Below, in pieces: positions 1 to 60,865 of a DNA stretch of 60,865 bases. The notes beneath the pieces are model-generated. The model searched no databases. It was not told the DNA's origin and saw only the letters and a list, made by a program, of their open reading frames with translations. The DNA comes from Acidobacteriota bacterium (lineage in GTDB: Bacteria; Acidobacteriota; Thermoanaerobaculia; UBA5066; Gp7-AA6). The position numbers were made by a program, and so were the translations under genes. The stretch covers positions 1-60,865 of the forward strand of contig DAHUXD010000046.1 of assembly GCA_027307335.1 (NCBI GenBank), written 5' to 3'. How positions within the stretch are numbered: position 1 is the stretch's first letter; every line of letters starts with the position of its first letter.

Positions 1-495
1 GTCCCGACGCCGGCCGCGCGGCCGACGGCGGTCGAGGCGCCCGCCCCCGCGCCCACCCCGCCGCCGAGCGCGGCCGCCGCGCTCCCGCCCGCCGTCCCCT
101 CGCCCCCGATCGTCGAGAGCGCCGAGGCCGAGGACGCGACGGAGCGGCCGCTGTCGCCGAAGGCGATGCGCCAGGCGCTCGACCTCTGGAAGGCGAGCCC
201 CGACGAGGGCCGCGCGCGGCGATCGCCCGCGATCGCACGCGCCGCGAATCGGTTCGTGGCGACGCACCCGGCCGCGCCGCTTTCCCGCGAGATCGAATCG
301 TCGCTGCCGGCGTACCTGAAGCGGCAGGCGACCTCCGCGCTCGATCACGCGCAGCCGGTCCACGCGCACCTCTACTTCCGCGCCTACCGGCAGCTGCGGT
401 TCGCGCCGCCCGATCGGGAGCTCGAGAGCCGCTTCGAGCCCTTCGCGACGACGCCTCACCCGAGACCCGTCGTCACGGCGGCCGACGGGCGTTAG
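1..495 (+). CDS. C-terminal part of an unknown protein (5' end outside window)
   Basis: The frame is open from the first base to a TAG at 493-495, so this is the tail of a longer gene. The first 50 or so residues are a Pro/Ala-rich linker. About 110 residues follow, with charged helices (DLWKASPDEG, SREIESSLPAYLK) and an aromatic patch (HLYFRAYRQL). I recognise no family. A low-complexity linker before a small C-terminal domain is common in bacterial receptor kinases and secreted proteins, but nothing here proves either. It converges on the cyclase gene, whose stop is 8 bases away. Confidence 0.6.
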   Translation, partial: VPTPAARPTAVEAPAPAPTPPPSAAAALPPAVPSPPIVESAEAEDATERPLSPKAMRQALDLWKASPDEGRARRSPAIARAANRFVATHPAAPLSREIESSLPAYLKRQATSALDHAQPVHAHLYFRAYRQLRFAPPDRELESRFEPFATTPHPRPVVTAADGR

Positions 496-503
496 CCCGC
501 CCG

Positions 504-2117
504 CTACTTGTTTCCCAGCACCTTGTAGAGCGGCACCTGGGCCGAGAGGCCCTTCAGCGAAAAGAAGCCGAGCTGCGCGCAGGCGTAGCGCGCCTCGATC
601 GCCCGGTAGGTGTCGGGGCCGATGACGACGTCTCCGGCCTGCGCCACGAACTCCTCGAGGCGCGCCGCGACGTTGACCGCATTGCCGAGCACCGTGTAGT
701 CCACACGCCGCTGGGAGCCGATGTCGCCGACGATCGCCTCGCCCGTGTTGACGGCGACCCGCACCTCGATCGGAATCTCGCCCTTGGCGGTCCGCTCGTG
801 GTTCCACGCGGCGACCTCGGCGCGGATCTTCAGCGCGGCGGCGACCGCCCGCTCCGCGTGGTCCGGCTGGTCGAAGGGCGCCCCGAAGAAGGCCATCACC
901 GCGTCGCCGATGAACTTGTCGATGGTGCCGCCGCACGCGAACACCGCGTCGGAGGAGAGCGTGAAGAACTCGGTGAGCATGCGCGCGAGCGTCTCGGCCG
1001 GCATCTTCTCGGACCAGGTCGTGAACCCGACGAGATCCGCGAAGAGGATCGTGACGACCTTCGTCCGGGCCGGCTTGATGCCTCCGGTCTCGCTGACGTC
1101 GACGTCGGCGATGATCTCTTCCACCACCTGCGGCGAGTGGTACCGCTCGAGCCGTCCCCGGATCCGCTTCTCCTCGAGGACGTGCTCGTGGAGGCGCGCC
1201 CGCTCGATCGCGACCGCGGCGAAGTTCGCGAGCGCCGTGAGGAGGTCGAGATCCTGGCCGGAGTACGTGCCGGCGTGGAGCGGCGAGTCGATGTAGATGA
1301 CGCCGATGACGGCGTCGCGGCTCCAGAGCGGGGCGCACATCGCCGAGCGGATCTGCTGCATGCGGATCGACTCGCCCGCCTCGAAGCGCTCGTCCGCCTG
1401 CGCGTCCGACGTCAGCACCGCGACCTTCTGGCGAACCACCATGTCGACGATCGTGCGCGAGTACGGCGTGCCGCCGTCCGCCGTCGAGCGCTTGCCGGAG
1501 CCGAAGCGCGAGATGCGGAGCTGCAGCGCGCCGCCCTCCTCCAGGAGGAGGAAGCCGCGTTCCGCCGGCAGGAACTCGAAGATCAGGTCCATGACCTTGT
1601 CGAGCACCGTCGCGAGGTCGTCGGCCGAGATCAGCGCCTTCGCGACCTGGACGAGGATCTCGAAGACCTTGTTCTTGTACGCGAGGTCGAGGACGACCCG
1701 CTTGCGCTCCGCGGTCGAGTCCGGGGCCGGCACGCTCTCGCGCTCGAGCCCGAAGTCCTGGTTGAACTCCGCGATCGGCCGGATGCAGGTGGAGGTCGCG
1801 TCGAGGAGGCGTCCGCGCGCCGGCACGACGGTCGGCTCGTCGCGGAAGCGGAGCACGAAGGTGCCGATGACTGCCGCGTCCCCCCCGCGCACCTCCGCCG
1901 ACGGCACCGGCTTGTCGTTGACGCGCACGCCGTTCGTCGACTGGTTGTCGTGGATGACCCAGGCCCCGTTCTCCTTCTTCAGGTACGCGTGGCGGCGCGA
2001 CACCGAGAAGTCGTTCAAGACGATGTCGTTGTCGTTGGCGCGGCCAATCGACAGAACGTCCTTGCGAGCGGTGTACACCTGCTCCCGCCCGTCCGCCTCG
2101 TACAAGACCTGGAACAT
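504..2117 (-). CDS. FHA-GAF-class III adenylate cyclase
   Basis: A 537-residue cytosolic signalling enzyme predicted to make cAMP from ATP. Residues 1-95 are an FHA phosphothreonine-binding domain (IGRANDND, SRRHAYL, STNGVRVN). Residues about 150-300 are a GAF sensor domain. Residues about 345-535 are a class III cyclase domain. The two metal-binding Asp are D361 (FADLVGFT) and D405 (IGDAVMAF). K401 and D473 (VDYTVLG) are the adenine-selecting pair, and N482 and R486 fit the transition-state residues, so ATP rather than GTP is the likely substrate. The FHA domain suggests control by Ser/Thr kinases, of which this window has two. The ATG follows a TATAAT hexamer by 12 bases and no Shine-Dalgarno sequence is visible. 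Confidence 0.93.
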   Translation of the reverse strand: MFQVLYEADGREQVYTARKDVLSIGRANDNDIVLNDFSVSRRHAYLKKENGAWVIHDNQSTNGVRVNDKPVPSAEVRGGDAAVIGTFVLRFRDEPTVVPARGRLLDATSTCIRPIAEFNQDFGLERESVPAPDSTAERKRVVLDLAYKNKVFEILVQVAKALISADDLATVLDKVMDLIFEFLPAERGFLLLEEGGALQLRISRFGSGKRSTADGGTPYSRTIVDMVVRQKVAVLTSDAQADERFEAGESIRMQQIRSAMCAPLWSRDAVIGVIYIDSPLHAGTYSGQDLDLLTALANFAAVAIERARLHEHVLEEKRIRGRLERYHSPQVVEEIIADVDVSETGGIKPARTKVVTILFADLVGFTTWSEKMPAETLARMLTEFFTLSSDAVFACGGTIDKFIGDAVMAFFGAPFDQPDHAERAVAAALKIRAEVAAWNHERTAKGEIPIEVRVAVNTGEAIVGDIGSQRRVDYTVLGNAVNVAARLEEFVAQAGDVVIGPDTYRAIEARYACAQLGFFSLKGLSAQVPLYKVLGNK

Positions 2118-2129
2118 CGAGAGACGGGA

Positions 2130-2135
2130 ATTATA
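2130..2135 (-). promoter_or_regulatory. -10 element upstream of the cyclase gene
   Basis: On the minus strand this reads TATAAT, a perfect -10 hexamer, 12 bases before the ATG. Transcription from it would give a 5' leader of only about 3-6 bases. No convincing -35 was found. Confidence 0.5.
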
Positions 2136-2146
2136 ACGAGACCCGC

Positions 2147-2194
2147 GGCGGGAAAACGCCGCGCCAGAGATCCCGGGGCGGGAAAACGCCGCGC
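2147..2194. repeat. Two 18-bp direct repeats, each forming a hairpin
   Basis: The 18-base string ggcgggaaaacgccgcgc occurs at 2147-2164 and again at 2177-2194, exactly 30 bases apart. Each copy can fold as a GC stem (ggcg/cgcc, longer in the first copy) around a GGAAAA loop. They lie between the end of the SH3/TonB gene and the start of the cyclase gene and could act as a transcript-end or 5' regulatory structure. Confidence 0.6.
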
Positions 2195-2221
2195 AGAATC
2201 AGTCGCCGTCGATGTCGGAGG

Positions 2222-3340
2222 TCAGCGCTCGTCTTCGGGGCGCAGCAGGAAGCGGATGCGCACCGTCTTGCGCGAGGCGACGGGCCCGGAGGCGGCGCGC
2301 GCGGGGCGCCAGGTCCATCGCCGCACGGACTCCGCGGCGGATTCCGACAGGCCGAGCGGCAGGCCGCGCACGACCTCGACGTCGGTCACCTTCCCGGCCG
2401 CGTCGATCGCCACCTCGAGCTCGACCGTTCCCTCGATGCCGGCGCGCTTGGCCGCCTCCGGATAGGAGGGGTCCGTCCGCGTCAGCACCGCCGCCGGCTC
2501 GAGCAGCCCCGGCGCGGGCTCCGCGGGAACGGCCGGCACGGGGACCGGGGCGGGAGCGGCCGTTTCGCCTTCGACGGGGAGCTCCTCCTCGGGCGGCGGC
2601 TCCGCGGCGAGATCGATCACCGTCAGGTCCTTCAGCGGACGCACCTTCTCGGGCACGATCGCCGGCTCGCGGGGATCGGGCGGCACGAGGTCGACGCGCG
2701 AGGAGTCCACGTACGCGATGCCCCACTTCTTGTCGCTGTAGGCGAAGTAGGAATGATCGACCGAATGGATCTCGATCACGGTGCCCTGCGCGAGCGTCCC
2801 CCCGCGGGCGCCGAGCGGATACGGCGCGAGCGCGATCTCCGCGTCCTCGGCGACGACGCCGTACACGGGCGCGAGCGCGAGGAGCGCGTTCGCGCGCCGC
2901 TGCCGCGCGTCGCGGTCCGCGTCCCGCTCCACGGCCGCCGTCGGAACGAAGCCCTCGCCGGCGTCGGTCGCCACGTCGAGCCACGGCGGCGCCTCGCCGC
3001 GCACGCGCACGCGCTGTCCCTGCGGGAGGGTCGCGACCGTCGGGGAGCGGGCCGAGGGCTCGCGATGGAGGATCGCCTCCTCCGCCGTGACCGTGGCGGG
3101 CACTCCCTCGTCGCCCGCCGGCGCGCCCGCGCGCCGAGGATGCAGGAGGGAGAAGACGGCGAAGAGCGTCGCCGCGACGAGCGCGCCCGCCGCCCAGAAC
3201 GGCCACGCGCCGCTCCGGAGCGGACGGCGCGGCGCCGGAGGCACGTCCGCCGGGAGGAAGGGAGCGGAGGCTTCGGGCGTCGCGGAGTCGGCCGTCGGCG
3301 GAGGCTCGAGCGGTCCCTCCGGCGGCTCGGCCGCGCTCAT
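2222..3340 (-). CDS. Membrane protein with SH3-like region and TonB C-terminal domain
   Basis: 372 residues. A Pro-rich cytosolic N-terminus (1-42) leads to one membrane helix at about 45-67 (WPFWAAGALVAATLFAVF). An SH3b-like region follows (about 80-225; LHREPSARS, LPQGQRVRVRGE, YVDSSRVDLV), then a Pro/Glu linker and a TonB-C domain (about 290-370; DPSYPEAAKRAGIEG, VRRWTWRPA). This is TonB-family topology with a periplasmic C-terminus, although a role in outer-membrane energy transfer versus a structural role cannot be decided. Its ATG overlaps the arcC stop as ATGA, so it is translationally coupled to the arginine deiminase genes. No ExbB or ExbD gene is nearby. Confidence 0.85.
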   Translation of the reverse strand: MSAAEPPEGPLEPPPTADSATPEASAPFLPADVPPAPRRPLRSGAWPFWAAGALVAATLFAVFSLLHPRRAGAPAGDEGVPATVTAEEAILHREPSARSPTVATLPQGQRVRVRGEAPPWLDVATDAGEGFVPTAAVERDADRDARQRRANALLALAPVYGVVAEDAEIALAPYPLGARGGTLAQGTVIEIHSVDHSYFAYSDKKWGIAYVDSSRVDLVPPDPREPAIVPEKVRPLKDLTVIDLAAEPPPEEELPVEGETAAPAPVPVPAVPAEPAPGLLEPAAVLTRTDPSYPEAAKRAGIEGTVELEVAIDAAGKVTDVEVVRGLPLGLSESAAESVRRWTWRPARAASGPVASRKTVRIRFLLRPEDER

Positions 3341-4311
3341 CGGGCCGCGCGGATGAAGGTTCCGGTCCGGCCCTCGAGGGCCTCCGCGAGCGACTCGGCC
3401 CGCGTCACGAGAACCTCGTGCCCGCCCGCCTCGATGAATCGGACGGCGGCGTCGATCTTCGGGCCCATGCTCCCGGCCGGGAACTGCCCCTCGGCGAGGA
3501 GCGCCTTGGCGGTCGGCACGTCGAGCGTGGCAAGCTCGCGCTGCGTGGGCTTCCCGAAGTCCTTCGCGACGCGGTCGACGCCGGTCAGGATGATGAAGAG
3601 GTTCGCCGAGAGGGACGCCGCGAGCATCGACGCGGCGTAGTCCTTGTCGATGACGGCCTCGACGCCCCGGACGTGCCCGTCGTCGGACACGACCACCGGG
3701 ATGCCGCCGCCCCCCGCCGCGATGACGATGTGCCCCCGGTTGATGAGGGCCGCCGCCACCTCGACCCCGCGGACCTCGCGCGGCCGCGGAGACGCGACGA
3801 CCTTGCGCCAGCCGCGCCCCGCGTCCTCGACCATCGTCCAGCCCGCCGCCCGCTGCATCAGCTCCGCCTTCTCCTTCGAGAAGAACGGACCGATGGGCTT
3901 CGAGGGCTTCAGGAAAGCCGGGTCCGCCGCATCGACCTCGACCTGCGTCATGATCGTGACGACCTGCTTGCGGAAGCCCGCGCGCGGCAGCTCGTTGTCG
4001 AAGGCGAGCTCGAGCAGGAAGCCCATCGACCCCTCGGTCTGAGCGACGCAGAAGTCGAGCGTCTGCGGCGGGATCCTGTCCGCGGCCTCCTCGGCCTGCA
4101 TGAGGATGCTGCCGACCTGCGGTCCGTTGCCGTGCACGACGATCAGCTCGTAGCCCTTCCCGATGATCGGCAGCAGCATCCGGACGGCCTCGCGCGCCCG
4201 CTCGAGCTGCCGGCCGGTCGTGCCGTCGTCCTCGGGGCGCAGCAGCGCATTGCCGCCGAACGCGACCACGGCGAGCGGCCGGACGAAGGAGAAGAAGGGC
4301 GTCGGATTCAT
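3337..4311 (-). CDS. arcC: Carbamate kinase
   Basis: 324 residues, close to the usual 310. It transfers the phosphate of carbamoyl phosphate to ADP, giving ATP, CO2 and ammonia, the last step of the arginine deiminase pathway. The amino-acid-kinase fold is shown by AFGGNALL near residue 20, VHGNGPQVG, AAGGGGIPVVV and the C-terminal GSMGPKIDAAVRFIE. The ATG at 4311 overlaps the arcA stop (ATGA). The frame stays open further upstream, but that extension lies inside arcA and is not family-like. The middle gene of the pathway, ornithine carbamoyltransferase (arcB), is absent from the window. Confidence 0.95.
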   Translation of the reverse strand: MNPTPFFSFVRPLAVVAFGGNALLRPEDDGTTGRQLERAREAVRMLLPIIGKGYELIVVHGNGPQVGSILMQAEEAADRIPPQTLDFCVAQTEGSMGFLLELAFDNELPRAGFRKQVVTIMTQVEVDAADPAFLKPSKPIGPFFSKEKAELMQRAAGWTMVEDAGRGWRKVVASPRPREVRGVEVAAALINRGHIVIAAGGGGIPVVVSDDGHVRGVEAVIDKDYAASMLAASLSANLFIILTGVDRVAKDFGKPTQRELATLDVPTAKALLAEGQFPAGSMGPKIDAAVRFIEAGGHEVLVTRAESLAEALEGRTGTFIRAAR

Positions 4312-5612
4312 CGGGGCGGCGCGACGTCCTCGCGCACGAGCGGCATCGTCATGCAGCGGGGACCGCCGCGGGCCCGGGAGAGCTCGTGCGCCGCGAGCAG
4401 GATCACGTACTTGCGCGCCGGCTTCCAGAGCTCGAGCTCCTCGCGGCCCATCAGCAGGTCCGCCTCGTCGACGACCGTGTACCCGCAGCGCGCGAGCTCC
4501 GCGGCCGTCGCCTCGTTGCGGTCGTACATGAGGACGACGCCGGGCGCGAGCGCGAAGGCGTTCGCGCCGTCCGTCCACTGCTCGCGCCGCTCCGCGATCG
4601 GGTCCTGGCCGCCGCAGCGGATCGGCCTCAGGTCGAGCTTCTGCGCCTTGAGCGCCGAGAGGAGGTCCTTCTCCGTCGTCCAGGTGATCTCGCGCTTCGT
4701 CAGGTCGCACTCATAGACGTCGGCCTCCTCGGCGCCGTCGGGCAGGATCATCGGGCCGTACACGAGGCACTCGTCCTGCGAGATCATCGTGAACACCGTG
4801 TCGAGGTGCATGAACGAGCGCTCCGGCGGGATCGCGACCACCAGGAGGCGCCGGATCGGCGACTTCAGCTTCTTGAAGGACTCGGCGAGCCGCTCGATCG
4901 TCGTCTTCTCGGTGCGCTCGCTGTAGCCGATCGCGAGGAGGTCGTCTCGGAGCACGAGCACGTCGCCGCCCTCCAGGGTCGGCCGCATGCGGGCATACGA
5001 GGCCGGCTTGCCGTAGTCCGCCGAGAACTCCTGGAACCAGAACTTCCCGCCCTCGGGCGTCGCGAACCTCGGATGGAGCGAGAGGACGTAGCCGGAGAGG
5101 AGCGGCTCCCGCAGGCGCGCCGCCGTCGCCATCGAGCATCGGATCGCCCGCTCGCCGACGACGACCAGCGGATCGCGCTGGAAGAAGTAGTTCGGGATCG
5201 GGGCGAGGTCGAACAGCTCGGCGGCCACCGAGGCGTCGGAGCCGGGCGACTCCTTCTCGATGCCCACGACGAGCTTGGATGCGAGCTGCTCGGCCGTCAG
5301 GTCGCGCAGCCTCCCCTCCATCTCGGGCGCCCAGCCGAGCGTCTTCGCGAGGTCGTCGATGACGGCGCCGCGCTGCTCCGGGACCTGGAGCACCTCTTCG
5401 AGGAGGTCCTGCACGTCGAGCACCTCGTCGGCGACGAACCCGAGGACCTGCTGGAACCGCCGGTGCTCCTCGCGGGCCCGGTTGCCGTAGAGGATGTCGT
5501 CGAAGAGGAGCTCCTCCATCATCGACGGCACCATGCGGTCGATCTCCGGTCCCGGCAGATGCACGAGGACCGACTTCAGTTTGCCGATTTCGGAGGTCAC
5601 TCGGAGGCTCAT
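4308..5612 (-). CDS. arcA: Arginine deiminase
   Basis: 434 residues. It hydrolyses arginine to citrulline and ammonia in the cytoplasm. Guanidino-modifying-enzyme motifs are all present: FQRDP near 160, EGGDV near 210, FMHLDTVF near 265 (catalytic His), and the nucleophile Cys at about 420 in GGPRCMTMP. Together with arcC it would supply ATP and ammonia from arginine, provided citrulline is split by an OTC encoded elsewhere. I chose the ATG at 5612; a TTG four codons upstream is possible. A TAGTAT hexamer lies about 25 bases upstream. No arginine/ornithine antiporter gene is visible. Confidence 0.93.
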   Translation of the reverse strand: MSLRVTSEIGKLKSVLVHLPGPEIDRMVPSMMEELLFDDILYGNRAREEHRRFQQVLGFVADEVLDVQDLLEEVLQVPEQRGAVIDDLAKTLGWAPEMEGRLRDLTAEQLASKLVVGIEKESPGSDASVAAELFDLAPIPNYFFQRDPLVVVGERAIRCSMATAARLREPLLSGYVLSLHPRFATPEGGKFWFQEFSADYGKPASYARMRPTLEGGDVLVLRDDLLAIGYSERTEKTTIERLAESFKKLKSPIRRLLVVAIPPERSFMHLDTVFTMISQDECLVYGPMILPDGAEEADVYECDLTKREITWTTEKDLLSALKAQKLDLRPIRCGGQDPIAERREQWTDGANAFALAPGVVLMYDRNEATAAELARCGYTVVDEADLLMGREELELWKPARKYVILLAAHELSRARGGPRCMTMPLVREDVAPPR

Positions 5613-5757
5613 GACGGCTTGCAAAAGGAAACGCGCATACTACCGGAAGGTCCGCGGACCGCGAAACCGCGGCATTCGACCGGCCCGTCTCAAGTCGTTG
5701 ACAGGCCGAGCACTCCTCCGCCGCGCCGGAAGTTGTGCGCCGTCCCGGCCGCGAGTG

Positions 5758-6849
5758 TCAGGAAGGTGGAAGGAGCGGCAGTCCCGGCCCTTCCACCGCC
5801 GCATCGTCCGCTTGCGCCTTGTCCGCGATCGTCTCGAGGCGCGTCGTGAAGCGATCGAACGCCCGGCTCGTCTCCTCGTACTGCCGGGACGCGTTCTCGA
5901 GGTGCCCGCCGAGCTTCTCGAGCGGCCCACCCACGCGATCCCAGAGCCGCGACAGCTCCGCGAGGTTCTGGTGGACCTCGCGCGCGTTCTCCTGCAGCGC
6001 GATTCCGCGGAGTCCCATGGCCACGGTCGAGAGGTACGCGTAGAGGAGGCGCGGCGACACCGGGATCACGCGGCGCGCCGTCGCGTAGTCCGCGAGCGCC
6101 GTCTCCTCGCCATCGGCGGCGATCTCGGAGTACACGGCCTCCGCCGGCACGTACATCAGCGCGAAGTCGCAGGTGCCCGAGGCGGGGCGGATGTACTTCT
6201 CGGCGATCGCGTCCACGTGCTTCCGGACGTCGCGTCCGAACTGGGTCCGCGCCCGGCGGCGCTCGCCCTCGTCCTCGACCTCGTGGGAGCGCCGGTAGTT
6301 CTCGAGCGGGAACTTGCTGTCGATCGGGACCACGCGGTCCTGCACGAAGACGACCGCATCCACGACGACGCCGTCGCCGAGCCCGTGCTGCGTGGCGAAG
6401 GAGCCGGGGGGTAGCGCCTGCGCGAGCGCCTGTTCGAGGAACATCTCCCCGAGGGTTCCGCGGAGCTTCGGCGGCTTCAGCAGGTCCTCGAGGCGGGTCA
6501 CCTCGCCGGCGAGCCGCTCGATCTTCTGCGAGGCCTCGTGCAGCCGCCCGAGCTTCTCGCCGACCTCCTGCAGCAGCGTCCCCGAGCGGCCGAGGTGCTC
6601 GGAGATCGAGCGCTGGCCGGTCTCGAGCCGCTGCTCGACCCCGCCGACGCGCGACTCGACCGCGCCCCGGAGCTCCTCGAAGCGGCGATCGACCGACTGC
6701 GAGGCCTCGCGCGCCCGCGCCGTCTCGGCGAGGAGCCGGTCGAGGCGGGCGGCCGAATCCCGCGACCGCGAGAGGACGAGGAGGACGGCGGCGGCGCCGA
6801 CGGCCGCGGCCATGAGGGCGATCCCGACGAGGACGGACGGAGAACTCAT
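5758..6849 (-). CDS. rmuC: RmuC family protein (DNA recombination)
   Basis: 363 residues. RmuC proteins carry a PD-(D/E)XK nuclease-like core, limit inversion of short inverted repeats, and have been linked to stalled-replication repair. One N-terminal membrane helix (about 4-27) anchors the protein. A coiled coil follows (about 40-130, many Glu/Arg heptads), then the RmuC core with LRGTLGEMFLEQALAQ, VVVDAVVFV, VPIDSKFPLENY and DFALMYVPAEAVY. I start at the ATG 6849 because the helix begins right after it; the in-frame extension to 6903 is not hydrophobic and runs into the divergent promoter. The next gene reads the other way from 6918. Confidence 0.93.
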   Translation of the reverse strand: MSSPSVLVGIALMAAAVGAAAVLLVLSRSRDSAARLDRLLAETARAREASQSVDRRFEELRGAVESRVGGVEQRLETGQRSISEHLGRSGTLLQEVGEKLGRLHEASQKIERLAGEVTRLEDLLKPPKLRGTLGEMFLEQALAQALPPGSFATQHGLGDGVVVDAVVFVQDRVVPIDSKFPLENYRRSHEVEDEGERRRARTQFGRDVRKHVDAIAEKYIRPASGTCDFALMYVPAEAVYSEIAADGEETALADYATARRVIPVSPRLLYAYLSTVAMGLRGIALQENAREVHQNLAELSRLWDRVGGPLEKLGGHLENASRQYEETSRAFDRFTTRLETIADKAQADDAAVEGPGLPLLPPS

Positions 6850-6917
6850 GGATACAGCGTAGACGGTCTGCGGGACAAATGATGTCCGGGCGGTCCGAGC
6901 CATGCGACAATCTCCGC

Positions 6918-7133
6918 ATGGCGCTCGACGGACCGCCCAAGTCGCCGAATCCGATCAAGAAGCCCGACGAGTACCGGGAGGTCGATTACCTCATGTGCTC
7001 GCAGTGCGGCACGCCCTGTTACGTCTTCGAGATGGACGGCAGCCGCATCACCGAGGCGACCTGCCTCGTTTGCGGCAACGACGAGGTGCGCCTCTTCAAC
7101 ATGGGGGAGGAAGCCGGCTCCGACGATGAGTGA
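6918..7133 (+). CDS. Small zinc-ribbon protein
   Basis: 71 residues. Two CxxC-type knuckles (MCSQCGTPC and CLVCGNDE) about 20 residues apart fit a single structural zinc site. The N-terminus is Pro/Lys-rich (DGPPKSPNPIKKPDEY) and the C-terminus acidic. No catalytic residue is apparent, so it could be a nucleic-acid-binding or partner protein. It overlaps the purB start by 8 bases and is probably co-transcribed. I use the ATG at 6918; the earlier ATG at 6879 would add a poorly conserved-looking stretch. Confidence 0.75.
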   Translation: MALDGPPKSPNPIKKPDEYREVDYLMCSQCGTPCYVFEMDGSRITEATCLVCGNDEVRLFNMGEEAGSDDE

Positions 7134-8550
7134 GGCGTACGTCAATCCTCTGACCGAGCGCTATGCCTCGGCGGAGATGTCCGGCCTCTTCTCCCCCGCC
7201 TTCAAGTTCCAGACCTGGCGGCGCCTCTGGCTCTGGCTCGCGGAGGAGGAGCGCCGCCTTGGCCTGCCGATCTCCGAGGACGCCCTCGCCGAGATGCGCG
7301 CGCACCTGACCGACATCGACTTCGCGGCCGCCGCCGAGGAGGAAGCGAAGACGCGCCACGACGTGATGGCTCACGTGCGCGTGTTCGGAACCGCCGCCCC
7401 CTCCGCCCGGGGGATCATCCACTGGGGCGCGACCTCGGCCTACGTCACCGACAACACGGACCTGATCCAGATGCGCGACGGCCTCGCGCTCGTCGAGCGG
7501 CGCCTCGTCGGTGTCCTCGGCCACCTGCGCGCGTTCGCTATGCGCCACCGCGCCGTGCCCGCCCTCGCGTACACGCACTTCCAGCCCGCGCAGCCGACGA
7601 CCGTCGGCAAGCGTGCCGCGCTGTGGGCGAGCGATCTCCTCCTCGACCTTGAGGCGATCCGGGCGGCGCGATCGGGGCTGCGCTTCCTCGGCGCCAAGGG
7701 CGCGACGGGCACGCAGGCCTCCTTCCTGCGCCTCTTCGAGGGAGACTCGGCCAAAGTCGAGGAGCTCGACCGGGCGCTCGGCGCGCGGGCCGGGTTCGCG
7801 GCGCGGCAGACCGTGTCGGGCCAGACGTACTCGCGCAAGCAGGACGACCGCGTCGTCCACGCGCTCTCGGGGCTCGCCCAGTCCGCGCACAAGATCGCGA
7901 CCGACCTGCGCCTCCTCCAGCACGAGGGCGAGCTCGAGGAGCCGTTCGAGAAGACGCAGGTGGGCTCGTCGGCCATGCCGTACAAGCGCAACCCGATGCG
8001 CGCCGAGCGGATCTGCTCGCTCGCCCGCCACGTCATCGCGCTCTCCCTCGACACGGCCATGACCGCCGCCACGCAGTGGCTCGAGCGCACGCTCGACGAC
8101 TCCGCGAACAAGCGCATCGCGGTGCCGGAGGCCTTCCTCGCCGCCGACGCGATCCTGATCCTCCTCGACAACGTCCTCGGCGGCCTCGTCGTGCACCCCG
8201 AGGTCGCGCGCCGGCGGCTCGAGGCCGAGGCGCCGTTTCTCGCGACCGAGAATCTGATGATGGAGGCCGTGCGCCGCGGCGGCGATCGCCAGGAGCTGCA
8301 CGAGCGCCTGCGCGTCCACGCGCGAGCCTCGGCCGACGCGCGGGCCGAGACGGGCGGCGCGGCCGACCTGCTCGGCCGCCTCGCGGCCGATGCGGCCTTC
8401 GGCCTCTCGCGCGCCGACCTCGATGCGATCGCGGCGCCGGAGAAGCTCGTCGGCCGCTCCGCCGAGCAGGTCGAGATCTTCATCCGCGAGGAGCTCGACC
8501 CGGCGCTTTCGGGCGCCGAGGCCGCCGCGAGCGCGCCCGTCCGCGTGTGA
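7126..8550 (+). CDS. purB: Adenylosuccinate lyase
   Basis: 474 residues. It catalyses two purine-synthesis steps: fumarate release from SAICAR and from adenylosuccinate. The fumarase/aspartase superfamily is clear from THFQPAQPTTVGKR near residue 149 (catalytic His) and the signature GSSAMPYKRNPMRAE near 280-294 (catalytic Ser loop). HWGATSAYVTDNTD near 105 is the usual substrate-binding block. The ATG is preceded by a GGGGAGG-type ribosome site inside the zinc-ribbon gene. Its last bases overlap the RlpA gene start (GTGA), so purB is coupled to a cell-envelope gene. Confidence 0.96.
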   Translation: MSEAYVNPLTERYASAEMSGLFSPAFKFQTWRRLWLWLAEEERRLGLPISEDALAEMRAHLTDIDFAAAAEEEAKTRHDVMAHVRVFGTAAPSARGIIHWGATSAYVTDNTDLIQMRDGLALVERRLVGVLGHLRAFAMRHRAVPALAYTHFQPAQPTTVGKRAALWASDLLLDLEAIRAARSGLRFLGAKGATGTQASFLRLFEGDSAKVEELDRALGARAGFAARQTVSGQTYSRKQDDRVVHALSGLAQSAHKIATDLRLLQHEGELEEPFEKTQVGSSAMPYKRNPMRAERICSLARHVIALSLDTAMTAATQWLERTLDDSANKRIAVPEAFLAADAILILLDNVLGGLVVHPEVARRRLEAEAPFLATENLMMEAVRRGGDRQELHERLRVHARASADARAETGGAADLLGRLAADAAFGLSRADLDAIAAPEKLVGRSAEQVEIFIREELDPALSGAEAAASAPVRV

Positions 8551-9227
8551 CCCGCGCGGCCCGAATCGCCGCGGCCGCGATCGCCGCCGCGTCGCTCCTC
8601 CTCGCCGCCGCCTGCGCCTCCAAGAAGCCCCCACGGCCCGCCGCCCGTCCCGCTCCCCCGCCGGCGCTTGCCCCGAACTGGACCGAGGAAGGCGTCGCGT
8701 CGTGGTACGGCGGCGGCGACGGGTTCGACGGCAAGCCGACGGCCTCGGGAGAGATCTTCGACGCCTCCAAGCTCACGGCCGCGCACCGCGAGCTGCCGCT
8801 CGGCTCGATCGTCGACGTCACGAGCCTCGACTCGAACCGCACGGTCCGGGTGCGCATCAACGACCGCGGGCCGTTCGCGCACGGCCGCATCATCGACCTC
8901 TCGCAGGCGGCGGCGCGGGAGATCGCGATGCTCGGACCGGGCACGGCCCGCGTCCGCCTCGTTCTCGTCGCCGAGGGGATCGTGATCGAGCCGACCTCGT
9001 CGAACGGTCTCTGGGCGGTGCAGGTCGGCTCGTTCGCCGAGAGGCCCCGAGCCGACCGGCACGCGGCCCGCGTGCGCACGGCCGGGTACACGGTGTACTT
9101 CGAGTCCTTCAAGGGGCTGACGCGCGTGAAGGTCGGGCCGCTCGACTCGCGCGCCGACGCGGAAGCCGCGCTCGCCGCGCTCGAGCAGGCGGGGTTCGAG
9201 GGAATCGTGGTGGCGGCGAACAAGTAG
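8547..9227 (+). CDS. rlpA: RlpA-like septal lipoprotein (DPBB + SPOR)
   Basis: 226 residues from a GTG that overlaps the purB stop. A lipoprotein signal (IAAASLLLAAAC, Cys near 27) is followed by a short Pro-rich linker. The double-psi beta-barrel domain spans about 50-145 (GVASWYGGG, TAAHRELPLGS, INDRGPF); its His and Asp match the catalytic pair of lytic-transglycosylase RlpA. A SPOR domain, which binds denuded glycan strands at division sites, fills about 152-226 (LWAVQVGSF, RVKVGPLDSRADAEAAL). It would act at the outer membrane facing the periplasm. Confidence 0.92.
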   Translation: MTRAARIAAAAIAAASLLLAAACASKKPPRPAARPAPPPALAPNWTEEGVASWYGGGDGFDGKPTASGEIFDASKLTAAHRELPLGSIVDVTSLDSNRTVRVRINDRGPFAHGRIIDLSQAAAREIAMLGPGTARVRLVLVAEGIVIEPTSSNGLWAVQVGSFAERPRADRHAARVRTAGYTVYFESFKGLTRVKVGPLDSRADAEAALAALEQAGFEGIVVAANK

Positions 9228-9256
9228 CCGAACGTCGACGCTTCGGGCCCGTCGCG

Positions 9257-9262
9257 TAGAAT
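9257..9262 (+). promoter_or_regulatory. -10-like hexamer before the ABC transporter genes
   Basis: TAGAAT sits 10 bases before the ATG at 9273 and there is no ribosome-binding site, which fits a leaderless or nearly leaderless transcript. No clear -35 element. Confidence 0.45.
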
Positions 9263-9272
9263 CCCGCCTCCG

Positions 9273-10205
9273 ATGTCGACTTCCGCTCCCTCGGCCATCG
9301 TCTGCCGCGGACTGAAGAAGCACTACGGCGACGTGCGCGCCGTCGACGGCCTCGACCTCGAGGTGCGCGCGGGCGAGTGCTTCGGCCTGCTCGGTCCGAA
9401 CGGCGCCGGCAAGACGACGACGATCGAGATCCTCGAGGGCCTGACGAAGCCGGACGAGGGCGACGTCGTCGTGCTCGGCCGCCGCTGGGGAAGCCAGGAG
9501 CGGGAGCTCCGCGAGCGCCTCGGCGTCTCGCTCCAGGAGAGCCGGCTGACCGAGAAGCTCACGGTGTACGAGACGCTTTCGCTCTTCCGATCCTTCTACG
9601 CCCGGGGCCGCGACCCCGAGCTTCTCCTCGAGGACCTCTCGCTCGAGGAGAAGCGGGACGCGCGCGTCGGCAAGCTGTCGGGCGGCCAGCGCCAGCGCCT
9701 CGCGGTCGCGTGCGCGCTCGCCGGCGACCCGGAGCTGCTCTTCCTGGACGAGCCGACGACCGGCCTCGATCCGCAGAGCCGGCTCCAGCTCTGGGAGCGC
9801 ATCGCGGCGTACAAGGAGGCCGGCCGCACCGTGCTCCTCACGACCCACTACATGGAGGAGGCCGAGCGGCTCTGCGAGCGCGTCGCCGTCGTCGACCACG
9901 GGCGGATCATCGCGCAGGGCGCTCCGGCCGACCTGATCGCGGGACTCGGCGCCCCCCACATCCTCGAGCTCGCGACCGACCCGGCGGTCGGCGCCGACGT
10001 CTTCAAGGGCGTGCGGGGCCTGCGGGACCCGCGCCAGCGTGACGGCCGCTGGCAGCTCGCCGTCGCGTCGCTCGCCGAGGCCGTGCCCGCGCTCGTCGAC
10101 GCCCTCGAGGGCGCCGGCGCGAAGCTCGTGTCGCTGTCGACGCACCGCGCCACGCTCGAGGACGTCTTCATCGCGCTGACCGGCCGGGAGCTCCGCGATG
10201 AGTGA
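9273..10205 (+). CDS. ABC transporter ATP-binding subunit (ABC-2/DrrA-like)
   Basis: 310 residues, one nucleotide-binding domain plus a C-terminal extension typical of drug/lipid exporters of the DrrA/CcmA type. Walker A is GPNGAGKTT near 42, the signature LSGGQRQRLAVA near 133, Walker B LLFLDEPTTGLDP near 153, and the H-loop LTTHYMEEAERL near 190. It overlaps the permease gene by 8 bases and powers it. Substrate cannot be read from the sequence. Confidence 0.95.
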   Translation: MSTSAPSAIVCRGLKKHYGDVRAVDGLDLEVRAGECFGLLGPNGAGKTTTIEILEGLTKPDEGDVVVLGRRWGSQERELRERLGVSLQESRLTEKLTVYETLSLFRSFYARGRDPELLLEDLSLEEKRDARVGKLSGGQRQRLAVACALAGDPELLFLDEPTTGLDPQSRLQLWERIAAYKEAGRTVLLTTHYMEEAERLCERVAVVDHGRIIAQGAPADLIAGLGAPHILELATDPAVGADVFKGVRGLRDPRQRDGRWQLAVASLAEAVPALVDALEGAGAKLVSLSTHRATLEDVFIALTGRELRDE

Positions 10206-11238
10206 GCGCCAGCACCCGCTCGTCGCGCTGACGCGCACGCGCCTGCTCGAGTTCGTCCGCGAGCCCGAGGCGCTCTTCTGGGTCTTCATGTTCCCGGTCC
10301 TGATGGCGCTCGTGCTCGGCTTCGCGTTCCGCGACCGGCCTCCCGACCCGATCCCGGTCGGCGTCGCGGCCGGCCCCCCGGCCGCGGAGCTCTCGACGGC
10401 GCTCTCGCGCGCGGGCACGGTGAAGGCCGCCGTGTATCCCGACGTCGCGGCCGGGCTCGAGGCGCTCCGCACCGGGAAGATCGCGCTCCTCGTCGAGGAC
10501 CGGGCGACGCTCGTGTACCATTTCGACCCCACGCGGCCCGATGCCCGCCTCGCGCGTCTCGAGGTCGACGACGCGATCCAGCGCGCGCGCGGCCGCCGCG
10601 ATGCTTCGCCCGCGGCGGAGGCGCTCGTCCACGAGAAGGGGTCCCGCTACATCGACTTCCTGGTGCCCGGCATTCTGGGACTCAACCTCATGGGCACCGG
10701 CATCTGGGGCATCGGCTTCTCGATCGTCAACGCGCGCCTGAAGAAGACGCTGAAGCTGATGACGGCGACGCCCATGCGCCACGCGGACTACCTGCTCGCC
10801 CAGATGCTGTCGCGCTTCGTGTTCCTGGTCCTCGAGGTCGCGGTGATCCTCGCGTTCGGGGTCGCCGTGTTCGGCGTGCCGATCCGGGGGTCGCTCGTCG
10901 TGCTCGTGCTCCTCACGTTCCTGGGCGCGCTCTGCTTCGGCGGCATGGGCCTCCTGGTCGCCTCCCGGGCGCGCACGCTCGAGGCGGCCAACGGCCTCAT
11001 GAACCTCGTGATGGTGCCCATGTGGCTCTTATCGGGAGTCTTCTTCTCCTCGGAGCGCTTCCCGAAGGCGGTGCAGCCGCTGGTCCAGGCCCTGCCGCTG
11101 ACGGCCCTGAACAACGCGCTCCGCGCCGTCATGCTCGAGGGCCGGTCCGCCGCGGCGATCGCGGGCGAGGCCGCCATCGTGGCGGCCTGGGGCCTCGCCT
11201 CCTTCGCCGCCGCGCTGAAGATCTTCCGCTGGCAGTAG
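10198..11238 (+). CDS. ABC-2 type exporter permease
   Basis: 346 residues. One N-terminal membrane helix (about 18-40, FWVFMFPVLMALVLGFAF) is followed by an extracytoplasmic domain of about 130 residues and then five C-terminal helices from about 160 onward (FLVPGILGLNLMGTG, VFLVLEVAVILAFGVAVF, SLVVLVLLTFLGAL, LVMVPMWLLSGVFFS). This is the standard ABC2_membrane_3 layout. It forms an exporter with the preceding ATPase, probably as two ATPases and two permeases. Confidence 0.93.
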   Translation: MSERQHPLVALTRTRLLEFVREPEALFWVFMFPVLMALVLGFAFRDRPPDPIPVGVAAGPPAAELSTALSRAGTVKAAVYPDVAAGLEALRTGKIALLVEDRATLVYHFDPTRPDARLARLEVDDAIQRARGRRDASPAAEALVHEKGSRYIDFLVPGILGLNLMGTGIWGIGFSIVNARLKKTLKLMTATPMRHADYLLAQMLSRFVFLVLEVAVILAFGVAVFGVPIRGSLVVLVLLTFLGALCFGGMGLLVASRARTLEAANGLMNLVMVPMWLLSGVFFSSERFPKAVQPLVQALPLTALNNALRAVMLEGRSAAAIAGEAAIVAAWGLASFAAALKIFRWQ

Positions 11239-11291
11239 GACGCCCGCCCGCCGTATTCTTCGCGGTCGTCGCCCCCGGGTCGGAGGTCTCG

Positions 11292-12299
11292 ATGGAAACG
11301 CTCGTCGTCAACCAGACCGAAGTGCCTCGCCTCCTGCCGATGAAGGAGTGCATCGAGGTGATGGCCCGCGCGTTCGCGGCGCTCGGCCGGGGGGAAGCCA
11401 CGATGCCCCAGCGCCAGATCGTGTGGCTCCCCGACCGGACCGGCGCGCTCGGCCTGATGCCCGCGCACCTCTCCGCCCTCGGCGCCGTCGGCGTGAAGGC
11501 CGTGACCTTCTTTCCGCGCAACGAGGGCACCGACATCGACTCGCACCAGGGCGCCGTGCTGCTCTTCGAGACGGGACGCGGCCGCCTTCTCGCCGTGATC
11601 GACGCCACGTCGGTCACCGCGATCCGGACGGCCGCCGTCAGCGGTCTCGCGACGCGGCTTCTCGCGAAGCCCGACGCGGGCGACCTCGCGCTCGTCGGCT
11701 CCGGCGTCCAGGCGCGCACGCACCTCGAGGCGATGCTCCTGGTCCGGGCGATCCGCCGGGTCCGCGTGGCGAGCAAGACCTTCGACAAGGCGAAGTCCTT
11801 CGCGGACCGCGAGGCGAAGCGCCACGGCATCGCGGTCACGCCCTGCGCCACGGTCCGCGAGGCGGTCGAGGGCGCCGACATCGTGTGCGCGGCGACCTCG
11901 TCGCGCGAGCCGGTCGTGCTCGGCGAGTGGCTCTCGCCCGGCGCGCACGTCAACGCGGTCGGCTCGAGCGTCGCGGCGGCCCGCGAGCTCGACGGCGCCG
12001 CCATCGCACGATCGCGCCTCTTCGTCGACCGGCGCGAGGCCGCGCTCGCCGAGGCCGGCGACTTCCTGCTCGCGCGCGCCGAGGGCGCGGTCGGCGACGA
12101 TCACATCGCCGGCGAGCTCGGCGAGGTCCTCCTCGGCGCGGTCGAGGGCCGCCGCGACGCGAGCGAGATCACCGCGTTCAAGGCGGTCGGGCTCGCCGTC
12201 GAGGACGTCGCGGCCGCCCAGCACATCTACGGCAAGGCGCGCGGCTCGAGCGCGGGCCGTTTCCTCGAGTTCGGAGGCCACCGCGGCGAAGCCGACTGA
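11292..12299 (+). CDS. Ornithine cyclodeaminase / mu-crystallin family protein (EutC-like)
   Basis: 335 residues. The family binds NAD(P) and covers ornithine cyclodeaminase, alanine dehydrogenase, ketimine reductases and EutC of hydroxyectoine breakdown. The dinucleotide motif is ALVGSGVQARTH near 135-146. The substrate-side block GVKAVTFFPRN near 70 and ATSVTAIRTAAVSG near 105 match the family. A good ribosome site (GGAGGT) precedes the ATG. It is directly followed by a threonine-dehydratase-like gene, the gene pairing seen for EutC and EutB, but no other ectoine genes are near. The exact substrate is therefore open. Confidence 0.85.
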   Translation: METLVVNQTEVPRLLPMKECIEVMARAFAALGRGEATMPQRQIVWLPDRTGALGLMPAHLSALGAVGVKAVTFFPRNEGTDIDSHQGAVLLFETGRGRLLAVIDATSVTAIRTAAVSGLATRLLAKPDAGDLALVGSGVQARTHLEAMLLVRAIRRVRVASKTFDKAKSFADREAKRHGIAVTPCATVREAVEGADIVCAATSSREPVVLGEWLSPGAHVNAVGSSVAAARELDGAAIARSRLFVDRREAALAEAGDFLLARAEGAVGDDHIAGELGEVLLGAVEGRRDASEITAFKAVGLAVEDVAAAQHIYGKARGSSAGRFLEFGGHRGEAD

Positions 12300-12360
12300 G
12301 CCCCTCGCCCCCGTCTCCCTCGACGAGATCCTGGCCGCTCGCCGGCGCGTCGCCGGGTTC

Positions 12361-13275
12361 GTGGTCCGCACGCCGCTGCTGCGCCTCGCCGTCGACGGAC
12401 CCGCCGAGATCTTCCTCAAGGTCGAGGCGCTCCAGCCGATCGGGTCCTTCAAGCTGCGCGGCGCCGGCAATGCGATCGCGCTCGCCGACCCCGCCGCGCT
12501 CGAGCGCGGCGTCTGGACCGCCTCGGCCGGCAACATGGCGCAGGGCGTGGCGTGGAACGCGAAGCGGCTCGGCATCCCGTGCACCGTGGTCGTCCCGGAC
12601 CACGCGCCGCGCGCGAAGCTCGACGCGATCGAGCGGCTGGGCGGGCGCATCATCCCGGTCCCGGTCGAGCGCTGGTGGCGCGTGCTCGAGGACCACGGCT
12701 ACCCCGGCATCGAGGGGCTCTTCATTCACCCGGTCTCGGACCCGGCGGTGATCGCCGGCAACGGCACGATCGGGCTCGAGATCCTCGAGGACCTCCCGGA
12801 CGTCGACACCGTGCTCGTGCCCTGGGGCGGCGGCGGGCTGTCGTGCGGGATCGCCGCGGCGTTGCGCGTCCTCCGGCCGGAGGCGCGCGTCTTCGCCGCC
12901 GAGATCGAGACGGCGGCGCCGCTCGCGCCGTCGCTCGCCGCGGGCCGTCCCGTCGGCGTCGAGTACCGGGCGAGCTTCGTCGACGGGATCGGCGCGAAGA
13001 GCCTCCTTCCCGAGATGTGGCCGATGGCGCGGGAGATCCTCGCGGGTTCGTTCGTGGTGTCGCTCGAGGAGACCAAAGCGGCGATGGGTATGCTGGTCTC
13101 TCGCGCGCGCGTCGTCGCGGAGGGGGCCGGCGCGGTGCCGGTGGCGGCGGCGCTCTCCGGGCGCGCCGGCCGCGGCCGGATCGTCTGCGTCGTCTCCGGC
13201 GGCAACATCGACCGCGAGAAGCTCGCGGAAATTCTCGCGGAAACCCCTCTCCCTCCGGGAGAGGCGAAGGGGTGA
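12361..13275 (+). CDS. Threonine dehydratase-like PLP enzyme (EutB-like)
   Basis: At least 304 residues, fold type II PLP enzyme: Schiff-base Lys in PIGSFKLRGAGNA, phosphate-binding GGGGLSCG, cofactor loop SAGNMAQG, and SGGNID near the end. It probably deaminates a beta-hydroxy amino acid (Ser, Thr or a derivative). The GTG at 12361 is the only standard start downstream of the preceding stop, yet family-like sequence (VSLDEILAARRRVAGF) continues in frame up to about 12310, so the true start is probably a non-standard codon (for example CTG at 12331) coupled to the upstream gene. The last dozen codons (TPLPPGEAKG) lie in a dispersed palindromic repeat. Confidence 0.87.
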   Translation: MVRTPLLRLAVDGPAEIFLKVEALQPIGSFKLRGAGNAIALADPAALERGVWTASAGNMAQGVAWNAKRLGIPCTVVVPDHAPRAKLDAIERLGGRIIPVPVERWWRVLEDHGYPGIEGLFIHPVSDPAVIAGNGTIGLEILEDLPDVDTVLVPWGGGGLSCGIAAALRVLRPEARVFAAEIETAAPLAPSLAAGRPVGVEYRASFVDGIGAKSLLPEMWPMAREILAGSFVVSLEETKAAMGMLVSRARVVAEGAGAVPVAAALSGRAGRGRIVCVVSGGNIDREKLAEILAETPLPPGEAKG

Positions 13276-13282
13276 GGGGCGC
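13244..13282. repeat. Dispersed palindromic repeat, copy 1 (inside gene 3' end)
   Basis: The core ccctctccctccgggagagg is a palindrome, followed by a ggggtgaggggc flank. Its reverse complement closely matches 26957-26997 and, less closely, 48136-48180. This copy supplies the stop codon and last codons of the threonine-dehydratase-like gene. Confidence 0.65.
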
Positions 13283-13300
13283 CCCCGTGCAAGTCTGGAG

Positions 13301-13852
13301 CTAGAACCGCCAGCCGGCGAGGAAGACCAGGCAGTTCAGGCCGAGGTTCGGCAGCTCGGTGCCGGCGTTCGAGACGTGGGAGTACCGGGCCTCGAACGTC
13401 CAGGCCTGCGTGTCCGTGACCGCGCCCCGGAGACCGACGGCGGCCTCGATGAGGAAGTTGAAGCGCCGGTCGATCTCGTCGAGCTGCGTCAGGTCGGTCC
13501 ATCCGAGGCCGACTCCCAGATAAGCGTACGGCCGGATCGCCGAGCGTCTCGGCGCGTTGTACCGCGCCCCGACCGGCACCACGCCGACCATGTAGCCCTC
13601 GGGCGAGAGGTAACGGGCGACGTGCGCCTCGGCGACGTACTCGAAGCGCGACCCGAGGCGGATCCCCACGTTCGGCTCGAAGAGGAACAGGGATTCGCGC
13701 GAACGGCCGCCGTTCGGACTGAACGAGAACCCGTACCCGGCCTGGAGTCCCCACTCCGGCGGCCTCCCTTCCGGAATCGGCGGGGGCGCCTCCTCGGCCG
13801 CGGCGGCCGCGCCGACGAGGAGGAGCGCGGCGGCCGCGAGCGCGCGTCTCAT
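13301..13852 (-). CDS. PagL-like lipid A deacylase / acyloxyacyl hydrolase family outer membrane protein
   Basis: 183 residues: signal peptide at 1-20 (LAAAALLLVGAAAAA) and an eight-strand-sized beta-barrel. The motif ARYSHVSNAG at about 155-164 carries the His-x-Ser-Asn of PagL, an outer-membrane esterase that removes the 3-O acyl chain of lipid A. The protein ends in a Phe (LAGWRF), as outer membrane barrels do. The catalytic Glu of PagL cannot be assigned with certainty. The ATG overlaps the fpg stop (ATGA), an odd pairing of DNA repair with envelope remodelling. Confidence 0.8.
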   Translation of the reverse strand: MRRALAAAALLLVGAAAAAEEAPPPIPEGRPPEWGLQAGYGFSFSPNGGRSRESLFLFEPNVGIRLGSRFEYVAEAHVARYLSPEGYMVGVVPVGARYNAPRRSAIRPYAYLGVGLGWTDLTQLDEIDRRFNFLIEAAVGLRGAVTDTQAWTFEARYSHVSNAGTELPNLGLNCLVFLAGWRF

Positions 13853-14748
13853 CCGCGCTTCTTCTCCTCGAGCTCCTCCAGCGTCTTCGGCCAGTCTCCC
13901 CGCAGGAGCTGCGAGAGCGCGCGGTCGGCGAGGAGCTTGCCGCCGGTCTGGCAGGTCGGGCAGTAGTTCGCCTCGTTCTCGGCGTAGACGATGCGCTGGA
14001 CCGGCGTGCCGCAGTCGGGGCACGGCTTCCCGTAGCGGCCGTGCACGGCCATCCCCTCGCGGAAGGCCGTGACCTTCTCCGGGAACGCCCGCTCGGCGTC
14101 TCGCCGGAAGCGCCCGGTCCACTCCCCGAGGACGGAGCGGACCGCATCGTGGAGCCGCGCGATCTCGCCGTCGGTCAGCCGGCTCGTGAGCTTCGCGGGC
14201 GAGAGCTTCGCGCGGTGCAGGATCTCGTCGGAGTACGCGTTGCCGATCCCCGAGAACAGCCGCGGATCGGTCAGCGCGCGCTTCAGAGTGTGGTTCTCGC
14301 GCGTCAGCGCCGCGCGGAACGCGGCCGCGTCCGCCTCGAGGACCTCGAGCCCGCCGCGATCGAACGCGGCGAGCGCGGGCCGCCCCGAGACGACGTGGAG
14401 GGACGCCCGCTTCTTCGCGCTCGCCTCGGAGAGGACGAGCGACCCCTTCGGGAAGTCGAGGGCGAGGAGCGCGCCGCGGCCCCCGACGCGGACTCCCCGT
14501 TTCCGCCAGTGCAGCCGCCCCGCGATCATCAGGTGGAGCACGAGGTAGAGGTCGCCTTCGAGCGCGAAGACGAGTCGCTTCCCCAACCGCTCGAGCCCGG
14601 TCACGCGGCGGCCCTCGGCGTCCGAAACGGGCGGCGCGATCGAGCGCAGCAGAAACGGACTGCCGAGCCGGACCGACTCGAGACGCTCTCCCGCGACGCG
14701 GGACTCGAGGGCCGTGAGGTAAGCGAGGATGTCCGGCAGCTCGGGCAA
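13849..14748 (-). CDS. mutM: Formamidopyrimidine-DNA glycosylase
   Basis: 299 residues. It excises oxidised purines such as 8-oxoguanine and then cleaves the abasic site. The N-terminus MPELPD supplies the catalytic Pro and Glu after Met removal; the family usual is PELPEV. A helix-two-turn-helix region (SGIGNAYSDEILHRAKLSP) lies near 165-185, and a C-terminal zinc finger CPDC-x16-CPTC near 245-270 is intact. A tail of about 30 residues follows the zinc finger. The start codon is TTG at 14748, fixed by the need for Pro at position 2. Confidence 0.93.
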   Translation of the reverse strand: MPELPDILAYLTALESRVAGERLESVRLGSPFLLRSIAPPVSDAEGRRVTGLERLGKRLVFALEGDLYLVLHLMIAGRLHWRKRGVRVGGRGALLALDFPKGSLVLSEASAKKRASLHVVSGRPALAAFDRGGLEVLEADAAAFRAALTRENHTLKRALTDPRLFSGIGNAYSDEILHRAKLSPAKLTSRLTDGEIARLHDAVRSVLGEWTGRFRRDAERAFPEKVTAFREGMAVHGRYGKPCPDCGTPVQRIVYAENEANYCPTCQTGGKLLADRALSQLLRGDWPKTLEELEEKKRG

Positions 14749-14839
14749 GAGAAAAGAGCTTAGACCCTGCGGCGGGGGGACGCCGCATCGGAATCGGGGC
14801 CCGCAAAAGCGGGGCCGGATTCCGAAAAGACGCGTCGCG

Positions 14840-15901
14840 CTATGCCAGCTCGGCCGGAGGCTTCGTCATCAGGCGCGCGCGGCGCTCGCTCCGCTCGAGG
14901 GCGAGGCGCACGAGCTCGTCGAGGAGCCCGGGCAGCGGCAGCCCGCTCGCCTCCCAGAGCTTCGGGTACATCGAGATCGCCGTAAAGCCGGGCAGCGTGT
15001 TGATCTCGTTGACGAGGACGCGCCCGCTGCCCCGCTCGAGGAAGAAATCCACACGCGCCATCCCCGACACCCCGCACACCCGGAAGACTTCGACCGCGAG
15101 GCGCCGCGTCTCCTCGGCGACCGCGGCGGGCACGTCGGCGGGGATGCGGAGCTGCGCCTTGTCGTCGCGGTACTTGTCGTCGTAGTCGTAGAACTCGTGT
15201 CCCGGAATGACCTCGCCCGGGATCGAGGCGCGCGGCTCCGCGTTCCCGAGGACCGCGCACTCGAGCTCGCGGGCGTCGATCCCCTCCTCCACGAGCACGC
15301 GCTCGTCGTAGCGGAAGGCGTTCGCCGCGGCCGCGGCGAGATCCTCGCGCCGCTTGACCTTGGTCACACCGACGGACGATCCGCCGTTGGCGGGCTTGAC
15401 GAAGAGCGGCAGCGGCAGACCGGCGGCGCGGGCGAGATCGCCCGGCCCGTGCAGCACGACGGCGCGCGGCGTGGGGATCCCGGCGTCGCGCAGGAGGGCC
15501 TTGAAGACCCCCTTGTCCATGCCGACCGCGGAGGCCGTGACCCCCGCCCCGACGTACGGCACGCCGAGCGTCTCGAGGAAGCCCTGCAGCGCGCCGTCCT
15601 CGCCGGTCGTGCCGTGGACGATCGGGAACACGACGTCGATACGGCCGGGCGCGACCTCCGCCGGCACGACCGCGGTGCCCGCCGGGTCGGCCGTCCGGAA
15701 GCGCTCCGGCACCGGCCCCGATGCGAGCAGCGCTCCCGACTCCGAGGGCGGCAGGAAGCGGCCGGTCTCGCTGATCGCGATCGGGACCACCTCGTAGCGC
15801 GCGGCGTCGAAGGCGCCCGCAATCGTGCGCGCGGAGACGCGCGAGACCTCCCGCTCGACCGACTTGCCCCCGAACAGGACGGCGACGCGAAGCCGCGTCA
15901 C
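14840..15901 (-). CDS. ddl: D-alanine--D-alanine ligase
   Basis: 353 residues, ATP-grasp ligase joining two D-Ala for peptidoglycan. N-terminal VLFGGKSVEREVS binds the first D-Ala. PIVHGTTGEDGALQGF near 95, LFVKPANGGSSVGVTKV near 160, EVIPGHEFYDYDDKY near 225 and VNEINTLPGFT near 305 are all canonical. The start is a GTG that overlaps the serA stop (GTGA). Its place at the end of a serine-biosynthesis run is unusual but compact. Confidence 0.95.
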   Translation of the reverse strand: MTRLRVAVLFGGKSVEREVSRVSARTIAGAFDAARYEVVPIAISETGRFLPPSESGALLASGPVPERFRTADPAGTAVVPAEVAPGRIDVVFPIVHGTTGEDGALQGFLETLGVPYVGAGVTASAVGMDKGVFKALLRDAGIPTPRAVVLHGPGDLARAAGLPLPLFVKPANGGSSVGVTKVKRREDLAAAAANAFRYDERVLVEEGIDARELECAVLGNAEPRASIPGEVIPGHEFYDYDDKYRDDKAQLRIPADVPAAVAEETRRLAVEVFRVCGVSGMARVDFFLERGSGRVLVNEINTLPGFTAISMYPKLWEASGLPLPGLLDELVRLALERSERRARLMTKPPAELA

Positions 15902-17475
15902 CAGCTCACCACCCGCACCTCCTCGACGGCGGGGATGCCGCGCAGGCGGGCGAGCGCCTGCTCCGGCGGCGGCGAGTCGACCGTGATCACGGCGGCCGCG
16001 CCTTCGCTCTTCCCGCGCGCGAGCGAGAAGTTGGCGATGTTGACGCGCGCCTCCCCCAGCACGGTGCCGACGCTGCCGACGACTCCGGGCACGTCGCGGT
16101 TGCGCAGGAAGACGACGGTCCCCTCGGGCCGGAACTCGAGCGGCAGGCCGTCGACCTGGACGACCCGCGCGTCGCGGCCCGAGTACATGGTCGCGTCGGC
16201 GCTCGCGGTCTTGCCTGCGCCGGAGAGCGAGAGCCGGATCGACCGGGCGTAGGTCCCCGCCTCCTCGTGGCGCGTCTCGGAGACCGCGAGGCCGCGGTCC
16301 TGCGCGAGGTAGAGCGCGTTGACGTAGTTGACGGTCTCGGGCGTGTTCTTCTCGAGCGCGCCCTTGACCGCCGCGACCGCGATCGGACGCAGCAGGTCCT
16401 CGGGCATGCCCCAGGTCTCGACGGCGAGGCGCTGAAGGTGCCCGCCGACGAGGCTCGCCAGGAAGTGCGCGGTGCGCTCGGCGAGGCGCATCCAGCCCGC
16501 GGCCCCGTCGGCGTCCTTCAACCCGCGGAACGGCAGGTTCACCGCCGGCACGTAGGGGGCGCCCGCGAGCGCCTCGAGCAGCGCCTCCACCGTCTGGATC
16601 GAGACGCGCTCCTGCGCCTCGACCGTCGAGGCGCCGAGGTGCGGCGTCGCGACGACGTTCGGGAGCCTCGGCAGCGGGTCGGAAGGGTCGGGCGGCTCGG
16701 GCTCGAAGACGTCGAGCGCCGCGCCGGCGAGACGGCCGTCCGCGAGCGCCGCCCGCAGCGCCTCGCGGTCGACGAGGCTCCCCCGAGCGACGTTGACCAG
16801 GATCGCGCCGCGCTTCATGCGCCCGATCTCCGCGGCGCCGAGGAGCGGCTTGCCCTGGCCCATCGCGGTCGAGTGGAGCGTGACGACGTCCGCCTGCTCG
16901 AGGAGCTCGTCGAGCGGAACGAGCGGCACGCCCATCTCGCGCGCCTTCTCGGCCGGCAGGAACGGGTCGTGGCCGAGGAGGCGCGCCTCGAAGGCGCGGG
17001 CGCGCGCCGCGACGCGGGAGCCGACCTGCCCGAGGCCGACGATGCCGACGGTCTTGCCCGCGAGCTCGGTGCCGACGAACTTCGACTTCTCCCACTTCCC
17101 CTGCGCCATCGACGCGGCCGCCTCGGGGACGCGCCGCAGCAGCGCGAGGAGCACCGCGAACGTGTGCTCGACGGCCGACACCACGTTGCCGGTCGGCGAG
17201 TTCAAGACGAGCACGCCGCGCGCGGACGCCGCGGGCACGTCCACGTTGTCGACGCCGACGCCGGCGCGGCCCACCACCGTCAGCTTCGGACCGGCCGCGA
17301 GGAGCGCCGCGTCCACCTTCGTCGCGCTCCGCACCAGCAGCGCGTCCGCGTCGGCGAGCGCGGCGAGCAGCTTCTCGCGCGGCGCGCCCGCGAGATCCAC
17401 GACCTCGTGCCCCGCCTTCCGCAGCCGGTCGAGCCCGGCCGGCGAGATCTTCTCGGCGACGACGACCCGGCTCAC
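15898..17475 (-). CDS. serA: D-3-phosphoglycerate dehydrogenase (long ACT form)
   Basis: 525 residues, the long form of SerA. It oxidises 3-phosphoglycerate to phosphohydroxypyruvate. The NAD site is GIVGLGQVGSRVA near 145-157. Catalytic residues are the Arg of VNVARGSLVD near 233, a Glu near 262, and the His of TPHLGAST near 283. An intervening domain (about 315-450) and a C-terminal ACT domain (RDVPGVVGSVGTVLGEARVNI) suggest serine feedback control. GTG start, overlapping the aminotransferase stop. Confidence 0.96.
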   Translation of the reverse strand: MSRVVVAEKISPAGLDRLRKAGHEVVDLAGAPREKLLAALADADALLVRSATKVDAALLAAGPKLTVVGRAGVGVDNVDVPAASARGVLVLNSPTGNVVSAVEHTFAVLLALLRRVPEAAASMAQGKWEKSKFVGTELAGKTVGIVGLGQVGSRVAARARAFEARLLGHDPFLPAEKAREMGVPLVPLDELLEQADVVTLHSTAMGQGKPLLGAAEIGRMKRGAILVNVARGSLVDREALRAALADGRLAGAALDVFEPEPPDPSDPLPRLPNVVATPHLGASTVEAQERVSIQTVEALLEALAGAPYVPAVNLPFRGLKDADGAAGWMRLAERTAHFLASLVGGHLQRLAVETWGMPEDLLRPIAVAAVKGALEKNTPETVNYVNALYLAQDRGLAVSETRHEEAGTYARSIRLSLSGAGKTASADATMYSGRDARVVQVDGLPLEFRPEGTVVFLRNRDVPGVVGSVGTVLGEARVNIANFSLARGKSEGAAAVITVDSPPPEQALARLRGIPAVEEVRVVSW

Positions 17476-18581
17476 GACGCCGCCTCCGCCGCGCTCTCGT
17501 CCAGCGCGACGAGGAGGGCCTCGAGCGAGGCGAGGTCCACGTCGCCCATGTGCCCGATGCGGAACGTGGACGCCTTCCACTTCCCGTAGCCGCCGCCGAT
17601 CGTGAAGCCCCGCTCCTTGACCCGCGCCACGAGCGCCTCCGCCGAGACGCCGGCCGCCGGCCGGAGGCACGTCACGGTCCACGGGCGGAAGCCGGCCGGC
17701 GCGACCGGAGCGTGGCCCCGCGCGGCCGCCCACGCCTCCACCCTCGTCCGCAGCGCCTCGTGCCGCGCCCAGCGGCCCTCGAGCGTCTCGGCGAGGATGT
17801 GGTCGAGCTGCACGTCGAGCGCGAAGAGGTGCGGCGTCGACGGCGTGTACGGCGTCTGGTGCTTCGCGGCGAACGCCTCGGCCTCCGAGATCCGGAGGTA
17901 GTGCGCGCGGGAGCGCTCCTTCGCGCGGGCCCGGTAGCGCGCCGACGCGAACGCCACGCCGAGGCCGGGCGGCATGGCGAGCGCCTTCTGGGAGCCCGAG
18001 AGCGCGAAGTCGAGGCCCCACGCGTCGCACTCGACGGGCGAGCCGGCGAGAGAGGTCACGACATCGGCGAGCACGAACGCGTCGGAGGACTCGCGCACAA
18101 CCTTCGCAAGAGCGGCGAGATCGTTGAGCGTTCCGGTGGACGTCTCCGAGTGGACCAGGGTGACCGCGTCGTACCGCGCCTTCGCGAGCGTCCGCCGCAC
18201 GTCGGCGGGATCGACCGGCTTTCCCCAGGGCGTCTCGAGGACGTCCGTCGCATACCCGAGGTCCCGGGCGCAGGCGGCCCACCGCTCCGAGAAGGCGCCG
18301 CACGTCACCGCGAGGACCCGCTCCGGCGCGAGGTTCGAGAGCGCCGCTTCCCAGAGGCCCGTCGCGGCCGACGTCGCGGTGAAGACGAACCCTTCGGTCC
18401 GGAAGACCCGCGCGAGGCGCGGCGGGATGTCCGCGTAGAGGTCGGCGAACGCCTTGCCGCGGTGCCCGATCGCCTCGTGCGCCATCGCCTGCCGCACCGC
18501 GTCGCGCACCCACACCGGACCCGGCAGGAAGAAGCGAACCTGACCGGGCCTTCCGCCCGTGGAATCGAACGCGGCCGTCAT
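17472..18581 (-). CDS. Class V aminotransferase, probable phosphoserine aminotransferase
   Basis: 369 residues, PLP fold type I class V. The PLP-binding Lys is in ALSGSQKALAMPPG near 188. Other blocks: LPGPVWV and HRGKAFADL near the N-terminus, VHSETSTGTLND near 140, VVTSLAG near 165 and GYGKWK..FRIGHMGD near the C-terminus. The sequence resembles alanine-glyoxylate/serine-pyruvate aminotransferases more than classical SerC. Position between serA and a HAD phosphatase gene points to conversion of phosphohydroxypyruvate to phosphoserine. A TAGAAT hexamer ends 9 bases before the ATG. Confidence 0.88.
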   Translation of the reverse strand: MTAAFDSTGGRPGQVRFFLPGPVWVRDAVRQAMAHEAIGHRGKAFADLYADIPPRLARVFRTEGFVFTATSAATGLWEAALSNLAPERVLAVTCGAFSERWAACARDLGYATDVLETPWGKPVDPADVRRTLAKARYDAVTLVHSETSTGTLNDLAALAKVVRESSDAFVLADVVTSLAGSPVECDAWGLDFALSGSQKALAMPPGLGVAFASARYRARAKERSRAHYLRISEAEAFAAKHQTPYTPSTPHLFALDVQLDHILAETLEGRWARHEALRTRVEAWAAARGHAPVAPAGFRPWTVTCLRPAAGVSAEALVARVKERGFTIGGGYGKWKASTFRIGHMGDVDLASLEALLVALDESAAEAAS

Positions 18582-18590
18582 GCGAGCCGG

Positions 18591-18596
18591 ATTCTA
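18591..18596 (-). promoter_or_regulatory. -10-like hexamer before the aminotransferase gene
   Basis: Minus-strand TAGAAT, 9 bases before the ATG at 18581 with no Shine-Dalgarno sequence. It overlaps the stop codon of the upstream HAD gene, so it would be an internal promoter giving a leaderless serine-pathway transcript. Confidence 0.4.
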
Positions 18597-19253
18597 CTTG
18601 CGCCCGGCGAAGCCCGCGAGATACGCCGGCAGATCCGTGATCCGTTCGAGCAGGGCGTCGGGAGCGAGCGCTTCGAGCGCTTCGCGCGGGCGCGAGCCGC
18701 CCGGCACCAGGGCGACCGCGCATCCGGCGGCGCGGGCGAACTCGAAATCCACCTCCATGTCGCCGACGACGACGGTCTCCTCCGATCGCGCGCCGGCGCC
18801 CGCGATGAGGCGCCGGAGCATCGCCGGATCCGGCTTCGGCGGGGTCGCGTCGTCGGGACCGCCGATGCCGGTGAAGTGACGGGCGACGCCCTTCGCGTCG
18901 AGGATCAGGCGCGAGAACCGCGCGGGCTTGTTCGAGGCGAGCGCCATCGCATGGCCCGACGCCTCGAGCGCCTCGAGCGTCTCGCGCGCGCCCGGAACGA
19001 GATGCGATCGCTCGACCGCGACCTCCGGGTAACGCTGCCGGAAGAGCCGGACGCCCTCGGCGGCGCGCTCGGGACCGACCGCCTTCTCGAGGAGCCGCTC
19101 GAGGCCGTGTCCGACCATCGCGCGCACCGCGTCCGGCGTCGGCGCCGGCTCCCCGAGGCGCGCCATCGCGTACGCGAGCGCGTCGCCGATCGCCGCGTAT
19201 CCGTCGATCAGGGTTCCGTCGAGATCGAAGACGACGAAGGGCGGCCGGCTCAA
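18594..19253 (-). CDS. HAD-superfamily phosphatase, possible phosphoserine phosphatase
   Basis: 219 residues. HAD motif I FDLDGTLIDG at the N-terminus has the nucleophile and acid/base Asp. Motif II is ALASNKPARFS near 105, the Lys of motif III is in PPKPDPAML near 143, and motif IV is VVGDMEVDFEFA near 160. The cap is of the phosphoglycolate-phosphatase (Gph) type. With serA and an aminotransferase directly downstream, it is a good candidate for the last step of serine synthesis, though Gph-type enzymes are promiscuous. TTG start, overlapping the previous stop (TTGA). Confidence 0.85.
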   Translation of the reverse strand: MSRPPFVVFDLDGTLIDGYAAIGDALAYAMARLGEPAPTPDAVRAMVGHGLERLLEKAVGPERAAEGVRLFRQRYPEVAVERSHLVPGARETLEALEASGHAMALASNKPARFSRLILDAKGVARHFTGIGGPDDATPPKPDPAMLRRLIAGAGARSEETVVVGDMEVDFEFARAAGCAVALVPGGSRPREALEALAPDALLERITDLPAYLAGFAGRK

Positions 19254-20947
19254 GCCGTCTTCCGGCTCCCGCGGCCGCTCTCGCGGCTCTCGCGATCGAG
19301 TCCGGCCGCCCGCAGCACCGTCTCGACGATCGCATCCCAGTCGCCGAACGACAGCGTCGGCACCGAGCCCTGGAACGGGCCGTCCGAGATGCGCGCGACG
19401 GGCTCGACGACCTCCGGACGCGGAACGCCCGTGCGCACGACCTCGATCTTCGGCATCGCGAGCGACTTGTAGCCCTCGATCAAGACCAGATCGCAGCCGC
19501 GGAACTCGCGGCGCAGGATGTCCGCGAGCGCCTCCTCCTCGCCGAGGTGCCGCGCCGTCGTCCGGCCGGGCGTCACCAGCGCGGCCACCGTGGCGCCGGC
19601 GGCCGCGAGGCGCTGAGAGTCCTTTCCGGGCGTGTCGTCCTCGACGTCGCGCGTCGTGTGCTTCAGCGTCCCCACGACGAGCCCGCGCTCCTTCAGGCGC
19701 GGCACGAGCTCGACGAGGATCGACGTCTTGCCGGAGTCGTGACCGCCGACGAACGCGACGACGGCGGGGCGGCGGTCCGGGTAGAGCAGATGCGGCTCGC
19801 GGCGCGGAGCGAAGTGGGCCGCGGCCTCGAAGTGGCGCGCGATCTCGCCGCGCAGGCCCTCGCCGGCGTCGACGGCGCGCCGGAAGTCGGCCGATCCCGT
19901 CAGCAGGTCGATCGCCGGCCGCTCGTCGAACTCGTACGGCTCCGTGCGCCAGCGGAAGTCGAGCGGGGCGGCCCGGCGGGCCGCCTCGACGAGGCGCAGC
20001 CCGGTCTGGAACGGGCGGAACGCGGCACGGTCCGTCACGTGGAGGCGCGCTCCGCCGCAGGCCTGGCCCGCGTGCTTGTCGAACATCGGGCGGAACTGCG
20101 CCGGGAAGAAGCGCACGCCGGGCAGCGCCAGCGCGTTGAGCGAGTCCGAGAAGGCGAAGGCGTCGAGCCACGGCGCGCCGAACACCTCGAAGGGCCGCGT
20201 CGTGCCGCGCCCCTCGGAGAGGTTCGTGCCCTCGAGGAGGCACATGCCGGGATAGACGAGCGCCGTGTCCGTCGTCGGCATGTTCGGCGAGGGCGGCGTC
20301 CACGGGAGGCCCGCGTCGGCGTACGTCATGTCGCGCGCCCAGCCGGCGGCCGGCATCACGACGAGATCGAGGTCGAGCCGCCGCTCCGCCGCGAGGAGAA
20401 GCGCGAGCTCGCCCGCGGTCATTCCGTGGCGGACCGGGATCGGGTGCAGCCCCACGAAGGTGAGGTAGCCCGCCGACGCGGGCGCGCCCTCGACCTCGCC
20501 GCCGATCGGGTTCGGGCGGTCGCAGACGACGAAGCGCAGGCGCGCCGCGGCGCAGGCCTCCATCGCGAGGAGCATCGTCCACACGTAGGTGTAGTACCGG
20601 GTCCCCACGTCGGCGACGTCGAAGACGATCGCCTCGAGGTCGGCGACGTGCTCGCGCTTCGGCTTCAGGCTCTCGGCGGTCGGCCCGTACAGCGAGACGA
20701 CGGGAAGGCCCGACGGCGCGTGGATCGAGCCCTGGACCGCCTCCATGTAGACGGCCCCCCCCTCGAGGCCGTGCTCCGGCCCGAAGAGCCGGACGAGCCG
20801 CACGTTCGAAGCCGCGCGCAGGGCCCTCCAGGTGGGCACCCCGGACGACGTCATGCCCGAGCCGTTGATGATGAGGCCGACACGCTTGCCCGCGACGGGC
20901 CACAGCCTCTCCAAGAGGACGTCGATGCCGAAGCGCACGTCGGGCAT
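19250..20947 (-). CDS. Fusion of NamZ-type exo-N-acetylmuramidase (DUF1343) with MobB
   Basis: 565 residues in one open frame. Residues 1 to about 388 are a NamZ/DUF1343 domain: FGPEHGLEGG near 55, FDVADVGTRYYTY near 108, CDRPNPIGG near 142 and TNLSEGRGTTRPFE near 240. NamZ releases MurNAc from the non-reducing end of glycan fragments. Residues 394-565 are a complete MobB domain: Walker A FVGGHDSGKTS, LKHTTRDVEDDTPGKDS and LVLIEGYKSLAMPKIEV. MobB binds GTP and assists MobA in guanylating molybdopterin. No signal peptide is visible, so the NamZ half would be cytosolic. A TAAGAT hexamer lies 10 bases before the ATG. I know of no such fusion. Confidence 0.9.
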   Translation of the reverse strand: MPDVRFGIDVLLERLWPVAGKRVGLIINGSGMTSSGVPTWRALRAASNVRLVRLFGPEHGLEGGAVYMEAVQGSIHAPSGLPVVSLYGPTAESLKPKREHVADLEAIVFDVADVGTRYYTYVWTMLLAMEACAAARLRFVVCDRPNPIGGEVEGAPASAGYLTFVGLHPIPVRHGMTAGELALLLAAERRLDLDLVVMPAAGWARDMTYADAGLPWTPPSPNMPTTDTALVYPGMCLLEGTNLSEGRGTTRPFEVFGAPWLDAFAFSDSLNALALPGVRFFPAQFRPMFDKHAGQACGGARLHVTDRAAFRPFQTGLRLVEAARRAAPLDFRWRTEPYEFDERPAIDLLTGSADFRRAVDAGEGLRGEIARHFEAAAHFAPRREPHLLYPDRRPAVVAFVGGHDSGKTSILVELVPRLKERGLVVGTLKHTTRDVEDDTPGKDSQRLAAAGATVAALVTPGRTTARHLGEEEALADILRREFRGCDLVLIEGYKSLAMPKIEVVRTGVPRPEVVEPVARISDGPFQGSVPTLSFGDWDAIVETVLRAAGLDRESRESGRGSRKTA

Positions 20948-20957
20948 GAGCGGACGG

Positions 20958-20963
20958 ATCTTA
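20958..20963 (-). promoter_or_regulatory. -10-like hexamer before the NamZ-MobB gene
   Basis: Minus-strand TAAGAT, 10 bases before the ATG at 20947. It overlaps the mogA stop codon. No ribosome-binding site is seen between it and the start. Confidence 0.4.
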
Positions 20964-21467
20964 GCCCGAAGCGCCGGGATGGTCCGGCCGCTCGCCGCGC
21001 AGGAGGGCGACCGCGTGCGGCAGGAGCGGCAGGATCGCGGCCAGACAGTCCGCCGCGCCCTTCGGCGAGCCGGGCAGCGCGACGACGAGCGCGCGCCGCG
21101 CGACGCCGACGACCTGCCGCGACAGGTACGCGGCGCCGAAGCCCCGTCCCGTGTCGGCCCGCATCTTCTCGGCGAGGCCGGGGACCTCGAAGTCGATCAC
21201 GGCGCGCACGCCCTCGGGAGTGCGGTCCCGCGGGGCGACGCCGGTGCCGCCGGTCAGGACGATCAGGTCGGCGTCTTCCGCCTCGACCCGCTCGCGCAGA
21301 GCGCGGGAGACCTCGGCGGCGCCGTCGGGGATGGTCGCCTTCGCCACGACCCGGTGCGCCACGCCGGAGCGCGCCAGGGTTTCCTCGACGGCGGGCCCGC
21401 CGCGGTCCTCGCGGGCCCCGGCCGAGACGCCGTCCGACACCGTCAGGATCGCCACGCGGAGGCTCAC
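20961..21467 (-). CDS. mogA: Molybdopterin adenylyltransferase MogA/MoaB
   Basis: 168 residues. It adenylates molybdopterin before molybdate insertion. The fold signature is clear: LTVSDGVSAG near 9, LIVLTGGTGVAPRDRTPE near 70 (MPT-binding loop), and VVALPGSPKGAADCL near 128. GTG start only 20 bases from the divergent moaA start. It heads a minus-strand run with the NamZ-MobB, HAD, aminotransferase, serA and ddl genes. Confidence 0.93.
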   Translation of the reverse strand: MSLRVAILTVSDGVSAGAREDRGGPAVEETLARSGVAHRVVAKATIPDGAAEVSRALRERVEAEDADLIVLTGGTGVAPRDRTPEGVRAVIDFEVPGLAEKMRADTGRGFGAAYLSRQVVGVARRALVVALPGSPKGAADCLAAILPLLPHAVALLRGERPDHPGASG

Positions 21468-21472
21468 CTCGT

Positions 21473-21480
21473 TAATATAG
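21473..21480. promoter_or_regulatory. Shared bidirectional -10 core between mogA and moaA
   Basis: The octamer taatatag gives TAATAT on the plus strand (9 bases before the moaA ATG) and TATATT or CTATAT on the minus strand (6-7 bases before the mogA GTG). The two start codons are only 20 bases apart, so both transcripts would be leaderless and start from one nearly symmetric AT core. Confidence 0.5.
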
Positions 21481-21487
21481 ACCGCCC

Positions 21488-22516
21488 ATGGCGACGCTCG
21501 ACCGCTACGGCCGCCGTCTCGGCAACCTGCGCCTGTCGGTCACCGACCGCTGCAACCTGCGCTGCGCGTACTGCATGCCGGAGCGCGAGTACGTCTGGCT
21601 GCCGAGGAAGGACATCCTCGACTTCGAGGAGATCGGCCGGCTCGCCGACGTCTTCGGCTCGCTCGGGACGGACCGGGTCCGCCTGACGGGCGGCGAGCCG
21701 CTCGTGCGGCACGACCTGTCGAAGCTCGTGGAGCTCCTGGCCGCGAAGCCCTGGCTGAAGGACCTCGCGATGACGACGAACGGCGTGCTCCTCGAGGCGC
21801 AGGCGGAAAGGCTCCGTGCGGCCGGTCTGCACCGCATCACGGTCAGCCTCGACACGCTGCGGCCCGAGCGGTTCCGCGAGCTCGCCCGCGTCGACGAGCT
21901 CCCGCGCGTGCTCCGCGGCATCGAGGCCGCGTCGCGTGCCGGCTTCGCGTCGCTCAAGCTCGACACGGTCGTCATCCGCGGGGTCAACGACGACGAGATC
22001 GTGGCGCTGCTCGAGCGCGCGAAGGAGTGGGGCGCCGAGATCCGGTTCATCGAATACATGGACGTCGGCGGCGCGACGCACTGGTCGCGGGAGCGCGTCG
22101 TCTCGCGCGAGGGCATTCTCCGCGCCATCTCCGACGCCTACGGCAGCGTCGAGGCGCTCGGGGCCGAGGAGCGCGCCGCCGCCCCCGCCGAGCGCTTCCG
22201 CCTTCCGGACGGCACGACGTTCGGCGTCATCGCCTCGACGACGGCGCCCTTCTGCGCCGCGTGCGACCGGAGCCGCCTCACCGCCGACGGGGTCTGGTAC
22301 CTCTGCCTCTACGCCGCCCGCGGGATCGATCTGCGCAAGCCGCTGCGGGAGGGCGCCTCGGAGGACGAGCTCCGCGCGCTGCTCTCCGGCGCGTGGTCGT
22401 TCCGCACCGACCGCGGCGCCGAGGAGCGCCTGGGGCTGCGGGAGCGGACGCCGCTCCGGGACGTCCCCGATCTCCGGAGGGACCCGCACCTCGAGATGCA
22501 CACCCGGGGCGGCTAG
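21488..22516 (+). CDS. moaA: GTP 3',8-cyclase (molybdenum cofactor synthesis)
   Basis: 342 residues, radical SAM enzyme that turns GTP into 3',8-cyclo-GTP, the first step of molybdopterin synthesis. The SAM cluster motif CNLRCAYC is at about 19-26, GGEP near 62, and the C-terminal GTP-side cluster ligands are in FCAACDRSRL plus the Cys of WYLCLY near 278. The essential C-terminal Gly-Gly is present (HTRGG). Its stop codon overlaps that of the convergent PhzF-like gene by the palindrome CTAG. Confidence 0.97.
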   Translation: MATLDRYGRRLGNLRLSVTDRCNLRCAYCMPEREYVWLPRKDILDFEEIGRLADVFGSLGTDRVRLTGGEPLVRHDLSKLVELLAAKPWLKDLAMTTNGVLLEAQAERLRAAGLHRITVSLDTLRPERFRELARVDELPRVLRGIEAASRAGFASLKLDTVVIRGVNDDEIVALLERAKEWGAEIRFIEYMDVGGATHWSRERVVSREGILRAISDAYGSVEALGAEERAAAPAERFRLPDGTTFGVIASTTAPFCAACDRSRLTADGVWYLCLYAARGIDLRKPLREGASEDELRALLSGAWSFRTDRGAEERLGLRERTPLRDVPDLRRDPHLEMHTRGG

Positions 22517-23418
22517 GCCTCAGGGACCTCCATCGTCCCCTCGGCGACGAGGACGCTCGCGCCGCCGATCCGCGCCTCGGTGACGGCGCCGCCCCTCTTC
22601 TCGACCCGCGCCTCGAGCACGCTCGGCCGGCCCATCTCGACGCCCTGGGCGATCCTGTAACGAAATGACCCTTCCGGCTGCGCGTCGAAGTGCGCGAGCG
22701 CCGCCGCGAGCGCGACGTTGGCGCTGCCCGTCGCCGGGTCCTCCGGGACGCCGTCCTTCGGCGCGAACATGCGCGTGCGGAGGTCGAAGTCGTCGCCGCT
22801 CCGGACGTAGAGATGGACGTCGGCGGGGACGCCCGCGGCCACGAGCGCGTCGACGCCGGCGGGATCGGTCCGAGCTCGTGCGAGCGATTCCCGCGAGGCG
22901 AGCTCCGCGAAGAGAAACGGCAGCCCTACCGAGAACGCGGCCGGCGCGTGCACGGCCGTGACCACGTCGCGGGCGTCGAGCGAGACGGCCGCGGCGAGCG
23001 TCTCCGGCGACACGCTCCTCCCCACCGAGAGGGGCGCGGGAGCGGACAGCTCGCAGAAGACCGCGCCGCCGGCGCGGCGCTCGATCGTGATCGGCACGAG
23101 CCCCGCCTTCTCCTCGAAGACGACCGTCCGCGTTCCGGCGAGCGGTCCGAGCTCGCCCGAGATCGCCAGCGCGAATGCGGTCCCGACGTTCGGGTGGCCG
23201 GCGAACGGCACCTCGATCGACGGCGTGAAGATGCGCACCCGTCGGGTGTTTCCGCTCTCGGGCGGCAGCACGAACGACGTCTCGGAGAAATTGAACTCCC
23301 GCGCGATCCGCTGCATCTGCGCGTCCGAGAGCCCGCGCGCGTCGGGCAGCACCGCGAGCGGGTTGCCGCCGAAGATCGCGTCGGTGAAGACGTCGCAGTG
23401 GAGGTAGCGATGGCGCAT
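22513..23418 (-). CDS. PhzF family isomerase/epimerase
   Basis: 301 residues, two-domain PhzF/diaminopimelate-epimerase-like fold. The family Glu is in FNFSETSFV near 44, and VPFAGHPNVGTAFAL near 68 and PEDPATGSANVALAAAL near 215 are the twin conserved blocks. The phenazine operon is absent, so this is a generic member of unknown substrate. I use the ATG at 23418, preceded by a strong AAGGAGA site; an in-frame ATG at 23442 is less likely. Confidence 0.9.
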   Translation of the reverse strand: MRHRYLHCDVFTDAIFGGNPLAVLPDARGLSDAQMQRIAREFNFSETSFVLPPESGNTRRVRIFTPSIEVPFAGHPNVGTAFALAISGELGPLAGTRTVVFEEKAGLVPITIERRAGGAVFCELSAPAPLSVGRSVSPETLAAAVSLDARDVVTAVHAPAAFSVGLPFLFAELASRESLARARTDPAGVDALVAAGVPADVHLYVRSGDDFDLRTRMFAPKDGVPEDPATGSANVALAAALAHFDAQPEGSFRYRIAQGVEMGRPSVLEARVEKRGGAVTEARIGGASVLVAEGTMEVPEA

Positions 23419-23430
23419 GGCGGCTCTCCT

Positions 23431-23529
23431 TCGACGCGGCACTCCCCCGCCGCGCGTCTACTTCTTCGACGCCCGGCCCTCGCCTCGCTCGGCCCGCGCG
23501 TCGACGCGGCGTTCCCCCGCCGCGCGTCT
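23431..23529. repeat. Two 29-bp direct repeats between moaC and the PhzF-like gene
   Basis: Copies at 23431-23459 and 23501-23529, exactly 70 bases apart, differ at two positions. Each contains a GC-rich inverted repeat (gacgcggcg / cgccgcgcgtc) around a C-rich loop. They fill most of the 112-base gap downstream of moaC and upstream of the PhzF-like start, so they may serve as tandem transcript-end hairpins. Confidence 0.55.
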
Positions 23530-23530
23530 C

Positions 23531-24085
23531 CTAGCGGCCCCGGCGGTACGTCCCGGAGCGGCCGCCGCTCTTCTCGAGGAGCGCGATCTCGCGGATCGTG
23601 GCGCCGCGGTCGAGCCCCTTGACCATGTCGTAGAGGGCGAGGCATGCCGCCGCGACCGCGGTCAGCGCCTCCATCTCGACGCCGGTCTTCCCGGTGATGC
23701 GCGCGGTGGCGGTCACGACGGCTTCCCGCTTCGGCCGCGAGAGCTCGACGTCCACCTCCACGGACTCGAGAGCGAGAGGGTGGCAGAGCGGCACGATCTC
23801 GGACGTGCGCTTGGCGGCCTGGATGCCCGCGAGCCGGGCGACCGCGAGCGCGTCTCCCTTCGCGAGCCGTCCGCCCTCGAGCGCCTCGAACGCCGCGGCG
23901 CCGAGCGCGACGACGCCCCGCGCGACCGCGACGCGGCGAGTGGCGCCCTTCTCGCCGACGTCGACCATGCGGGCGCGCCCGCGCGCGTCCACGTTCAGCA
24001 CGCTCCGCCGGAGCGGCTCGGTGCGCCGCGGCCGGGCCGGCCGCTCGCGGCGGCGGGGCTTGTCCGGCTTCTCCGAGTCGCTCAT
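23531..24085 (-). CDS. moaC: Cyclic pyranopterin monophosphate synthase
   Basis: 184 residues, slightly longer than usual because of a basic N-terminal tail of about 25 residues (RRRERPARPRR). It converts the MoaA product to cyclic pyranopterin monophosphate. Canonical blocks: MVDVGEKGATRRVAVA near 40, LCHPLALESVEV near 98, GKTGVEMEALTAV near 130 and YDMVKGLDR near 150. The ATG overlaps the mobA stop (ATGA). moaD, moaE and moeA are not in the window. Confidence 0.95.
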   Translation of the reverse strand: MSDSEKPDKPRRRERPARPRRTEPLRRSVLNVDARGRARMVDVGEKGATRRVAVARGVVALGAAAFEALEGGRLAKGDALAVARLAGIQAAKRTSEIVPLCHPLALESVEVDVELSRPKREAVVTATARITGKTGVEMEALTAVAAACLALYDMVKGLDRGATIREIALLEKSGGRSGTYRRGR

Positions 24086-24672
24086 GCCCGCTCCCGCTGC
24101 GCCGCCCAGTCCTCGAGCGTGTTCAGGTTGACGAAGGCGGCGCCCGACGGGTCGATCGCCGCCCACTCGGCCTCCTCGAAGATCTCGGCGCCGACCGCCT
24201 CGGCGAGCCCGCGGAGCGACAGGTCGCCCCGCGCGATCCGCCGCGCGGCCTCCGGCGCGGCCGCCTTCCGCCCCACGCCGGCGCGCGGCTGGAGGCGCCC
24301 CTCCGCGCGCGGGAGCACGGCCGCCGCGTTCGAGGCGAGCGAGCGCTCCGCGATCGCCGTCAGGAGCGCCGGCATGACCGCCGGCAGGTCGACCGCGAGC
24401 ACGAACACGCGGTCGCGCGCCTCCGCGAGCGCACGGACGAGGCCGTGGATCGCGGCGTGCTCGGGCGCTCGATCGAGCACGACCCGCGCGGGGCCGACGG
24501 GAGAGGCGGGCCGCTCCTTCGCGACGACGAGGACCTCTTCGAAGAGCACCGCGAGGCGGGTCGTCTGGAACTCGAGGAGCGTCGCCGCTCCGTACGGGAG
24601 CGCGGCCTTGGGGCGCCCCATTCTCCGCGAAGCGCCGCCCGCGAGCACGGCGGCCGACATCGGCAGCGTCAT
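24082..24672 (-). CDS. mobA: Molybdenum cofactor nucleotidyltransferase (MobA-like)
   Basis: 196 residues. It attaches GMP (or possibly CMP) to the molybdenum cofactor. LAGGASRRMGRPKAALPYG near residue 10 is the nucleotide-binding motif, AVDLPAVMP near 92 the metal-binding Asp, and FVNLNTLEDW near the end. LAGG, DLP and the NLNT motif favour guanylyltransferase MobA over cytidylyltransferase MocA, but the molybdenum hydroxylase in this window would often use the cytosine form. The preceding TAGCAT hexamer is 9 bases from the ATG. Confidence 0.88.
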   Translation of the reverse strand: MTLPMSAAVLAGGASRRMGRPKAALPYGAATLLEFQTTRLAVLFEEVLVVAKERPASPVGPARVVLDRAPEHAAIHGLVRALAEARDRVFVLAVDLPAVMPALLTAIAERSLASNAAAVLPRAEGRLQPRAGVGRKAAAPEAARRIARGDLSLRGLAEAVGAEIFEEAEWAAIDPSGAAFVNLNTLEDWAAQRERA

Positions 24673-24681
24673 TCGAACCGG

Positions 24682-24687
24682 ATGCTA
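24682..24687 (-). promoter_or_regulatory. -10-like hexamer before mobA
   Basis: Minus-strand TAGCAT, 9 bases before the mobA ATG and with no ribosome site between. It would yield a leaderless mobA-moaC transcript. Confidence 0.4.
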
Positions 24688-24730
24688 CATCCCCCGAGCG
24701 GCTCGCGCCTGGGGGCGAAGGCGGATCCGG

Positions 24731-25579
24731 CTACTTCTCCGACCCGCCGCCGCCGAGGATGATCGGGAGACCGCTCTTCGGGTTGCCGACGACGACGACC
24801 TTCGCGTTCGGGCTCATCGCGAGCTTCTCCGTCGCCTCGATGCCCTTCCACTCGAGCAGCTGCGGCGAGATCCCCTGGGCCACGATCTTCTGGAAATCGG
24901 CGATGCCCTGGGCCTCGATGCGTTTGCGCTCGGCCTCCTGCTGCTCCTTGGCGAGGACGAACTTCATCTGCTCGGACTCCTGCTCTCGCTTCAGCTTCTC
25001 CTGGATCGCGTTGGCCACGATCGCCGGCAGTCCGATCTTCCGGAGCAGGACGGAATCGATGATGACGCCGCGGCCGTCGGTCATCTTCTTGACGAGGTCC
25101 TGGGTCTCCCGCGCCACCTTCTCGCGCTCGGAGGAGTACAGCGCCTTCGCGTCGTAGGACGCCGTGATCTCCCGGATGGCCGAGCGCACCTGGGGAATGA
25201 CGATGACCTCCGCGAAGTTGGCGCCCACCGTCTTGTAGACGTCGGCGGCCTTCGCCGGATCGAGGCGGTAGAGGACCGAGCCCTCGAGGTCCATCATGAG
25301 GCCCTCCTTGGACGGGACCTCCGCCGTCTCCTTGAGCTCCTCCGTCCGGATCGACATCTTGTGGACGCGCGTGAACGGCACGATCAGGTGTACGCCGGGC
25401 GGCAGCGAGTTCGGAGAGACGCTGCCGAAGAAGTCCTTCACGCCGACGTGCCCGGCCGGGACGACCGTGATCGGCCCGCCGATCGCGACCAGCACGATGA
25501 CGATGAGGAGGATGATCGCGTTGCGCGCGACGCGCGGGTTGGAGCCCGCGTTGGGGACGATCTCGAAGGTCTTGGCCAT
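24731..25579 (-). CDS. SPFH/prohibitin family membrane protein
   Basis: 282 residues. One N-terminal membrane helix (about 20-40, AIILLIVIVLVAIGG) precedes a Band-7 domain (about 45-225; VVPAGHVGVKDFFG, SIRTEELKETAEVPSKEG). A coiled coil rich in Glu, Lys and Gln follows (about 185-235; EKLKREQESEQMKF), then a Gly-rich tail. Prohibitin-type proteins form large ring assemblies around membrane protein complexes. A GGAGG ribosome site precedes the ATG. No NfeD partner or FtsH gene is adjacent. Confidence 0.92.
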   Translation of the reverse strand: MAKTFEIVPNAGSNPRVARNAIILLIVIVLVAIGGPITVVPAGHVGVKDFFGSVSPNSLPPGVHLIVPFTRVHKMSIRTEELKETAEVPSKEGLMMDLEGSVLYRLDPAKAADVYKTVGANFAEVIVIPQVRSAIREITASYDAKALYSSEREKVARETQDLVKKMTDGRGVIIDSVLLRKIGLPAIVANAIQEKLKREQESEQMKFVLAKEQQEAERKRIEAQGIADFQKIVAQGISPQLLEWKGIEATEKLAMSPNAKVVVVGNPKSGLPIILGGGGSEK

Positions 25580-25590
25580 GTGTCCTCCGT

Positions 25591-25684
25591 GGGGTCAGGT
25601 CTCTGAATGTGTGAGTTTGGTCCTCGGAGGTCCCGCGTCCGCAGGCCAATGCCCGCAAGGTCACATTTTCAGAGACCTGACCCC
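25591..25684. mobile_element. 94-bp element with near-perfect terminal inverted repeats (MITE/REP-like)
   Basis: The left end ggggtcaggtctctga.. and right end ..tcagagacctgacccc are inverted copies over about 22 bases (one end has two extra A). They enclose about 50 bases with no open frame. The element begins 2 bases from the ribBA stop and ends 11 bases from the SPFH start. No transposase is nearby; I recall similar GGGGTCAGGTCT ends beside REP-associated (Y1) transposases, which a search would test. Confidence 0.55.
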
Positions 25685-25686
25685 GT

Positions 25687-26907
25687 CTAAACGAGCTTGA
25701 GCAGGTGCCCCATCTTGTTCTTCTTCGCCTCGAGGTACTTCCGGGAGCGGTCGGTGGGATTCACCTCGAGCGGGACGCGCTCGACGATCTCGAGGCCGTA
25801 GCCGTCGATCGCCACGTACTTCGACGGGTTGTTCGTCATCAGCCGCATCTTGCGGACGCCGAGGTCGCGCAGGATCTGGCAGCCCACGCCGTAGTTGCGG
25901 ATGTCCGGCGGGAACCCGAGCTTCTCGTTGGCCGACACCGTGTCGTGGCCCTGGTCCTGGAGCTCGTACGCCTTCAGCTTGTTCAGGAGACCGATGCCGC
26001 GGCCCTCCTGCAGGAGGTAGAGGAAGACGCCGCGGCCGGCCTCGACGATCTTCTCCATCGCGAGCTCGAGCTGCTCGCCGCAGTCGCAGCGCGCCGAGCC
26101 GAACACGTCGCCGGTCAGGCACTGCGAGTGGACGCGGACGAGCGTCGGCTCGTCCTCGCGGATCTCGCCGTGGACCAGCGCGAGGTGCTCCTCGTGCGTG
26201 ACGTCGCTGCGGTAGGCGTAGAGGCGGAACTCGCCGAGGCGCGTCGGCAGGTGCGGCGCCGCGATGCGCTCGACCAGCCGCTCCGTCTTCATGCGGTAGC
26301 GGATCAGGTCGGCGACCGTGACCATGCGGAGGCCGTGGCCCGCGCAGAACTTCGCGAGGTCGGGGACCCGCGCCATCGTGCCGTCCTCGTTCATGATCTC
26401 GCAGAGAACGGCGGAGGGATTCAGGCCGGCGATCCGCGCGAGGTCGACGGACGCCTCGGTCTGACCCGCGCGCTTCAGGACGCCGCCGCGCTGGGCGCGC
26501 AGCGGGAACATGTGGCCGGGACGGTTCAAGTCCGACGGTCGGGTCGCGGGATCGATCGCGGTCTTCACGGTCGTCGCGCGGTCGGCCGCCGAGATGCCGG
26601 TGGTCGTGCGGCCCCGCGCCTCGATCGACACGGTGAAGGCGGTGCCGAAATTCGACGTGTTCTCCGAGACCATCGGCGGCAGCTCGAGCGCGTCGCAGCG
26701 CGACTCGGTCAGCGCCAGGCAGATCAGGCCCCGCCCCTCGCGCGCCATGAAGTTGATCGCCTCGGGCGTCACCTTCTCGGCCGCGACGACGAGGTCGCCC
26801 TCGTTCTCCCGGTCCTCGTCGTCGACGACGACGACGAACTTGCCGGCCTTGAGGTCCTCGATCGCCTGCCCGATCGTGGCGAAGGGAGAATTCGATGTCT
26901 TCGGCAT
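25687..26907 (-). CDS. ribBA: Bifunctional DHBP synthase / GTP cyclohydrolase II
   Basis: 406 residues that carry both riboflavin entry reactions. Residues 1-205 are RibB ([12 protein letters not shown] near 28, [17 protein letters not shown] near 128) making 3,4-dihydroxy-2-butanone 4-phosphate from ribulose 5-phosphate. Residues about 206-406 are RibA, with zinc ligands in [14 protein letters not shown] near 258 and [11 protein letters not shown] near 295. No other rib genes and no FMN riboswitch are visible in the short upstream gap. Confidence 0.96.
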
Positions 26908-26956
26908 CCGCTCATCTTCTCACGAGGGGCGCAAATGGCTGATGAGGCGAGAGAAC

Positions 26957-26997
26957 GCCCCTCACCCTTGCCCCTCTCCCGCAGGGAGAGGGGTGAC
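26957..26997. repeat. Dispersed palindromic repeat, copy 2
   Basis: The core cccctctcccgcagggagagggg at 26971-26993 is a perfect 10-base-pair stem with a 3-base loop, with a gcccctcaccc flank on its left. It lies just past the mutase stop codon and upstream of ribBA. Copy 1 is the same sequence in reverse orientation. Confidence 0.7.
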
Positions 26998-27003
26998 GTC
27001 CTC

Positions 27004-28686
<1,683 letters not shown>

Positions 28687-28695
28687 AGGACTCGA

Positions 28696-28701
28696 ATGAT
28701 A
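28696..28701 (-). promoter_or_regulatory. -10-like hexamer before the mutase gene
   Basis: Minus-strand TATCAT, 9 bases before the mutase ATG, without a ribosome-binding site. It is part of the divergent promoter region shared with the E1 alpha gene. Confidence 0.45.
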
Positions 28702-28733
28702 CCCGGGCAGAGCGGGGCGCCGCCTTTGCCTCA

Positions 28734-28739
28734 TATAAA
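28734..28739 (+). promoter_or_regulatory. -10-like hexamer before the E1 alpha gene
   Basis: TATAAA, 21 bases before the ATG at 28761. A GGAG lies between them, so this transcript would have a short leader with a ribosome site, unlike the divergent mutase gene. Confidence 0.4.
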
Positions 28740-28760
28740 CTGAAAGCCGGAGCCGCTCCG

Positions 28761-29765
28761 ATGGACCTGACCCGCGACCAGAAGCTCGAGCTGTACCGCT
28801 ACATGCGGCTGAACCGCGTGGTGGAGGAGCGTCTCGTCAACCTCTACCGCCAGGGCAAGGTCGTGGGCGGCCTCTACCGCTCCCTGGGGCAGGAGGCGAC
28901 GTCCGTCGGGACCGCGTACGCCCTGGCGAAGGGCGACATCGTGGGCCCCCTGATCCGCAACCTCGGCGTCGTCCTGGTCATGGGCTACACGCCGCGCGAC
29001 GTCATGACGCAGTACATGGCCCGCGCGACCTCGCCGTCGGGCGGCAAGGACTGCAACCTCCACTTCGGCAAGCCGGAGCGCGGCGTCATCTCCCCGATCT
29101 CGATGCTCGGGGCGCTCATCCCGGTGATGGCGGGGATCGCGCTCGCCGGGAGGATGCAGAAGAAGAACCTCGTGGCGATGACGTGGATCGGCGACGGCGG
29201 GACCTCGACGGGCGCCTTTCACGAGGGCCTCAACTTCGCGGCGGTCCAGAAGCTCCCGCTCGTGGTCGTCGCCGAGAACAACGGCTGGGCCTACTCGACG
29301 CCGTTCCGGAAACAGACCGCCGCGCCGAATCTCGTCTCCAAGGCCGCCGCCTACGGCATCCCCGGCGAGCAGGTGGACGGCAACGACGTGCTGGCCGTCT
29401 ACGGCGTCGCCCGCCGCGCCGTGGACCGGGCGCGCTCGGGCGAAGGGCCGACGCTGATCGAGTCGCTGACTTATCGGATGAAGGGACACGCCGAACACGA
29501 TGCTCAGGCGTACGTGCCGAAGGCGGAGCTCGAGGAGTGGCGGCAAAGAGACCCGCTGGAACGGTACACCCGCGTCCTTCTCGAGTCGGCCACGGCGACG
29601 GCCGACGAGCTCGCGGCCGTGGACCGGTCCATATCGGAGGAGGTCGACCGCGAAGTCGAGTCGGCCGAGAAGGCGCCGCTGCCGTCTCCCGAGGCCGCGA
29701 ACCAGGACGTGTATGCGCCGCGTGTCGCCGAGGGCGAGCCTGTGGTCGTCCGGAGGCGCTCGTGA
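28761..29765 (+). CDS. 2-oxoacid (pyruvate-type) dehydrogenase E1 component, alpha subunit
   Basis: 334 residues. It binds thiamine diphosphate and decarboxylates a 2-oxoacid with the beta subunit. The TPP motif [29 protein letters not shown] spans about 141-180. [12 protein letters not shown] near 40 and [15 protein letters not shown] near 240 (phosphorylation-loop region) fit PDH/BCKDH alpha chains. Pyruvate versus branched-chain oxoacids cannot be settled. Its stop overlaps the beta-subunit GTG. A matching E2 begins at 60534. Confidence 0.92.
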
Positions 29766-30787
29766 GCGGCGCCGCGCCCCACCTCGGCGCCGAGGGCGCC
29801 ACGCCGGCGGCGAAGGGGCAGACCACCTACGTCGACGCGATTCGCGAGGGTCTCCGCGAGGAGATGGCGCGAGACGAGCGCGTCTTCCTGCTCGGCGAGG
29901 ACATCGGCGTCTACGGAGGCGCCTTCAAGGTCACCGACGGCCTGATCGCCGAGTTCGGCGAGGAGCGTGTGATCGACACGCCCATCTCGGAGACCGCGAT
30001 CGTCGGCGCCGCGGTCGGCGCGGCCATGATGGGCATGCGCCCCGTGGCCGAGATGCAGTTCATCGACTTCATCTCCTGCGCCTTCGACATGATCACCAAC
30101 TTCGCCGCGAAGTCCCGCTACCGCCACGGGGTCGGCGTGCCGCTCGTGATCCGCGGCCCGTCCGGCGGCGGCGTCCACGGCGGCCCTTTCCACTCCCAGA
30201 ACCCGGAGGGCTACTTCGCGCACACGCCGGGCCTGAAGGTCGTGCAGCCGGCGACCGCCTACGACGCGAAGGGCCTCATCAAGGCCGCGATCCGCGACGA
30301 CGACCCCGTTCTCTTCTTCGAGCACAAGTTCCTGTATCGCCGCATCAAGGAGGAGCTGCCGGCCGAGGACTACGTCGTCCCGATCGGCAAGGCGGCCGTC
30401 CGCCGCGCCGGGCGCGACCTGACGGTCGTGACCTACGGCGCGATGGTCTGGACCGCGCTCGAGGCGGCGAAGACGCTCGAGGCCGAGGGGATCGACGTCG
30501 AGGTCGTGGACCTGCGCACGCTCTTCCCGATGGACGAGAACACGGTGCTCGAGTCGGTCGCGAAGACGAACAAGGCGATCCTGCTCCACGAGGCGACGCG
30601 CACCGGCGGCATCGGCGCGGAGATCGCGGCGGTGCTGTCGGAGCGCTGCTTCGAGTACCTCGACGGCCCGCTCGTCCGCGTCACGGCGCCCGACACGCCG
30701 GTCCCCTACTCGCCCCCGCTCGAGGAGGCGTTCCTGCCCAACGCGGAGAAGGTCTGCCGGGCGGCGCGCGCCCTCGCGGCGTACTGA
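29762..30787 (+). CDS. 2-oxoacid (pyruvate-type) dehydrogenase E1 component, beta subunit
   Basis: 341 residues with a GTG start overlapping the alpha stop (GTGA). TPP-side residues are in FLLGEDIGVYGGAFKVT near 45, DTPISETAIVGAAVGAAM near 72 and VRGPSGGGVHGGPFHSQ-like sequence near 135. The C-terminal domain (VVTYGAMVWTALEAA, VEVVDLRTLFPMDE, LLHEATRTGGIG) is the transketolase C-like fold. The first 18 residues are a non-conserved leader. Forms an alpha2-beta2 tetramer with the preceding subunit. Confidence 0.94.
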   Translation: MSGAAPHLGAEGATPAAKGQTTYVDAIREGLREEMARDERVFLLGEDIGVYGGAFKVTDGLIAEFGEERVIDTPISETAIVGAAVGAAMMGMRPVAEMQFIDFISCAFDMITNFAAKSRYRHGVGVPLVIRGPSGGGVHGGPFHSQNPEGYFAHTPGLKVVQPATAYDAKGLIKAAIRDDDPVLFFEHKFLYRRIKEELPAEDYVVPIGKAAVRRAGRDLTVVTYGAMVWTALEAAKTLEAEGIDVEVVDLRTLFPMDENTVLESVAKTNKAILLHEATRTGGIGAEIAAVLSERCFEYLDGPLVRVTAPDTPVPYSPPLEEAFLPNAEKVCRAARALAAY

Positions 30788-30847
30788 GACCGACGCCGGC
30801 GAACGCCTTCCCCCCAACCCCGCGGCGTACCGACTCTCCTCGAAACC

Positions 30848-30873
30848 GTAGGGGCGGGGCTTGTCCCCGCCCG
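30848..30873. repeat. GC-rich hairpin repeat after the E1 beta gene
   Basis: gggcgggg and ccccgccc arms around a cttgt loop, in the context gtaggggcggggcttgtcc. It may end the E1 transcript, but no T-tract follows. I recall similar gtaggggcg..cttg..cgccc strings as widespread dispersed repeats, so it may be a repeat element. The rest of the 144-base gap shows no gene. Confidence 0.45.
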
Positions 30874-30917
30874 CGCCAACGGGCGGCCGCAGGGTCACAC
30901 GCCGCGAGGAGGCGTGC

Positions 30918-30925
30918 GATATAAC
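30918..30925 (+). promoter_or_regulatory. -10-like element before the CoxG-like gene
   Basis: gatataac contains GATATA (8 bases before the ATG) and TATAAC (6 bases before). The close spacing again suggests a leaderless transcript for the molybdenum hydroxylase operon. Confidence 0.4.
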
Positions 30926-30931
30926 GACCGC

Positions 30932-31381
30932 ATGCGCTTCGAGGGCACGGTCTCCATCAAGGCCTCGCGCCAGAAGGTCTGGGACTTCCTGACCGACCCG
31001 AACAAGGTCGCGGGCTGCGCGCCGGGGCTCGAGAAGCTCGAGATCCTCGAGCCCGGAAAGCGCTTCCGGGCGACGACCTCGATCGGGTTCGGTACCGTGA
31101 AGGCGCGCTTCGTCAACGACGTCGAGTGGGTCGAGATGGACGCGCCGGACTTCGCGCGCATGAAGGCGCACGGCACCGCCCCCGGCTCCGGCGTCGACGC
31201 GGAGAGCTCGATGCGCCTGACCGATGGTCAGGACGGCGCGACCGACCTCGCGTGGACCGCGGATGTCACGATCGTCGGTACCATCGCGAGTCTCGCCGCG
31301 CGACTCATGGGCGGCGTGACGAAGAAACTCACGGCGGCGTTCTTCGACTCGGTGCGCGAGGAAATCGAAGCGGAAGCCTGA
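30932..31381 (+). CDS. coxG: CoxG-like SRPBCC protein
   Basis: 149 residues, START/SRPBCC hydrophobic-pocket fold of the carbon-monoxide-dehydrogenase G family. The N-terminus [18 protein letters not shown] and [17 protein letters not shown] are characteristic, as is the C-terminal amphipathic helix [20 protein letters not shown]. In CO oxidisers CoxG recruits the hydroxylase to the membrane. Located immediately upstream of the three hydroxylase subunits. I take the ATG at 30932; an ATG six codons upstream lies in the likely -10 region. Confidence 0.88.
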
Positions 31382-31419
31382 GCGGTATAGACTCGGGCAC
31401 TTCGCACGGGAGGTTTCCG

Positions 31420-31884
<465 letters not shown>

Positions 31885-31894
31885 GGAGACGGCC

Positions 31895-34246
31895 ATGGCA
31901 TCGAAGGTGTTCGGCTCGGCCGTCCGGCGCAAGGAGGACCCGCGCCTCCTGACCGGACAGGCGAAGTTCACGGACGACTTCACGCTGCCCCACATGGCCC
32001 ACCTGGCCGTCGTGCGCTCCCCCTACGCGCACGCGCGCGTCAAGGCCATCCGCACGAAGAAGGCCGCCGCGATGGACGGCGTCCTCGGCGTCTTCACCGG
32101 CAAGGACATGAAGGACGCGGGCTTCGGCCCGATCCCGTGCGCCTGGGTCGTTCCGGGATCGAACGCGAAGACGCCGCCGTATCCGCCGATCGCGCTCGAC
32201 GTCGTGCGCTACGTCGGCAACGCCGTCGCGATCGTGGTCGCGACGGACCGATACGTGGCGCGCGACGCCGCCGAGGCCGTCGAGGTGGACTACGAGCCCC
32301 TGCCGGTCGTCGTCGACGCGAAGAAGGCGACCGAGAAGGGCCGGCCGCAGCTCCACGCCGACGTGCCGAACAACCTCGCCTTCACGTGGACCGTCGCGGG
32401 CGGCGACGTGGACGCGGCGTTCAAGGCGGCCGACGTGGTCGTCTCCGAGCGGATCGTCAACCAGCGGCTCATTCCGAACGCCATGGAGGCGCGCGCGGCG
32501 CTCGCCGACTACCGGTCCGCGACCGGCGAGGTCACGCTGTGGGTGACGTCGCAGAACCCGCACATCGTCCGCTTCCTGCTCTCGCTCGACACGGGAATTC
32601 CCGAGCAGAAGATCCGCGTCATCGCGCCCGAGGTCGGCGGCGGCTTCGGCAGCAAGATCCCGCACTACCCGGAAGACACGATGGTGATCTTCGCGTCGAA
32701 ACAGTGCGGTTGCCCCGTGAAGTGGACCGAGACCCGCTCCGAGAACTACCGCGGCACGATCCACGGGCGCGACCACATCCAGGACGTCGAGATGGCCGCG
32801 AAGAAGGACGGCACGATCACCGGCCTCCGCGCGACCGTCTGGGCCAACATGGGCGCGTATCTCTCGACGGCCTCGACCGGCATCCCGACGATCCTGCACG
32901 GCCTGATGCTCTCGGGCGCGTACGACATCAAGAACATCCGCGAGGTCGTCCACGGCGTCTTCACGAACACGACGCCGACCGACGCCTACCGCGGCGCCGG
33001 CCGTCCCGAGGCGACGTTCATGGTCGAGCGGCTCGTCGACCTCGTGGCCGCGAAGCTGAAGATGGACCCGGTCGAGATCCGCAAGAAGAACTTCATCCCG
33101 CCGTTCACGGACGGCCACGCCGTCGCGACCGGCCTGACGTACGACTCGGGCAACTACATCGCGGCGCTCGAGAAGGCGCTGCAGATCCTCGACTACAAGG
33201 CCCTCCGCGCGAAACAGGCGGACCTCCGGAAGAAGGGGGAGCACATCGGGGTCGGGTTCTGCACGTACGCCGAGATCTGCGGGCTCGGGCCGTCCAAGGT
33301 CGCCGGGGCGGTCGGGTTCGGCGGCGGCCTCTGGGAGAGCGCGATCGTGCGCTTCCACCCGTCCGGCAAGGTGAACGTCTTCGTCGGCATCTCGCCTCAC
33401 GGCCAGGGCGAGGAGACGACGTTCGCCCAGATCGTCTCGAGCGAGCTCGGCGTGCCCGTCGAGGACGTCGAGGTGTTCCACGGCGACACGGGCCAGACGC
33501 CGATGGGCTGGGGCAGCTACGGCAGCCGGTCGACGCCGGTCGGCAGCGGCGCGTTGATGGGCGCGATCGTGAAGATCCGCGACAAGGCGAAGATCGTCGC
33601 GGCGCACCTCCTCGAGGCGTCCGTCGACGACGTCGTGTACGGCGACGGCAAATTCTCGATCAAGGGCGCGCCGTCGAAGGCGAAGACGATCCAGGACATC
33701 GCGCTGATGGCGAACGTCGCGTGGAATTACCCGGCCGGCGTCGAGCCGGGCCTCGAGGCGTCGGCGTTCTTCGACCCGTCCAACTTCGTCTACCCCTTCG
33801 GCGCGCACGCCGCCGTCGTGCGGGTCGACGTCGAGACCGGCGAGATCAGGCTCGAGCGCTACGTCGCGGTCGACGACTGCGGCCGGGTCATCAACCCGAT
33901 GATCGTCGAGGGCCAGATCCACGGCGGCGTCGTCCAGGGCATCGGGCAGGCGCTGTGGGAGGGCGCGGCGTACGACGACGCCGGGCAGCTCCTGACCGGC
34001 ACGATGATGGACTACGCGTTGCCGAAGGCCGACGCGTTCCCGACGTTCGAGCTCGCGATGACCGAGACGCCGACGAAGGTGAATCCGCTGGGCGTCAAGG
34101 GCATCGGCGAAACGGGGACGATCGCGTCGACGGCCGCGGTCTACAACGCCGTGATGGACGCGCTGGCGCCGCTCGGCGTGTCGAAGGTGGACATGCCGCT
34201 GACGCCCGAGCGGGTGTGGCGCGCCGTGCGGGACGCGCGGAGGTAG
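31895..34246 (+). CDS. Molybdenum hydroxylase large subunit (form II CoxL-like)
   Basis: 783 residues, xanthine-dehydrogenase-family catalytic subunit that binds molybdopterin and hydroxylates a substrate with water. VGGGFGSK near 250 and GVKGIGETGTIAS near 735 (catalytic Glu) are intact. The active-site loop reads AYRGAGR near 366, not the AYRCSFR loop of true CO dehydrogenase (form I), so the Cys that holds copper is absent and CO is an unlikely substrate. An aldehyde, purine or N-heterocycle is more likely. The S-L-M order and very short gaps mark one operon. Confidence 0.94.
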   Translation: MASKVFGSAVRRKEDPRLLTGQAKFTDDFTLPHMAHLAVVRSPYAHARVKAIRTKKAAAMDGVLGVFTGKDMKDAGFGPIPCAWVVPGSNAKTPPYPPIALDVVRYVGNAVAIVVATDRYVARDAAEAVEVDYEPLPVVVDAKKATEKGRPQLHADVPNNLAFTWTVAGGDVDAAFKAADVVVSERIVNQRLIPNAMEARAALADYRSATGEVTLWVTSQNPHIVRFLLSLDTGIPEQKIRVIAPEVGGGFGSKIPHYPEDTMVIFASKQCGCPVKWTETRSENYRGTIHGRDHIQDVEMAAKKDGTITGLRATVWANMGAYLSTASTGIPTILHGLMLSGAYDIKNIREVVHGVFTNTTPTDAYRGAGRPEATFMVERLVDLVAAKLKMDPVEIRKKNFIPPFTDGHAVATGLTYDSGNYIAALEKALQILDYKALRAKQADLRKKGEHIGVGFCTYAEICGLGPSKVAGAVGFGGGLWESAIVRFHPSGKVNVFVGISPHGQGEETTFAQIVSSELGVPVEDVEVFHGDTGQTPMGWGSYGSRSTPVGSGALMGAIVKIRDKAKIVAAHLLEASVDDVVYGDGKFSIKGAPSKAKTIQDIALMANVAWNYPAGVEPGLEASAFFDPSNFVYPFGAHAAVVRVDVETGEIRLERYVAVDDCGRVINPMIVEGQIHGGVVQGIGQALWEGAAYDDAGQLLTGTMMDYALPKADAFPTFELAMTETPTKVNPLGVKGIGETGTIASTAAVYNAVMDALAPLGVSKVDMPLTPERVWRAVRDARR

Positions 34247-34250
34247 AGCG

Positions 34251-35120
34251 ATGTATTCCGAGAGCTTCGAATACTTCCGGCCGAAGACGCTCGCCGAGGC
34301 GTCGGCGCTGCTGAAGAAGCACAGGGGCGCGCGGGTGCTCGCCGGGGGCCACAGCCTGCTCCCCGCGATGAAGTTCCGCCTCGCGACCCCGAAGGCCCTC
34401 GTGGACATCGGCGCGATCAAGGGGCTGTCGGGCATCGCGGCGAAGGGCAAGGCGATCGGGATCGGCGCGACGACCGTGCACGCCGAGGTGGCGGCGTCGA
34501 AGCTGCTCCAGAGGTCGTGCCCGCTGCTGCCCGAGACGGCGGCGCAGATCGGCGACGTCCAGGTGCGCAACCGCGGCACGATCGGCGGCTCGATCGCGCA
34601 CGCGGACCCCGCGGCGGACTACCCCACCGCGCTCGTGGCGCTCGGGGCGACGGTCGTCGTACGCGGACCGCGCGGCGAGCGCAAGATCCCGGCGGAGGAC
34701 TTCTTCGTCGACCTGTTCACGACGGCGCTGAAGCCGGGCGAGATCGTGACGGCGGTGCTCGTGCCGGTCTCCGGAAAGGGGACCGGCGCGGCCTACCTGA
34801 AACACCCCCATCCCGCGTCGCGGTACGCGGTCGCGGCGGCGGCGGCGGTCGTCGACGTGGCGAACGGCGTCTGCTCGCGGGCGAGCCTGGTCATCGGAGG
34901 CGTCTCGGCGACGCCGGTCCGCGTCCTGAAGGCCCAGGACGCGCTCGTCGGCAAGAAGCCGGACGCGGCGTCGATCGGCGCGGCGGCGGCGCAGGTGGAG
35001 GCGCTGGTCCCAGACCCGATGGGCGACGTCTACGCCTCGGGCGAGTTTCGCGTCCACCTCGCGTCGGTGCTCGCGAAGCGCGCGCTCGCCGCGGCGTTCG
35101 AGAGGGCGAAGAAGGGGTAG
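34251..35120 (+). CDS. coxM: Molybdenum hydroxylase medium subunit, FAD-binding
   Basis: 289 residues. FAD-binding motifs AGGHSLLPAMKFR near 32 and TIGGSIAHADPAADYP near 112 are standard for the CoxM/XdhB group, with a C-terminal CO_deh_flav domain after about 170. It accepts electrons from the small subunit and passes them to a quinone or other acceptor. It starts 4 bases after the large-subunit stop and ends at a strong terminator. Confidence 0.95.
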   Translation: MYSESFEYFRPKTLAEASALLKKHRGARVLAGGHSLLPAMKFRLATPKALVDIGAIKGLSGIAAKGKAIGIGATTVHAEVAASKLLQRSCPLLPETAAQIGDVQVRNRGTIGGSIAHADPAADYPTALVALGATVVVRGPRGERKIPAEDFFVDLFTTALKPGEIVTAVLVPVSGKGTGAAYLKHPHPASRYAVAAAAAVVDVANGVCSRASLVIGGVSATPVRVLKAQDALVGKKPDAASIGAAAAQVEALVPDPMGDVYASGEFRVHLASVLAKRALAAAFERAKKG

Positions 35121-35141
35121 GGAACCGGGAACGAAAACGGA

Positions 35142-35176
35142 AGCCCCGTCGGCTCATTGTGCCGACGGGGCTTTTT
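35142..35176 (+). terminator. Rho-independent terminator of the molybdenum hydroxylase operon
   Basis: Perfect 12-base stem agccccgtcggc / gccgacggggct with a 7-base loop, followed by TTTTT. Lies 21 bases past the CoxM stop. Confidence 0.9.
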
Positions 35177-35224
35177 CATTTCCGGCCGATTCGTCATGGA
35201 AGCGGCACGCAATGCCACAACGCC

Positions 35225-35992
35225 TTACGGCCTCGTGATGTGGATGTGGAACCTCATGTAGAAGTCGCCGTCGTTGGTGCCGCCCACCAGCCGGCCGACC
35301 GCCTCGCCGAGGTTGATCGGGTCGATGTACCAGTCGTTGCAGCCGAGCGAATCCCTCGTATTGCAGTGCACCTGGACGTCGGTGGTTTCGGGGTAGCCCG
35401 TGAACGAGAACGCCGGCTGCAGGCCGTAGTTCTGGGACGGGTAGTCGAAGCGATCGACCATCGGACAGGTGAAGGTGCTTCCCGCCGCCATCGTGAGCAT
35501 GTCGTGGCTGACGAGGCTGCATTTAACCTCGATGTGCGCTGGATAGGTGTTCGTTCCCCAGTAGGGGGGATTCGCCGCCACGAACGGATTCTGGGCGTGG
35601 GGATCGCCCGGCTGCACCGCGTCGTTCAGATTGAATCCGAGTCCGACCGTCCGCGTCGTCGAGTTCTCGGTCCAGAACTGCCAATCGCCGTACACGATGT
35701 GGTTGTAGCCGTTGGACGTGAGCCAGGACTGGACGCCGGCCACGTTGTGGAGGTACGGCCCCTGACCGTCGCTCCCGATGTCGACCGTGAGGCCATTCGA
35801 GTCCGTGTCGCTGATGATGGTCGTGACCGGGATGATGCAGATGGTGCCCTGCAGCACGACCGCCGGCGGCGACGGCGCCGGGCACTTGCCGGCGAAACCC
35901 GGCCGCGTCGAGGCCCCCACAACGAGAAGCGCGGCGCCGAAAATCTTCAGCCAGTCGCGCCCGAACTGACTGCCGCGATTGCCTTCCCTCAT
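35225..35992 (-). CDS. Secreted protein of unknown function, paralogue A (GCNDW motif)
   Basis: 255 residues. An N-terminal signal (LKIFGAALLVVGAS, ending near GFAGK) suggests export. No family recognised. It shares blocks with the protein at 36258-37013: ISDTDS, YGDWQFW, DAVQPGDPH, NPPYWGT, SHDMLTMAAGS, LGCNDWYIDP and DGDFYMRFHIHITRP at the C-terminus. Two Cys pairs could be disulfides in the exported protein. An AAGGAGA ribosome site fixes the ATG at 35992; an upstream ATG at 36025 overlaps the HTH gene stop and would spoil the signal peptide. Base composition is less GC-rich than the core genes. Confidence 0.75.
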   Translation of the reverse strand: MREGNRGSQFGRDWLKIFGAALLVVGASTRPGFAGKCPAPSPPAVVLQGTICIIPVTTIISDTDSNGLTVDIGSDGQGPYLHNVAGVQSWLTSNGYNHIVYGDWQFWTENSTTRTVGLGFNLNDAVQPGDPHAQNPFVAANPPYWGTNTYPAHIEVKCSLVSHDMLTMAAGSTFTCPMVDRFDYPSQNYGLQPAFSFTGYPETTDVQVHCNTRDSLGCNDWYIDPINLGEAVGRLVGGTNDGDFYMRFHIHITRP

Positions 35993-36021
35993 GATTCTCT
36001 CCTTCCATTCGACGAGACGAC

Positions 36022-36261
36022 TCATCGCCCGTACATCAGGGCCAGCAGCCGTCCGTTGTTTCCGACTCCCGTTTTCTCGTGGATCGCCTTCACGTGAGTG
36101 TGAACCGTGTGGTACGAGACCCGAAAACGCCTTGCGATCTCCTTGTAGGTCAAGCCGTCGGCAAGGGCGGCCGCGACGACCGACTCCATGCGGGTGAAGT
36201 GAAAACGCGCGAGCACGGGATCGGGCTCATCAATAGACCCGTTGTCGAGACCCTCTTTCAT
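36022..36261 (-). CDS. Stand-alone LuxR/GerE-type HTH protein
   Basis: 79 residues, almost all a LuxR-type DNA-binding domain: FTRMESVVAAALADGLTYKEIARRF then VSYHTVHTHVKAIHEKTGV, ending six residues after RLLAL. There is no receiver or sensor domain, so activity must be set by expression, dimerisation or a partner. The ATG overlaps the upstream paralogue stop (ATGA) and its own stop overlaps an ATG of the downstream paralogue frame, so all three are likely one transcript. It may regulate the secreted proteins beside it; that is inference. Confidence 0.8.
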   Translation of the reverse strand: MKEGLDNGSIDEPDPVLARFHFTRMESVVAAALADGLTYKEIARRFRVSYHTVHTHVKAIHEKTGVGNNGRLLALMYGR

Positions 36262-37013
36262 GGCCTTGTCAGGTGAATGTGGAAGCGGAGATAGAAGTCG
36301 CCGTCGTCGATCTGGATCGTCCCGTGCCTGGTGCTCTCGCGGTGAACCAGCCTGCCGACATCGGCTCCGGGGACGATGGGATCGACGAACCAGTCGTTGC
36401 AGCCGCCGGAGTCGGCGGTGTTGCAGGTGACCTGCACGTTCGTCGTCTCCGCGAAGTTTTCGGGAGCGCTCTGAAGGCCGTGCCCCGCCCCGTCTGTGGT
36501 GATGAAATCGTTCAGCAAGTCGCAGGTCGTCGAGGAGCCCGCCGTCATCGTGAGCAGGTCGTGCGAGAGTGGCGTGCACTGGAGCTGCAGGTGCGTCGAG
36601 AGGTTCTGCGTGCCCCAGAAAGGGGGATTCGCAGGAGCGGTGTAGTGGGCATCGCCGGGCTGGACGGCGTCATCGGTGTCCAGGCTGACCGCCACGGTGC
36701 GAGTCGGCGAGCTGTTCGTGTTGAACTTCCAGTCGCCGTACTGGAGGCCGTTGTACCCGCTGGGAGCGAGGCCCGACGTCACGCCGTCGACACCGTCGTG
36801 GTAGGCGCCGAGCCCGTCGCTGGCGGTGTCACAGGGAAGGTTCTGGCTGTCCGTGTCGCTGATGTAGGCGGTGATCGGAATGGGATTCAGGTTGCCTTTC
36901 GCCGGCAGCCCCGCACTCCTGCCCGGAAACACCAGGAAAGCGAGGGAGAGGCCCGTCAATGCGAAAGCTGAACGCCTGCTAAATCCTGCGGACGCAAAAC
37001 CCGAGAGTCTCAT
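36258..37013 (-). CDS. Secreted protein of unknown function, paralogue B (GCNDW motif)
   Basis: 251 residues. The N-terminus has a signal peptide (FALTGLSLAFLVFPG). The shared blocks with paralogue A are in the same order: ISDTDS near 52, YGDWKFN, TRTVAVSL, DAVQPGDAH, NPPFWGT, SHDLLTMTAGS, ETTNVQVTCNT, GCNDWFVDPI and DGDFYLRFHIHLTRP at the end. The gene carries a good ribosome site (AAGGAG) and heads a three-gene operon, divergent from an ECF sigma gene. Function unknown; the Asp/Asn-rich repeated pattern and Cys pairs suggest an extracellular beta-rich domain. Confidence 0.75.
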   Translation of the reverse strand: MRLSGFASAGFSRRSAFALTGLSLAFLVFPGRSAGLPAKGNLNPIPITAYISDTDSQNLPCDTASDGLGAYHDGVDGVTSGLAPSGYNGLQYGDWKFNTNSSPTRTVAVSLDTDDAVQPGDAHYTAPANPPFWGTQNLSTHLQLQCTPLSHDLLTMTAGSSTTCDLLNDFITTDGAGHGLQSAPENFAETTNVQVTCNTADSGGCNDWFVDPIVPGADVGRLVHRESTRHGTIQIDDGDFYLRFHIHLTRP

Positions 37014-37128
37014 GCCTCATCTCCTTTCGGGCGCCGACGCGTGTGCGATGCCCTTTCGACGGTTAACGATCCCGGCGGCGTTTCTGGACAGAGTTCCTCC
37101 CCCGGGGAAGCCACGCCGACGACTGAAC

Positions 37129-37134
37129 TAGAAT
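37129..37134 (+). promoter_or_regulatory. -10-like hexamer before the ECF sigma gene
   Basis: TAGAAT, 10 bases before the TTG start at 37145. The frame has a TGA just upstream (37124-37126), so this spacing both supports the TTG start and implies a leaderless message. Confidence 0.45.
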
Positions 37135-37144
37135 TGCCCTCGGC

Positions 37145-37771
37145 TTGGCCGCCTTCGAAAAGCGCCCAGAATCCGGCAACGAAGCGTCCGCTCCGACCCC
37201 GCCCGGGGCCTCGGCGGAGTCCACCTTCCACCTGATCCGCCGGTTCCGCGAGGGCGACGGCCAGGCGCTCGACAGGCTCTTCGAACGCCACCTGCCCCGG
37301 CTCCAGCAATGGGCGAAGGGCCGCCTTCCCCGCTGGGCCCGGGACTCGGCGGACACGCAGGACCTTGTCCAGGAGACCCTGCTCCAGACGTTTAACCGTA
37401 TGGACGCGTTCGAGCCGACCCGCGAGGGGGCGCTCCAGGCCTACCTGCGCCAGGCGGTGATGAATCGCATCCGGGACGAGATCCGCCGGAAGGGCCGGCG
37501 GGGAACGCAGGTCGAGTTCGATGGCACGGAGATCGACAAGGGCCGATCGCCTCTCGAGGACGCGATCGGGATGGAAGAGATCGAGCGGTACGAGGCCGCT
37601 CTCGGACGCCTGCGCCCCGAGGAGCGGGAGGCGATCATCCTGAAGGTCGAGCTCGGATACACCTACGAGGAGGTCGCGCGCCTGCTCGAGAAGCCCACGG
37701 CGGACGCGGCGCACAAGGCCACCAAGCGGGCGCTCGTGCGGCTCGCGGAAGAGATGGCGCGTGGAGGATGA
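37145..37771 (+). CDS. ECF-family RNA polymerase sigma factor
   Basis: 208 residues. Region sigma-2 is at about 30-105 (FERHLPRLQQWAKGRL, DTQDLVQETLLQTFN), sigma-4 at about 145-205 (LRPEEREAIILKVELGYTYEEVARLL). It would direct RNA polymerase to a special promoter set. No anti-sigma gene is adjacent; instead it overlaps a membrane Ser/Thr kinase gene by 11 bases, a pairing in which the kinase may control the sigma factor. Start is TTG; no ATG exists before residue 80 and an in-frame stop lies 21 bases upstream. Confidence 0.9.
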   Translation: MAAFEKRPESGNEASAPTPPGASAESTFHLIRRFREGDGQALDRLFERHLPRLQQWAKGRLPRWARDSADTQDLVQETLLQTFNRMDAFEPTREGALQAYLRQAVMNRIRDEIRRKGRRGTQVEFDGTEIDKGRSPLEDAIGMEEIERYEAALGRLRPEEREAIILKVELGYTYEEVARLLEKPTADAAHKATKRALVRLAEEMARGG

Positions 37772-40559
37772 CGCCCGTCCGCTCGACGAACTCGCCGACG
37801 ACGTCTTAGCAGGGCGTCCCGTCGACTGGGCCTCCGCTGAGGCGTCCCCCGATCCCCGGCGCCGCGAGGCCGTCCGCCAGCTGAAGGCGCTCGCAGGCAT
37901 CGTCGGCCTCCACCGCAGCATCGGCTCGGAATCCACGCCCGGGGAGCTCCAGAACTGGGGCCGGCTGAAGATTCTGGAGCGGATCGGGCAGGGCTCTTTC
38001 GGCGACGTCTATCGGGCCTGGGACACGAAGCTCGACCGCGAGGTCGCATTGAAGCTGCTCCGCACGGACCGTCCGAGCTCGGAGGGCGCGGAAGTCCTGA
38101 GGGAAGCACGGCTCCTGGCGAGAGTCCGCCACCCCAACGTCGCCATCGTCTACGACGCCGACGAGATCGACGGGCGCGTCGGCCTCTGGATGGAGTTCAT
38201 CCACGGCCGCAACCTCGAGCAGGTTCTCGGTGAGAAGAAGGGCCTGAGCGAGAGCGAGGTCACCCGGTTCGGTATCGACCTGTGCCGAGCGATCGGGGCC
38301 GTTCACGACGCGGGCCTTCTCCATCGCGACATCAAGACGCAGAACGTCATGCAGGCCGAGGACGGACGCCTGGTGCTGATGGACTTCGGCACCGGACGCG
38401 AGTCCGGCGACGATCCCTTCGCCGAGGTCGATGCCGCCGGCACGCCGCTGTACCTCGCTCCCGAGATCTTCGCCGGCGCTCCCGCAACGGTCCGCTCGGA
38501 CGTCTACAGCGCCGGCGTTCTGCTGTTTCACCTGCTCACGGGGGCGTATCCCGTGCGCGGGTCGACCATTGGAGACGTGCGCTCCGCGCACTCGCGCGAG
38601 GAGCGCGTCGTGCTGCCGAGCCTCGCTCCCCGCGTCTCGCGGGCGCTGGCGGCGGTGATCGACAGAGTCATCGACCCGGATCCCGCTCGGCGTTTCGAGT
38701 CCGCGCGATCGATGCTGGATGCAATCGAGAAGCTCCGGCGCGCCGGCGAATCGCACCGACAGCGAAACGCCTGGATTGCCTTGTCGGGTGTCTCGCTGAT
38801 CGTCGTAGCCCTCGTTCTGGTCTCGGGCTCCCGAGGACGAGAGCCGGGGAGAAACGGCCAGGCGCCGGGAGCCGGGCCGGCCTACTTCGGATCGACCGCG
38901 CAGAAGCGAGCGGTCCACACCCCCAACTGCATGATCCCGGGGACGCCGTCTCCGGACGGGCGCCTCTTTCCGTGCTCGGAGTCCAGCAAGGGAAACCTCG
39001 CGCTCTACGAGTTCGCGACCGGCGTCTCGCGCGTCCTGACCAGGACCGGAGATGGCGGCGACGCCAATTACGCCACCGAGTCGGTGGTCTCCTCCGACGG
39101 ACTCCGCGTGGCCTACGGCTGGGAGGACGGCGCGTGCGCGTGCAGCCTGCTGCGCGTCATCGACGCGGACGGCGGGAACGAGCGCACGCTCTACGGTGGC
39201 GCGGGCCAGGACGAGGTGCTGCCCCGGGAATGGTCGTCGGACGGCTCGGTGATCCTCAGTCTGCGGCGCACGAAGGGAAGAGTGGAGATCGTCCTGGTAT
39301 CCGCCGCCGACGCCCCGGTCCGTGTCATCCGGAGCATGCCCCCGGGGCTCGGAAGGGTCTCCCTCTCACCGGACGGCCGTTTCCTCGCTTACGATCGCGT
39401 GAAGAGCGCCGAAGACTCGAACCGCGGCATCTACCTGGCATCGACCGACGCCGGCCCGGAGGTTCCGCTGGTCACGGGTCCGACTTTCGATTCGGATCCC
39501 ATGTGGACGGCCGACGGCACCGGCATCGTGTTTCTGAGCCTGCGCACGGGAGGACCGTCGCTGTGGCTCCAGCCGATCGAGAACGGTTCGGCGAAGGGCC
39601 GCCCGCGGCTCCTGGACAAGGAGATGGGTCCCTTCGCGCCGATCACGCTCACGAAGTCGGGGTCTCTTTTCTACGACCACCGGACCGGCCTCATGGACGT
39701 CTACACGGCGGCGATCGATCCCGCTACCGGGGCGGTTGTCGGCGAGCCTTCGAACGCGGCCAGTCACATCCAGGGCTCCAACATCTACGCCGACTGGTCT
39801 CCCGATGGGCGGACTCTCGCCTTTGCCTCGTGGCGCACGAAGGCGCGGAACATCCTCGTTTTCCATTCTCTGGAGACCGGGACCGAGCGCGAGGTCGAGC
39901 TCGGGGGCGTCGCCAACGGAGTGCACTGGTCGCCCGACGGACGGTCCGTCGCCGTCGGCGCGGGACTCGTGGATCCCGAGTCGGGAAGCATGAGGTCGAC
40001 GCAGCTGGCTCCCCACAACTCTTTCGTCTGGGACCAGGATGACCGCCACGCCTTCATCGGCAGAATCGGCGGCGAGCGGCCGGGTATCTTCCGAGTCGAC
40101 GTCGTCACCGGCGAGGAGACCGCCCTCTATGAGCCGCCAGCGGCCTCGGTCCTGGGAAACCTGTCGATCTCCCCCGACGGCCGCTGGCTGGCCTTCGGCC
40201 TGGCGCTGCAGCCCACGAAGACGGCTCAACTGCTCGTAGTTTCCACAGGGGGCGGACGGCCGCGCGAACTTTTCAGCCAGGCGAACGAAGGCGTGGCCTT
40301 CGGGGTCGGCGGATGGACGCGGGACGGAAGGCGAATCTTCTTCGTCCGAACCACCCCGGACGCGGAACAGAAGCACGTCGGAGAGCTCTGGGCGGCCCCC
40401 CTCGACGGACACGCGCCCGAACGGCTCGGGCTGTCCATGCGAGCGCTCCGTGACGTTCGCGTCAGCCCCGACGGAACCCGCATTTCGTTTACCTCGGGCT
40501 ACCCCGAGACGGACCTCTGGGTGTTCGAGAATTTCCTGCCGAAGACCTCTGCCCGCTGA
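37761..40559 (+). CDS. Membrane Ser/Thr protein kinase with C-terminal PD40/TolB-type propeller
   Basis: 932 residues from GTG. After a short helical N-terminus comes a Hanks-type kinase (about 70-330): IGQGSFGDVYRA, VALKLL, LLHRDIKTQNVM, LMDFGTGRE and GTPLYLAPEIF are intact, except the usual DFGLA reads DFGTG. One membrane helix lies at about 336-354 (WIALSGVSLIVVALVLV). The rest (about 375-930) is a WD40-like/PD40 beta-propeller outside the membrane, with repeated SPDGR blocks (for example SPDGRFLAYD, SPDGRTLAFA, SPDGRWLAFG). The propeller probably senses a ligand and the kinase signals inward, possibly to the sigma factor. Confidence 0.93.
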   Translation: MEDDARPLDELADDVLAGRPVDWASAEASPDPRRREAVRQLKALAGIVGLHRSIGSESTPGELQNWGRLKILERIGQGSFGDVYRAWDTKLDREVALKLLRTDRPSSEGAEVLREARLLARVRHPNVAIVYDADEIDGRVGLWMEFIHGRNLEQVLGEKKGLSESEVTRFGIDLCRAIGAVHDAGLLHRDIKTQNVMQAEDGRLVLMDFGTGRESGDDPFAEVDAAGTPLYLAPEIFAGAPATVRSDVYSAGVLLFHLLTGAYPVRGSTIGDVRSAHSREERVVLPSLAPRVSRALAAVIDRVIDPDPARRFESARSMLDAIEKLRRAGESHRQRNAWIALSGVSLIVVALVLVSGSRGREPGRNGQAPGAGPAYFGSTAQKRAVHTPNCMIPGTPSPDGRLFPCSESSKGNLALYEFATGVSRVLTRTGDGGDANYATESVVSSDGLRVAYGWEDGACACSLLRVIDADGGNERTLYGGAGQDEVLPREWSSDGSVILSLRRTKGRVEIVLVSAADAPVRVIRSMPPGLGRVSLSPDGRFLAYDRVKSAEDSNRGIYLASTDAGPEVPLVTGPTFDSDPMWTADGTGIVFLSLRTGGPSLWLQPIENGSAKGRPRLLDKEMGPFAPITLTKSGSLFYDHRTGLMDVYTAAIDPATGAVVGEPSNAASHIQGSNIYADWSPDGRTLAFASWRTKARNILVFHSLETGTEREVELGGVANGVHWSPDGRSVAVGAGLVDPESGSMRSTQLAPHNSFVWDQDDRHAFIGRIGGERPGIFRVDVVTGEETALYEPPAASVLGNLSISPDGRWLAFGLALQPTKTAQLLVVSTGGGRPRELFSQANEGVAFGVGGWTRDGRRIFFVRTTPDAEQKHVGELWAAPLDGHAPERLGLSMRALRDVRVSPDGTRISFTSGYPETDLWVFENFLPKTSAR

Positions 40560-40595
40560 CCTCCCCTGTTCCGGGGATCGCCAGAATTGGGGAGG
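40560..40595 (+). terminator. Possible hairpin after the kinase gene
   Basis: cctcccc at 40560-40566 pairs with ggggagg at 40589-40595 around a 22-base loop. There is no T-tract, so termination is only a possibility. The remaining gap to 40702 has no gene. Confidence 0.3.
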
Positions 40596-40702
40596 GACTC
40601 GTCCGACCCGACCTCCTAAACTCGAATTCGTCATCTCCCTTGACGATGCACGCCGCTGGATGAAGAATTCGAACAAGTTCTCGCTGCGATAACCGAAAAG
40701 TG

Positions 40703-43627
40703 ATGCGCGGTTGGCGAAGGCCCTTCCTCCTGGCGCTGGTCGTCGTGTGTCCGTCCGCGGTAATGGCGCAGACGACGGGAGCGATCACCGGCTTCGTGAC
40801 GGATTCCTCCGGCTCCCCTGTTGCAGGGGCGACCATCCTGGTGATGAGCCCGAGCCTGCAGGGCACTCGGACGGTTCAGTCGGCGTCCGATGGTCTCTAT
40901 CGCGTCCCTCTTCTTCCGCCCGGCGATTACCACGCCCGATTTACCTTGACGGGTTTTCGGACCATCGAACGAGACGCGATCGTGAGGCTGGGAGCCACGG
41001 CGACCGTGGACGTCGTTCTTGAGGCGACCGCCGAGGAACAAGTGGTGGTCAATGCGACGCCGGCGCTGATCGATCTGTCCTCGACAGTGACCGGAACGCA
41101 CTACACGAGCGACGTCGTGGCCCGACTACCCGTGGCTCGAAATTACGCAGATGTGATCCAAGCGAACCCGGGAGTCCTTACCGACATCGGCGAGACCGAC
41201 GGTGGTCGCTTCGTGCCCCTCGCGATCAACGGAGCCACCTCAGCCGAAAACCAGTGGTACATCGACGGCGTCAACACCACTTACGTCTCGACCGGGATCC
41301 AAGGAACCGCTATTCACAACGAGTTCATCCAGGAAATTAGCGTGATGAGCGGCGGCTACCAGGCCCAATATGGCGGCGCCCTCGGCGGTGTCATCAACGC
41401 GGTCACCCGTTCGGGAGGCAATCAGTACCATGGAGACGCGTTCGCCTATTACGACTCCCTCGGCATGGGAGCGCAAGTTCAGTATCAGCCTGGGGACACC
41501 GACGCGCCGAGCATGCGCGTATTGAGCAGCGAACATTGGGATTATGGCGTCGATCTGGGCGGGTACCTCATGAAGGACCGCCTTTGGTTCTTCGGAGCCT
41601 ACAATCGGATTACACAGCAATCGGAACAGTCGCCTCTCGAGGGCAATCAGGTCTCTCCATATCGATATCCGATTTACGACACCAGCAACTTCTACTCCGG
41701 AAAGCTGACATGGAACGTGGCCTCGGGGACGACGATCGTCGGCAGCGTCTTCGCGGATCCTTCGACTCAATCGGGGCTCGCTACCGGCGAGGTTCCCTTC
41801 CAGTCGAGCGCAGACGCCTCCACATGGTCTTCATATGCTTCACAGGGCGGTACGGACTTCGGACTCAACGTGTCTCAACTTTTCGGCTCTCGCGCGATCG
41901 TGACCGCCCAGGGCTCGCTTCACCATGACCAGAACTCGGCGACCGCGGCCAACGAGATCAAGTACGTCGATTGGACCTGCGAGGGCGGAACCCATGATCA
42001 GCCATGCGCAACTCCCGCTTTCCCAAACCGCGTCTGGGGAGGTTTCGGGAACCTTTCGGGGAGCCATTCTTCTCGACCGCAGTTCGTTGCCCAGGGCACT
42101 CTTTACGCCGGCGATCACGAACTAATCGCCGGCGGGGACTACATGACCGGGAAGACCAATTCCTACACCTACACGACCGGTGGCCAGCAGGTCGCCCTCT
42201 ACAACCAGTACGGGCAGCTTTACTACCGTCACACGTTCCGCACGCTGGACCCAACGAATCTCACGCCAGCCGCGACGGTCAACCATAGCGCGCAGACTAT
42301 CGACTACGGCGCATTCGCCCAGGATTCCTGGAAGTTCGCGTCCAACCTGACGATAAACGTGGGGCTGCGCTGGGACGGCGAGCAAGTTCGTAACTACGCG
42401 GGTCAAACCGTCATCGACTTCGGCGCGGAGTGGCAACCCCGCGCCGGTGTCGCTTGGGACCCTTGGAATAACGGCGAGACGAAAATCTACGCGTCCGCGG
42501 GCCGATTCGAATACGGAATGACGACGGCTCTTGCCTTGGCGAGCTTTGGTAGCACAGCCTATTTCGGTCGCACCTACAACTTCGACCCGGTTAGCGTTAC
42601 GCCGGACCCGAACGTCTACGGACAGCGCTCACAAATAAACTCCGGTAGCCCATTCGGCGTGCCCGTCGACGCTGGAATCAAGCCGTGGATCCAGGACGAG
42701 GTGACGGCCGGTATCCAGCGGATGATTCTTCCCAGCCTAACTGTCGAGCTCCAAGGCACCTACCGAAGCCTCGGCAACGCGCTCGAGGATCGCTGTGACT
42801 TCAACTACAGCGCCCCCATCATGAATGGGAGCAGCTGCGCTCTAATTAACCCCGGATCGGGGGCCCAGTTCGCGAGCGGCGATGCTCCCGTCTGCAATGG
42901 ATTGTATTCCGATGTTTATCCCGACGCGTACCAGTGCTACGACCACGGAGGGCCGCCGACGCCGCCGGCGAGGCGCTACTACCGGGCCATCGGCTTGCTT
43001 GCGCACGAAGCGATCAGCGACAAGGTCTGGCTCCAGGCGAGCTATGTCTACACGCACCTCACCGGAAACTACGATGGCGCCGTGAACGAGGGCATCTTCC
43101 AGCAATTCCGCGGCCAGACGACGCCGGGATTCGACTGGGACTTCAACTACCCACCCTTGTGGATCAACAACTCCTCCGGGACGCTGACGCTCGACCGACC
43201 GTTTCACTTCCGGGTCGATGGCTTCTGGGTGACGCCCTGGCTGTTCTCGCTCGGCCTTCAGGCCTTCGCCGAATCGGGCGCTCCTCTAAACAAGCTCGGT
43301 TTCTTCAGCAGTCAGTACGGTGCCGTGATCCCTCTCGTGCCGCGCGGATCGGCCGGACGATTACCCACGCTCTGGGGCACCAACCTCACTCTTTCGTATC
43401 CCGTCCTCCTCGGGCCTGCGACCGTGACGCTGCAGGGGTACCTCTACAACATCTTCAACAAGCAGATCGCAACGTCCAAGGACCAGGCTTGGACCATCAC
43501 CGAGCCCGCCGGATATCCGGACACAATCTTCGATCCTAACCAGCCGAGCAACAATACGAATTACGGCGCGGTGACCAGCCGATCAAGCCCCCGGCTCTTC
43601 AAGGCGGCGGTGAAGGTCTCTTTCTAG
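40703..43627 (+). CDS. TonB-dependent receptor with N-terminal CarboxypepD_reg-like domain (Oar-like)
   Basis: 974 residues. A signal peptide (LLALVVVCPSAVMAQ) is followed by a carboxypeptidase-regulatory-like domain (about 25-110; GAITGFVTDSSGSPVAGATI), a plug domain (about 125-235; VARLPVARNYADVIQANPG, YQAQYGGALGGVINAVTRSG) and a large outer-membrane barrel ending in VSF. This layout is typical of Oar-type receptors, common in Acidobacteriota and Myxococcota. Ligand unknown. The gene is visibly less GC-rich than its neighbours, which suggests transfer or relaxed codon use. ATG at 40703; a GTG one codon upstream is possible. Confidence 0.92.
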   Translation: MRGWRRPFLLALVVVCPSAVMAQTTGAITGFVTDSSGSPVAGATILVMSPSLQGTRTVQSASDGLYRVPLLPPGDYHARFTLTGFRTIERDAIVRLGATATVDVVLEATAEEQVVVNATPALIDLSSTVTGTHYTSDVVARLPVARNYADVIQANPGVLTDIGETDGGRFVPLAINGATSAENQWYIDGVNTTYVSTGIQGTAIHNEFIQEISVMSGGYQAQYGGALGGVINAVTRSGGNQYHGDAFAYYDSLGMGAQVQYQPGDTDAPSMRVLSSEHWDYGVDLGGYLMKDRLWFFGAYNRITQQSEQSPLEGNQVSPYRYPIYDTSNFYSGKLTWNVASGTTIVGSVFADPSTQSGLATGEVPFQSSADASTWSSYASQGGTDFGLNVSQLFGSRAIVTAQGSLHHDQNSATAANEIKYVDWTCEGGTHDQPCATPAFPNRVWGGFGNLSGSHSSRPQFVAQGTLYAGDHELIAGGDYMTGKTNSYTYTTGGQQVALYNQYGQLYYRHTFRTLDPTNLTPAATVNHSAQTIDYGAFAQDSWKFASNLTINVGLRWDGEQVRNYAGQTVIDFGAEWQPRAGVAWDPWNNGETKIYASAGRFEYGMTTALALASFGSTAYFGRTYNFDPVSVTPDPNVYGQRSQINSGSPFGVPVDAGIKPWIQDEVTAGIQRMILPSLTVELQGTYRSLGNALEDRCDFNYSAPIMNGSSCALINPGSGAQFASGDAPVCNGLYSDVYPDAYQCYDHGGPPTPPARRYYRAIGLLAHEAISDKVWLQASYVYTHLTGNYDGAVNEGIFQQFRGQTTPGFDWDFNYPPLWINNSSGTLTLDRPFHFRVDGFWVTPWLFSLGLQAFAESGAPLNKLGFFSSQYGAVIPLVPRGSAGRLPTLWGTNLTLSYPVLLGPATVTLQGYLYNIFNKQIATSKDQAWTITEPAGYPDTIFDPNQPSNNTNYGAVTSRSSPRLFKAAVKVSF

Positions 43628-43645
43628 CCCTCCCGTTCCTCGCGT

Positions 43646-43651
43646 CATAAT
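43646..43651 (+). promoter_or_regulatory. -10-like hexamer before the XdhC gene
   Basis: CATAAT, 8 bases before the ATG at 43660, with no ribosome site. Fits a leaderless transcript. Confidence 0.4.
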
Positions 43652-43659
43652 CGCCTCCC

Positions 43660-44682
43660 ATGCGCGACGTTCTCGACGACATCGAGCGGTGGCGCTCGGA
43701 AGGGAAACGCGTTGCGCTCGCGACGGTGGTCGCGACGTGGGGGTCCGCGCCGCGGGCCGTCGGCGGGAAGATGGCCGTCGCCGAGGGGCGCAAGATCGCC
43801 GGGTCCGTATCCGGTGGGTGCGTTGAGAACGCGGTCGCGGAGGCAGCGGGTGAGGTGCTGAAGAGCGGAAAGCCGAGGCTGCTGAAGTTCGGCGTCTCCG
43901 ACGAAACCGCCTGGAGCGTCGGGCTCGCCTGCGGCGGGGCGATCGAGGTCTTCGTCGAGCCGCTCGCCGACCCGGCCTACGGTCTCGTGCGCGACGCGCT
44001 GCGGGCCGAGCGGTCCGTGGCGATCACGACCGTGATCCACGGGCCCGCCGACCACGTCGGCCGGAAGCTCGTCCTCACCGCCGACGGGCGCGCCGCCGGC
44101 GACCTCGGCAATCCCATCGACCGGGAGACGCGCAACGCGCTGACCGACGGGCGCAGCCGGCGCGTCACGATCGGCGAGGACGAGATCTTCGTCGACGTGC
44201 TCCTCCCCTCGCCGCGACTCGTCGTCGTGGGCGGCGTGCACATCGCGGTCGCGCTGGTGAAGCTCGCGAACGCGCTCGGCTGGCGGACCGTGCTCGTCGA
44301 CCCGCGCGAGGCGTTCGGCAACCGAGCGCGTTTCCCCGACGTGAACGAGATCCTCGCCGAGTGGCCCGACGCCGCGCTCGGCCGGCTCTCGCTCAACGAG
44401 AACACCGCGGTGGCGATCCTGACCCACGATCCGAAGCTCGACGATCCGGCCGTGAGCGCCGCCCTGGCGAGCCCCGCGTTCTACGTCGGCGCGCTCGGCA
44501 GCACGCGCACGCAGGAGAAGCGGCGGAAGCGCCTCCTCGAGGCGGGCGTCTCCGAGGAGGGCCTCGCGCGCCTGCACGCGCCGATCGGGCTCGACCTCGG
44601 CGGCCGCGCGCCGGAGGAGATCGCGCTCTCCGTCATGGCGCAGATCGTGGCCGCAAGGCACGGGAAGGTCACGGCCGCCTGA
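43660..44682 (+). CDS. XdhC/CoxI family molybdenum cofactor maturation protein
   Basis: 340 residues. XdhC proteins bind and deliver sulfurated molybdenum cofactor to xanthine-dehydrogenase-family enzymes. N-terminal XdhC_CoxI domain: ATVVATWGSAPRAVGGKMAV near 20, GSVSGGCVENAV near 47. C-terminal Rossmann domain: LVVVGGVHIAVALVKLA near 188, VDPREAFGNRARFP near 212, FYVGALGSTRTQEKRR near 276, and IGLDLGGRAPEEIALSVMA at the end. It probably serves the Cox-type hydroxylase 10 kb upstream. Its 3' end overlaps the convergent DUF3175 gene by 14 bases. Confidence 0.92.
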   Translation: MRDVLDDIERWRSEGKRVALATVVATWGSAPRAVGGKMAVAEGRKIAGSVSGGCVENAVAEAAGEVLKSGKPRLLKFGVSDETAWSVGLACGGAIEVFVEPLADPAYGLVRDALRAERSVAITTVIHGPADHVGRKLVLTADGRAAGDLGNPIDRETRNALTDGRSRRVTIGEDEIFVDVLLPSPRLVVVGGVHIAVALVKLANALGWRTVLVDPREAFGNRARFPDVNEILAEWPDAALGRLSLNENTAVAILTHDPKLDDPAVSAALASPAFYVGALGSTRTQEKRRKRLLEAGVSEEGLARLHAPIGLDLGGRAPEEIALSVMAQIVAARHGKVTAA

Positions 44683-45058
44683 TCCCGCCGTCTCCGTTCC
44701 GCTTCGGCGCAAGTCCCGGCGTGGGCTTGCCGTAGAGCTTCCGCAGCTCGTCCTTCGCGCGTATCAGCCGGTCCTTCTGCGTCCGCGACAGCCCCTTGCC
44801 CGCCCGGTTGATGCAGAAGGTCAGCATCGACATTGCGGAGCCATAGGGGCTCGCCTTCCGCCGGTCGCTCCTCTCGGCGGACCGCCGGAGCGACAGCGCC
44901 ACCTCCCGCGGGCTCTTCAGCGTGAACACGCCGGGCTCGAGGTCGAGCGCGTTGCTGTGCGTCGTGACGTACTGGGTCCAGCGGCGGCCTCCCGGCTTCG
45001 ACACCGCTCGCCTCGGAGTCGATTTCGCCGCACGCCCCCGCGTCCGTGTCGCCGGCAT
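44669..45058 (-). CDS. DUF3175-type small basic protein
   Basis: 129 residues, basic N-terminus. The core matches what I recall of the DUF3175 family: WTQYVTTHSNALDLE, FTLKSPREVALSLRRSAE, KASPYGSAMSMLTFCINRAG and RAKDELRKLYGK. Function unknown; the charge suggests nucleic-acid binding. ATG at 45058 has a GGAGG site. It is divergent from the next two small genes, which belong to similar conserved small-protein families. Confidence 0.8.
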   Translation of the reverse strand: MPATRTRGRAAKSTPRRAVSKPGGRRWTQYVTTHSNALDLEPGVFTLKSPREVALSLRRSAERSDRRKASPYGSAMSMLTFCINRAGKGLSRTQKDRLIRAKDELRKLYGKPTPGLAPKRNGDGGIRRP

Positions 45059-45145
45059 GAGTGTCCTCCGCCGAGTGGGGCCGCAATCGCGATGCCGAGC
45101 GGGCGAGGCACCGGGCTTGCACCGATCGATATCGAGGAGGCTGTC

Positions 45146-45376
45146 ATGCCGAGAGGCGACAAGAGCAAATACACGGACAAGGAGAAGAGACAGGAAGAGC
45201 ATATCGAGAAGGGCTATGAGGACCGCGGTGTCGACGAGAAGGAGGCCGAGCGGCGCGCCTGGGCCACGGTGAACAAGGTCCACGGCGGCGGCGAGAGGCC
45301 GGGCGGCGGCGGATATGGCAAGGCCGAGAATCACGAGCCCATGAGGCAGGGCGGGCGCAAGAGCCATGGCGAGTGA
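45146..45376 (+). CDS. Small 'plasmid stabilisation'-labelled conserved protein
   Basis: 76 residues, hydrophilic and probably partly disordered. PRGDKSKYTDKEKRQEEHI, then GYEDRGVDEKEAERRAWATVNK, then a Gly-rich tail (GGGERPGGGGYG). Proteins with this pattern are often annotated as plasmid stabilisation proteins without evidence; no toxin partner is seen. GGAGG precedes the ATG. Overlaps the next small gene by 11 bases. Confidence 0.75.
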   Translation: MPRGDKSKYTDKEKRQEEHIEKGYEDRGVDEKEAERRAWATVNKVHGGGERPGGGGYGKAENHEPMRQGGRKSHGE

Positions 45377-45515
45377 GCGTCAGCGGGAGGCGGCCGGCCG
45401 GAACATCAAGAAGGCGGCGTCGGCCGCGCGGCGAAAGCGCACGATCGCCCACCTGCCGAAGAAGACGCGGATCGCCCTGGGCAAGAAGGGCGCGAGCGTC
45501 CGGAAGAAGAAGTAG
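45366..45515 (+). CDS. 49-residue highly basic conserved protein
   Basis: Translates as a short Lys/Arg/Ala-rich protein: RQREAAGRNIKKAASAARRK, then TIAHLPKKTRIALGKKG and a Lys-rich end. It has an ATG, a clean stop, and overlaps the upstream small gene, as expected for a coupled gene. I recall similar small proteins beside the 'plasmid stabilisation' family in other genomes. Probable nucleic-acid binder. It abuts the stop of the convergent gene at 45516. Confidence 0.65.
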   Translation: MASERQREAAGRNIKKAASAARRKRTIAHLPKKTRIALGKKGASVRKKK

Positions 45516-47219
45516 CTAGCGCGAGCCGAGCTCGATGAGCGCTCGCCGCAGGCGCGAGTGGCGCGCGAGCGCGCGCAGGTAACTCCGCTCCGACGGCGCC
45601 GACTTCGCGCGGACGACGTCGAGGACGCCGTCTTTCTCGGCGCGGGTCCAGCGCGCGAGGTCCGGCACGAGATCGAGCGCCAGCGCGAAGTCCTCGAACG
45701 CCTTCGCGTCGCGTCGTCGAATCCGTGCCGCGGAACGGCCGAGCGCCGCCGCCACGCGCCGCACCGCCCGCTCCCGGTGCCGCGGGGCGTCTCCGCCGGA
45801 CCGCTCGCTCATCGCGCGGTTGACCGCGAGCCCGATGCGGCGGACGTGGAACCGGTCCCAGTCGCCTTGCGGCGCGCCGGGCGCGTCGTAGAGGAGGTTG
45901 TGCGGGACGAGCCGCTCGAGCGTCCGCCGCGACGAGCGGTACGCCGGCTCCGCCGCGATGCGGCGTTCCTCCCGCGCCAGCAGCGCCGCGACGCCTCGGT
46001 CCGTCGGGCGGAACCCGAGCTTCCGGTAGAACCAGAACGCGCCCGAGTCGATCGCCTCCTCGTTCTCGAAGCCGAGCTGGTACGGGTCGATCGAGAACGA
46101 CGTGACGCCGAGCGCGTCGCGGTGGAGCTTCAGGACCTGCGCGTAGATCCAGGCCGACTCGCCCTCGCGGAACGTGTAGTACATGTTGAAGCCGATCTCG
46201 AGGCGGTCGAAGAAGGCGAGCCCCTCGATGTACCCGATCGGCACCGCGTTCTTGACGACGAAGCCGCCGTACGCGGCGCGCAGGGGCAGCCGCCTTTCGG
46301 GAACGACGCCGACGAGGAAGAGCTCGACGCCCCGGCCGGGCCGCGCCGAGAGGACAGTCGAGGGATCGGCGTAGGTGAACGTGTAGAACTCGCGATAGCG
46401 CGCCGCCGTCGTCTCGCGCACCATGTCGCAGACGCGCTGGCCGTCGCGGCGGGACAGCCGGCGGACCTCGAGGCCCGGCGCGGACAGGACCGCGTCGAGC
46501 GACACGTCCCTCCGCGCGAGCAGCGGCGCGTCGTGGAAGAACGGCCGGGGGCCGGGCCGGCGCATCTTCGTCCGGGAGGCGCGGCCGGCGCCAAGCTCCC
46601 ACGCGATCGGGAGTCCGAGCGAATCGAAGCGCTCGGCCCGGGCGTCGCGCGAGTCCGGAAGCCGCTCGTACCGCTCGAGGAGCCAGCCGAGGTCCGCGCG
46701 CCGCCGACCCGCCGCGGCGCCGAGCCACTCGAGGTAGGGCACGTTCGCGTCGGCGAGCGCCTCCTCCTCGAGGAGCGGCACGAACGCCGGCCAGGTCGCG
46801 CGCATCCGGTCGCCCTCTTCGGCCGCGTCCCAGTCGATCCGGACGCTCCGCGGGTGGCGGCGCGCGAGCCATAGCGCGAGGTCGAACGAGTAGTCGGTCC
46901 CGAGCGTCGTGCCGGCGACGCCCGCGGCCTCCGGCGCGTCGAAGACCGAGAGGTCCTCCTCCGCGTCCTCGAGGCGCGCGACGCGCCGCTCGAACCTGGA
47001 CAGCAGCCGCTCGGCGAGCGCGAGCACGCGCGCGTCGTGCGGATACGCGCGGAGGAAGAGGACGGCCTCGTGCAGCCGCAGGAGCCGCCCGGCGTCGGGG
47101 GCCGTCGCGCGGGACGCCTGGCGGAGCCGGCGCGCCGCGTCGCGCGCTCCCGGCCTCCGGTGGCGCGCCGCCTCGAGGCGTTCGAGGAGCGTGTCGAAGC
47201 GGCCCGGCACGGCGCGCAT
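45516..47219 (-). CDS. Large unknown protein with GNAT-like C-terminal region
   Basis: 567 residues, Arg-rich, soluble, no signal peptide. The first 250 residues are helical with an acidic patch (RLEDAEEDLSVFDAPEA). From about 260, VRRLSRRDGQRVCDMVRETT, then FYTFTYADPSTV, and later GFNMYYTFREGESAWIYAQVLKL-type sequence and GAFWFYRKLGFRP resemble acetyltransferase folds. No catalytic motif is secure, so function is open. I use the ATG at 47219, 8 bases after a TTACAT hexamer; the longer frame upstream overlaps the next gene on the other strand. Confidence 0.7.
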   Translation of the reverse strand: MRAVPGRFDTLLERLEAARHRRPGARDAARRLRQASRATAPDAGRLLRLHEAVLFLRAYPHDARVLALAERLLSRFERRVARLEDAEEDLSVFDAPEAAGVAGTTLGTDYSFDLALWLARRHPRSVRIDWDAAEEGDRMRATWPAFVPLLEEEALADANVPYLEWLGAAAGRRRADLGWLLERYERLPDSRDARAERFDSLGLPIAWELGAGRASRTKMRRPGPRPFFHDAPLLARRDVSLDAVLSAPGLEVRRLSRRDGQRVCDMVRETTAARYREFYTFTYADPSTVLSARPGRGVELFLVGVVPERRLPLRAAYGGFVVKNAVPIGYIEGLAFFDRLEIGFNMYYTFREGESAWIYAQVLKLHRDALGVTSFSIDPYQLGFENEEAIDSGAFWFYRKLGFRPTDRGVAALLAREERRIAAEPAYRSSRRTLERLVPHNLLYDAPGAPQGDWDRFHVRRIGLAVNRAMSERSGGDAPRHRERAVRRVAAALGRSAARIRRRDAKAFEDFALALDLVPDLARWTRAEKDGVLDVVRAKSAPSERSYLRALARHSRLRRALIELGSR

Positions 47220-47227
47220 GCTACTCG

Positions 47228-47233
47228 ATGTAA
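47228..47233 (-). promoter_or_regulatory. -10-like hexamer before the GNAT-like gene
   Basis: Minus-strand TTACAT, 8 bases before the ATG at 47219, again with no ribosome-binding site. Confidence 0.3.
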
Positions 47234-47256
47234 GCTTCCGCGCTCGGAGGAATTGC

Positions 47257-48135
47257 ATGCCCGTTCGACAGCCCAGGCTCCTCCTCGCTCTCGCGATCGG
47301 CCTCGTCGTCGCGGCGCGAGCCGCCGCGCAGACGCCCGCGGGGCCGCCTCCCGCCGCCGCCGCTCCGGCCGCGACTCCGGTTCCTCCGAAGCCCACGCCC
47401 GTCCCGACGCCGTCGGCCCAGGCGCTCAAGGAGGGCAAGGAGCTCTTCGCGAAATTCGTCCAGGCGCTCGGCGGCCCCGAGAAGGCCCGCAAGGTCCACG
47501 ACGTGTGGACCCGCGGCCTGGTCACGGCCAAGACGCCCGAGGGCGACATGAGCATGGACGTGCAGACCTCGATGGTCTTCCCCGACCGGATCTCGCAGCA
47601 GGTCGATGCGCCGTTCGGCCGCATGGCCATGGTCGCGACGCCCTCCGGCGCCTTCATCGTGGGCCCGAACGCGGTGCAGGACCTTCCGCCCGGGATGAAG
47701 GAGGAGCTCCTGCGCCAGGTGCGGCGCATCCCGCTCCTGCTCGCGCAGAAGATCGACGACCCCAAACTCGTCGTCGCGGCCGCCGGAACCGAGAAGATCG
47801 GCGACGTGACCGCGCGCATCCTCGACGTGTCCTACGAGGGCGCGTCGGTCCGGTGGTATCTCGACCCAACGACCTTCCGGATCGTGCGCTCCTCCCACAC
47901 CTCCGTCGGCCCGCAGGGAGAGGCGGTCATCGTCTCGGATTACTCGGATTACAAGATCGTGGACGGCTACCCGGTCGCCTTCCACCTGGAGGTCGCGACG
48001 AACGGCCAGAAGGACCAGACGCTCGCGCTCGAGGAATGCAAGATCAATCCGGGCGTCGAGCCGAAGCTGTTCGAGAAGCCGGCGATGCCGACTCCCCCGC
48101 CGACGTCGGCGCCGACGGCCGGTCCGACGAAGTAG
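47257..48135 (+). CDS. Secreted LolA/lipoprotein-sorting-like protein of unknown function
   Basis: 292 residues. Signal peptide at 1-24 (LLLALAIGLVVAARAAA), then a Pro/Ala linker of about 30 residues and a folded domain with a LolA-like pattern: VQALGGPEKARKVHDVWTRG, YLDPTTFRIVRSSH and VSDYSDYKIVDGYPVAFHLEV, ending FEKPAMP before a Pro/Thr tail. Such domains also occur at the end of M16-type peptidase proteins. Probably periplasmic and binding a hydrophobic ligand; catalytic residues are not seen. ATG has a GGAGGA site. Confidence 0.75.
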   Translation: MPVRQPRLLLALAIGLVVAARAAAQTPAGPPPAAAAPAATPVPPKPTPVPTPSAQALKEGKELFAKFVQALGGPEKARKVHDVWTRGLVTAKTPEGDMSMDVQTSMVFPDRISQQVDAPFGRMAMVATPSGAFIVGPNAVQDLPPGMKEELLRQVRRIPLLLAQKIDDPKLVVAAAGTEKIGDVTARILDVSYEGASVRWYLDPTTFRIVRSSHTSVGPQGEAVIVSDYSDYKIVDGYPVAFHLEVATNGQKDQTLALEECKINPGVEPKLFEKPAMPTPPPTSAPTAGPTK

Positions 48136-48180
48136 CCCCCCTCTCCCCTGCCCTCTCCCCCCGTTGGGGGGAGAGGGGTT
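48136..48180. repeat. Dispersed palindromic repeat, copy 3 / terminator-like hairpin
   Basis: ccctctcccccc and ggggggagaggg around a 3-base loop at 48151-48177, preceded by ccccctctcccctg. Related to the copies at 13244-13282 and 26957-26997. It lies immediately after the LolA-like gene stop, between convergent genes, and ends in TTT, so it may also stop transcription. Confidence 0.6.
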
Positions 48181-48199
48181 TCGGCGGGGCGTCCGCGCG

Positions 48200-49411
48200 T
48201 CAGAACGGCGGGCAGGTGCTGGGGGCCGGATCGCCGTCGAAGCGCGCCTTCATCCACTGGATGGCGGCGGTCGCGGAAGTCCGCCCGGCTCGCGCATGGC
48301 CGGTCCCGGGGAACGTCTCGTACCGCACCGTCGCGCCCGACCGGCAGAGCCCCGCGACGAAGTCCGCGGTGACCGAGGCCGGCACGATCGCATCGTCCGT
48401 CCCCTGCGCGACGTACAGCGGCGCGGAGGACGGCGATCGGCCGGGACGGTTCTCGTCGAGGAGCCGGTTCCACGGGGGGCTCGTCGAGATCGACGGCGAG
48501 AGCGCGTCCGCGCCCACTCCGGCCGGGGCCGGGGCCGCGTCTCCCCCGCCTTCCGGATCCACGCACTCGCCGGGGGCCGCGGCGACGTACTGCAGGAGCT
48601 CCGGCGACGCGTAGGGCTCGAGCGATGCGCGGTAGATCCGCGACCAGGACCACAGCGAGTCCGCGACCATCACGCGGCCGAACGGCTCGTCGAGCCCGTC
48701 CTTCCAGAGTCGCGCGACATCGGTGACGGGAGAGATGGCGGCCACCCCGACGAGCGTCAGCTCGGGCGCGTACGGCCGCGCGAGCTGCCCCGCGAAGAGG
48801 GCGGCGTGCCCGCCCTGCGAGTGCCCCCAGACGGCGAACCGATTCGAGGCGCCGATCTTCGGAATCTGCCGCGCCGCGCGCACCGCGTCGAGCACCGCGC
48901 GTCCCTCCCCCTCTCCGACGAGGTACGGAACCGGGCCGGGCGTGCCGAGGCCGGGATAGTCGGTCGCGACGACGACCGCGTCGAGCACCATCAGCGTCGG
49001 CACGTGCGGGATCGCGTCGAGCGGGTCCTTGAGCATCGAGGGCGCGCAGCTCTCGCCGACGCCGGCCGTCGGATGCGCCCAGGCCACGACGTTGCGTCCG
49101 TTGGCGGGCGCCGGCAGCGTGGGCGCGACCACGAGACCCGACACCTCGACGGGCTCGCCGTTCGGGCCGGTCGAGCCGTAGAGGATCCGCCAGGCCTGAC
49201 TGCCCGGCACGCCGGTCTTGAACGGCTCGGACCGCAGGAGCCGGCCGGGACGCCGGTCCTCGACGGCCCGCGGCTCCGCCGACGACGAGGGCTTCCGCGT
49301 CGGAGCGACGAAGAAGCCGTCGCGCCTCGACGGCGGCGGGCCGCAGCGGACCGCGAAGAGCGCGAGAGCGACGAGCGCGCCGCAACGAGTGGTTCCGAGG
49401 GAGCGCCTCAC
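48200..49411 (-). CDS. Secreted alpha/beta hydrolase, secretory-lipase-like
   Basis: 403 residues from GTG. A hydrophobic N-terminus (ALVALALFAV) ending at a Cys suggests export, possibly as a lipoprotein. The nucleophile elbow is WGHSQGGHA near 200. The likely Asp is in VAQGTDDAIVP near 335 and the His in FPGTGHARAG near 370. The TDYPGLGTPG block near 162 and the overall layout fit the LIP (secretory lipase) group. Substrate unknown. I place the start at 49411 because the signal follows it directly; an in-frame ATG at 49525 would add a long hydrophilic leader. Confidence 0.83.
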   Translation of the reverse strand: MRRSLGTTRCGALVALALFAVRCGPPPSRRDGFFVAPTRKPSSSAEPRAVEDRRPGRLLRSEPFKTGVPGSQAWRILYGSTGPNGEPVEVSGLVVAPTLPAPANGRNVVAWAHPTAGVGESCAPSMLKDPLDAIPHVPTLMVLDAVVVATDYPGLGTPGPVPYLVGEGEGRAVLDAVRAARQIPKIGASNRFAVWGHSQGGHAALFAGQLARPYAPELTLVGVAAISPVTDVARLWKDGLDEPFGRVMVADSLWSWSRIYRASLEPYASPELLQYVAAAPGECVDPEGGGDAAPAPAGVGADALSPSISTSPPWNRLLDENRPGRSPSSAPLYVAQGTDDAIVPASVTADFVAGLCRSGATVRYETFPGTGHARAGRTSATAAIQWMKARFDGDPAPSTCPPF

Positions 49412-49494
49412 GCGGCGCGAGTCTAGCAGCGGCCCGCCGTGGAGACGCCCGACGCGTGGCCGGATGCCGCGCGTGCCCGCGTCGCTGGTGAAGC

Positions 49495-49500
49495 TAGAAT
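49495..49500 (+). promoter_or_regulatory. -10-like hexamer before the TPR kinase gene
   Basis: TAGAAT followed by a leader of about 45 bases with AAGGAG. A canonical -35 is not obvious. Confidence 0.35.
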
Positions 49501-49552
49501 CGGGTCCGCAAAGGAGTGCGCGCATCGCCGTTCATCTCCGGGCGGTCGTTCG

Positions 49553-52510
49553 ATGATCTGCCCGATCTGCCGTGAGCCGAATCCCGAGGGAGTCGAGACG
49601 TGCCTCTCGTGCACGCATCCCTTCGTGACGCCCAAGATCACCATCACGCCGCCGCCCCTGGAGGCGTCGGAGCTGACCTCGGTGCCGACGATGGGAAGCC
49701 CCTCCTCGTTCAAGCAGTGGGCGAGCCAGTCGCAGCGGACGGGCACGAGCACGGCCGTGCTGCCGGCCGGCCTCGAGATCGGCAAGCGATACAGGGTCAA
49801 GAGCCTCCTCGGGATGGGCGGGATGGGCGCGGTGTATCTCTGCCACGACCTCGAGCTCGACCGGGACGTCGCGCTGAAGCTCATCCGCTCCGACATCGCC
49901 GAGGACGCGGACATGCTCGAGCGGTTCAAGCGGGAGATCCAGCTCTCCTCGAAGGTGACCCACCCGAACGTGCTCCGCGTCTTCGACCTCGGCGAGAGCG
50001 ACGCCATCAAGTTCCTGACGATGCAGTTCGTCGACGGGCGCGACCTCTCGACGATCCTGAAGAAGCAGGGCAAGCTCCCGACCGAGCGCCTCGTGAAGAT
50101 CTTCCGCCAGATGGCCGAGGGCCTGAAGGCGGCCCACGACCAGGGCGTCATCCACCGCGACCTGAAGCCGCAGAACATCATGATCGACGCCCACGACCAC
50201 GTCTACGTGACCGACTTCGGCCTGGCGAAGTCCGCCGGCCAGTCGGGGATGACGCAGACGGGCGCTGTCATCGGCACGCCGTTCTACATGTCTCCCGAGC
50301 AGGTCCGCGGCGAGGCCGTGACCCCGCAGTCCGACATCTTCGCGCTCGGCGTCATCCTCTACCAGATGGCCGCCGGCGTCGTGCCGTTCACGGGGGCGAC
50401 GCCGTTCGAGGTCATGATGGCGCGCATCCAGAAGCCGGCGCGCCCGATCGCCGAGCTCAACGCGGACCTGCCCGTCTACCTTCGAAGGGTGATCGAGCGC
50501 TGCCTCGCGGTCGATCCCGCGCTCCGCTACCAGAGCGTCGCCGACATCCTCGCCGATCTCGAGACGGAGAGCTTCAAGACGAGCCTCCGCTACAGAGCCA
50601 TGACCCGGCGCTGGGTCAAGCCGACGGTCTATGGAACGATCGCCGCGGTCGTGCTCGCGGCCTCGGGGCTCTTCATCTACGAGCGAGGCCGCTCGGCCAA
50701 GCGCACGACGCAGAAGACCCAGTCGGTGCTCGTGGCAGACTTCACGAATCGCACCGGAGACCCCGTCTTCGACGGCACGCTCGAACCGGCCTTCACGGTC
50801 GCGCTCGAGGGCGCGTCGTTCGTGAGCTCCTACAGCCGCTCGAACGCCAGGAAGGTCGCCGCCCAGCTCCAGCCGGGCGCCACGACCCTCGACGCCAACC
50901 TCGCGAGGCTCGTCGCCGCCCGGGAGGGCGTCAACGTCGTGACGTCCGGCTCCGTGGACAAGAGCGGCGACGGCTACGAGGTCTCGGTCCAGGCGGTCGA
51001 CGCCGTGACCGGCAAGACCATCGCGGCCGACTCCGAGAAGGCCTCCGGCAAGGACCGCGTCCTCGCGTCCGTCGCCCGGCTCGCCGCGAAAGTCCGCCGC
51101 GGTCTCGGCGACGCGACGCCTGAGTCCGCGCAGCTGGCCGCCGCCGAGACGTACACCGCCGGGTCGATCGAGGCCGCGCACGAGTACGCGCTCGCGCAGA
51201 ACCTGCAGTGGGAGGGCAACTGGGACGAGGCGATTCGCCACTACCGCAAGGCGCTCGACCTCGACCCGAACCTGGGGCGCGCGTACGCGGGCCTCGCCGC
51301 CGTCGAGAGCAATCGCGGCCGGCGCGCCGAGGCCGAGAAGTACTACAAGGACGCGCTCTCGCGGATCGACCGGATGAGCGAACGCGAGAAGTACCGGACG
51401 CGCGGCGGCTACTACCTCCTCGTGCGCAATCCCGACAACGCGGTCGAGGAGTTCCAGGCGCTCGTCCAGCAGTACCCCGCGGACACCGCCGGCATCGCGA
51501 ACCTCGCCGCGGCGTACTTCTACAAGCGCGACATGCCGCGCGCCCTGAAGGAGGCGCGCCGGGCGATCGAGATCTACCCGAAGAACGTGCCCCAGCGGAA
51601 CAACCTGGGACTCGACGCGATGTACGCCGGCGACTTCGAGACCGCGATCCGCGAGCAGGACGAGGTGCTGAAGCTCAACCCGAAGTTCGCGCTCGCGTAC
51701 GTCGGCAAGGCGCTCTCGCAGCTCGCGCTCGGCCACCCGGACCAGGCCGCGGCGACGTACGGAAAGGGGGCGGAGGCGGACGCGCGCGGCGCCTCGGTCG
51801 CGGCGCTCGGCCTCGCGGACATCGCGCTCTACCAGGGACGCCCCGCCGACGCGGTGCCGATCCTCGAGAAGGGCATCGAGGCCGACCTCGCCGCTCAGAA
51901 CGCCGACCCGGCGGCCGAGAAGCGGATCGCGCTCGCCGAGGCGAAGCTCGCGCTGCACGACGCGCCGGGAGCCGTGGCGGAGGTCGACAAGGCGATCGCG
52001 TCGGCGAAGGGCGAGAACGTCCTCTACCCCGCCGCCCGCATCCTGATCGCGACGAACCGCGAGGCGAGGGCGCTCTCGCTGGCCGACGAGCTCGCGTCGC
52101 GGCTCGAGCCGGACCCGCAGGCGTACGCCGAGCTGATCCGCGGCGAGGCGGAGCTCGCCCGCGGCAAGTCGGCGGAGGCGATCCGGCACTTCCAGGCGGC
52201 GAAGAAGATCGCCGACACGTGGGCCGGCCGCTTCGCGCTCGGGCGGGCCTACGTCGCGGCCGGCGCCTTCGCGGAGGCCGACGCCGAGCTCGAGGCCTGC
52301 GTCAAGCGGCGCGGCGAGGCGACGGCCGTCTTCCTCGAGGAGTCGCCGAGCTACCGCGTGTTCCCACCCGTCGAGTACTACCTTGGCCGCGCCAAGGAAG
52401 GGCTGAAGAGTCCCGCGGCCGCCGACGCCTACAAGAGCTTCCTCGCGGTGAAGACCGGACCCGGCGACGAGCTCGTCGCCGACGCCCGCAAGCGGCTCGG
52501 CGGGAAATAG
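49553..52510 (+). CDS. Membrane Ser/Thr protein kinase with zinc ribbon and TPR repeats
   Basis: 985 residues. An N-terminal zinc ribbon (CPIC..CLSC, residues 3-22) precedes a Hanks-type kinase (about 75-345): LLGMGGMGAVYL, VALKLIRSD, VIHRDLKPQNIM, VTDFGLAKS and GTPFYMSPEQV are all canonical. One membrane helix at about 362-382 (YGTIAAVVLAASGLFIYE) is followed by a FlgO-like stretch (VLVADFTNRTGDPVFDGTL) and about ten TPR-like repeats to the C-terminus (for example WDEAIRHYRKALDLDPNLGR). The ATG at 49553 lies after a plausible ribosome site. Targets are unknown; the FHA-cyclase at 504-2117 is a candidate acceptor. Confidence 0.95.
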   Translation: MICPICREPNPEGVETCLSCTHPFVTPKITITPPPLEASELTSVPTMGSPSSFKQWASQSQRTGTSTAVLPAGLEIGKRYRVKSLLGMGGMGAVYLCHDLELDRDVALKLIRSDIAEDADMLERFKREIQLSSKVTHPNVLRVFDLGESDAIKFLTMQFVDGRDLSTILKKQGKLPTERLVKIFRQMAEGLKAAHDQGVIHRDLKPQNIMIDAHDHVYVTDFGLAKSAGQSGMTQTGAVIGTPFYMSPEQVRGEAVTPQSDIFALGVILYQMAAGVVPFTGATPFEVMMARIQKPARPIAELNADLPVYLRRVIERCLAVDPALRYQSVADILADLETESFKTSLRYRAMTRRWVKPTVYGTIAAVVLAASGLFIYERGRSAKRTTQKTQSVLVADFTNRTGDPVFDGTLEPAFTVALEGASFVSSYSRSNARKVAAQLQPGATTLDANLARLVAAREGVNVVTSGSVDKSGDGYEVSVQAVDAVTGKTIAADSEKASGKDRVLASVARLAAKVRRGLGDATPESAQLAAAETYTAGSIEAAHEYALAQNLQWEGNWDEAIRHYRKALDLDPNLGRAYAGLAAVESNRGRRAEAEKYYKDALSRIDRMSEREKYRTRGGYYLLVRNPDNAVEEFQALVQQYPADTAGIANLAAAYFYKRDMPRALKEARRAIEIYPKNVPQRNNLGLDAMYAGDFETAIREQDEVLKLNPKFALAYVGKALSQLALGHPDQAAATYGKGAEADARGASVAALGLADIALYQGRPADAVPILEKGIEADLAAQNADPAAEKRIALAEAKLALHDAPGAVAEVDKAIASAKGENVLYPAARILIATNREARALSLADELASRLEPDPQAYAELIRGEAELARGKSAEAIRHFQAAKKIADTWAGRFALGRAYVAAGAFAEADAELEACVKRRGEATAVFLEESPSYRVFPPVEYYLGRAKEGLKSPAAADAYKSFLAVKTGPGDELVADARKRLGGK

Positions 52511-52512
52511 AA

Positions 52513-52538
52513 AAGGGCGGCGCCCGCGCGCCGCCCTT
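52513..52538. terminator. Bidirectional terminator between kinase and secreted protein genes
   Basis: 11-base stem aagggcggcgc / gcgccgccctt with a 4-base loop and A/T-rich flank on each side, placed 3 bases after the kinase stop and 20 bases before the convergent gene's end. Confidence 0.7.
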
Positions 52539-52557
52539 CATCGCGTGCCCTTCGGTT

Positions 52558-55500
52558 CTACTGCAGCTGCTCGATCGTCGCCTTGATCGCGCTGCCGTCG
52601 TTCAGCTGGAGCTCGAGCTCGTAGCAGCCGGGGCCGGCCATGTAGCCGGTGTTCCAGTTGAAAATGAACTGGTTGCCCCCGGTGTCGTAGCGGAACGTGC
52701 TCCCGCCCTTCGCTCCGGCCGTCGGCGAGTAGAGCAGCACGGGCGCCCCGCTCGCCTGCCCCGAGCAGACGCCGGCGGGGTACGGCGCCGCCGACAGGTT
52801 CGTCGTCGTGGTCAGGTCGCTGATGTAGTTCCCGTTCGCGTCCTGGAGCTGCCACTTGATCGGCTGCGCGGAGCCGTAGTTCGACGAACCGGAGAAGCTC
52901 GGGGAGCCGATCGTCCCTGCTGTGGCCATCGGCGGCAGGAACCCGGTGAACGTGTAGAACACGAGGACCGTCTGCGCGAGCGCGGCCGACGTCGACGGCA
53001 GGTGGCTCGCATCGCCGAGGTAGGCCGCCGTGATCGAGTGGACGCCTCCGGTCAGGGCGCTCGTTGAGAACGTCGCGGAATTTCCGGAGAGGACGCCCGA
53101 ACCGATGATGGCCGCGCCGTCGAGGAAGTTGACCGTCCCGGTCGGCACGCCGGCGGCCGAAGTGACCGTGGCCGTGAACGTCACCGGCTGCCCCTGGATC
53201 GAGGGATTGAGGCTCGAGGAGACGGTGGTGGCGCTGCCGGCCGGGCTGACGGTCTGCGCGAGCGCCGCCGACGAGCTGCCGTTGAAGTTGCCGTCGCCGC
53301 CGTAGGAGGCGGTGATCATGTGGACGCCGCCGATGAGAGCCGCAGTGGCGAGGCTCGCCGTGCCGCCCGAGACCGCCGACGATCCGAGCACGACGCCGCC
53401 GTCGTAGAAGGTCACGGTTCCGGTCTGCGTGCCCGCGCCGGGCGCCGTCGCGGCGACGGTCGCCGTGAAGGTGACTGCGGATCCGAAGACGGACGGATTC
53501 GGCGCCGAGCCGATGCTCGTGGACGTCGCGGCCTTGCCGACCGGCTGGTTGAACACGCCCGAGGTGCCGGTCGAGAAGTTCGCGTCGCCGGCGTAGGTGG
53601 CGGTGATCGAGTGCCCGGCAACCGAAAGCGCGGCGGTCGAAAGCGTCGCCGCGTTGCCGGAGAGCGCGGCGCTGCCGAGGGAGACGCCGTTGTCGTAGAA
53701 GGTGACGCTGCCTGTCGGCGTGCCGGATCCCGGCGCCGTGACGGTCACCGTCGCCGTGAACATGACGCTCTGGCCGAACACGGGCGACGCGACGCTCGAC
53801 GTCACGGCCACCGAAGTGAACGCCTTGTTGACCGTGAGGGGGGACGAAGGAGCGCTGCTCGTCAGGTGCGCGGTCGTGGCTGGCAAGAAGGTCGCGCCGA
53901 CCGTATCGGTGCCGACCGCGGTCGGCGTCGCGGTCACGGCGCACGTGGCGACCCCGAGCGAAGCTTGCGAGAGATTGCAGCTCGTCGGCGAGAGTCCCTG
54001 CCCCGTCAGCGCGACCGAGCCTGACGGCGTGACTTTCGTTCCGGTCGGCTCGCTGTCCGCGACCGTGACGGTGACGGTCGACGGCTGTCCCACGAAGACC
54101 GTCGAGGGCGCGAAGGCGATCGAGGTCGTCGTCGCCCGGGCGTTGATCTGCAGGCTGAACGTCTGCGTCGCCTTCTGCGGCGTGCCGACCGTCGAGTCCG
54201 TCACCTGGATGGTGAAGTTGAAGGAACCCGAACCCGTCGGCGTTCCGGAGATCACGCCCGCCGGGGACAGGGTCAGTCCCGACGGCAGGACGCTCCCGGG
54301 GGCGAGCGCCCACGTCAGCGGCGCCTGGCCGCCCGCGGCCTGGAGCGTGGTCGTGTAGGGGACGCCGACGAGCGCGACCGGCAGCGTCGTGCCGCCGACC
54401 GCCTGGATCTGGAGCAGCAGGGCGAACGAGGCCGACCCGGCGCCGGTGTTCGCGCCGTGCGCGGTCACGACGGGCGTCAGCTGCTGGATGAGCGCGAGCA
54501 TCTGGTCGTGGGTCGCCTGGCCGCGGAGGGTCAGGAACACCGTTTCGCCCGGACCGATCGGAATGGTCGCGTTGTCCAGGCTGCCGTCCCCGATGTTGGG
54601 GTTCGTCGCGTCGCCGATCGAGGCCGCGATCGTCCCGTTCGCCGTCGCGAGGACGGTGCTCTGCGGCACGCTCTGCAGCGTGCAGCCGATCGCCGCCGGC
54701 GTCTGCGAGTTCTTCGTCGCGATGACCTGCAGCGGGATGTGGTTGGGATTGTTGCCGTACAGGGCCACGCGATACGAGTGCGTCGTGTTGCCGCTGTTGA
54801 CGATCGCGTAATTCGCGTCGGTGTACGGCGCGTTCGAGATGTTCTGATTCGAGATGTTCTGGTTGGAGATGTTCTGGTTCGAGATGTTCTGGTTCGCGAC
54901 CGTGACGTTCGAGATGTTCTGGTTCGAGTTGTTCTGATTCGAGATGTTCTGGATCGCCGGGCTCGGGTTCGAGATGTTCTGGTTCGAGATGTTCTGGTTG
55001 GAGATGTTCTGATTCGAGATGTTCTGGTTCGAGATGTTCTGGATCGCCGGGTCGGCGTTCGAGATGTTCTGATTGGAGATGTTCTGGTTCGAGATGTTCT
55101 GGTTCGGATCGGTGATGTTGACGTACGGATTGGGGTTGTTCGGGTCGTTCGAGTTGCTCGGGTTCCAGACCGCGAACGTCGGCGTGTAGACCTCGACGGA
55201 GCCGATGTCCTGCGAGGCGCCGTCCGGCTCCGCGAGCGGGGGCACGGATCCTTCGGGATTCATCACGACCGAGCCGGAGAGACACGGGCTGCAGCCCGCC
55301 GTCGTCTCGGTGACGCTGACGGTCATGCTGCCCGCGACGTTGGCGGAGCTCGCGAACACCGGCCGGGCCGCGCCGGAGCGGGCGGGGATCGAGATGCCGG
55401 CCAGGGACGTCACGGGCGAGCCCTGCTGGAACGACGCGGCGACGCCGGCCGCCGGCGTGACGCTGAAGGTGAAGGTCCGGTTCTGGCTGGTGAGGTTCTG

Positions 55501-57615
55501 CGCCGTCACGATGAACGCGCGCTGCTTGGGCGCCGCGAAGAGGGGCTTCGCGTCCTGCGGCGAGCCGACGAGGAGCCCCTCGGTGACGCGGCTCATGTAG
55601 ATGTTCTGGTTCCGGCTGCCGGTGTACTGCCCCAGGCAGGCCGGGACCTTCTGCGTCGGGTCGAGGATGCTCGTGCTCGTCCCGTCGCCCGCGTTCGTCG
55701 CCGAGATCGGCGGCGTGTACTTCGACCAGTCCACGAGCCCCGTGTTGGGATCCAGCGGCGGCACCACGTCGCGGTTGTCGGTCCACGTCGCGTAGAACAC
55801 CGGCGGCGTGGACGCCGCGGTGCTGTAGGTCCACGTGCCGTCCGTGTGCGCGAGGAAGCTCTGACCCGCAATGTCGATGTAATCGCCGAGGAACGGCACC
55901 GTTCCCTGCGAGAACATCGGCAGGTTCGGCGCGTTGACCTGGAGCTGATACACGTGGTCCGGCGGCTGCGGGCTGATCGGATTGTCCTGATCGTCGTTGT
56001 AGACGCCGTTCGCGTCCGGCGCCCACAGGCCCATCCGGTACTGCGACACGCTCGCCGACGCGAAGCTCGGCGCCGCGGCGGGCAGCGCGTCGGCGACCCG
56101 CAGGTCGATCGTGTGGCGGCGCTGGGTCAGGATCGAGGCGTCGTCGTCGACGAAGAGCGTGAAGACGGCGCTCTGGCCGGGGCTGATCAGCTCGCCCCGC
56201 AGCGCCTGGGTGCGCAGGTAGAAGCGTCCCTGCGCGTCCGGCGTGAACGGGTTGTTCGGATAGAAGAGCGAGAGCGTGTGATCGAGCCGCTGGTCGTAGT
56301 ACACGAGCATCAGGCGGCCGGCGGCGAACGTCAGCTGCGGCATGAACTGGTGGCCGCGGGTGAAGTTGTTCCCGGCATCGTCCGAGATCGCCCCGTTGTC
56401 CACCGGCGCCGGCGCGCTCCAGGTCTGACCCGAGTTCGCGGACGTCGACACCACGATGCGCGCGTCCTGGTTCGCGCCGGTCCGCTGCGCCCACGCGACG
56501 TGCACGCGGCTCGTGCCGCCGGCGTCGACCGACGCCGCGACGGACGGCAGCGTGTTCGTGCGGAAGCGGGTGCCACTCATCGCCTGGTCGAACGGCGCGA
56601 TGGTCGCGACCGTATAAGTGTTCCTCGAGGCAAAGGTCTTGCCGAAGTCATCCGAGCGCGCGATCAGGATCGAGTCGGGGTTCGACGACGTCTGAAACTG
56701 CCGCCACGCGGCGTACACCTTGCCGCTCGGCGGGTCGATCGCGAGGTTCGTGCCCTGGTTGACGGAGCTCGACTCCGAGAGCTTCATGGGGTTCGACCAC
56801 GTCTTTCCGCAGTCGAGCGACCGCGAGAACATGATCTTCGTCGAGGTCGAGCCGGTGAAGCGGCTCCAGACCAGGTAGACGTTGCCGGCCTTCACCGTCT
56901 GCGAGCCGGTCAGCCCCGGGAACGTGCAGGTCCCTCCCCCGGAGCGCGGGATGTCGACGGCGACCCAGGTCTTGTCGAGGAACTGGCCCGACGTGCCCGT
57001 GTCGACGACGACGGTCCGCTGGTACTGCAGCGCGTCCGTGCCGGCCGGGGCGTTGCCGTTCTCCTTCTGGTTCGTATCGAAGAAGGTCGACACGAAGACC
57101 GCGCCGTTGTTGGTGCCGCGGTTGAAAGCGATGCCGCTGTAGTAGAAGACGCCGCCCGTCCCGGCCCGGATCGTGGGGTCCGCGGCGGCGTTGTAGGCCT
57201 TCAGCGGCGAAGCGAGGCCGACCGGCGACTGGTCCTGCGGATAGCCCGGCAGGAGATAGCTCTGCCAGGTGAGGCCGCCGTCGAAGGACTTGAAGACGCC
57301 GAGCCAGGCGTCGCCCGCGAGCGAGCCGGGCACGATGTCGGACACGGGGATGTCGACCGTGCGGTAGTCGTTCGCGCCGGCGAGGAGGTGCATCGGGTTG
57401 CGCGAGGAGACCGCGAGCGACGGCTCGTTCTGGCGCTGCAGGAACGGATCGCCGCCCGGCCAGGAGGTGCCCGCCACCATGTTGACGTTCTGCCCGGCGA
57501 CGGGCGTCGTCTGGGCGAGTGCCGCGGGCGCGCTGATCAGCAGGGCCGATAGCGCGGCGAGGGTCCGGGCTCCGTTCGCAGATACACGTACACGTCCAGA
57601 GCCTGGATTTCGCAT
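52558..57615 (-). CDS. Giant secreted Asp-box/Ig-repeat protein with QNISN tract
   Basis: 1685 residues. Signal peptide at 1-35 (LSALLISAPAALAQ). Residues about 60-400 have four sialidase-type Asp-boxes (SFDGGLTW, SLDCGKTW, SDDFGKTF, SANSGQTW), indicating a propeller, though sialidase catalytic residues were not found. Residues 839-928 are 18 in-register pentamers, 15 of them QNISN-type. A He_PIG Ig domain is near 1080-1160, and three clear plus one weaker bacterial Ig-3-like domains follow to about 1550 (GSVTFYDNGV, GTVTFYDGGV, GTVNFLDGA). The C-terminus carries a PIKWQL block like PxKF domains. Likely surface or extracellular adhesion. ATG 57615 has a GGAGG site. Confidence 0.88.
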   Translation of the reverse strand: MRNPGSGRVRVSANGARTLAALSALLISAPAALAQTTPVAGQNVNMVAGTSWPGGDPFLQRQNEPSLAVSSRNPMHLLAGANDYRTVDIPVSDIVPGSLAGDAWLGVFKSFDGGLTWQSYLLPGYPQDQSPVGLASPLKAYNAAADPTIRAGTGGVFYYSGIAFNRGTNNGAVFVSTFFDTNQKENGNAPAGTDALQYQRTVVVDTGTSGQFLDKTWVAVDIPRSGGGTCTFPGLTGSQTVKAGNVYLVWSRFTGSTSTKIMFSRSLDCGKTWSNPMKLSESSSVNQGTNLAIDPPSGKVYAAWRQFQTSSNPDSILIARSDDFGKTFASRNTYTVATIAPFDQAMSGTRFRTNTLPSVAASVDAGGTSRVHVAWAQRTGANQDARIVVSTSANSGQTWSAPAPVDNGAISDDAGNNFTRGHQFMPQLTFAAGRLMLVYYDQRLDHTLSLFYPNNPFTPDAQGRFYLRTQALRGELISPGQSAVFTLFVDDDASILTQRRHTIDLRVADALPAAAPSFASASVSQYRMGLWAPDANGVYNDDQDNPISPQPPDHVYQLQVNAPNLPMFSQGTVPFLGDYIDIAGQSFLAHTDGTWTYSTAASTPPVFYATWTDNRDVVPPLDPNTGLVDWSKYTPPISATNAGDGTSTSILDPTQKVPACLGQYTGSRNQNIYMSRVTEGLLVGSPQDAKPLFAAPKQRAFIVTAQNLTSQNRTFTFSVTPAAGVAASFQQGSPVTSLAGISIPARSGAARPVFASSANVAGSMTVSVTETTAGCSPCLSGSVVMNPEGSVPPLAEPDGASQDIGSVEVYTPTFAVWNPSNSNDPNNPNPYVNITDPNQNISNQNISNQNISNADPAIQNISNQNISNQNISNQNISNQNISNPSPAIQNISNQNNSNQNISNVTVANQNISNQNISNQNISNQNISNAPYTDANYAIVNSGNTTHSYRVALYGNNPNHIPLQVIATKNSQTPAAIGCTLQSVPQSTVLATANGTIAASIGDATNPNIGDGSLDNATIPIGPGETVFLTLRGQATHDQMLALIQQLTPVVTAHGANTGAGSASFALLLQIQAVGGTTLPVALVGVPYTTTLQAAGGQAPLTWALAPGSVLPSGLTLSPAGVISGTPTGSGSFNFTIQVTDSTVGTPQKATQTFSLQINARATTTSIAFAPSTVFVGQPSTVTVTVADSEPTGTKVTPSGSVALTGQGLSPTSCNLSQASLGVATCAVTATPTAVGTDTVGATFLPATTAHLTSSAPSSPLTVNKAFTSVAVTSSVASPVFGQSVMFTATVTVTAPGSGTPTGSVTFYDNGVSLGSAALSGNAATLSTAALSVAGHSITATYAGDANFSTGTSGVFNQPVGKAATSTSIGSAPNPSVFGSAVTFTATVAATAPGAGTQTGTVTFYDGGVVLGSSAVSGGTASLATAALIGGVHMITASYGGDGNFNGSSSAALAQTVSPAGSATTVSSSLNPSIQGQPVTFTATVTSAAGVPTGTVNFLDGAAIIGSGVLSGNSATFSTSALTGGVHSITAAYLGDASHLPSTSAALAQTVLVFYTFTGFLPPMATAGTIGSPSFSGSSNYGSAQPIKWQLQDANGNYISDLTTTTNLSAAPYPAGVCSGQASGAPVLLYSPTAGAKGGSTFRYDTGGNQFIFNWNTGYMAGPGCYELELQLNDGSAIKATIEQLQ
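54832..55101 (-). repeat. 270-bp coding tract of 15-bp tandem repeats (QNISN pentamers)
   Basis: Eighteen 15-base units without a break in register: 3 QNISN, one spacer (ADPAI), 5 QNISN, one spacer (PSPAI), 3 (one QNNSN), one spacer (VTVAN), 4 QNISN. Unit sequences vary only at wobble-like positions, so the tract probably expands and contracts by slippage or recombination. Confidence 0.9.
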
Positions 57616-57717
57616 TGAACCTCCACCCTTCCAGCCGCTTGAGGAGAAACACGGGCCGATCCCCGCGAGCGACACTATACAACGACCCGTCCTCTGGGAC
57701 AGGGGCAGGAAAGGTCT

Positions 57718-58482
57718 TTAGCCGAGCTTTTCCTTGAGGCGCGCGTAGCCTTCGCGACTCACCGGGATCCGGGTCCCGTCGGCGAGCACGGCGACGTGGC
57801 CGCCGGCGCCGAGCGGCTCGATACGGGCGAGCGCGTCGAGCCGCAGGAGATGCGACCGGTGCACGCGGACGAAGCGGACGGGATCGAGCGCCGCGGCGAG
57901 ACTCGTGAGCGTCTGCGGCTTCAGGTACGTCCGGCCCTCGGCCTTGAGCGCCACGTAATCGTCCTGCGCCTCCGCGGCATCGAGCCGGTCGACCGGGATC
58001 ACGTGGACACGGCTGCCGTCCCGGACGACGATCCGGCCGAGCGGCGTCGCCGCCGGCCGGACCGCGGCCTTGAGGCCGTCGGTCGGGACGCTCGCTCCCG
58101 CGGCTCGCCGCGCCCGGGCCCGGTCGACCGCGAGCGCGATGCGCTCCGCCGCGAACGGCTTCAGGACGTAATCGACCGCGGCGACCTCGAACGCCCGCAC
58201 GGCGTGCTCGTCGTACGCGGTGACGAAGACGGGCGCGATCGAGCGGTCGAGGAGCTCGAGCACCTCGAACCCGTCGAGCTTCGGCATCTCGATGTCGAGG
58301 AACACGACGTCGGGCGACAGCGTGGTCGCGGCACGCACGGCCTCGAAGCCGTCGCCGCACTCGCCGGCGACGCGCACTCCGGGAAGCGCCTCCAGGTGGC
58401 GGCGCAGGATCGCGCGCGCGGGCTCCTCGTCGTCGACGATCAGGACCTTCAGCGGAGCGGCGCCCTCCGCCGGTCCGGTCAC
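57718..58482 (-). CDS. LytTR-type response regulator
   Basis: 254 residues from GTG, overlapping the kinase stop. Receiver domain about 10-125: VDDEEPAR with the acidic pocket, phospho-acceptor Asp in VVFLDIEMPKLDGF near 64, and the Lys of YVLKPFAAE near 112. LytTR DNA-binding domain about 150-250 (IVVRDGSRVHVIPVDRLDAAE, FVRVHRSHLLRLD, PVSREGYARL). It is the output of the histidine kinase encoded just upstream. Targets unknown; the giant secreted protein gene next door is one possibility. Confidence 0.95.
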   Translation of the reverse strand: MTGPAEGAAPLKVLIVDDEEPARAILRRHLEALPGVRVAGECGDGFEAVRAATTLSPDVVFLDIEMPKLDGFEVLELLDRSIAPVFVTAYDEHAVRAFEVAAVDYVLKPFAAERIALAVDRARARRAAGASVPTDGLKAAVRPAATPLGRIVVRDGSRVHVIPVDRLDAAEAQDDYVALKAEGRTYLKPQTLTSLAAALDPVRFVRVHRSHLLRLDALARIEPLGAGGHVAVLADGTRIPVSREGYARLKEKLG

Positions 58483-59540
58483 GCGGGCATCTCCGCCGGC
58501 ACCGAGATCACGACGAGGTAACGATCCGCGAGCCGCTTCGCGGCGAACAGGGCCTCCTCGCCGTACCGGGCGGCGAGACGCTGGCGAACGTTCGCGAGCC
58601 CGCGGCCTCCTCCCGGCCTCGCCGGCCCCTCCGGGTCGAGCGGGTTCTCGATCAGGATCCGCAGCCGGCCGGCGCCGCAGGCGACGCCGACGCGGAGGGT
58701 GCCGCCCTCGACGCGCGTCGCGATGCCGTGCCGCACCGCGTTCTCGACCAGCGGCTGGAGGAGCAGCGGCGGCACGAGACACTTCTGCCCCCGCTCGTCC
58801 AGGTCCTCCTCGACCTCCAGCCGCGAGCCGTAGCGCAGCGCCTCGACCGCGAGGTACGCGCGCGACAGCTCGATCTCCTCGCCGACCGAGATCGACTTCT
58901 TCTCGCCGAGAGCGAGGCTCCTCCGCAGGAACTCGCCGAGGCGGACGCACATCTGCTCGGCCCGCGGCGGGTCGGTCGCGGCGAGGGAGGCAATCGAATT
59001 CAGGCTGTTGAAGAGGAAGTGCGGCCGGATCTGCGCCTTCAGCGCGGCGAGCTCCGCCTCGCGCGCGAGGATCGCGAGCTCCGCCTCGCGCCGCTCCGCC
59101 TCCGAGGCGGCCTCCAGCGCGAGGAGCACGTAGTTGAGCGCGGCGGCGAGGACGTACAGGAGCAGGCCGGCCGCCCACAGCGCGACCGCCTGGCCGACGA
59201 AACGGTCGCGGAGACCTTCGAAACGCGACAGAAGGCCGAGGACGGCGGCGAGCACCACGCCGAGGCCGACCCAGAGCGACGAGACCAGCGCGGCGGCCGT
59301 GGCGTGCGTCAGCACGAGGGGCAGGATTCGCGACCGCGCGAGCGGCAGCTGGCGGCACGGATACCAGGCCGAGAGGCCCATGAACGCGTAGGCGAAGGTC
59401 AGCGGGACGGCCATCGTCACCGCCTCGACGAGGGACAGCCCTCCCGGCCGGGCGAGCATCGCCGTCAGGATCGCGGCGAGCGGCGCACAGGCGGCGAGGT
59501 ACGGGAGCAGCCGGCCGCGGTGAGCGAGGATCGGGTGCAT
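58479..59540 (-). CDS. LytS/YehU-type sensor histidine kinase
   Basis: 353 residues. Four to five membrane helices fill residues 1 to about 145. The His_kinase domain (PF06580-like) begins near 170 with the phospho-His in LKAQIRPHFLFNSLNSIA. The ATPase N-box is LLLQPLVENAVRHGIA near 265 and a G-rich block RPGGGRGLANVRQRL near 315. No sensor domain beyond the membrane part. Forms a two-component system with the next gene. Confidence 0.94.
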   Translation of the reverse strand: MHPILAHRGRLLPYLAACAPLAAILTAMLARPGGLSLVEAVTMAVPLTFAYAFMGLSAWYPCRQLPLARSRILPLVLTHATAAALVSSLWVGLGVVLAAVLGLLSRFEGLRDRFVGQAVALWAAGLLLYVLAAALNYVLLALEAASEAERREAELAILAREAELAALKAQIRPHFLFNSLNSIASLAATDPPRAEQMCVRLGEFLRRSLALGEKKSISVGEEIELSRAYLAVEALRYGSRLEVEEDLDERGQKCLVPPLLLQPLVENAVRHGIATRVEGGTLRVGVACGAGRLRILIENPLDPEGPARPGGGRGLANVRQRLAARYGEEALFAAKRLADRYLVVISVPAEMPA

Positions 59541-59571
59541 GGCGCGGGCCTCTTCTCTCTGCTCGGAACTC

Positions 59572-60366
59572 TCAGTTCTTCACTTCGATGCCGCCCATCA
59601 GGATGAACCCGTTGATGACCATCGTCCGGACCCGTCCGTCGGGAGGAAGGACCGTGCGCGCCTTCACGTCCCCGCCTCCCAGGAGAGGCGTGACGTTGAC
59701 GACGACCTTCCAGCCCTCCGGGACGCGGAAGACGACCCCCCCCATCATGACGAAGATCTCGACCGAGACTTCGTCCCGCGTCATCGCGGCCTCGCGCAGA
59801 TCGATGTCGAACCCGCCCGCGATCACCGTGACCGTTCCGCCGCGGAAATCCGGCGTCTGCACGAGCCGGTGGCCCCCGCCGCACAGGGCAAACTCGCTCA
59901 GCTCCGCGACGCCGGCGGAGCCCGTGAAGCCCTCCGTCGCCGCCAGGCCGGCGCGCGCACCCTCGAAGGCCCGCTCGCCCGGACTCGTCGCGAGCCCGGG
60001 TGCGGGCGCGCTCATCACCGCCGCGCCGGCGCGCGGCGTCGTCGTCTGCCAGATCAGGTACGCGCCGAGGACGACGAGCGCGAACGGCCACAGGCGGTGG
60101 AAGGGCACCCACAGGTAACCGAGGTTGCGCAGGATCAGGAACCCTCCGACGGCGACGAGAATCGCGCCCCAGACGCGCTGTCCCGGCCGCGACGGATTGA
60201 GGAGCCGCGCGAGACCCGGCCCGACCAGGAGGAGCGGCCAGTAGTCCCACAGCGAGCCCGCGTCGACGAGGCGCAGGTTGTCCAGGATGAACAGCGCGCC
60301 GAGGAGAACGAGGAACGCGCCGGCGATCACCTTCTCGGTCAGCCGGAAACGCGGAGCTTGTTCCAT
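59572..60366 (-). CDS. LiaF-like membrane protein
   Basis: 264 residues. An N-terminal membrane block (four helices in about 12-115: VIAGAFLVLLGALFILDNL, WPFALVVLGAYLIW) resembles DUF5668, and the C-terminal 110 residues have the repeated beta pattern of LiaF (GGTVTVIAGGFDIDL, EIFVMMGGVVFRVP, MVINGFILMGGIEVKN). LiaF proteins restrain cell-envelope stress kinases in Firmicutes. Here it precedes a LytS/LytTR pair in the same direction with a 31-base gap, which fits a similar role. A GGAGGT site precedes the ATG. Confidence 0.87.
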   Translation of the reverse strand: MEQAPRFRLTEKVIAGAFLVLLGALFILDNLRLVDAGSLWDYWPLLLVGPGLARLLNPSRPGQRVWGAILVAVGGFLILRNLGYLWVPFHRLWPFALVVLGAYLIWQTTTPRAGAAVMSAPAPGLATSPGERAFEGARAGLAATEGFTGSAGVAELSEFALCGGGHRLVQTPDFRGGTVTVIAGGFDIDLREAAMTRDEVSVEIFVMMGGVVFRVPEGWKVVVNVTPLLGGGDVKARTVLPPDGRVRTMVINGFILMGGIEVKN

Positions 60367-60533
60367 TTTCGACCTCCGGGAGAAACGTACGCGGGAGCGC
60401 GCGCGATGTCTCGGGCTTTTCGGCGAGAGGACGCCGGCGACCGGCGAACGGATGTTATCCTTCGGCGGTCGGGCCGGGTCGAGCGAGCGCTTCCGCCTCG
60501 CGCCCCGAGTCCGCGGTGGAGGAGGAACGAGCG

Positions 60534-60865
60534 ATGGCCACCGAGATCATCATGCCGCAGATGGGCGAGTCGATCGCCGAGGGCACCATCACCAAGTGGT
60601 TGAAGAAGGTCGGCGACCCGGTCAAGCGCGACGAGCCGATCTTCGAGATCTCGACGGACAAGGTCGACGCCGAAATCCCGTCGCCGGTCGCGGGCACCCT
60701 GCTCGAGATCAGGGTCCTCGAGGGCGCGACGGTCGCTATCAACACGGTCGTCGGCTCGATCGGCGAGGCCTCGGAGAAGCCCGCCGGCGCTCCGGCCGCG
60801 GCGCCCGCCCCGGCTCCCCCCGCTCCGGCTCCCGTTGCCGCGGCACCGGCGCCGCCGCCGGCAGC
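60534..60865 (+). CDS. Dihydrolipoamide acyltransferase (E2), N-terminal part
   Basis: Runs off the right edge after about 110 residues. The lipoyl domain (about 1-76) has the lipoylated Lys in EISTDKVDAEIPSP. A Pro/Ala hinge follows, as in E2 proteins. MATEIIMPQMGES fits pyruvate or oxoglutarate dehydrogenase E2. The GGAGGAGG ribosome site is strong. It may complete the complex whose E1 alpha and beta genes lie at 28761-30787. Confidence 0.93.
   Translation, partial: MATEIIMPQMGESIAEGTITKWLKKVGDPVKRDEPIFEISTDKVDAEIPSPVAGTLLEIRVLEGATVAINTVVGSIGEASEKPAGAPAAAPAPAPPAPAPVAAAPAPPPA

Follow-up and report, generated by a model that had tools for sequence, protein, structure and literature searches.

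The 20 bases that separate the start codons of the divergent genes moaA and mogA in this Acidobacteriota genome probably constitute a minimal bidirectional promoter of the housekeeping-sigma type, from which both genes would be expressed as leaderless mRNAs. This reading, to which a probability of about 0.7 is assigned, is based on the sequence of the region and its relatives. It retains part of what the earlier note had proposed, and several comparisons of sequence support it: the core fits -10 elements on both strands, the -10 of moaA is kept in relatives, leaderless-type starts are enriched in the genome and the geometry recurs elsewhere in the order; the particular mogA-moaA core, in turn, was found in no other genome. 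In the proposed mechanism, RNA polymerase would bind the near-palindromic TAATATA in either orientation, without a -35 element. Rightward, TAATAT would be melted and transcription would start at about 21484-21488, producing a moaA message with a leader of 0-4 bases; leftward, TATATT would be melted and a start at about 21467-21469 would give a mogA message with a leader of 0-2 bases. Both messages would be translated from the 5' end without Shine-Dalgarno contact, and the core would hold one polymerase at a time.

The features of the region are the following, in coordinates of the window (the whole stretch of DNA analysed, 60,865 bases):

19250..20947, minus strand: fusion of NamZ and MobB located downstream of mogA; a TAAGAT of its own precedes the ATG by about 10 bases
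20961..21467, minus strand: mogA/moaB-type gene of the molybdopterin adenylyltransferase family, starting with GTG and encoding 168 aa; matches to PF00994 and TIGR00177 exceed the cut-off
21463..21470, minus strand: GAGGTGAG, Shine-Dalgarno-like string overlapping the mogA GTG; could serve only GTG 21455
21468..21487, no strand: divergent gap between the mogA and moaA start codons, 20 bases, reads CTCGTTAATATAGACCGCCC
21473..21479, no strand: symmetric TANNNTA core (TAATATA) common to both putative -10 elements; the -11A and -7T positions (plus-strand A21474 and T21478) pair reciprocally between strands
21473..21478, plus strand: putative -10 TAATAT of moaA, 9-base spacer to the ATG; nominal start site 21485, plausible 21484-21488
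21479-21474, minus strand: putative -10 TATATT of mogA, 6-base spacer to the GTG; nominal start site 21467, plausible 21467-21469
21488..22516, plus strand: moaA, GTP 3',8-cyclase, 342 aa; TIGR02666 356.5 bits (cut-off 284.05)
22513..23418, minus strand: PhzF-family isomerase, convergent with moaA
23531..24166, minus strand: moaC
24082..24672, minus strand: mobA-like nucleotidyltransferase

The mogA-moaA junction and its shared core

The ATG of moaA (21488, plus strand) and the GTG of mogA (21467-21465, minus strand) are divergent and 20 bases apart, in agreement with the gap originally described at 21468-21487. Due to an in-frame TAA stop of moaA at 21473, ATG 21488 is the sole moaA start there. 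The nearest named moaA loci belong mostly to Acidobacteria and 'Rokuibacteriota' MAGs, with identities of up to ~68%.

The near-symmetric core that had been claimed to supply a -10 for both strands was confirmed in the sequence, with TAATAT leaving a 9-base spacer to the moaA start and, on the other strand, TATATT separated from the mogA start by 6 bases. With each start placed 7 bases beyond the final T of its hexamer, the nominal sites (21485 and 21467) are 18 bp apart, which falls within the definition of a bidirectional promoter as a symmetric common -10 with start sites separated by 7-25 bp (PMC10268837). A distance of 18 bp is given as the commonest among bacterial bidirectional promoters (PMC12825309) and is the one that makes the important positions -7T and -11A of opposite strands pair with each other, TANNNTA being exactly the arrangement explained in PMC10268837. 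The first T of TANNNT precedes the start codon by 15 bases in moaA and by 12 in mogA, as in TA-led genes; the moaA spacing is at the far end of the range found in the own genome, and an alternative reading of the core for this gene is TATAGA with a 6-base spacer. As the nominal +1 of moaA is a C, the true start has probably moved to G21484 or A21488, and the candidate start sites of mogA (21467-21469) are purines throughout on the minus strand. The string TTAATATA occurs a single time in the 60,865 bases (mean of 0.00 in shuffles), and random 20-base gaps at the GC content of the window carry a suitably placed TANNNT on both sides in 0.35% of cases and on one given side in 2.2%. A search of 20900-22000 for sigma70-type -35/-10 pairs gave no match, and both assigned starts lack a usable Shine-Dalgarno site.

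Beside mogA, a single ORF of 565 aa (19250-20947, minus strand) joins an exo-beta-N-acetylmuramidase (NamZ_N, NamZ_C) to MobB. This fusion is present also in the genomes G001 and G002, and full-length or near-full-length matches without an inner stop were detected in G001, G003, G004, G005, G007, and G011; no paper naming NamZ and MobB together was found in the literature searched. At 20948-20960 the TAA stop of mogA overlaps the TAAGAT located ~10 bases before the ATG of the fusion, which may place another leaderless-type start within the mogA unit.

Leaderless-type starts in the genome and its relatives

The own genome was sampled over 404,566 bases, made up of the window and another ~344 kb; a simple codon model called 298 genes in this sample. 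A TANNNT with a spacer of 5-11 bases precedes 26/159 unit-first starts, compared to 3/121 operon-internal starts and 13/4642 internal in-frame start codons (Fisher p 2e-30 for unit-first starts vs internal codons), and the spacers of the 26 are all 6-10. Shine-Dalgarno-like motifs follow the opposite trend (44/159 unit-first and 61/121 operon-internal starts). Altogether, these counts indicate that leaderless-type starts are a real minority class in this genome, with a share that agrees with the mean of 13.3% of genes predicted for Acidobacteria, a phylum for which 3/3 genomes were predicted to be leaderless-rich (PMC3160421). TANNNT on both sides was detected in 2/38 divergent pairs sampled, about what the independence of leaderless genes is estimated to predict. 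One of these two is a 13-base gap (L150:3727-3741, G000 contig C27) between divergent predicted ATGs, in which TAAGAT and TAGAAT each overlap the opposite start codon.

In the comparison with relatives, start codons were picked by nearness to the homology-based start, before motif inspection. Within the two nearest families (own genome included) moaA shows a TANNNT 6-9 bases from the start in 5/5 cases and a Shine-Dalgarno site in 0/5. In G001, G002, G004, and G006 this element is TAGAAT, 6-7 bases before the start, even though the upstream neighbours differ. The moaA element was found in 10/14 cases in the whole order, 11/25 in the rest of the class, 15/76 among all usable named loci and 7/16 among usable loci titled Acidobacteria (of 17), the count leaving out L031 (duplicate of L001), L087 and L110 (match starts inside), L124 (contig edge), and L126 (no start). 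For mogA, the same family presents TATAGT in G001, at a distance of 10 bases from the start, and, in G002, AATAAT at 6 bases, which is not a strict TANNNT and was scored absent. The count for mogA in the order, leaving out L031 (duplicate) and L049, is 2/17, with 0/2 in family f3 and 0/12 in family f2. In f3 mogA follows moaC with a 4-base overlap, and outside its own family it mostly lacks a -10 and sits close behind moaC or on the strand of moaA.

None of the other genomes examined showed the divergent mogA-moaA junction. Both genes are on separate contigs in G001, G002, G004, and G006 (4/4 relatives, two nearest families), they share one strand in 9/9 more distant loci holding both, and a mogA match at E 1e-15 or better was detected in 0/80 named moaA loci (flanks of at most 3 kb, reduced in some cases by the end of a contig). 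Thus, the comparison of the gap with relatives that had been suggested gave a divided answer: moaA orthologues keep their -10 at 6-9 bases, whereas the exact common core is not conserved at the locus because the pair itself is not conserved. For the same reason, the proposal that this layout keeps the two cofactor genes in balance is unsupported and was rejected.

In G001, a single strand carries mobA, moaC, mogA, and namZ-mobB as a group, with moaA located on a different contig. Based on this one comparison, moaA (with or without phzF) probably came to occupy, in reverse orientation, a position between moaC and mogA. The most likely origin of the pairing is that moaA, pointing the other way, became the neighbour of a mogA whose leaderless promoter was already in place.

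Alternative readings of the 20 bases

Symmetric -10 elements may look bidirectional without both being in use, and the -10 of mogA is less conserved across relatives than that of moaA. Both points would agree with the core being a leaderless promoter in one direction, either for moaA or mogA, with the other gene read from a leadered promoter inside the coding sequence of its neighbour. This explanation is considered unlikely, since both hexamers are in the register of other leaderless-type starts of the own genome (spacers 6-10), no -35/-10 pair is present in either of the neighbouring coding regions and no Shine-Dalgarno site precedes either assigned start. A different arrangement would keep only moaA leaderless and have mogA start at GTG 21455, in frame and four codons after GTG 21467, with a short leader and GAGGTGAG as ribosome site. 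The motif GAGGTGA, 8 bases before GTG 21455, is complementary to the anti-Shine-Dalgarno sequence; the statement that neither gene has a ribosome site is correct for the assigned starts and needs amending for mogA, in which GAGGTGAG overlaps its own GTG. This shorter mogA is disfavoured and appears quite improbable from the comparisons made: a start at codon 5 would drop the Arg/Lys that precedes V/A/I in 17/19 relatives, as read off their N-termini (in the remaining two, the start of L046 was placed further upstream and the residue is not displayed, and L049 is without Arg/Lys), a message beginning at 21467-21469 would lose most of GAGGTGAG, and the same-family relatives L032 and L033 are without a motif of this type.

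The AT core could also be bound by a regulator, for instance ModE, and act as an operator instead of a promoter element. The moa genes of Escherichia coli are activated by ModE, and CGTTAATATA loosely resembles a ModE half-site. However, there is just one such half-site and it is imperfect, the TAGAAT of relatives lacks the flanking bases, and no ModE-type protein (TIGR00637) was found in the genome, in a search that was positive as a control in 7/14 named genomes. Similarly, a search of 15000-27000 gave no Rfam family, the Moco element included, above the gathering threshold. The ModE operator, a very remote prospect on these data, and the Moco riboswitch were rejected, and a bidirectional leaderless promoter remains the preferred reading of the gap.

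Recurrence of the geometry and relation to known systems

It can be hypothesized, at somewhat less than even odds, that throughout the order a 7-bp TANNNTA between starts 15-30 bases apart is a recurrent and selectively maintained control region, complete for two leaderless genes, in which the choice of orientation by the polymerase alone would set both outputs, mogA-moaA being a newly formed example. In 19 genomes belonging to the order, the pattern CAY-N4..9-TANNNTA-N4..9-RTG was detected at 118 places, compared to 59 for a control in which the core was displaced; the corresponding binomial p of 5e-6 is only rough, as it counts places, some of them overlapping or orthologous. A reversed-pattern control gave a higher number than TANNNTA because AT..AT is commoner than TA..TA. 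Predicted divergent starts flank 10/67 of the TANNNTA loci on both sides vs 2/20 of the displaced-control loci, a fraction that is not significant alone (Fisher p 0.44). The 67 loci comprise all 7 places of G000 (the own genome) and 60 from ten other genomes of the order, among the matches listed, with a few places of G003 and G015 left out. The ab initio gene caller used here is crude and overlooked some clear pairs, such as L206, L198, and L182.

The own genome carries the pattern at 7 places, two of which are between predicted divergent starts: mogA-moaA and a pgk/gamma-glutamyltranspeptidase pair (L153:1501-1526, G000 contig C18:50557-50582) with a 20-base gap, TATTCTA and the same 5+7+8 layout as mogA-moaA. 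Between species, a CYTH/FAD-domain pair of G011 and G016 (L163 and L195, 1504-1523) has a gap identical at 20/20 bases, vs 47/60 in each coding flank. An HhH-GPD glycosylase/UPF0158 pair (G005 and G009) and a PHP-domain pair (G011 and G016) are also conserved.

If this interpretation is correct, two genes would be run by ~20 bases without leader, ribosome site or -35 element, which is close to the smallest possible control region for a divergent pair. In such a system the competition between polymerase orientations would be directly testable without the confounding effects of 5'-UTRs, and in lineages that use leaderless mRNAs gene rearrangement could make a working divergent promoter at once.

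Divergent transcription is reportedly widespread, according to a 2021 study. Each half of the architecture proposed here is known: -10 promoters that work in two directions have been described, and so have leaderless genes with an adjacent -10. Searches of the open PubMed Central library gave no paper that combines the two in a recurrent architecture, with leaderless pairs served by one common -10. Regarding leaderless expression, a -10 placed beside the start codon is all that expression requires in Deinococcus radiodurans, and the -10 elements adjacent to ORFs in Deinococcus-Thermus resemble the present case in having a bare -10 by the start codon, although they belong to another phylum and the words 'divergent' and 'bidirectional' are absent from the main text of the report (PMC12340547). 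The TA-led leaderless genes described by Zheng et al. (2011) are alike in having TANNNT ~10-12 bases before the start and no Shine-Dalgarno site, with Acidobacteria among the predicted users; that study treats genes singly and its main text does not contain the word 'divergent' (PMC3160421). The two-way arrangement is close to that of the 18-bp class of sigma70 promoters studied by Warman, Grainger and colleagues, in which a near-symmetric -10 is likewise read on both strands, starts are 18 bp apart and the -35 is dispensable (PMC12825309; PMC10268837). Those promoters were defined by mapped start sites and the sites given here are nominal; 'leaderless' does not appear in the main text of PMC10268837. 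In contrast, mogA-moaA would yield two leaderless mRNAs, with the entire intergenic region acting as promoter.

Follow-up and report, generated by a model that had tools for sequence, protein, structure and literature searches.

A family of pentapeptide arrays between Ig-like domains of putatively secreted Acidobacteriota proteins

Pentapeptide-repeat proteins (PRPs; PF00805) are built on a five-residue period and form the right-handed quadrilateral beta-helix (Rfr). Proline-containing pentapeptide or turn repeats are also known from elastin (VPGXG) and malaria CSP (NPNA). A published PRP consensus places A, C, S, V, T, L or I at position i-2 and L or F at position i, and a looser rule accepts any uncharged residue at i-2 and any strong hydrophobic residue at i (PMC7337050). 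Perfect repeats in proteins are commonly taken for recent duplications of DNA. In the homogenised repeats surveyed by Persi et al. (PMC5120217), homogeneity is mostly the result of recent duplication, and copy number varies. Here we describe an array whose protein family combines near-perfect amino acid uniformity with codon agreement at or near chance in most arrays. This family offers a natural test of selection-driven homogenisation of repeat arrays and of a possible pentapeptide rod with matched residues, for which present structure predictions give coil.

The array and its host gene

The array lies at positions 54832-55101 on the minus strand of the window, the 60,865-nucleotide stretch of an Acidobacteriota contig that we analysed. 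Minus-strand translation gave 18 in-phase pentamers over 270 bases, comprising 14 QNISN units, one QNNSN and the spacers ADPAI, PSPAI and VTVAN (in order: QNISN x3, ADPAI, QNISN x5, PSPAI, QNISN, QNNSN, QNISN, VTVAN, QNISN x4). The count given in a preliminary description, 15 QN(I/N)SN units and three spacers in phase, was therefore exact. Tandem Repeats Finder reported a period of 15 with 18.3 copies and a score of 338, far above any other array in the window. Lag-5 residue matches numbered 55 of 85, whereas 5,000 shuffles of equal composition averaged 18 and never exceeded 31. A scan of the window's genome for further arrays returned none that was convincing. The same tract is present at 86% identity in an independently named MAG (JAIVJS010000002.1), so the assembly artefact that the preliminary description had considered is unlikely.

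The array is read in the coding frame of its host gene, and matches to Big_3_5 and PxKF domains fall in the same ORF (52558-57675, minus strand, GTG start, 1,705 aa), the longest for this gene. By inspection we chose an ATG at 57615 as the probable start, which gives a gene at 52558-57615 (minus strand) of 1,685 aa. Two overlapping ORFs, at 54457-57552 (plus) and 52538-56494 (minus), were set aside as coding frames because the domain matches sit in the 52558-57675 frame.

The protein begins with a segment that by inspection resembles a signal peptide (...LAALSALLISAPAALAQ), followed in order by a weak BNR match, Ig-like domain 1, the array, Ig-like domain 2, Big_3_5 domains and PxKF, all encoded on the minus strand. 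The candidate BNR/sialidase-like beta-propeller segment (56398-56871) is suggested by PF13088 BNR_2 at E=1e-5, under the curated cut-off, and by weak BNR boxes; its sialidase match in the PDB is likewise weak (E about 0.5). Ig-like domain 1 (55261-55521), N-terminal of the putative stalk, was modelled by AF2 as all-beta (residues 10-96, pLDDT about 80-92), and its counterpart in the relative L021 matches Ig-like/MG-type domains with VIA-align Z of 7-8.7. Between this domain and the array, alignments with relatives delimit a lead-in segment, VEVYTPTFAVWNPSN...NITDPN (55102-55197), apparently the counterpart of an N-A-E-V-Y interruption in the relatives. Ig-like domain 2 (54460-54822), directly C-terminal of the array, was modelled mostly as confident beta (AF2 residues 243-363). 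It bears a weak resemblance to FixG_C, which also matches two of the 20 members weakly, and Foldseek placed the FixG-related 2r39 among the top rows for this region. Four stretches matched Big_3_5 Ig-like domains (52966-54138, outer boundary approximate; PF16640, E=1e-52; best stretch residues 1486-1570), and the C-terminal PxKF ('rightmost') domain (52573-52944) reached 57 bits against a cut-off of 35 (NF038114, E 2e-15). This layout points to a secreted multidomain protein, with cell attachment putative at most.

The neighbourhood includes a Ser/Thr kinase-TPR gene (49439-52510, plus strand) placed tail-to-tail with the array gene; in the genome G009, a TPR C-terminus similar to that of this gene (L005) adjoins the array gene. 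Upstream, on the same strand as the array gene, lie genes for a LytTR response regulator, a histidine kinase and a LiaF-like membrane protein (57718-60366, minus strand).

Relatives and conservation in Acidobacteriota

Our statements on distribution rest on a sample of this phylum, 396 Acidobacteriota genomes. Matches at E <= 1e-6 were found in 21 of these genomes and in 18 of 210 genera, and translation confirmed arrays of this kind in at least 16 genomes, a count that excludes two matches of undecided type (L034 and L036). We rejected L039 as an ordinary pentapeptide-repeat protein and L037 and L038 as other proline-rich repeats. A class-level search yielded further members with NPDVS units. 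The closest array-bearing relative is the Acidobacteria MAG JAIVJS010000002.1 (genome G002, locus L015), in which the array is kept, and G001, of the same family as the window, had no match to the array. Pfam Extensin_1 matches in 15 of 20 members were read as low-complexity matches to periodic proline. In the literature searched, QNISNQNISN and NPDVSN occurred in no paper, and string matches of the NPDIEN type led to unrelated titles. The pentapeptide stalk family thus appears to be undescribed, and it is real and under strong constraint.

Each true member has its own motif. That of the window is NQNIS, and its relatives carry NPDVS, NPDIS, NPDLS, NPDIE, NPDVE, NPDIQ, NPDIA, NPAIQ, NPSVG, NPALF, NPALL and NPFVI. 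Motifs change block-wise even between congeners, as three genomes of one genus (g139) carry NPDVE, NPDIA and NPDIE. Charged residues are almost confined to unit positions 3 and 5 and near absent at 2 and 4, and the interruptions NAEVY and NVxVA recur at similar places across arrays. The preliminary description had also pointed to N-I-S as an N-glycosylation-type sequon, a suggestion that the relatives do not bear out. Only the window and L015 repeat N-I-S, and no relative beyond the window's GTDB family has a sequon in its repeat motif, so that the feature is not conserved across the array family. N-X-S/T (X not Pro) is absent from the NPDxx, NPAxx, NPSVG and NPFVI motifs and occurs only in scattered variant units. 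The window's genome has one STT3-family match (PF02516, 32 bits), by inspection without the WWD motif.

In the three pairs tested, the array was the best conserved part of its protein; the figures are pairwise estimates over short regions. Amino acid identity between the window and L015 was 96% in the array and 55% outside it, with pN of 0.021 versus 0.322 and pS of 0.49 versus 0.56. The corresponding pN values were 0.051 versus 0.181 for L016/L018 and 0.016 versus 0.213 for L023/L026. The L015 value for divergence outside the array is inflated, as that locus is partly frame-shifted downstream of it; over just the 756 residues that precede about residue 1180, the sequence outside the array was 66% identical, still far below 96%. 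After the array, from about codon 860 on, the Ig-like region of L015 reads as frame-shifted, Arg-rich sequence, which suggests a frameshift or assembly error in that MAG. Repeat number, whose comparison across relatives had been proposed as a check, is conserved in this pair, in which all 17 units that can be aligned, and the three spacers with them, hold the same positions. Among distant relatives it varies from about 4 to 25, with arrays of 4-5 units occurring.

Some proteins carry copies of their motif at a second site. In six of 20 proteins exact copies of the array's own motif recur 69-88 residues past the array end, before a late strand of Ig-like domain 2 (for example, NPFVI x5 in L035 and NPSVG x2 in L031). 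We counted 13 such copies, against a mean of 0.85 and a maximum of 9 in 5,000 shuffles; this test does not allow for the non-independence of related proteins that share motifs. The two sites may be in contact, or one may have been copied from the other. The equivalent loop in the window, NPNIGDGSLDN (54571-54603, minus strand), holds no motif copy.

Codon usage across units

The preliminary description took near-identical DNA units as a sign of recent slippage or repeat-number variation, and hence possibly of a tunable surface rod. Near-identity held only in part: the 14 QNISN units come in four DNA versions, while codon agreement between exact units (0.84) slightly exceeds the 0.76 expected from the gene's own codon usage. 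Most arrays were near this expectation (L033, 0.33 versus 0.30; L031, 0.36 versus 0.40; L021, 0.47 versus 0.49); agreement was above it in the window, L015 (0.74 versus 0.56), L023, L026, L028, L030 and L032. Unit-to-unit pS was 0.28 in the window and 0.44-0.79 in other arrays, with pN of 0-0.13 (Ser TCN/AGC differences being counted as nonsynonymous steps); estimates from 15-bp units are crude, with synonymous sites near saturation and units non-independent. All 20 NPDIS units of L021 are exact, at pS 0.79 and pN 0, as are 22 of 23 NPDIA units of L027, at pS 0.74. Adjacent units showed no excess of similarity over distant ones (586 codon matches, with 593 expected).

By contrast, the QNISN runs of a Herpetosiphon plasmid and a Lachnospiraceae HydF-like gene consist of DNA-identical, slippage-type units. 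The plasmid run (L012; Herpetosiphon aurantiacus pHAU01, CP000876.1, from about nt 6043) lies in a 139-aa ORF, where nine QNISN units identical in DNA (CAGAATATTAGTAAT) and a partial tenth are followed by a hydrophobic C-terminal segment. The other run (L013; CACZRU010000111.1, near nt 1929) comprises four in-frame QNISN units with identical DNA (CAGAATATTTCTAAT) in the HydF-like GTPase gene of a Lachnospiraceae MAG, an apparent slippage expansion.

Recent duplication would leave synonymous codons uniform, and most arrays are not so; we therefore reject recent slippage on the codon tests together with the fixed unit number in the closest pair. Between species we did not find the combination of DNA-identical neighbours and variable copy number in close relatives that marks slippage repeats. 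A slippage-prone, tunable surface repeat of recent origin is thus very improbable: the slight excess of codon agreement in the window speaks for it, but codons differ between units and between orthologues, neighbouring units are no closer than distant ones, genuine slippage arrays look different, and the closest relatives keep their unit number. Tunable length likewise finds no support between close species, all 17 alignable units being kept in the nearest relative. As in the homogenised repeats of Persi et al. (PMC5120217), units within a protein are more alike than between relatives; unlike in those repeats, many arrays have synonymous sites at saturation or close to it, and copy number hardly varies within close pairs.

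Shape and readings of the array

The preliminary description proposed a possible right-handed beta-helix like that of PRPs, which the comparison favours in some respects and not in others. The array shares with PRPs a five-residue period, more than the at least eight tandem in-phase units that mark them (18 units in one phase), a hydrophobic centre, polar or charged residues mainly at i-1 and i+1, and the residue order x-N/D-I/V-S-N. With phmmer, the tract matched solved PRPs and PRP-type designs in the PDB in register (E down to 4e-7), and all matches were lost for a reversed tract one residue short. Against a profile of 767 local PRP units, the QNISN order ranked 2 of 60 permutations and most NPDxx motifs ranked 1 of 120, while NPFVI, NPALF and NPAIQ fitted poorly. 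The NPFVI motif of L035, the protein with five further copies at its second site, places Phe and Ile where PRP rules expect polar residues. Proline in local PRPs occurs almost only at i-2, its place in these arrays. The published consensus does not describe the array, since positions i-2 and i are taken by Q and I in QNISN and by P and I/V/L in the relatives; the looser rule would accommodate it (PMC7337050). PF00805 had no match in the window region at E <= 10, short of the Pfam cut-off, and matched one of 20 members, at E=2e-5. The array also differs from PRPs in its nearly invariant Asn at i+2, its uniform units and its place between Ig-like domains. It may work like a PRP rod, but we do not file it as a PRP, because the consensus and Pfam membership tests fail.

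Structure prediction gave the array no shape. With 20 natural sequences for the QNISN array, and with 12 for the NPDIS array (query L021), AF2 returned coil at pLDDT about 30, without strands; in both, the flanking Ig-like domains were modelled with fair to high confidence and abut the array ends. Such low confidence is no proof of disorder, and a monomer model is silent on oligomers. The preliminary description would have been overturned by a tract both disordered and unconserved; at most the first applies here, since the array is conserved better than any other part of the protein.

We regard as about evenly balanced the reading that the array belongs to a family of pentapeptide stalks, each a sequence-specific, probably ordered spacer kept uniform by selection. 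The family, of the form N-(P/Q/A/V)-x-(I/V/L)-x, would link two Ig-like domains in large secreted proteins with a BNR propeller, found in scattered Acidobacteriota. Most likely, the stalk would serve as a spacer of regular repeats that separates the N-terminal, propeller part of the protein from its C-terminal Ig/PxKF part, and it may hold the propeller at a set distance. Selection may keep the units uniform because like residues contact one another, in homotypic ladders of an ordered rod, either as a monomer or as an oligomer that monomer prediction would miss. A stalk or rod is reasonable, since the array is genuine at the protein level, has a family and lies between Ig-like domains in a secreted protein; this much of the earlier proposal stands, without the tunable repeat number. 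Against it stand the AF2 coils, very short arrays that would form no rod amid the wide range of lengths in distant relatives, codon agreement above expectation in the seven arrays named above, and motif switches that still need some past whole-array replacement. The coils, the Pro or Q at every fifth residue and the variation in length over long times would suit a flexible, turn-rich linker, made of repeated N-P-D type turns or of extended coil, in which the repeated motif serves for binding or recognition, a possible reading that we find doubtful. Unstructured linkers commonly diverge faster than folded domains, whereas in the closest pair constraint on the array is about 15 times that on the remainder of the protein; moreover, a fixed ligand would not obviously permit a change from NPDIE to NPFVI. 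The arrays resemble the elastin and CSP repeats in Pro at position 2, adjoining turn-forming Asn or Asp and one free 'guest' position, but they keep an Ile/Val/Leu position and Asn, occur in a bacterial secreted setting and, in the window's main unit, lack Pro.

Among ordered shapes, an Rfr beta-helix with Q/P at i-2 and I/V at i pointing inward and Asn at the corner seems rather unlikely. The in-register PDB matches and their loss on reversal, the permutation ranks, proline at its permitted place and inward positions almost free of charged residues, as PRP rules demand (PMC7337050), argue for it. AF2, however, did not build it, which weighs against it because AF2 tends to over-call beta-solenoids on perfect repeats, although a low-confidence case was also noted for one natural perfect repeat (PMC11795689). 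The sparse PF00805 matches, the poorly fitting motifs and the arrays of 4-5 units count against it too, as does the make-up of local PRP units, which are diverse (mean identity 0.27) and rarely have Q (0.7%) or P (3%) at i-2 or I (1.2%) or V at i. It is unlikely, in our view, that the arrays instead adopt an undescribed repeat structure that requires every residue to match the corresponding one in an adjacent unit or chain; selection would then keep the protein uniform while its DNA drifts, and any change of motif would have to take in the whole array at once, in some proteins together with a matching second site in the Ig-like domain that follows. Quite improbable is an obligate-oligomer fibre in which N-x-x-(I/V)-x pentads intertwine between protein copies, so that monomer prediction fails. 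Such pentads accommodate Asn at position 1 and Ile/Val at position 4 better than PRPs do, and trimeric phage tail-tip fibres with N-A-x-I-x pentads are a possible parallel. The matches are weak: the 7z4b tail-tip fibre chain (three copies) reached E 0.02 for the pentad stretch of phage protein J and E 0.19 for a composite query of the relatives' units. The phage stretches share N-x-x-I-x pentads with the window family; unlike it, they belong to phage proteins with diverse units, no Pro and no shared domains seen.

The only phage matches were to protein J, with NAKIANATIENAKI pentads, and viral contigs gave no matches. In protein J of phage DSS3_PM1 (L083, 401-631), a tail protein, the N-x-x-I-x pentads resemble the array spacers. 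Plasmid loci from Kitasatospora (EGSDV) and Priestia (SdrC-like) were discarded as other repeats, and most remaining plasmid rows were annotated pentapeptide-repeat proteins. The PF00805 matches listed for the window's own genome (G000) lie not on contig C49 but on C35, where an ordinary pentapeptide-repeat region at about 12495-13586 (minus strand) occupies a 1,315-aa open frame.
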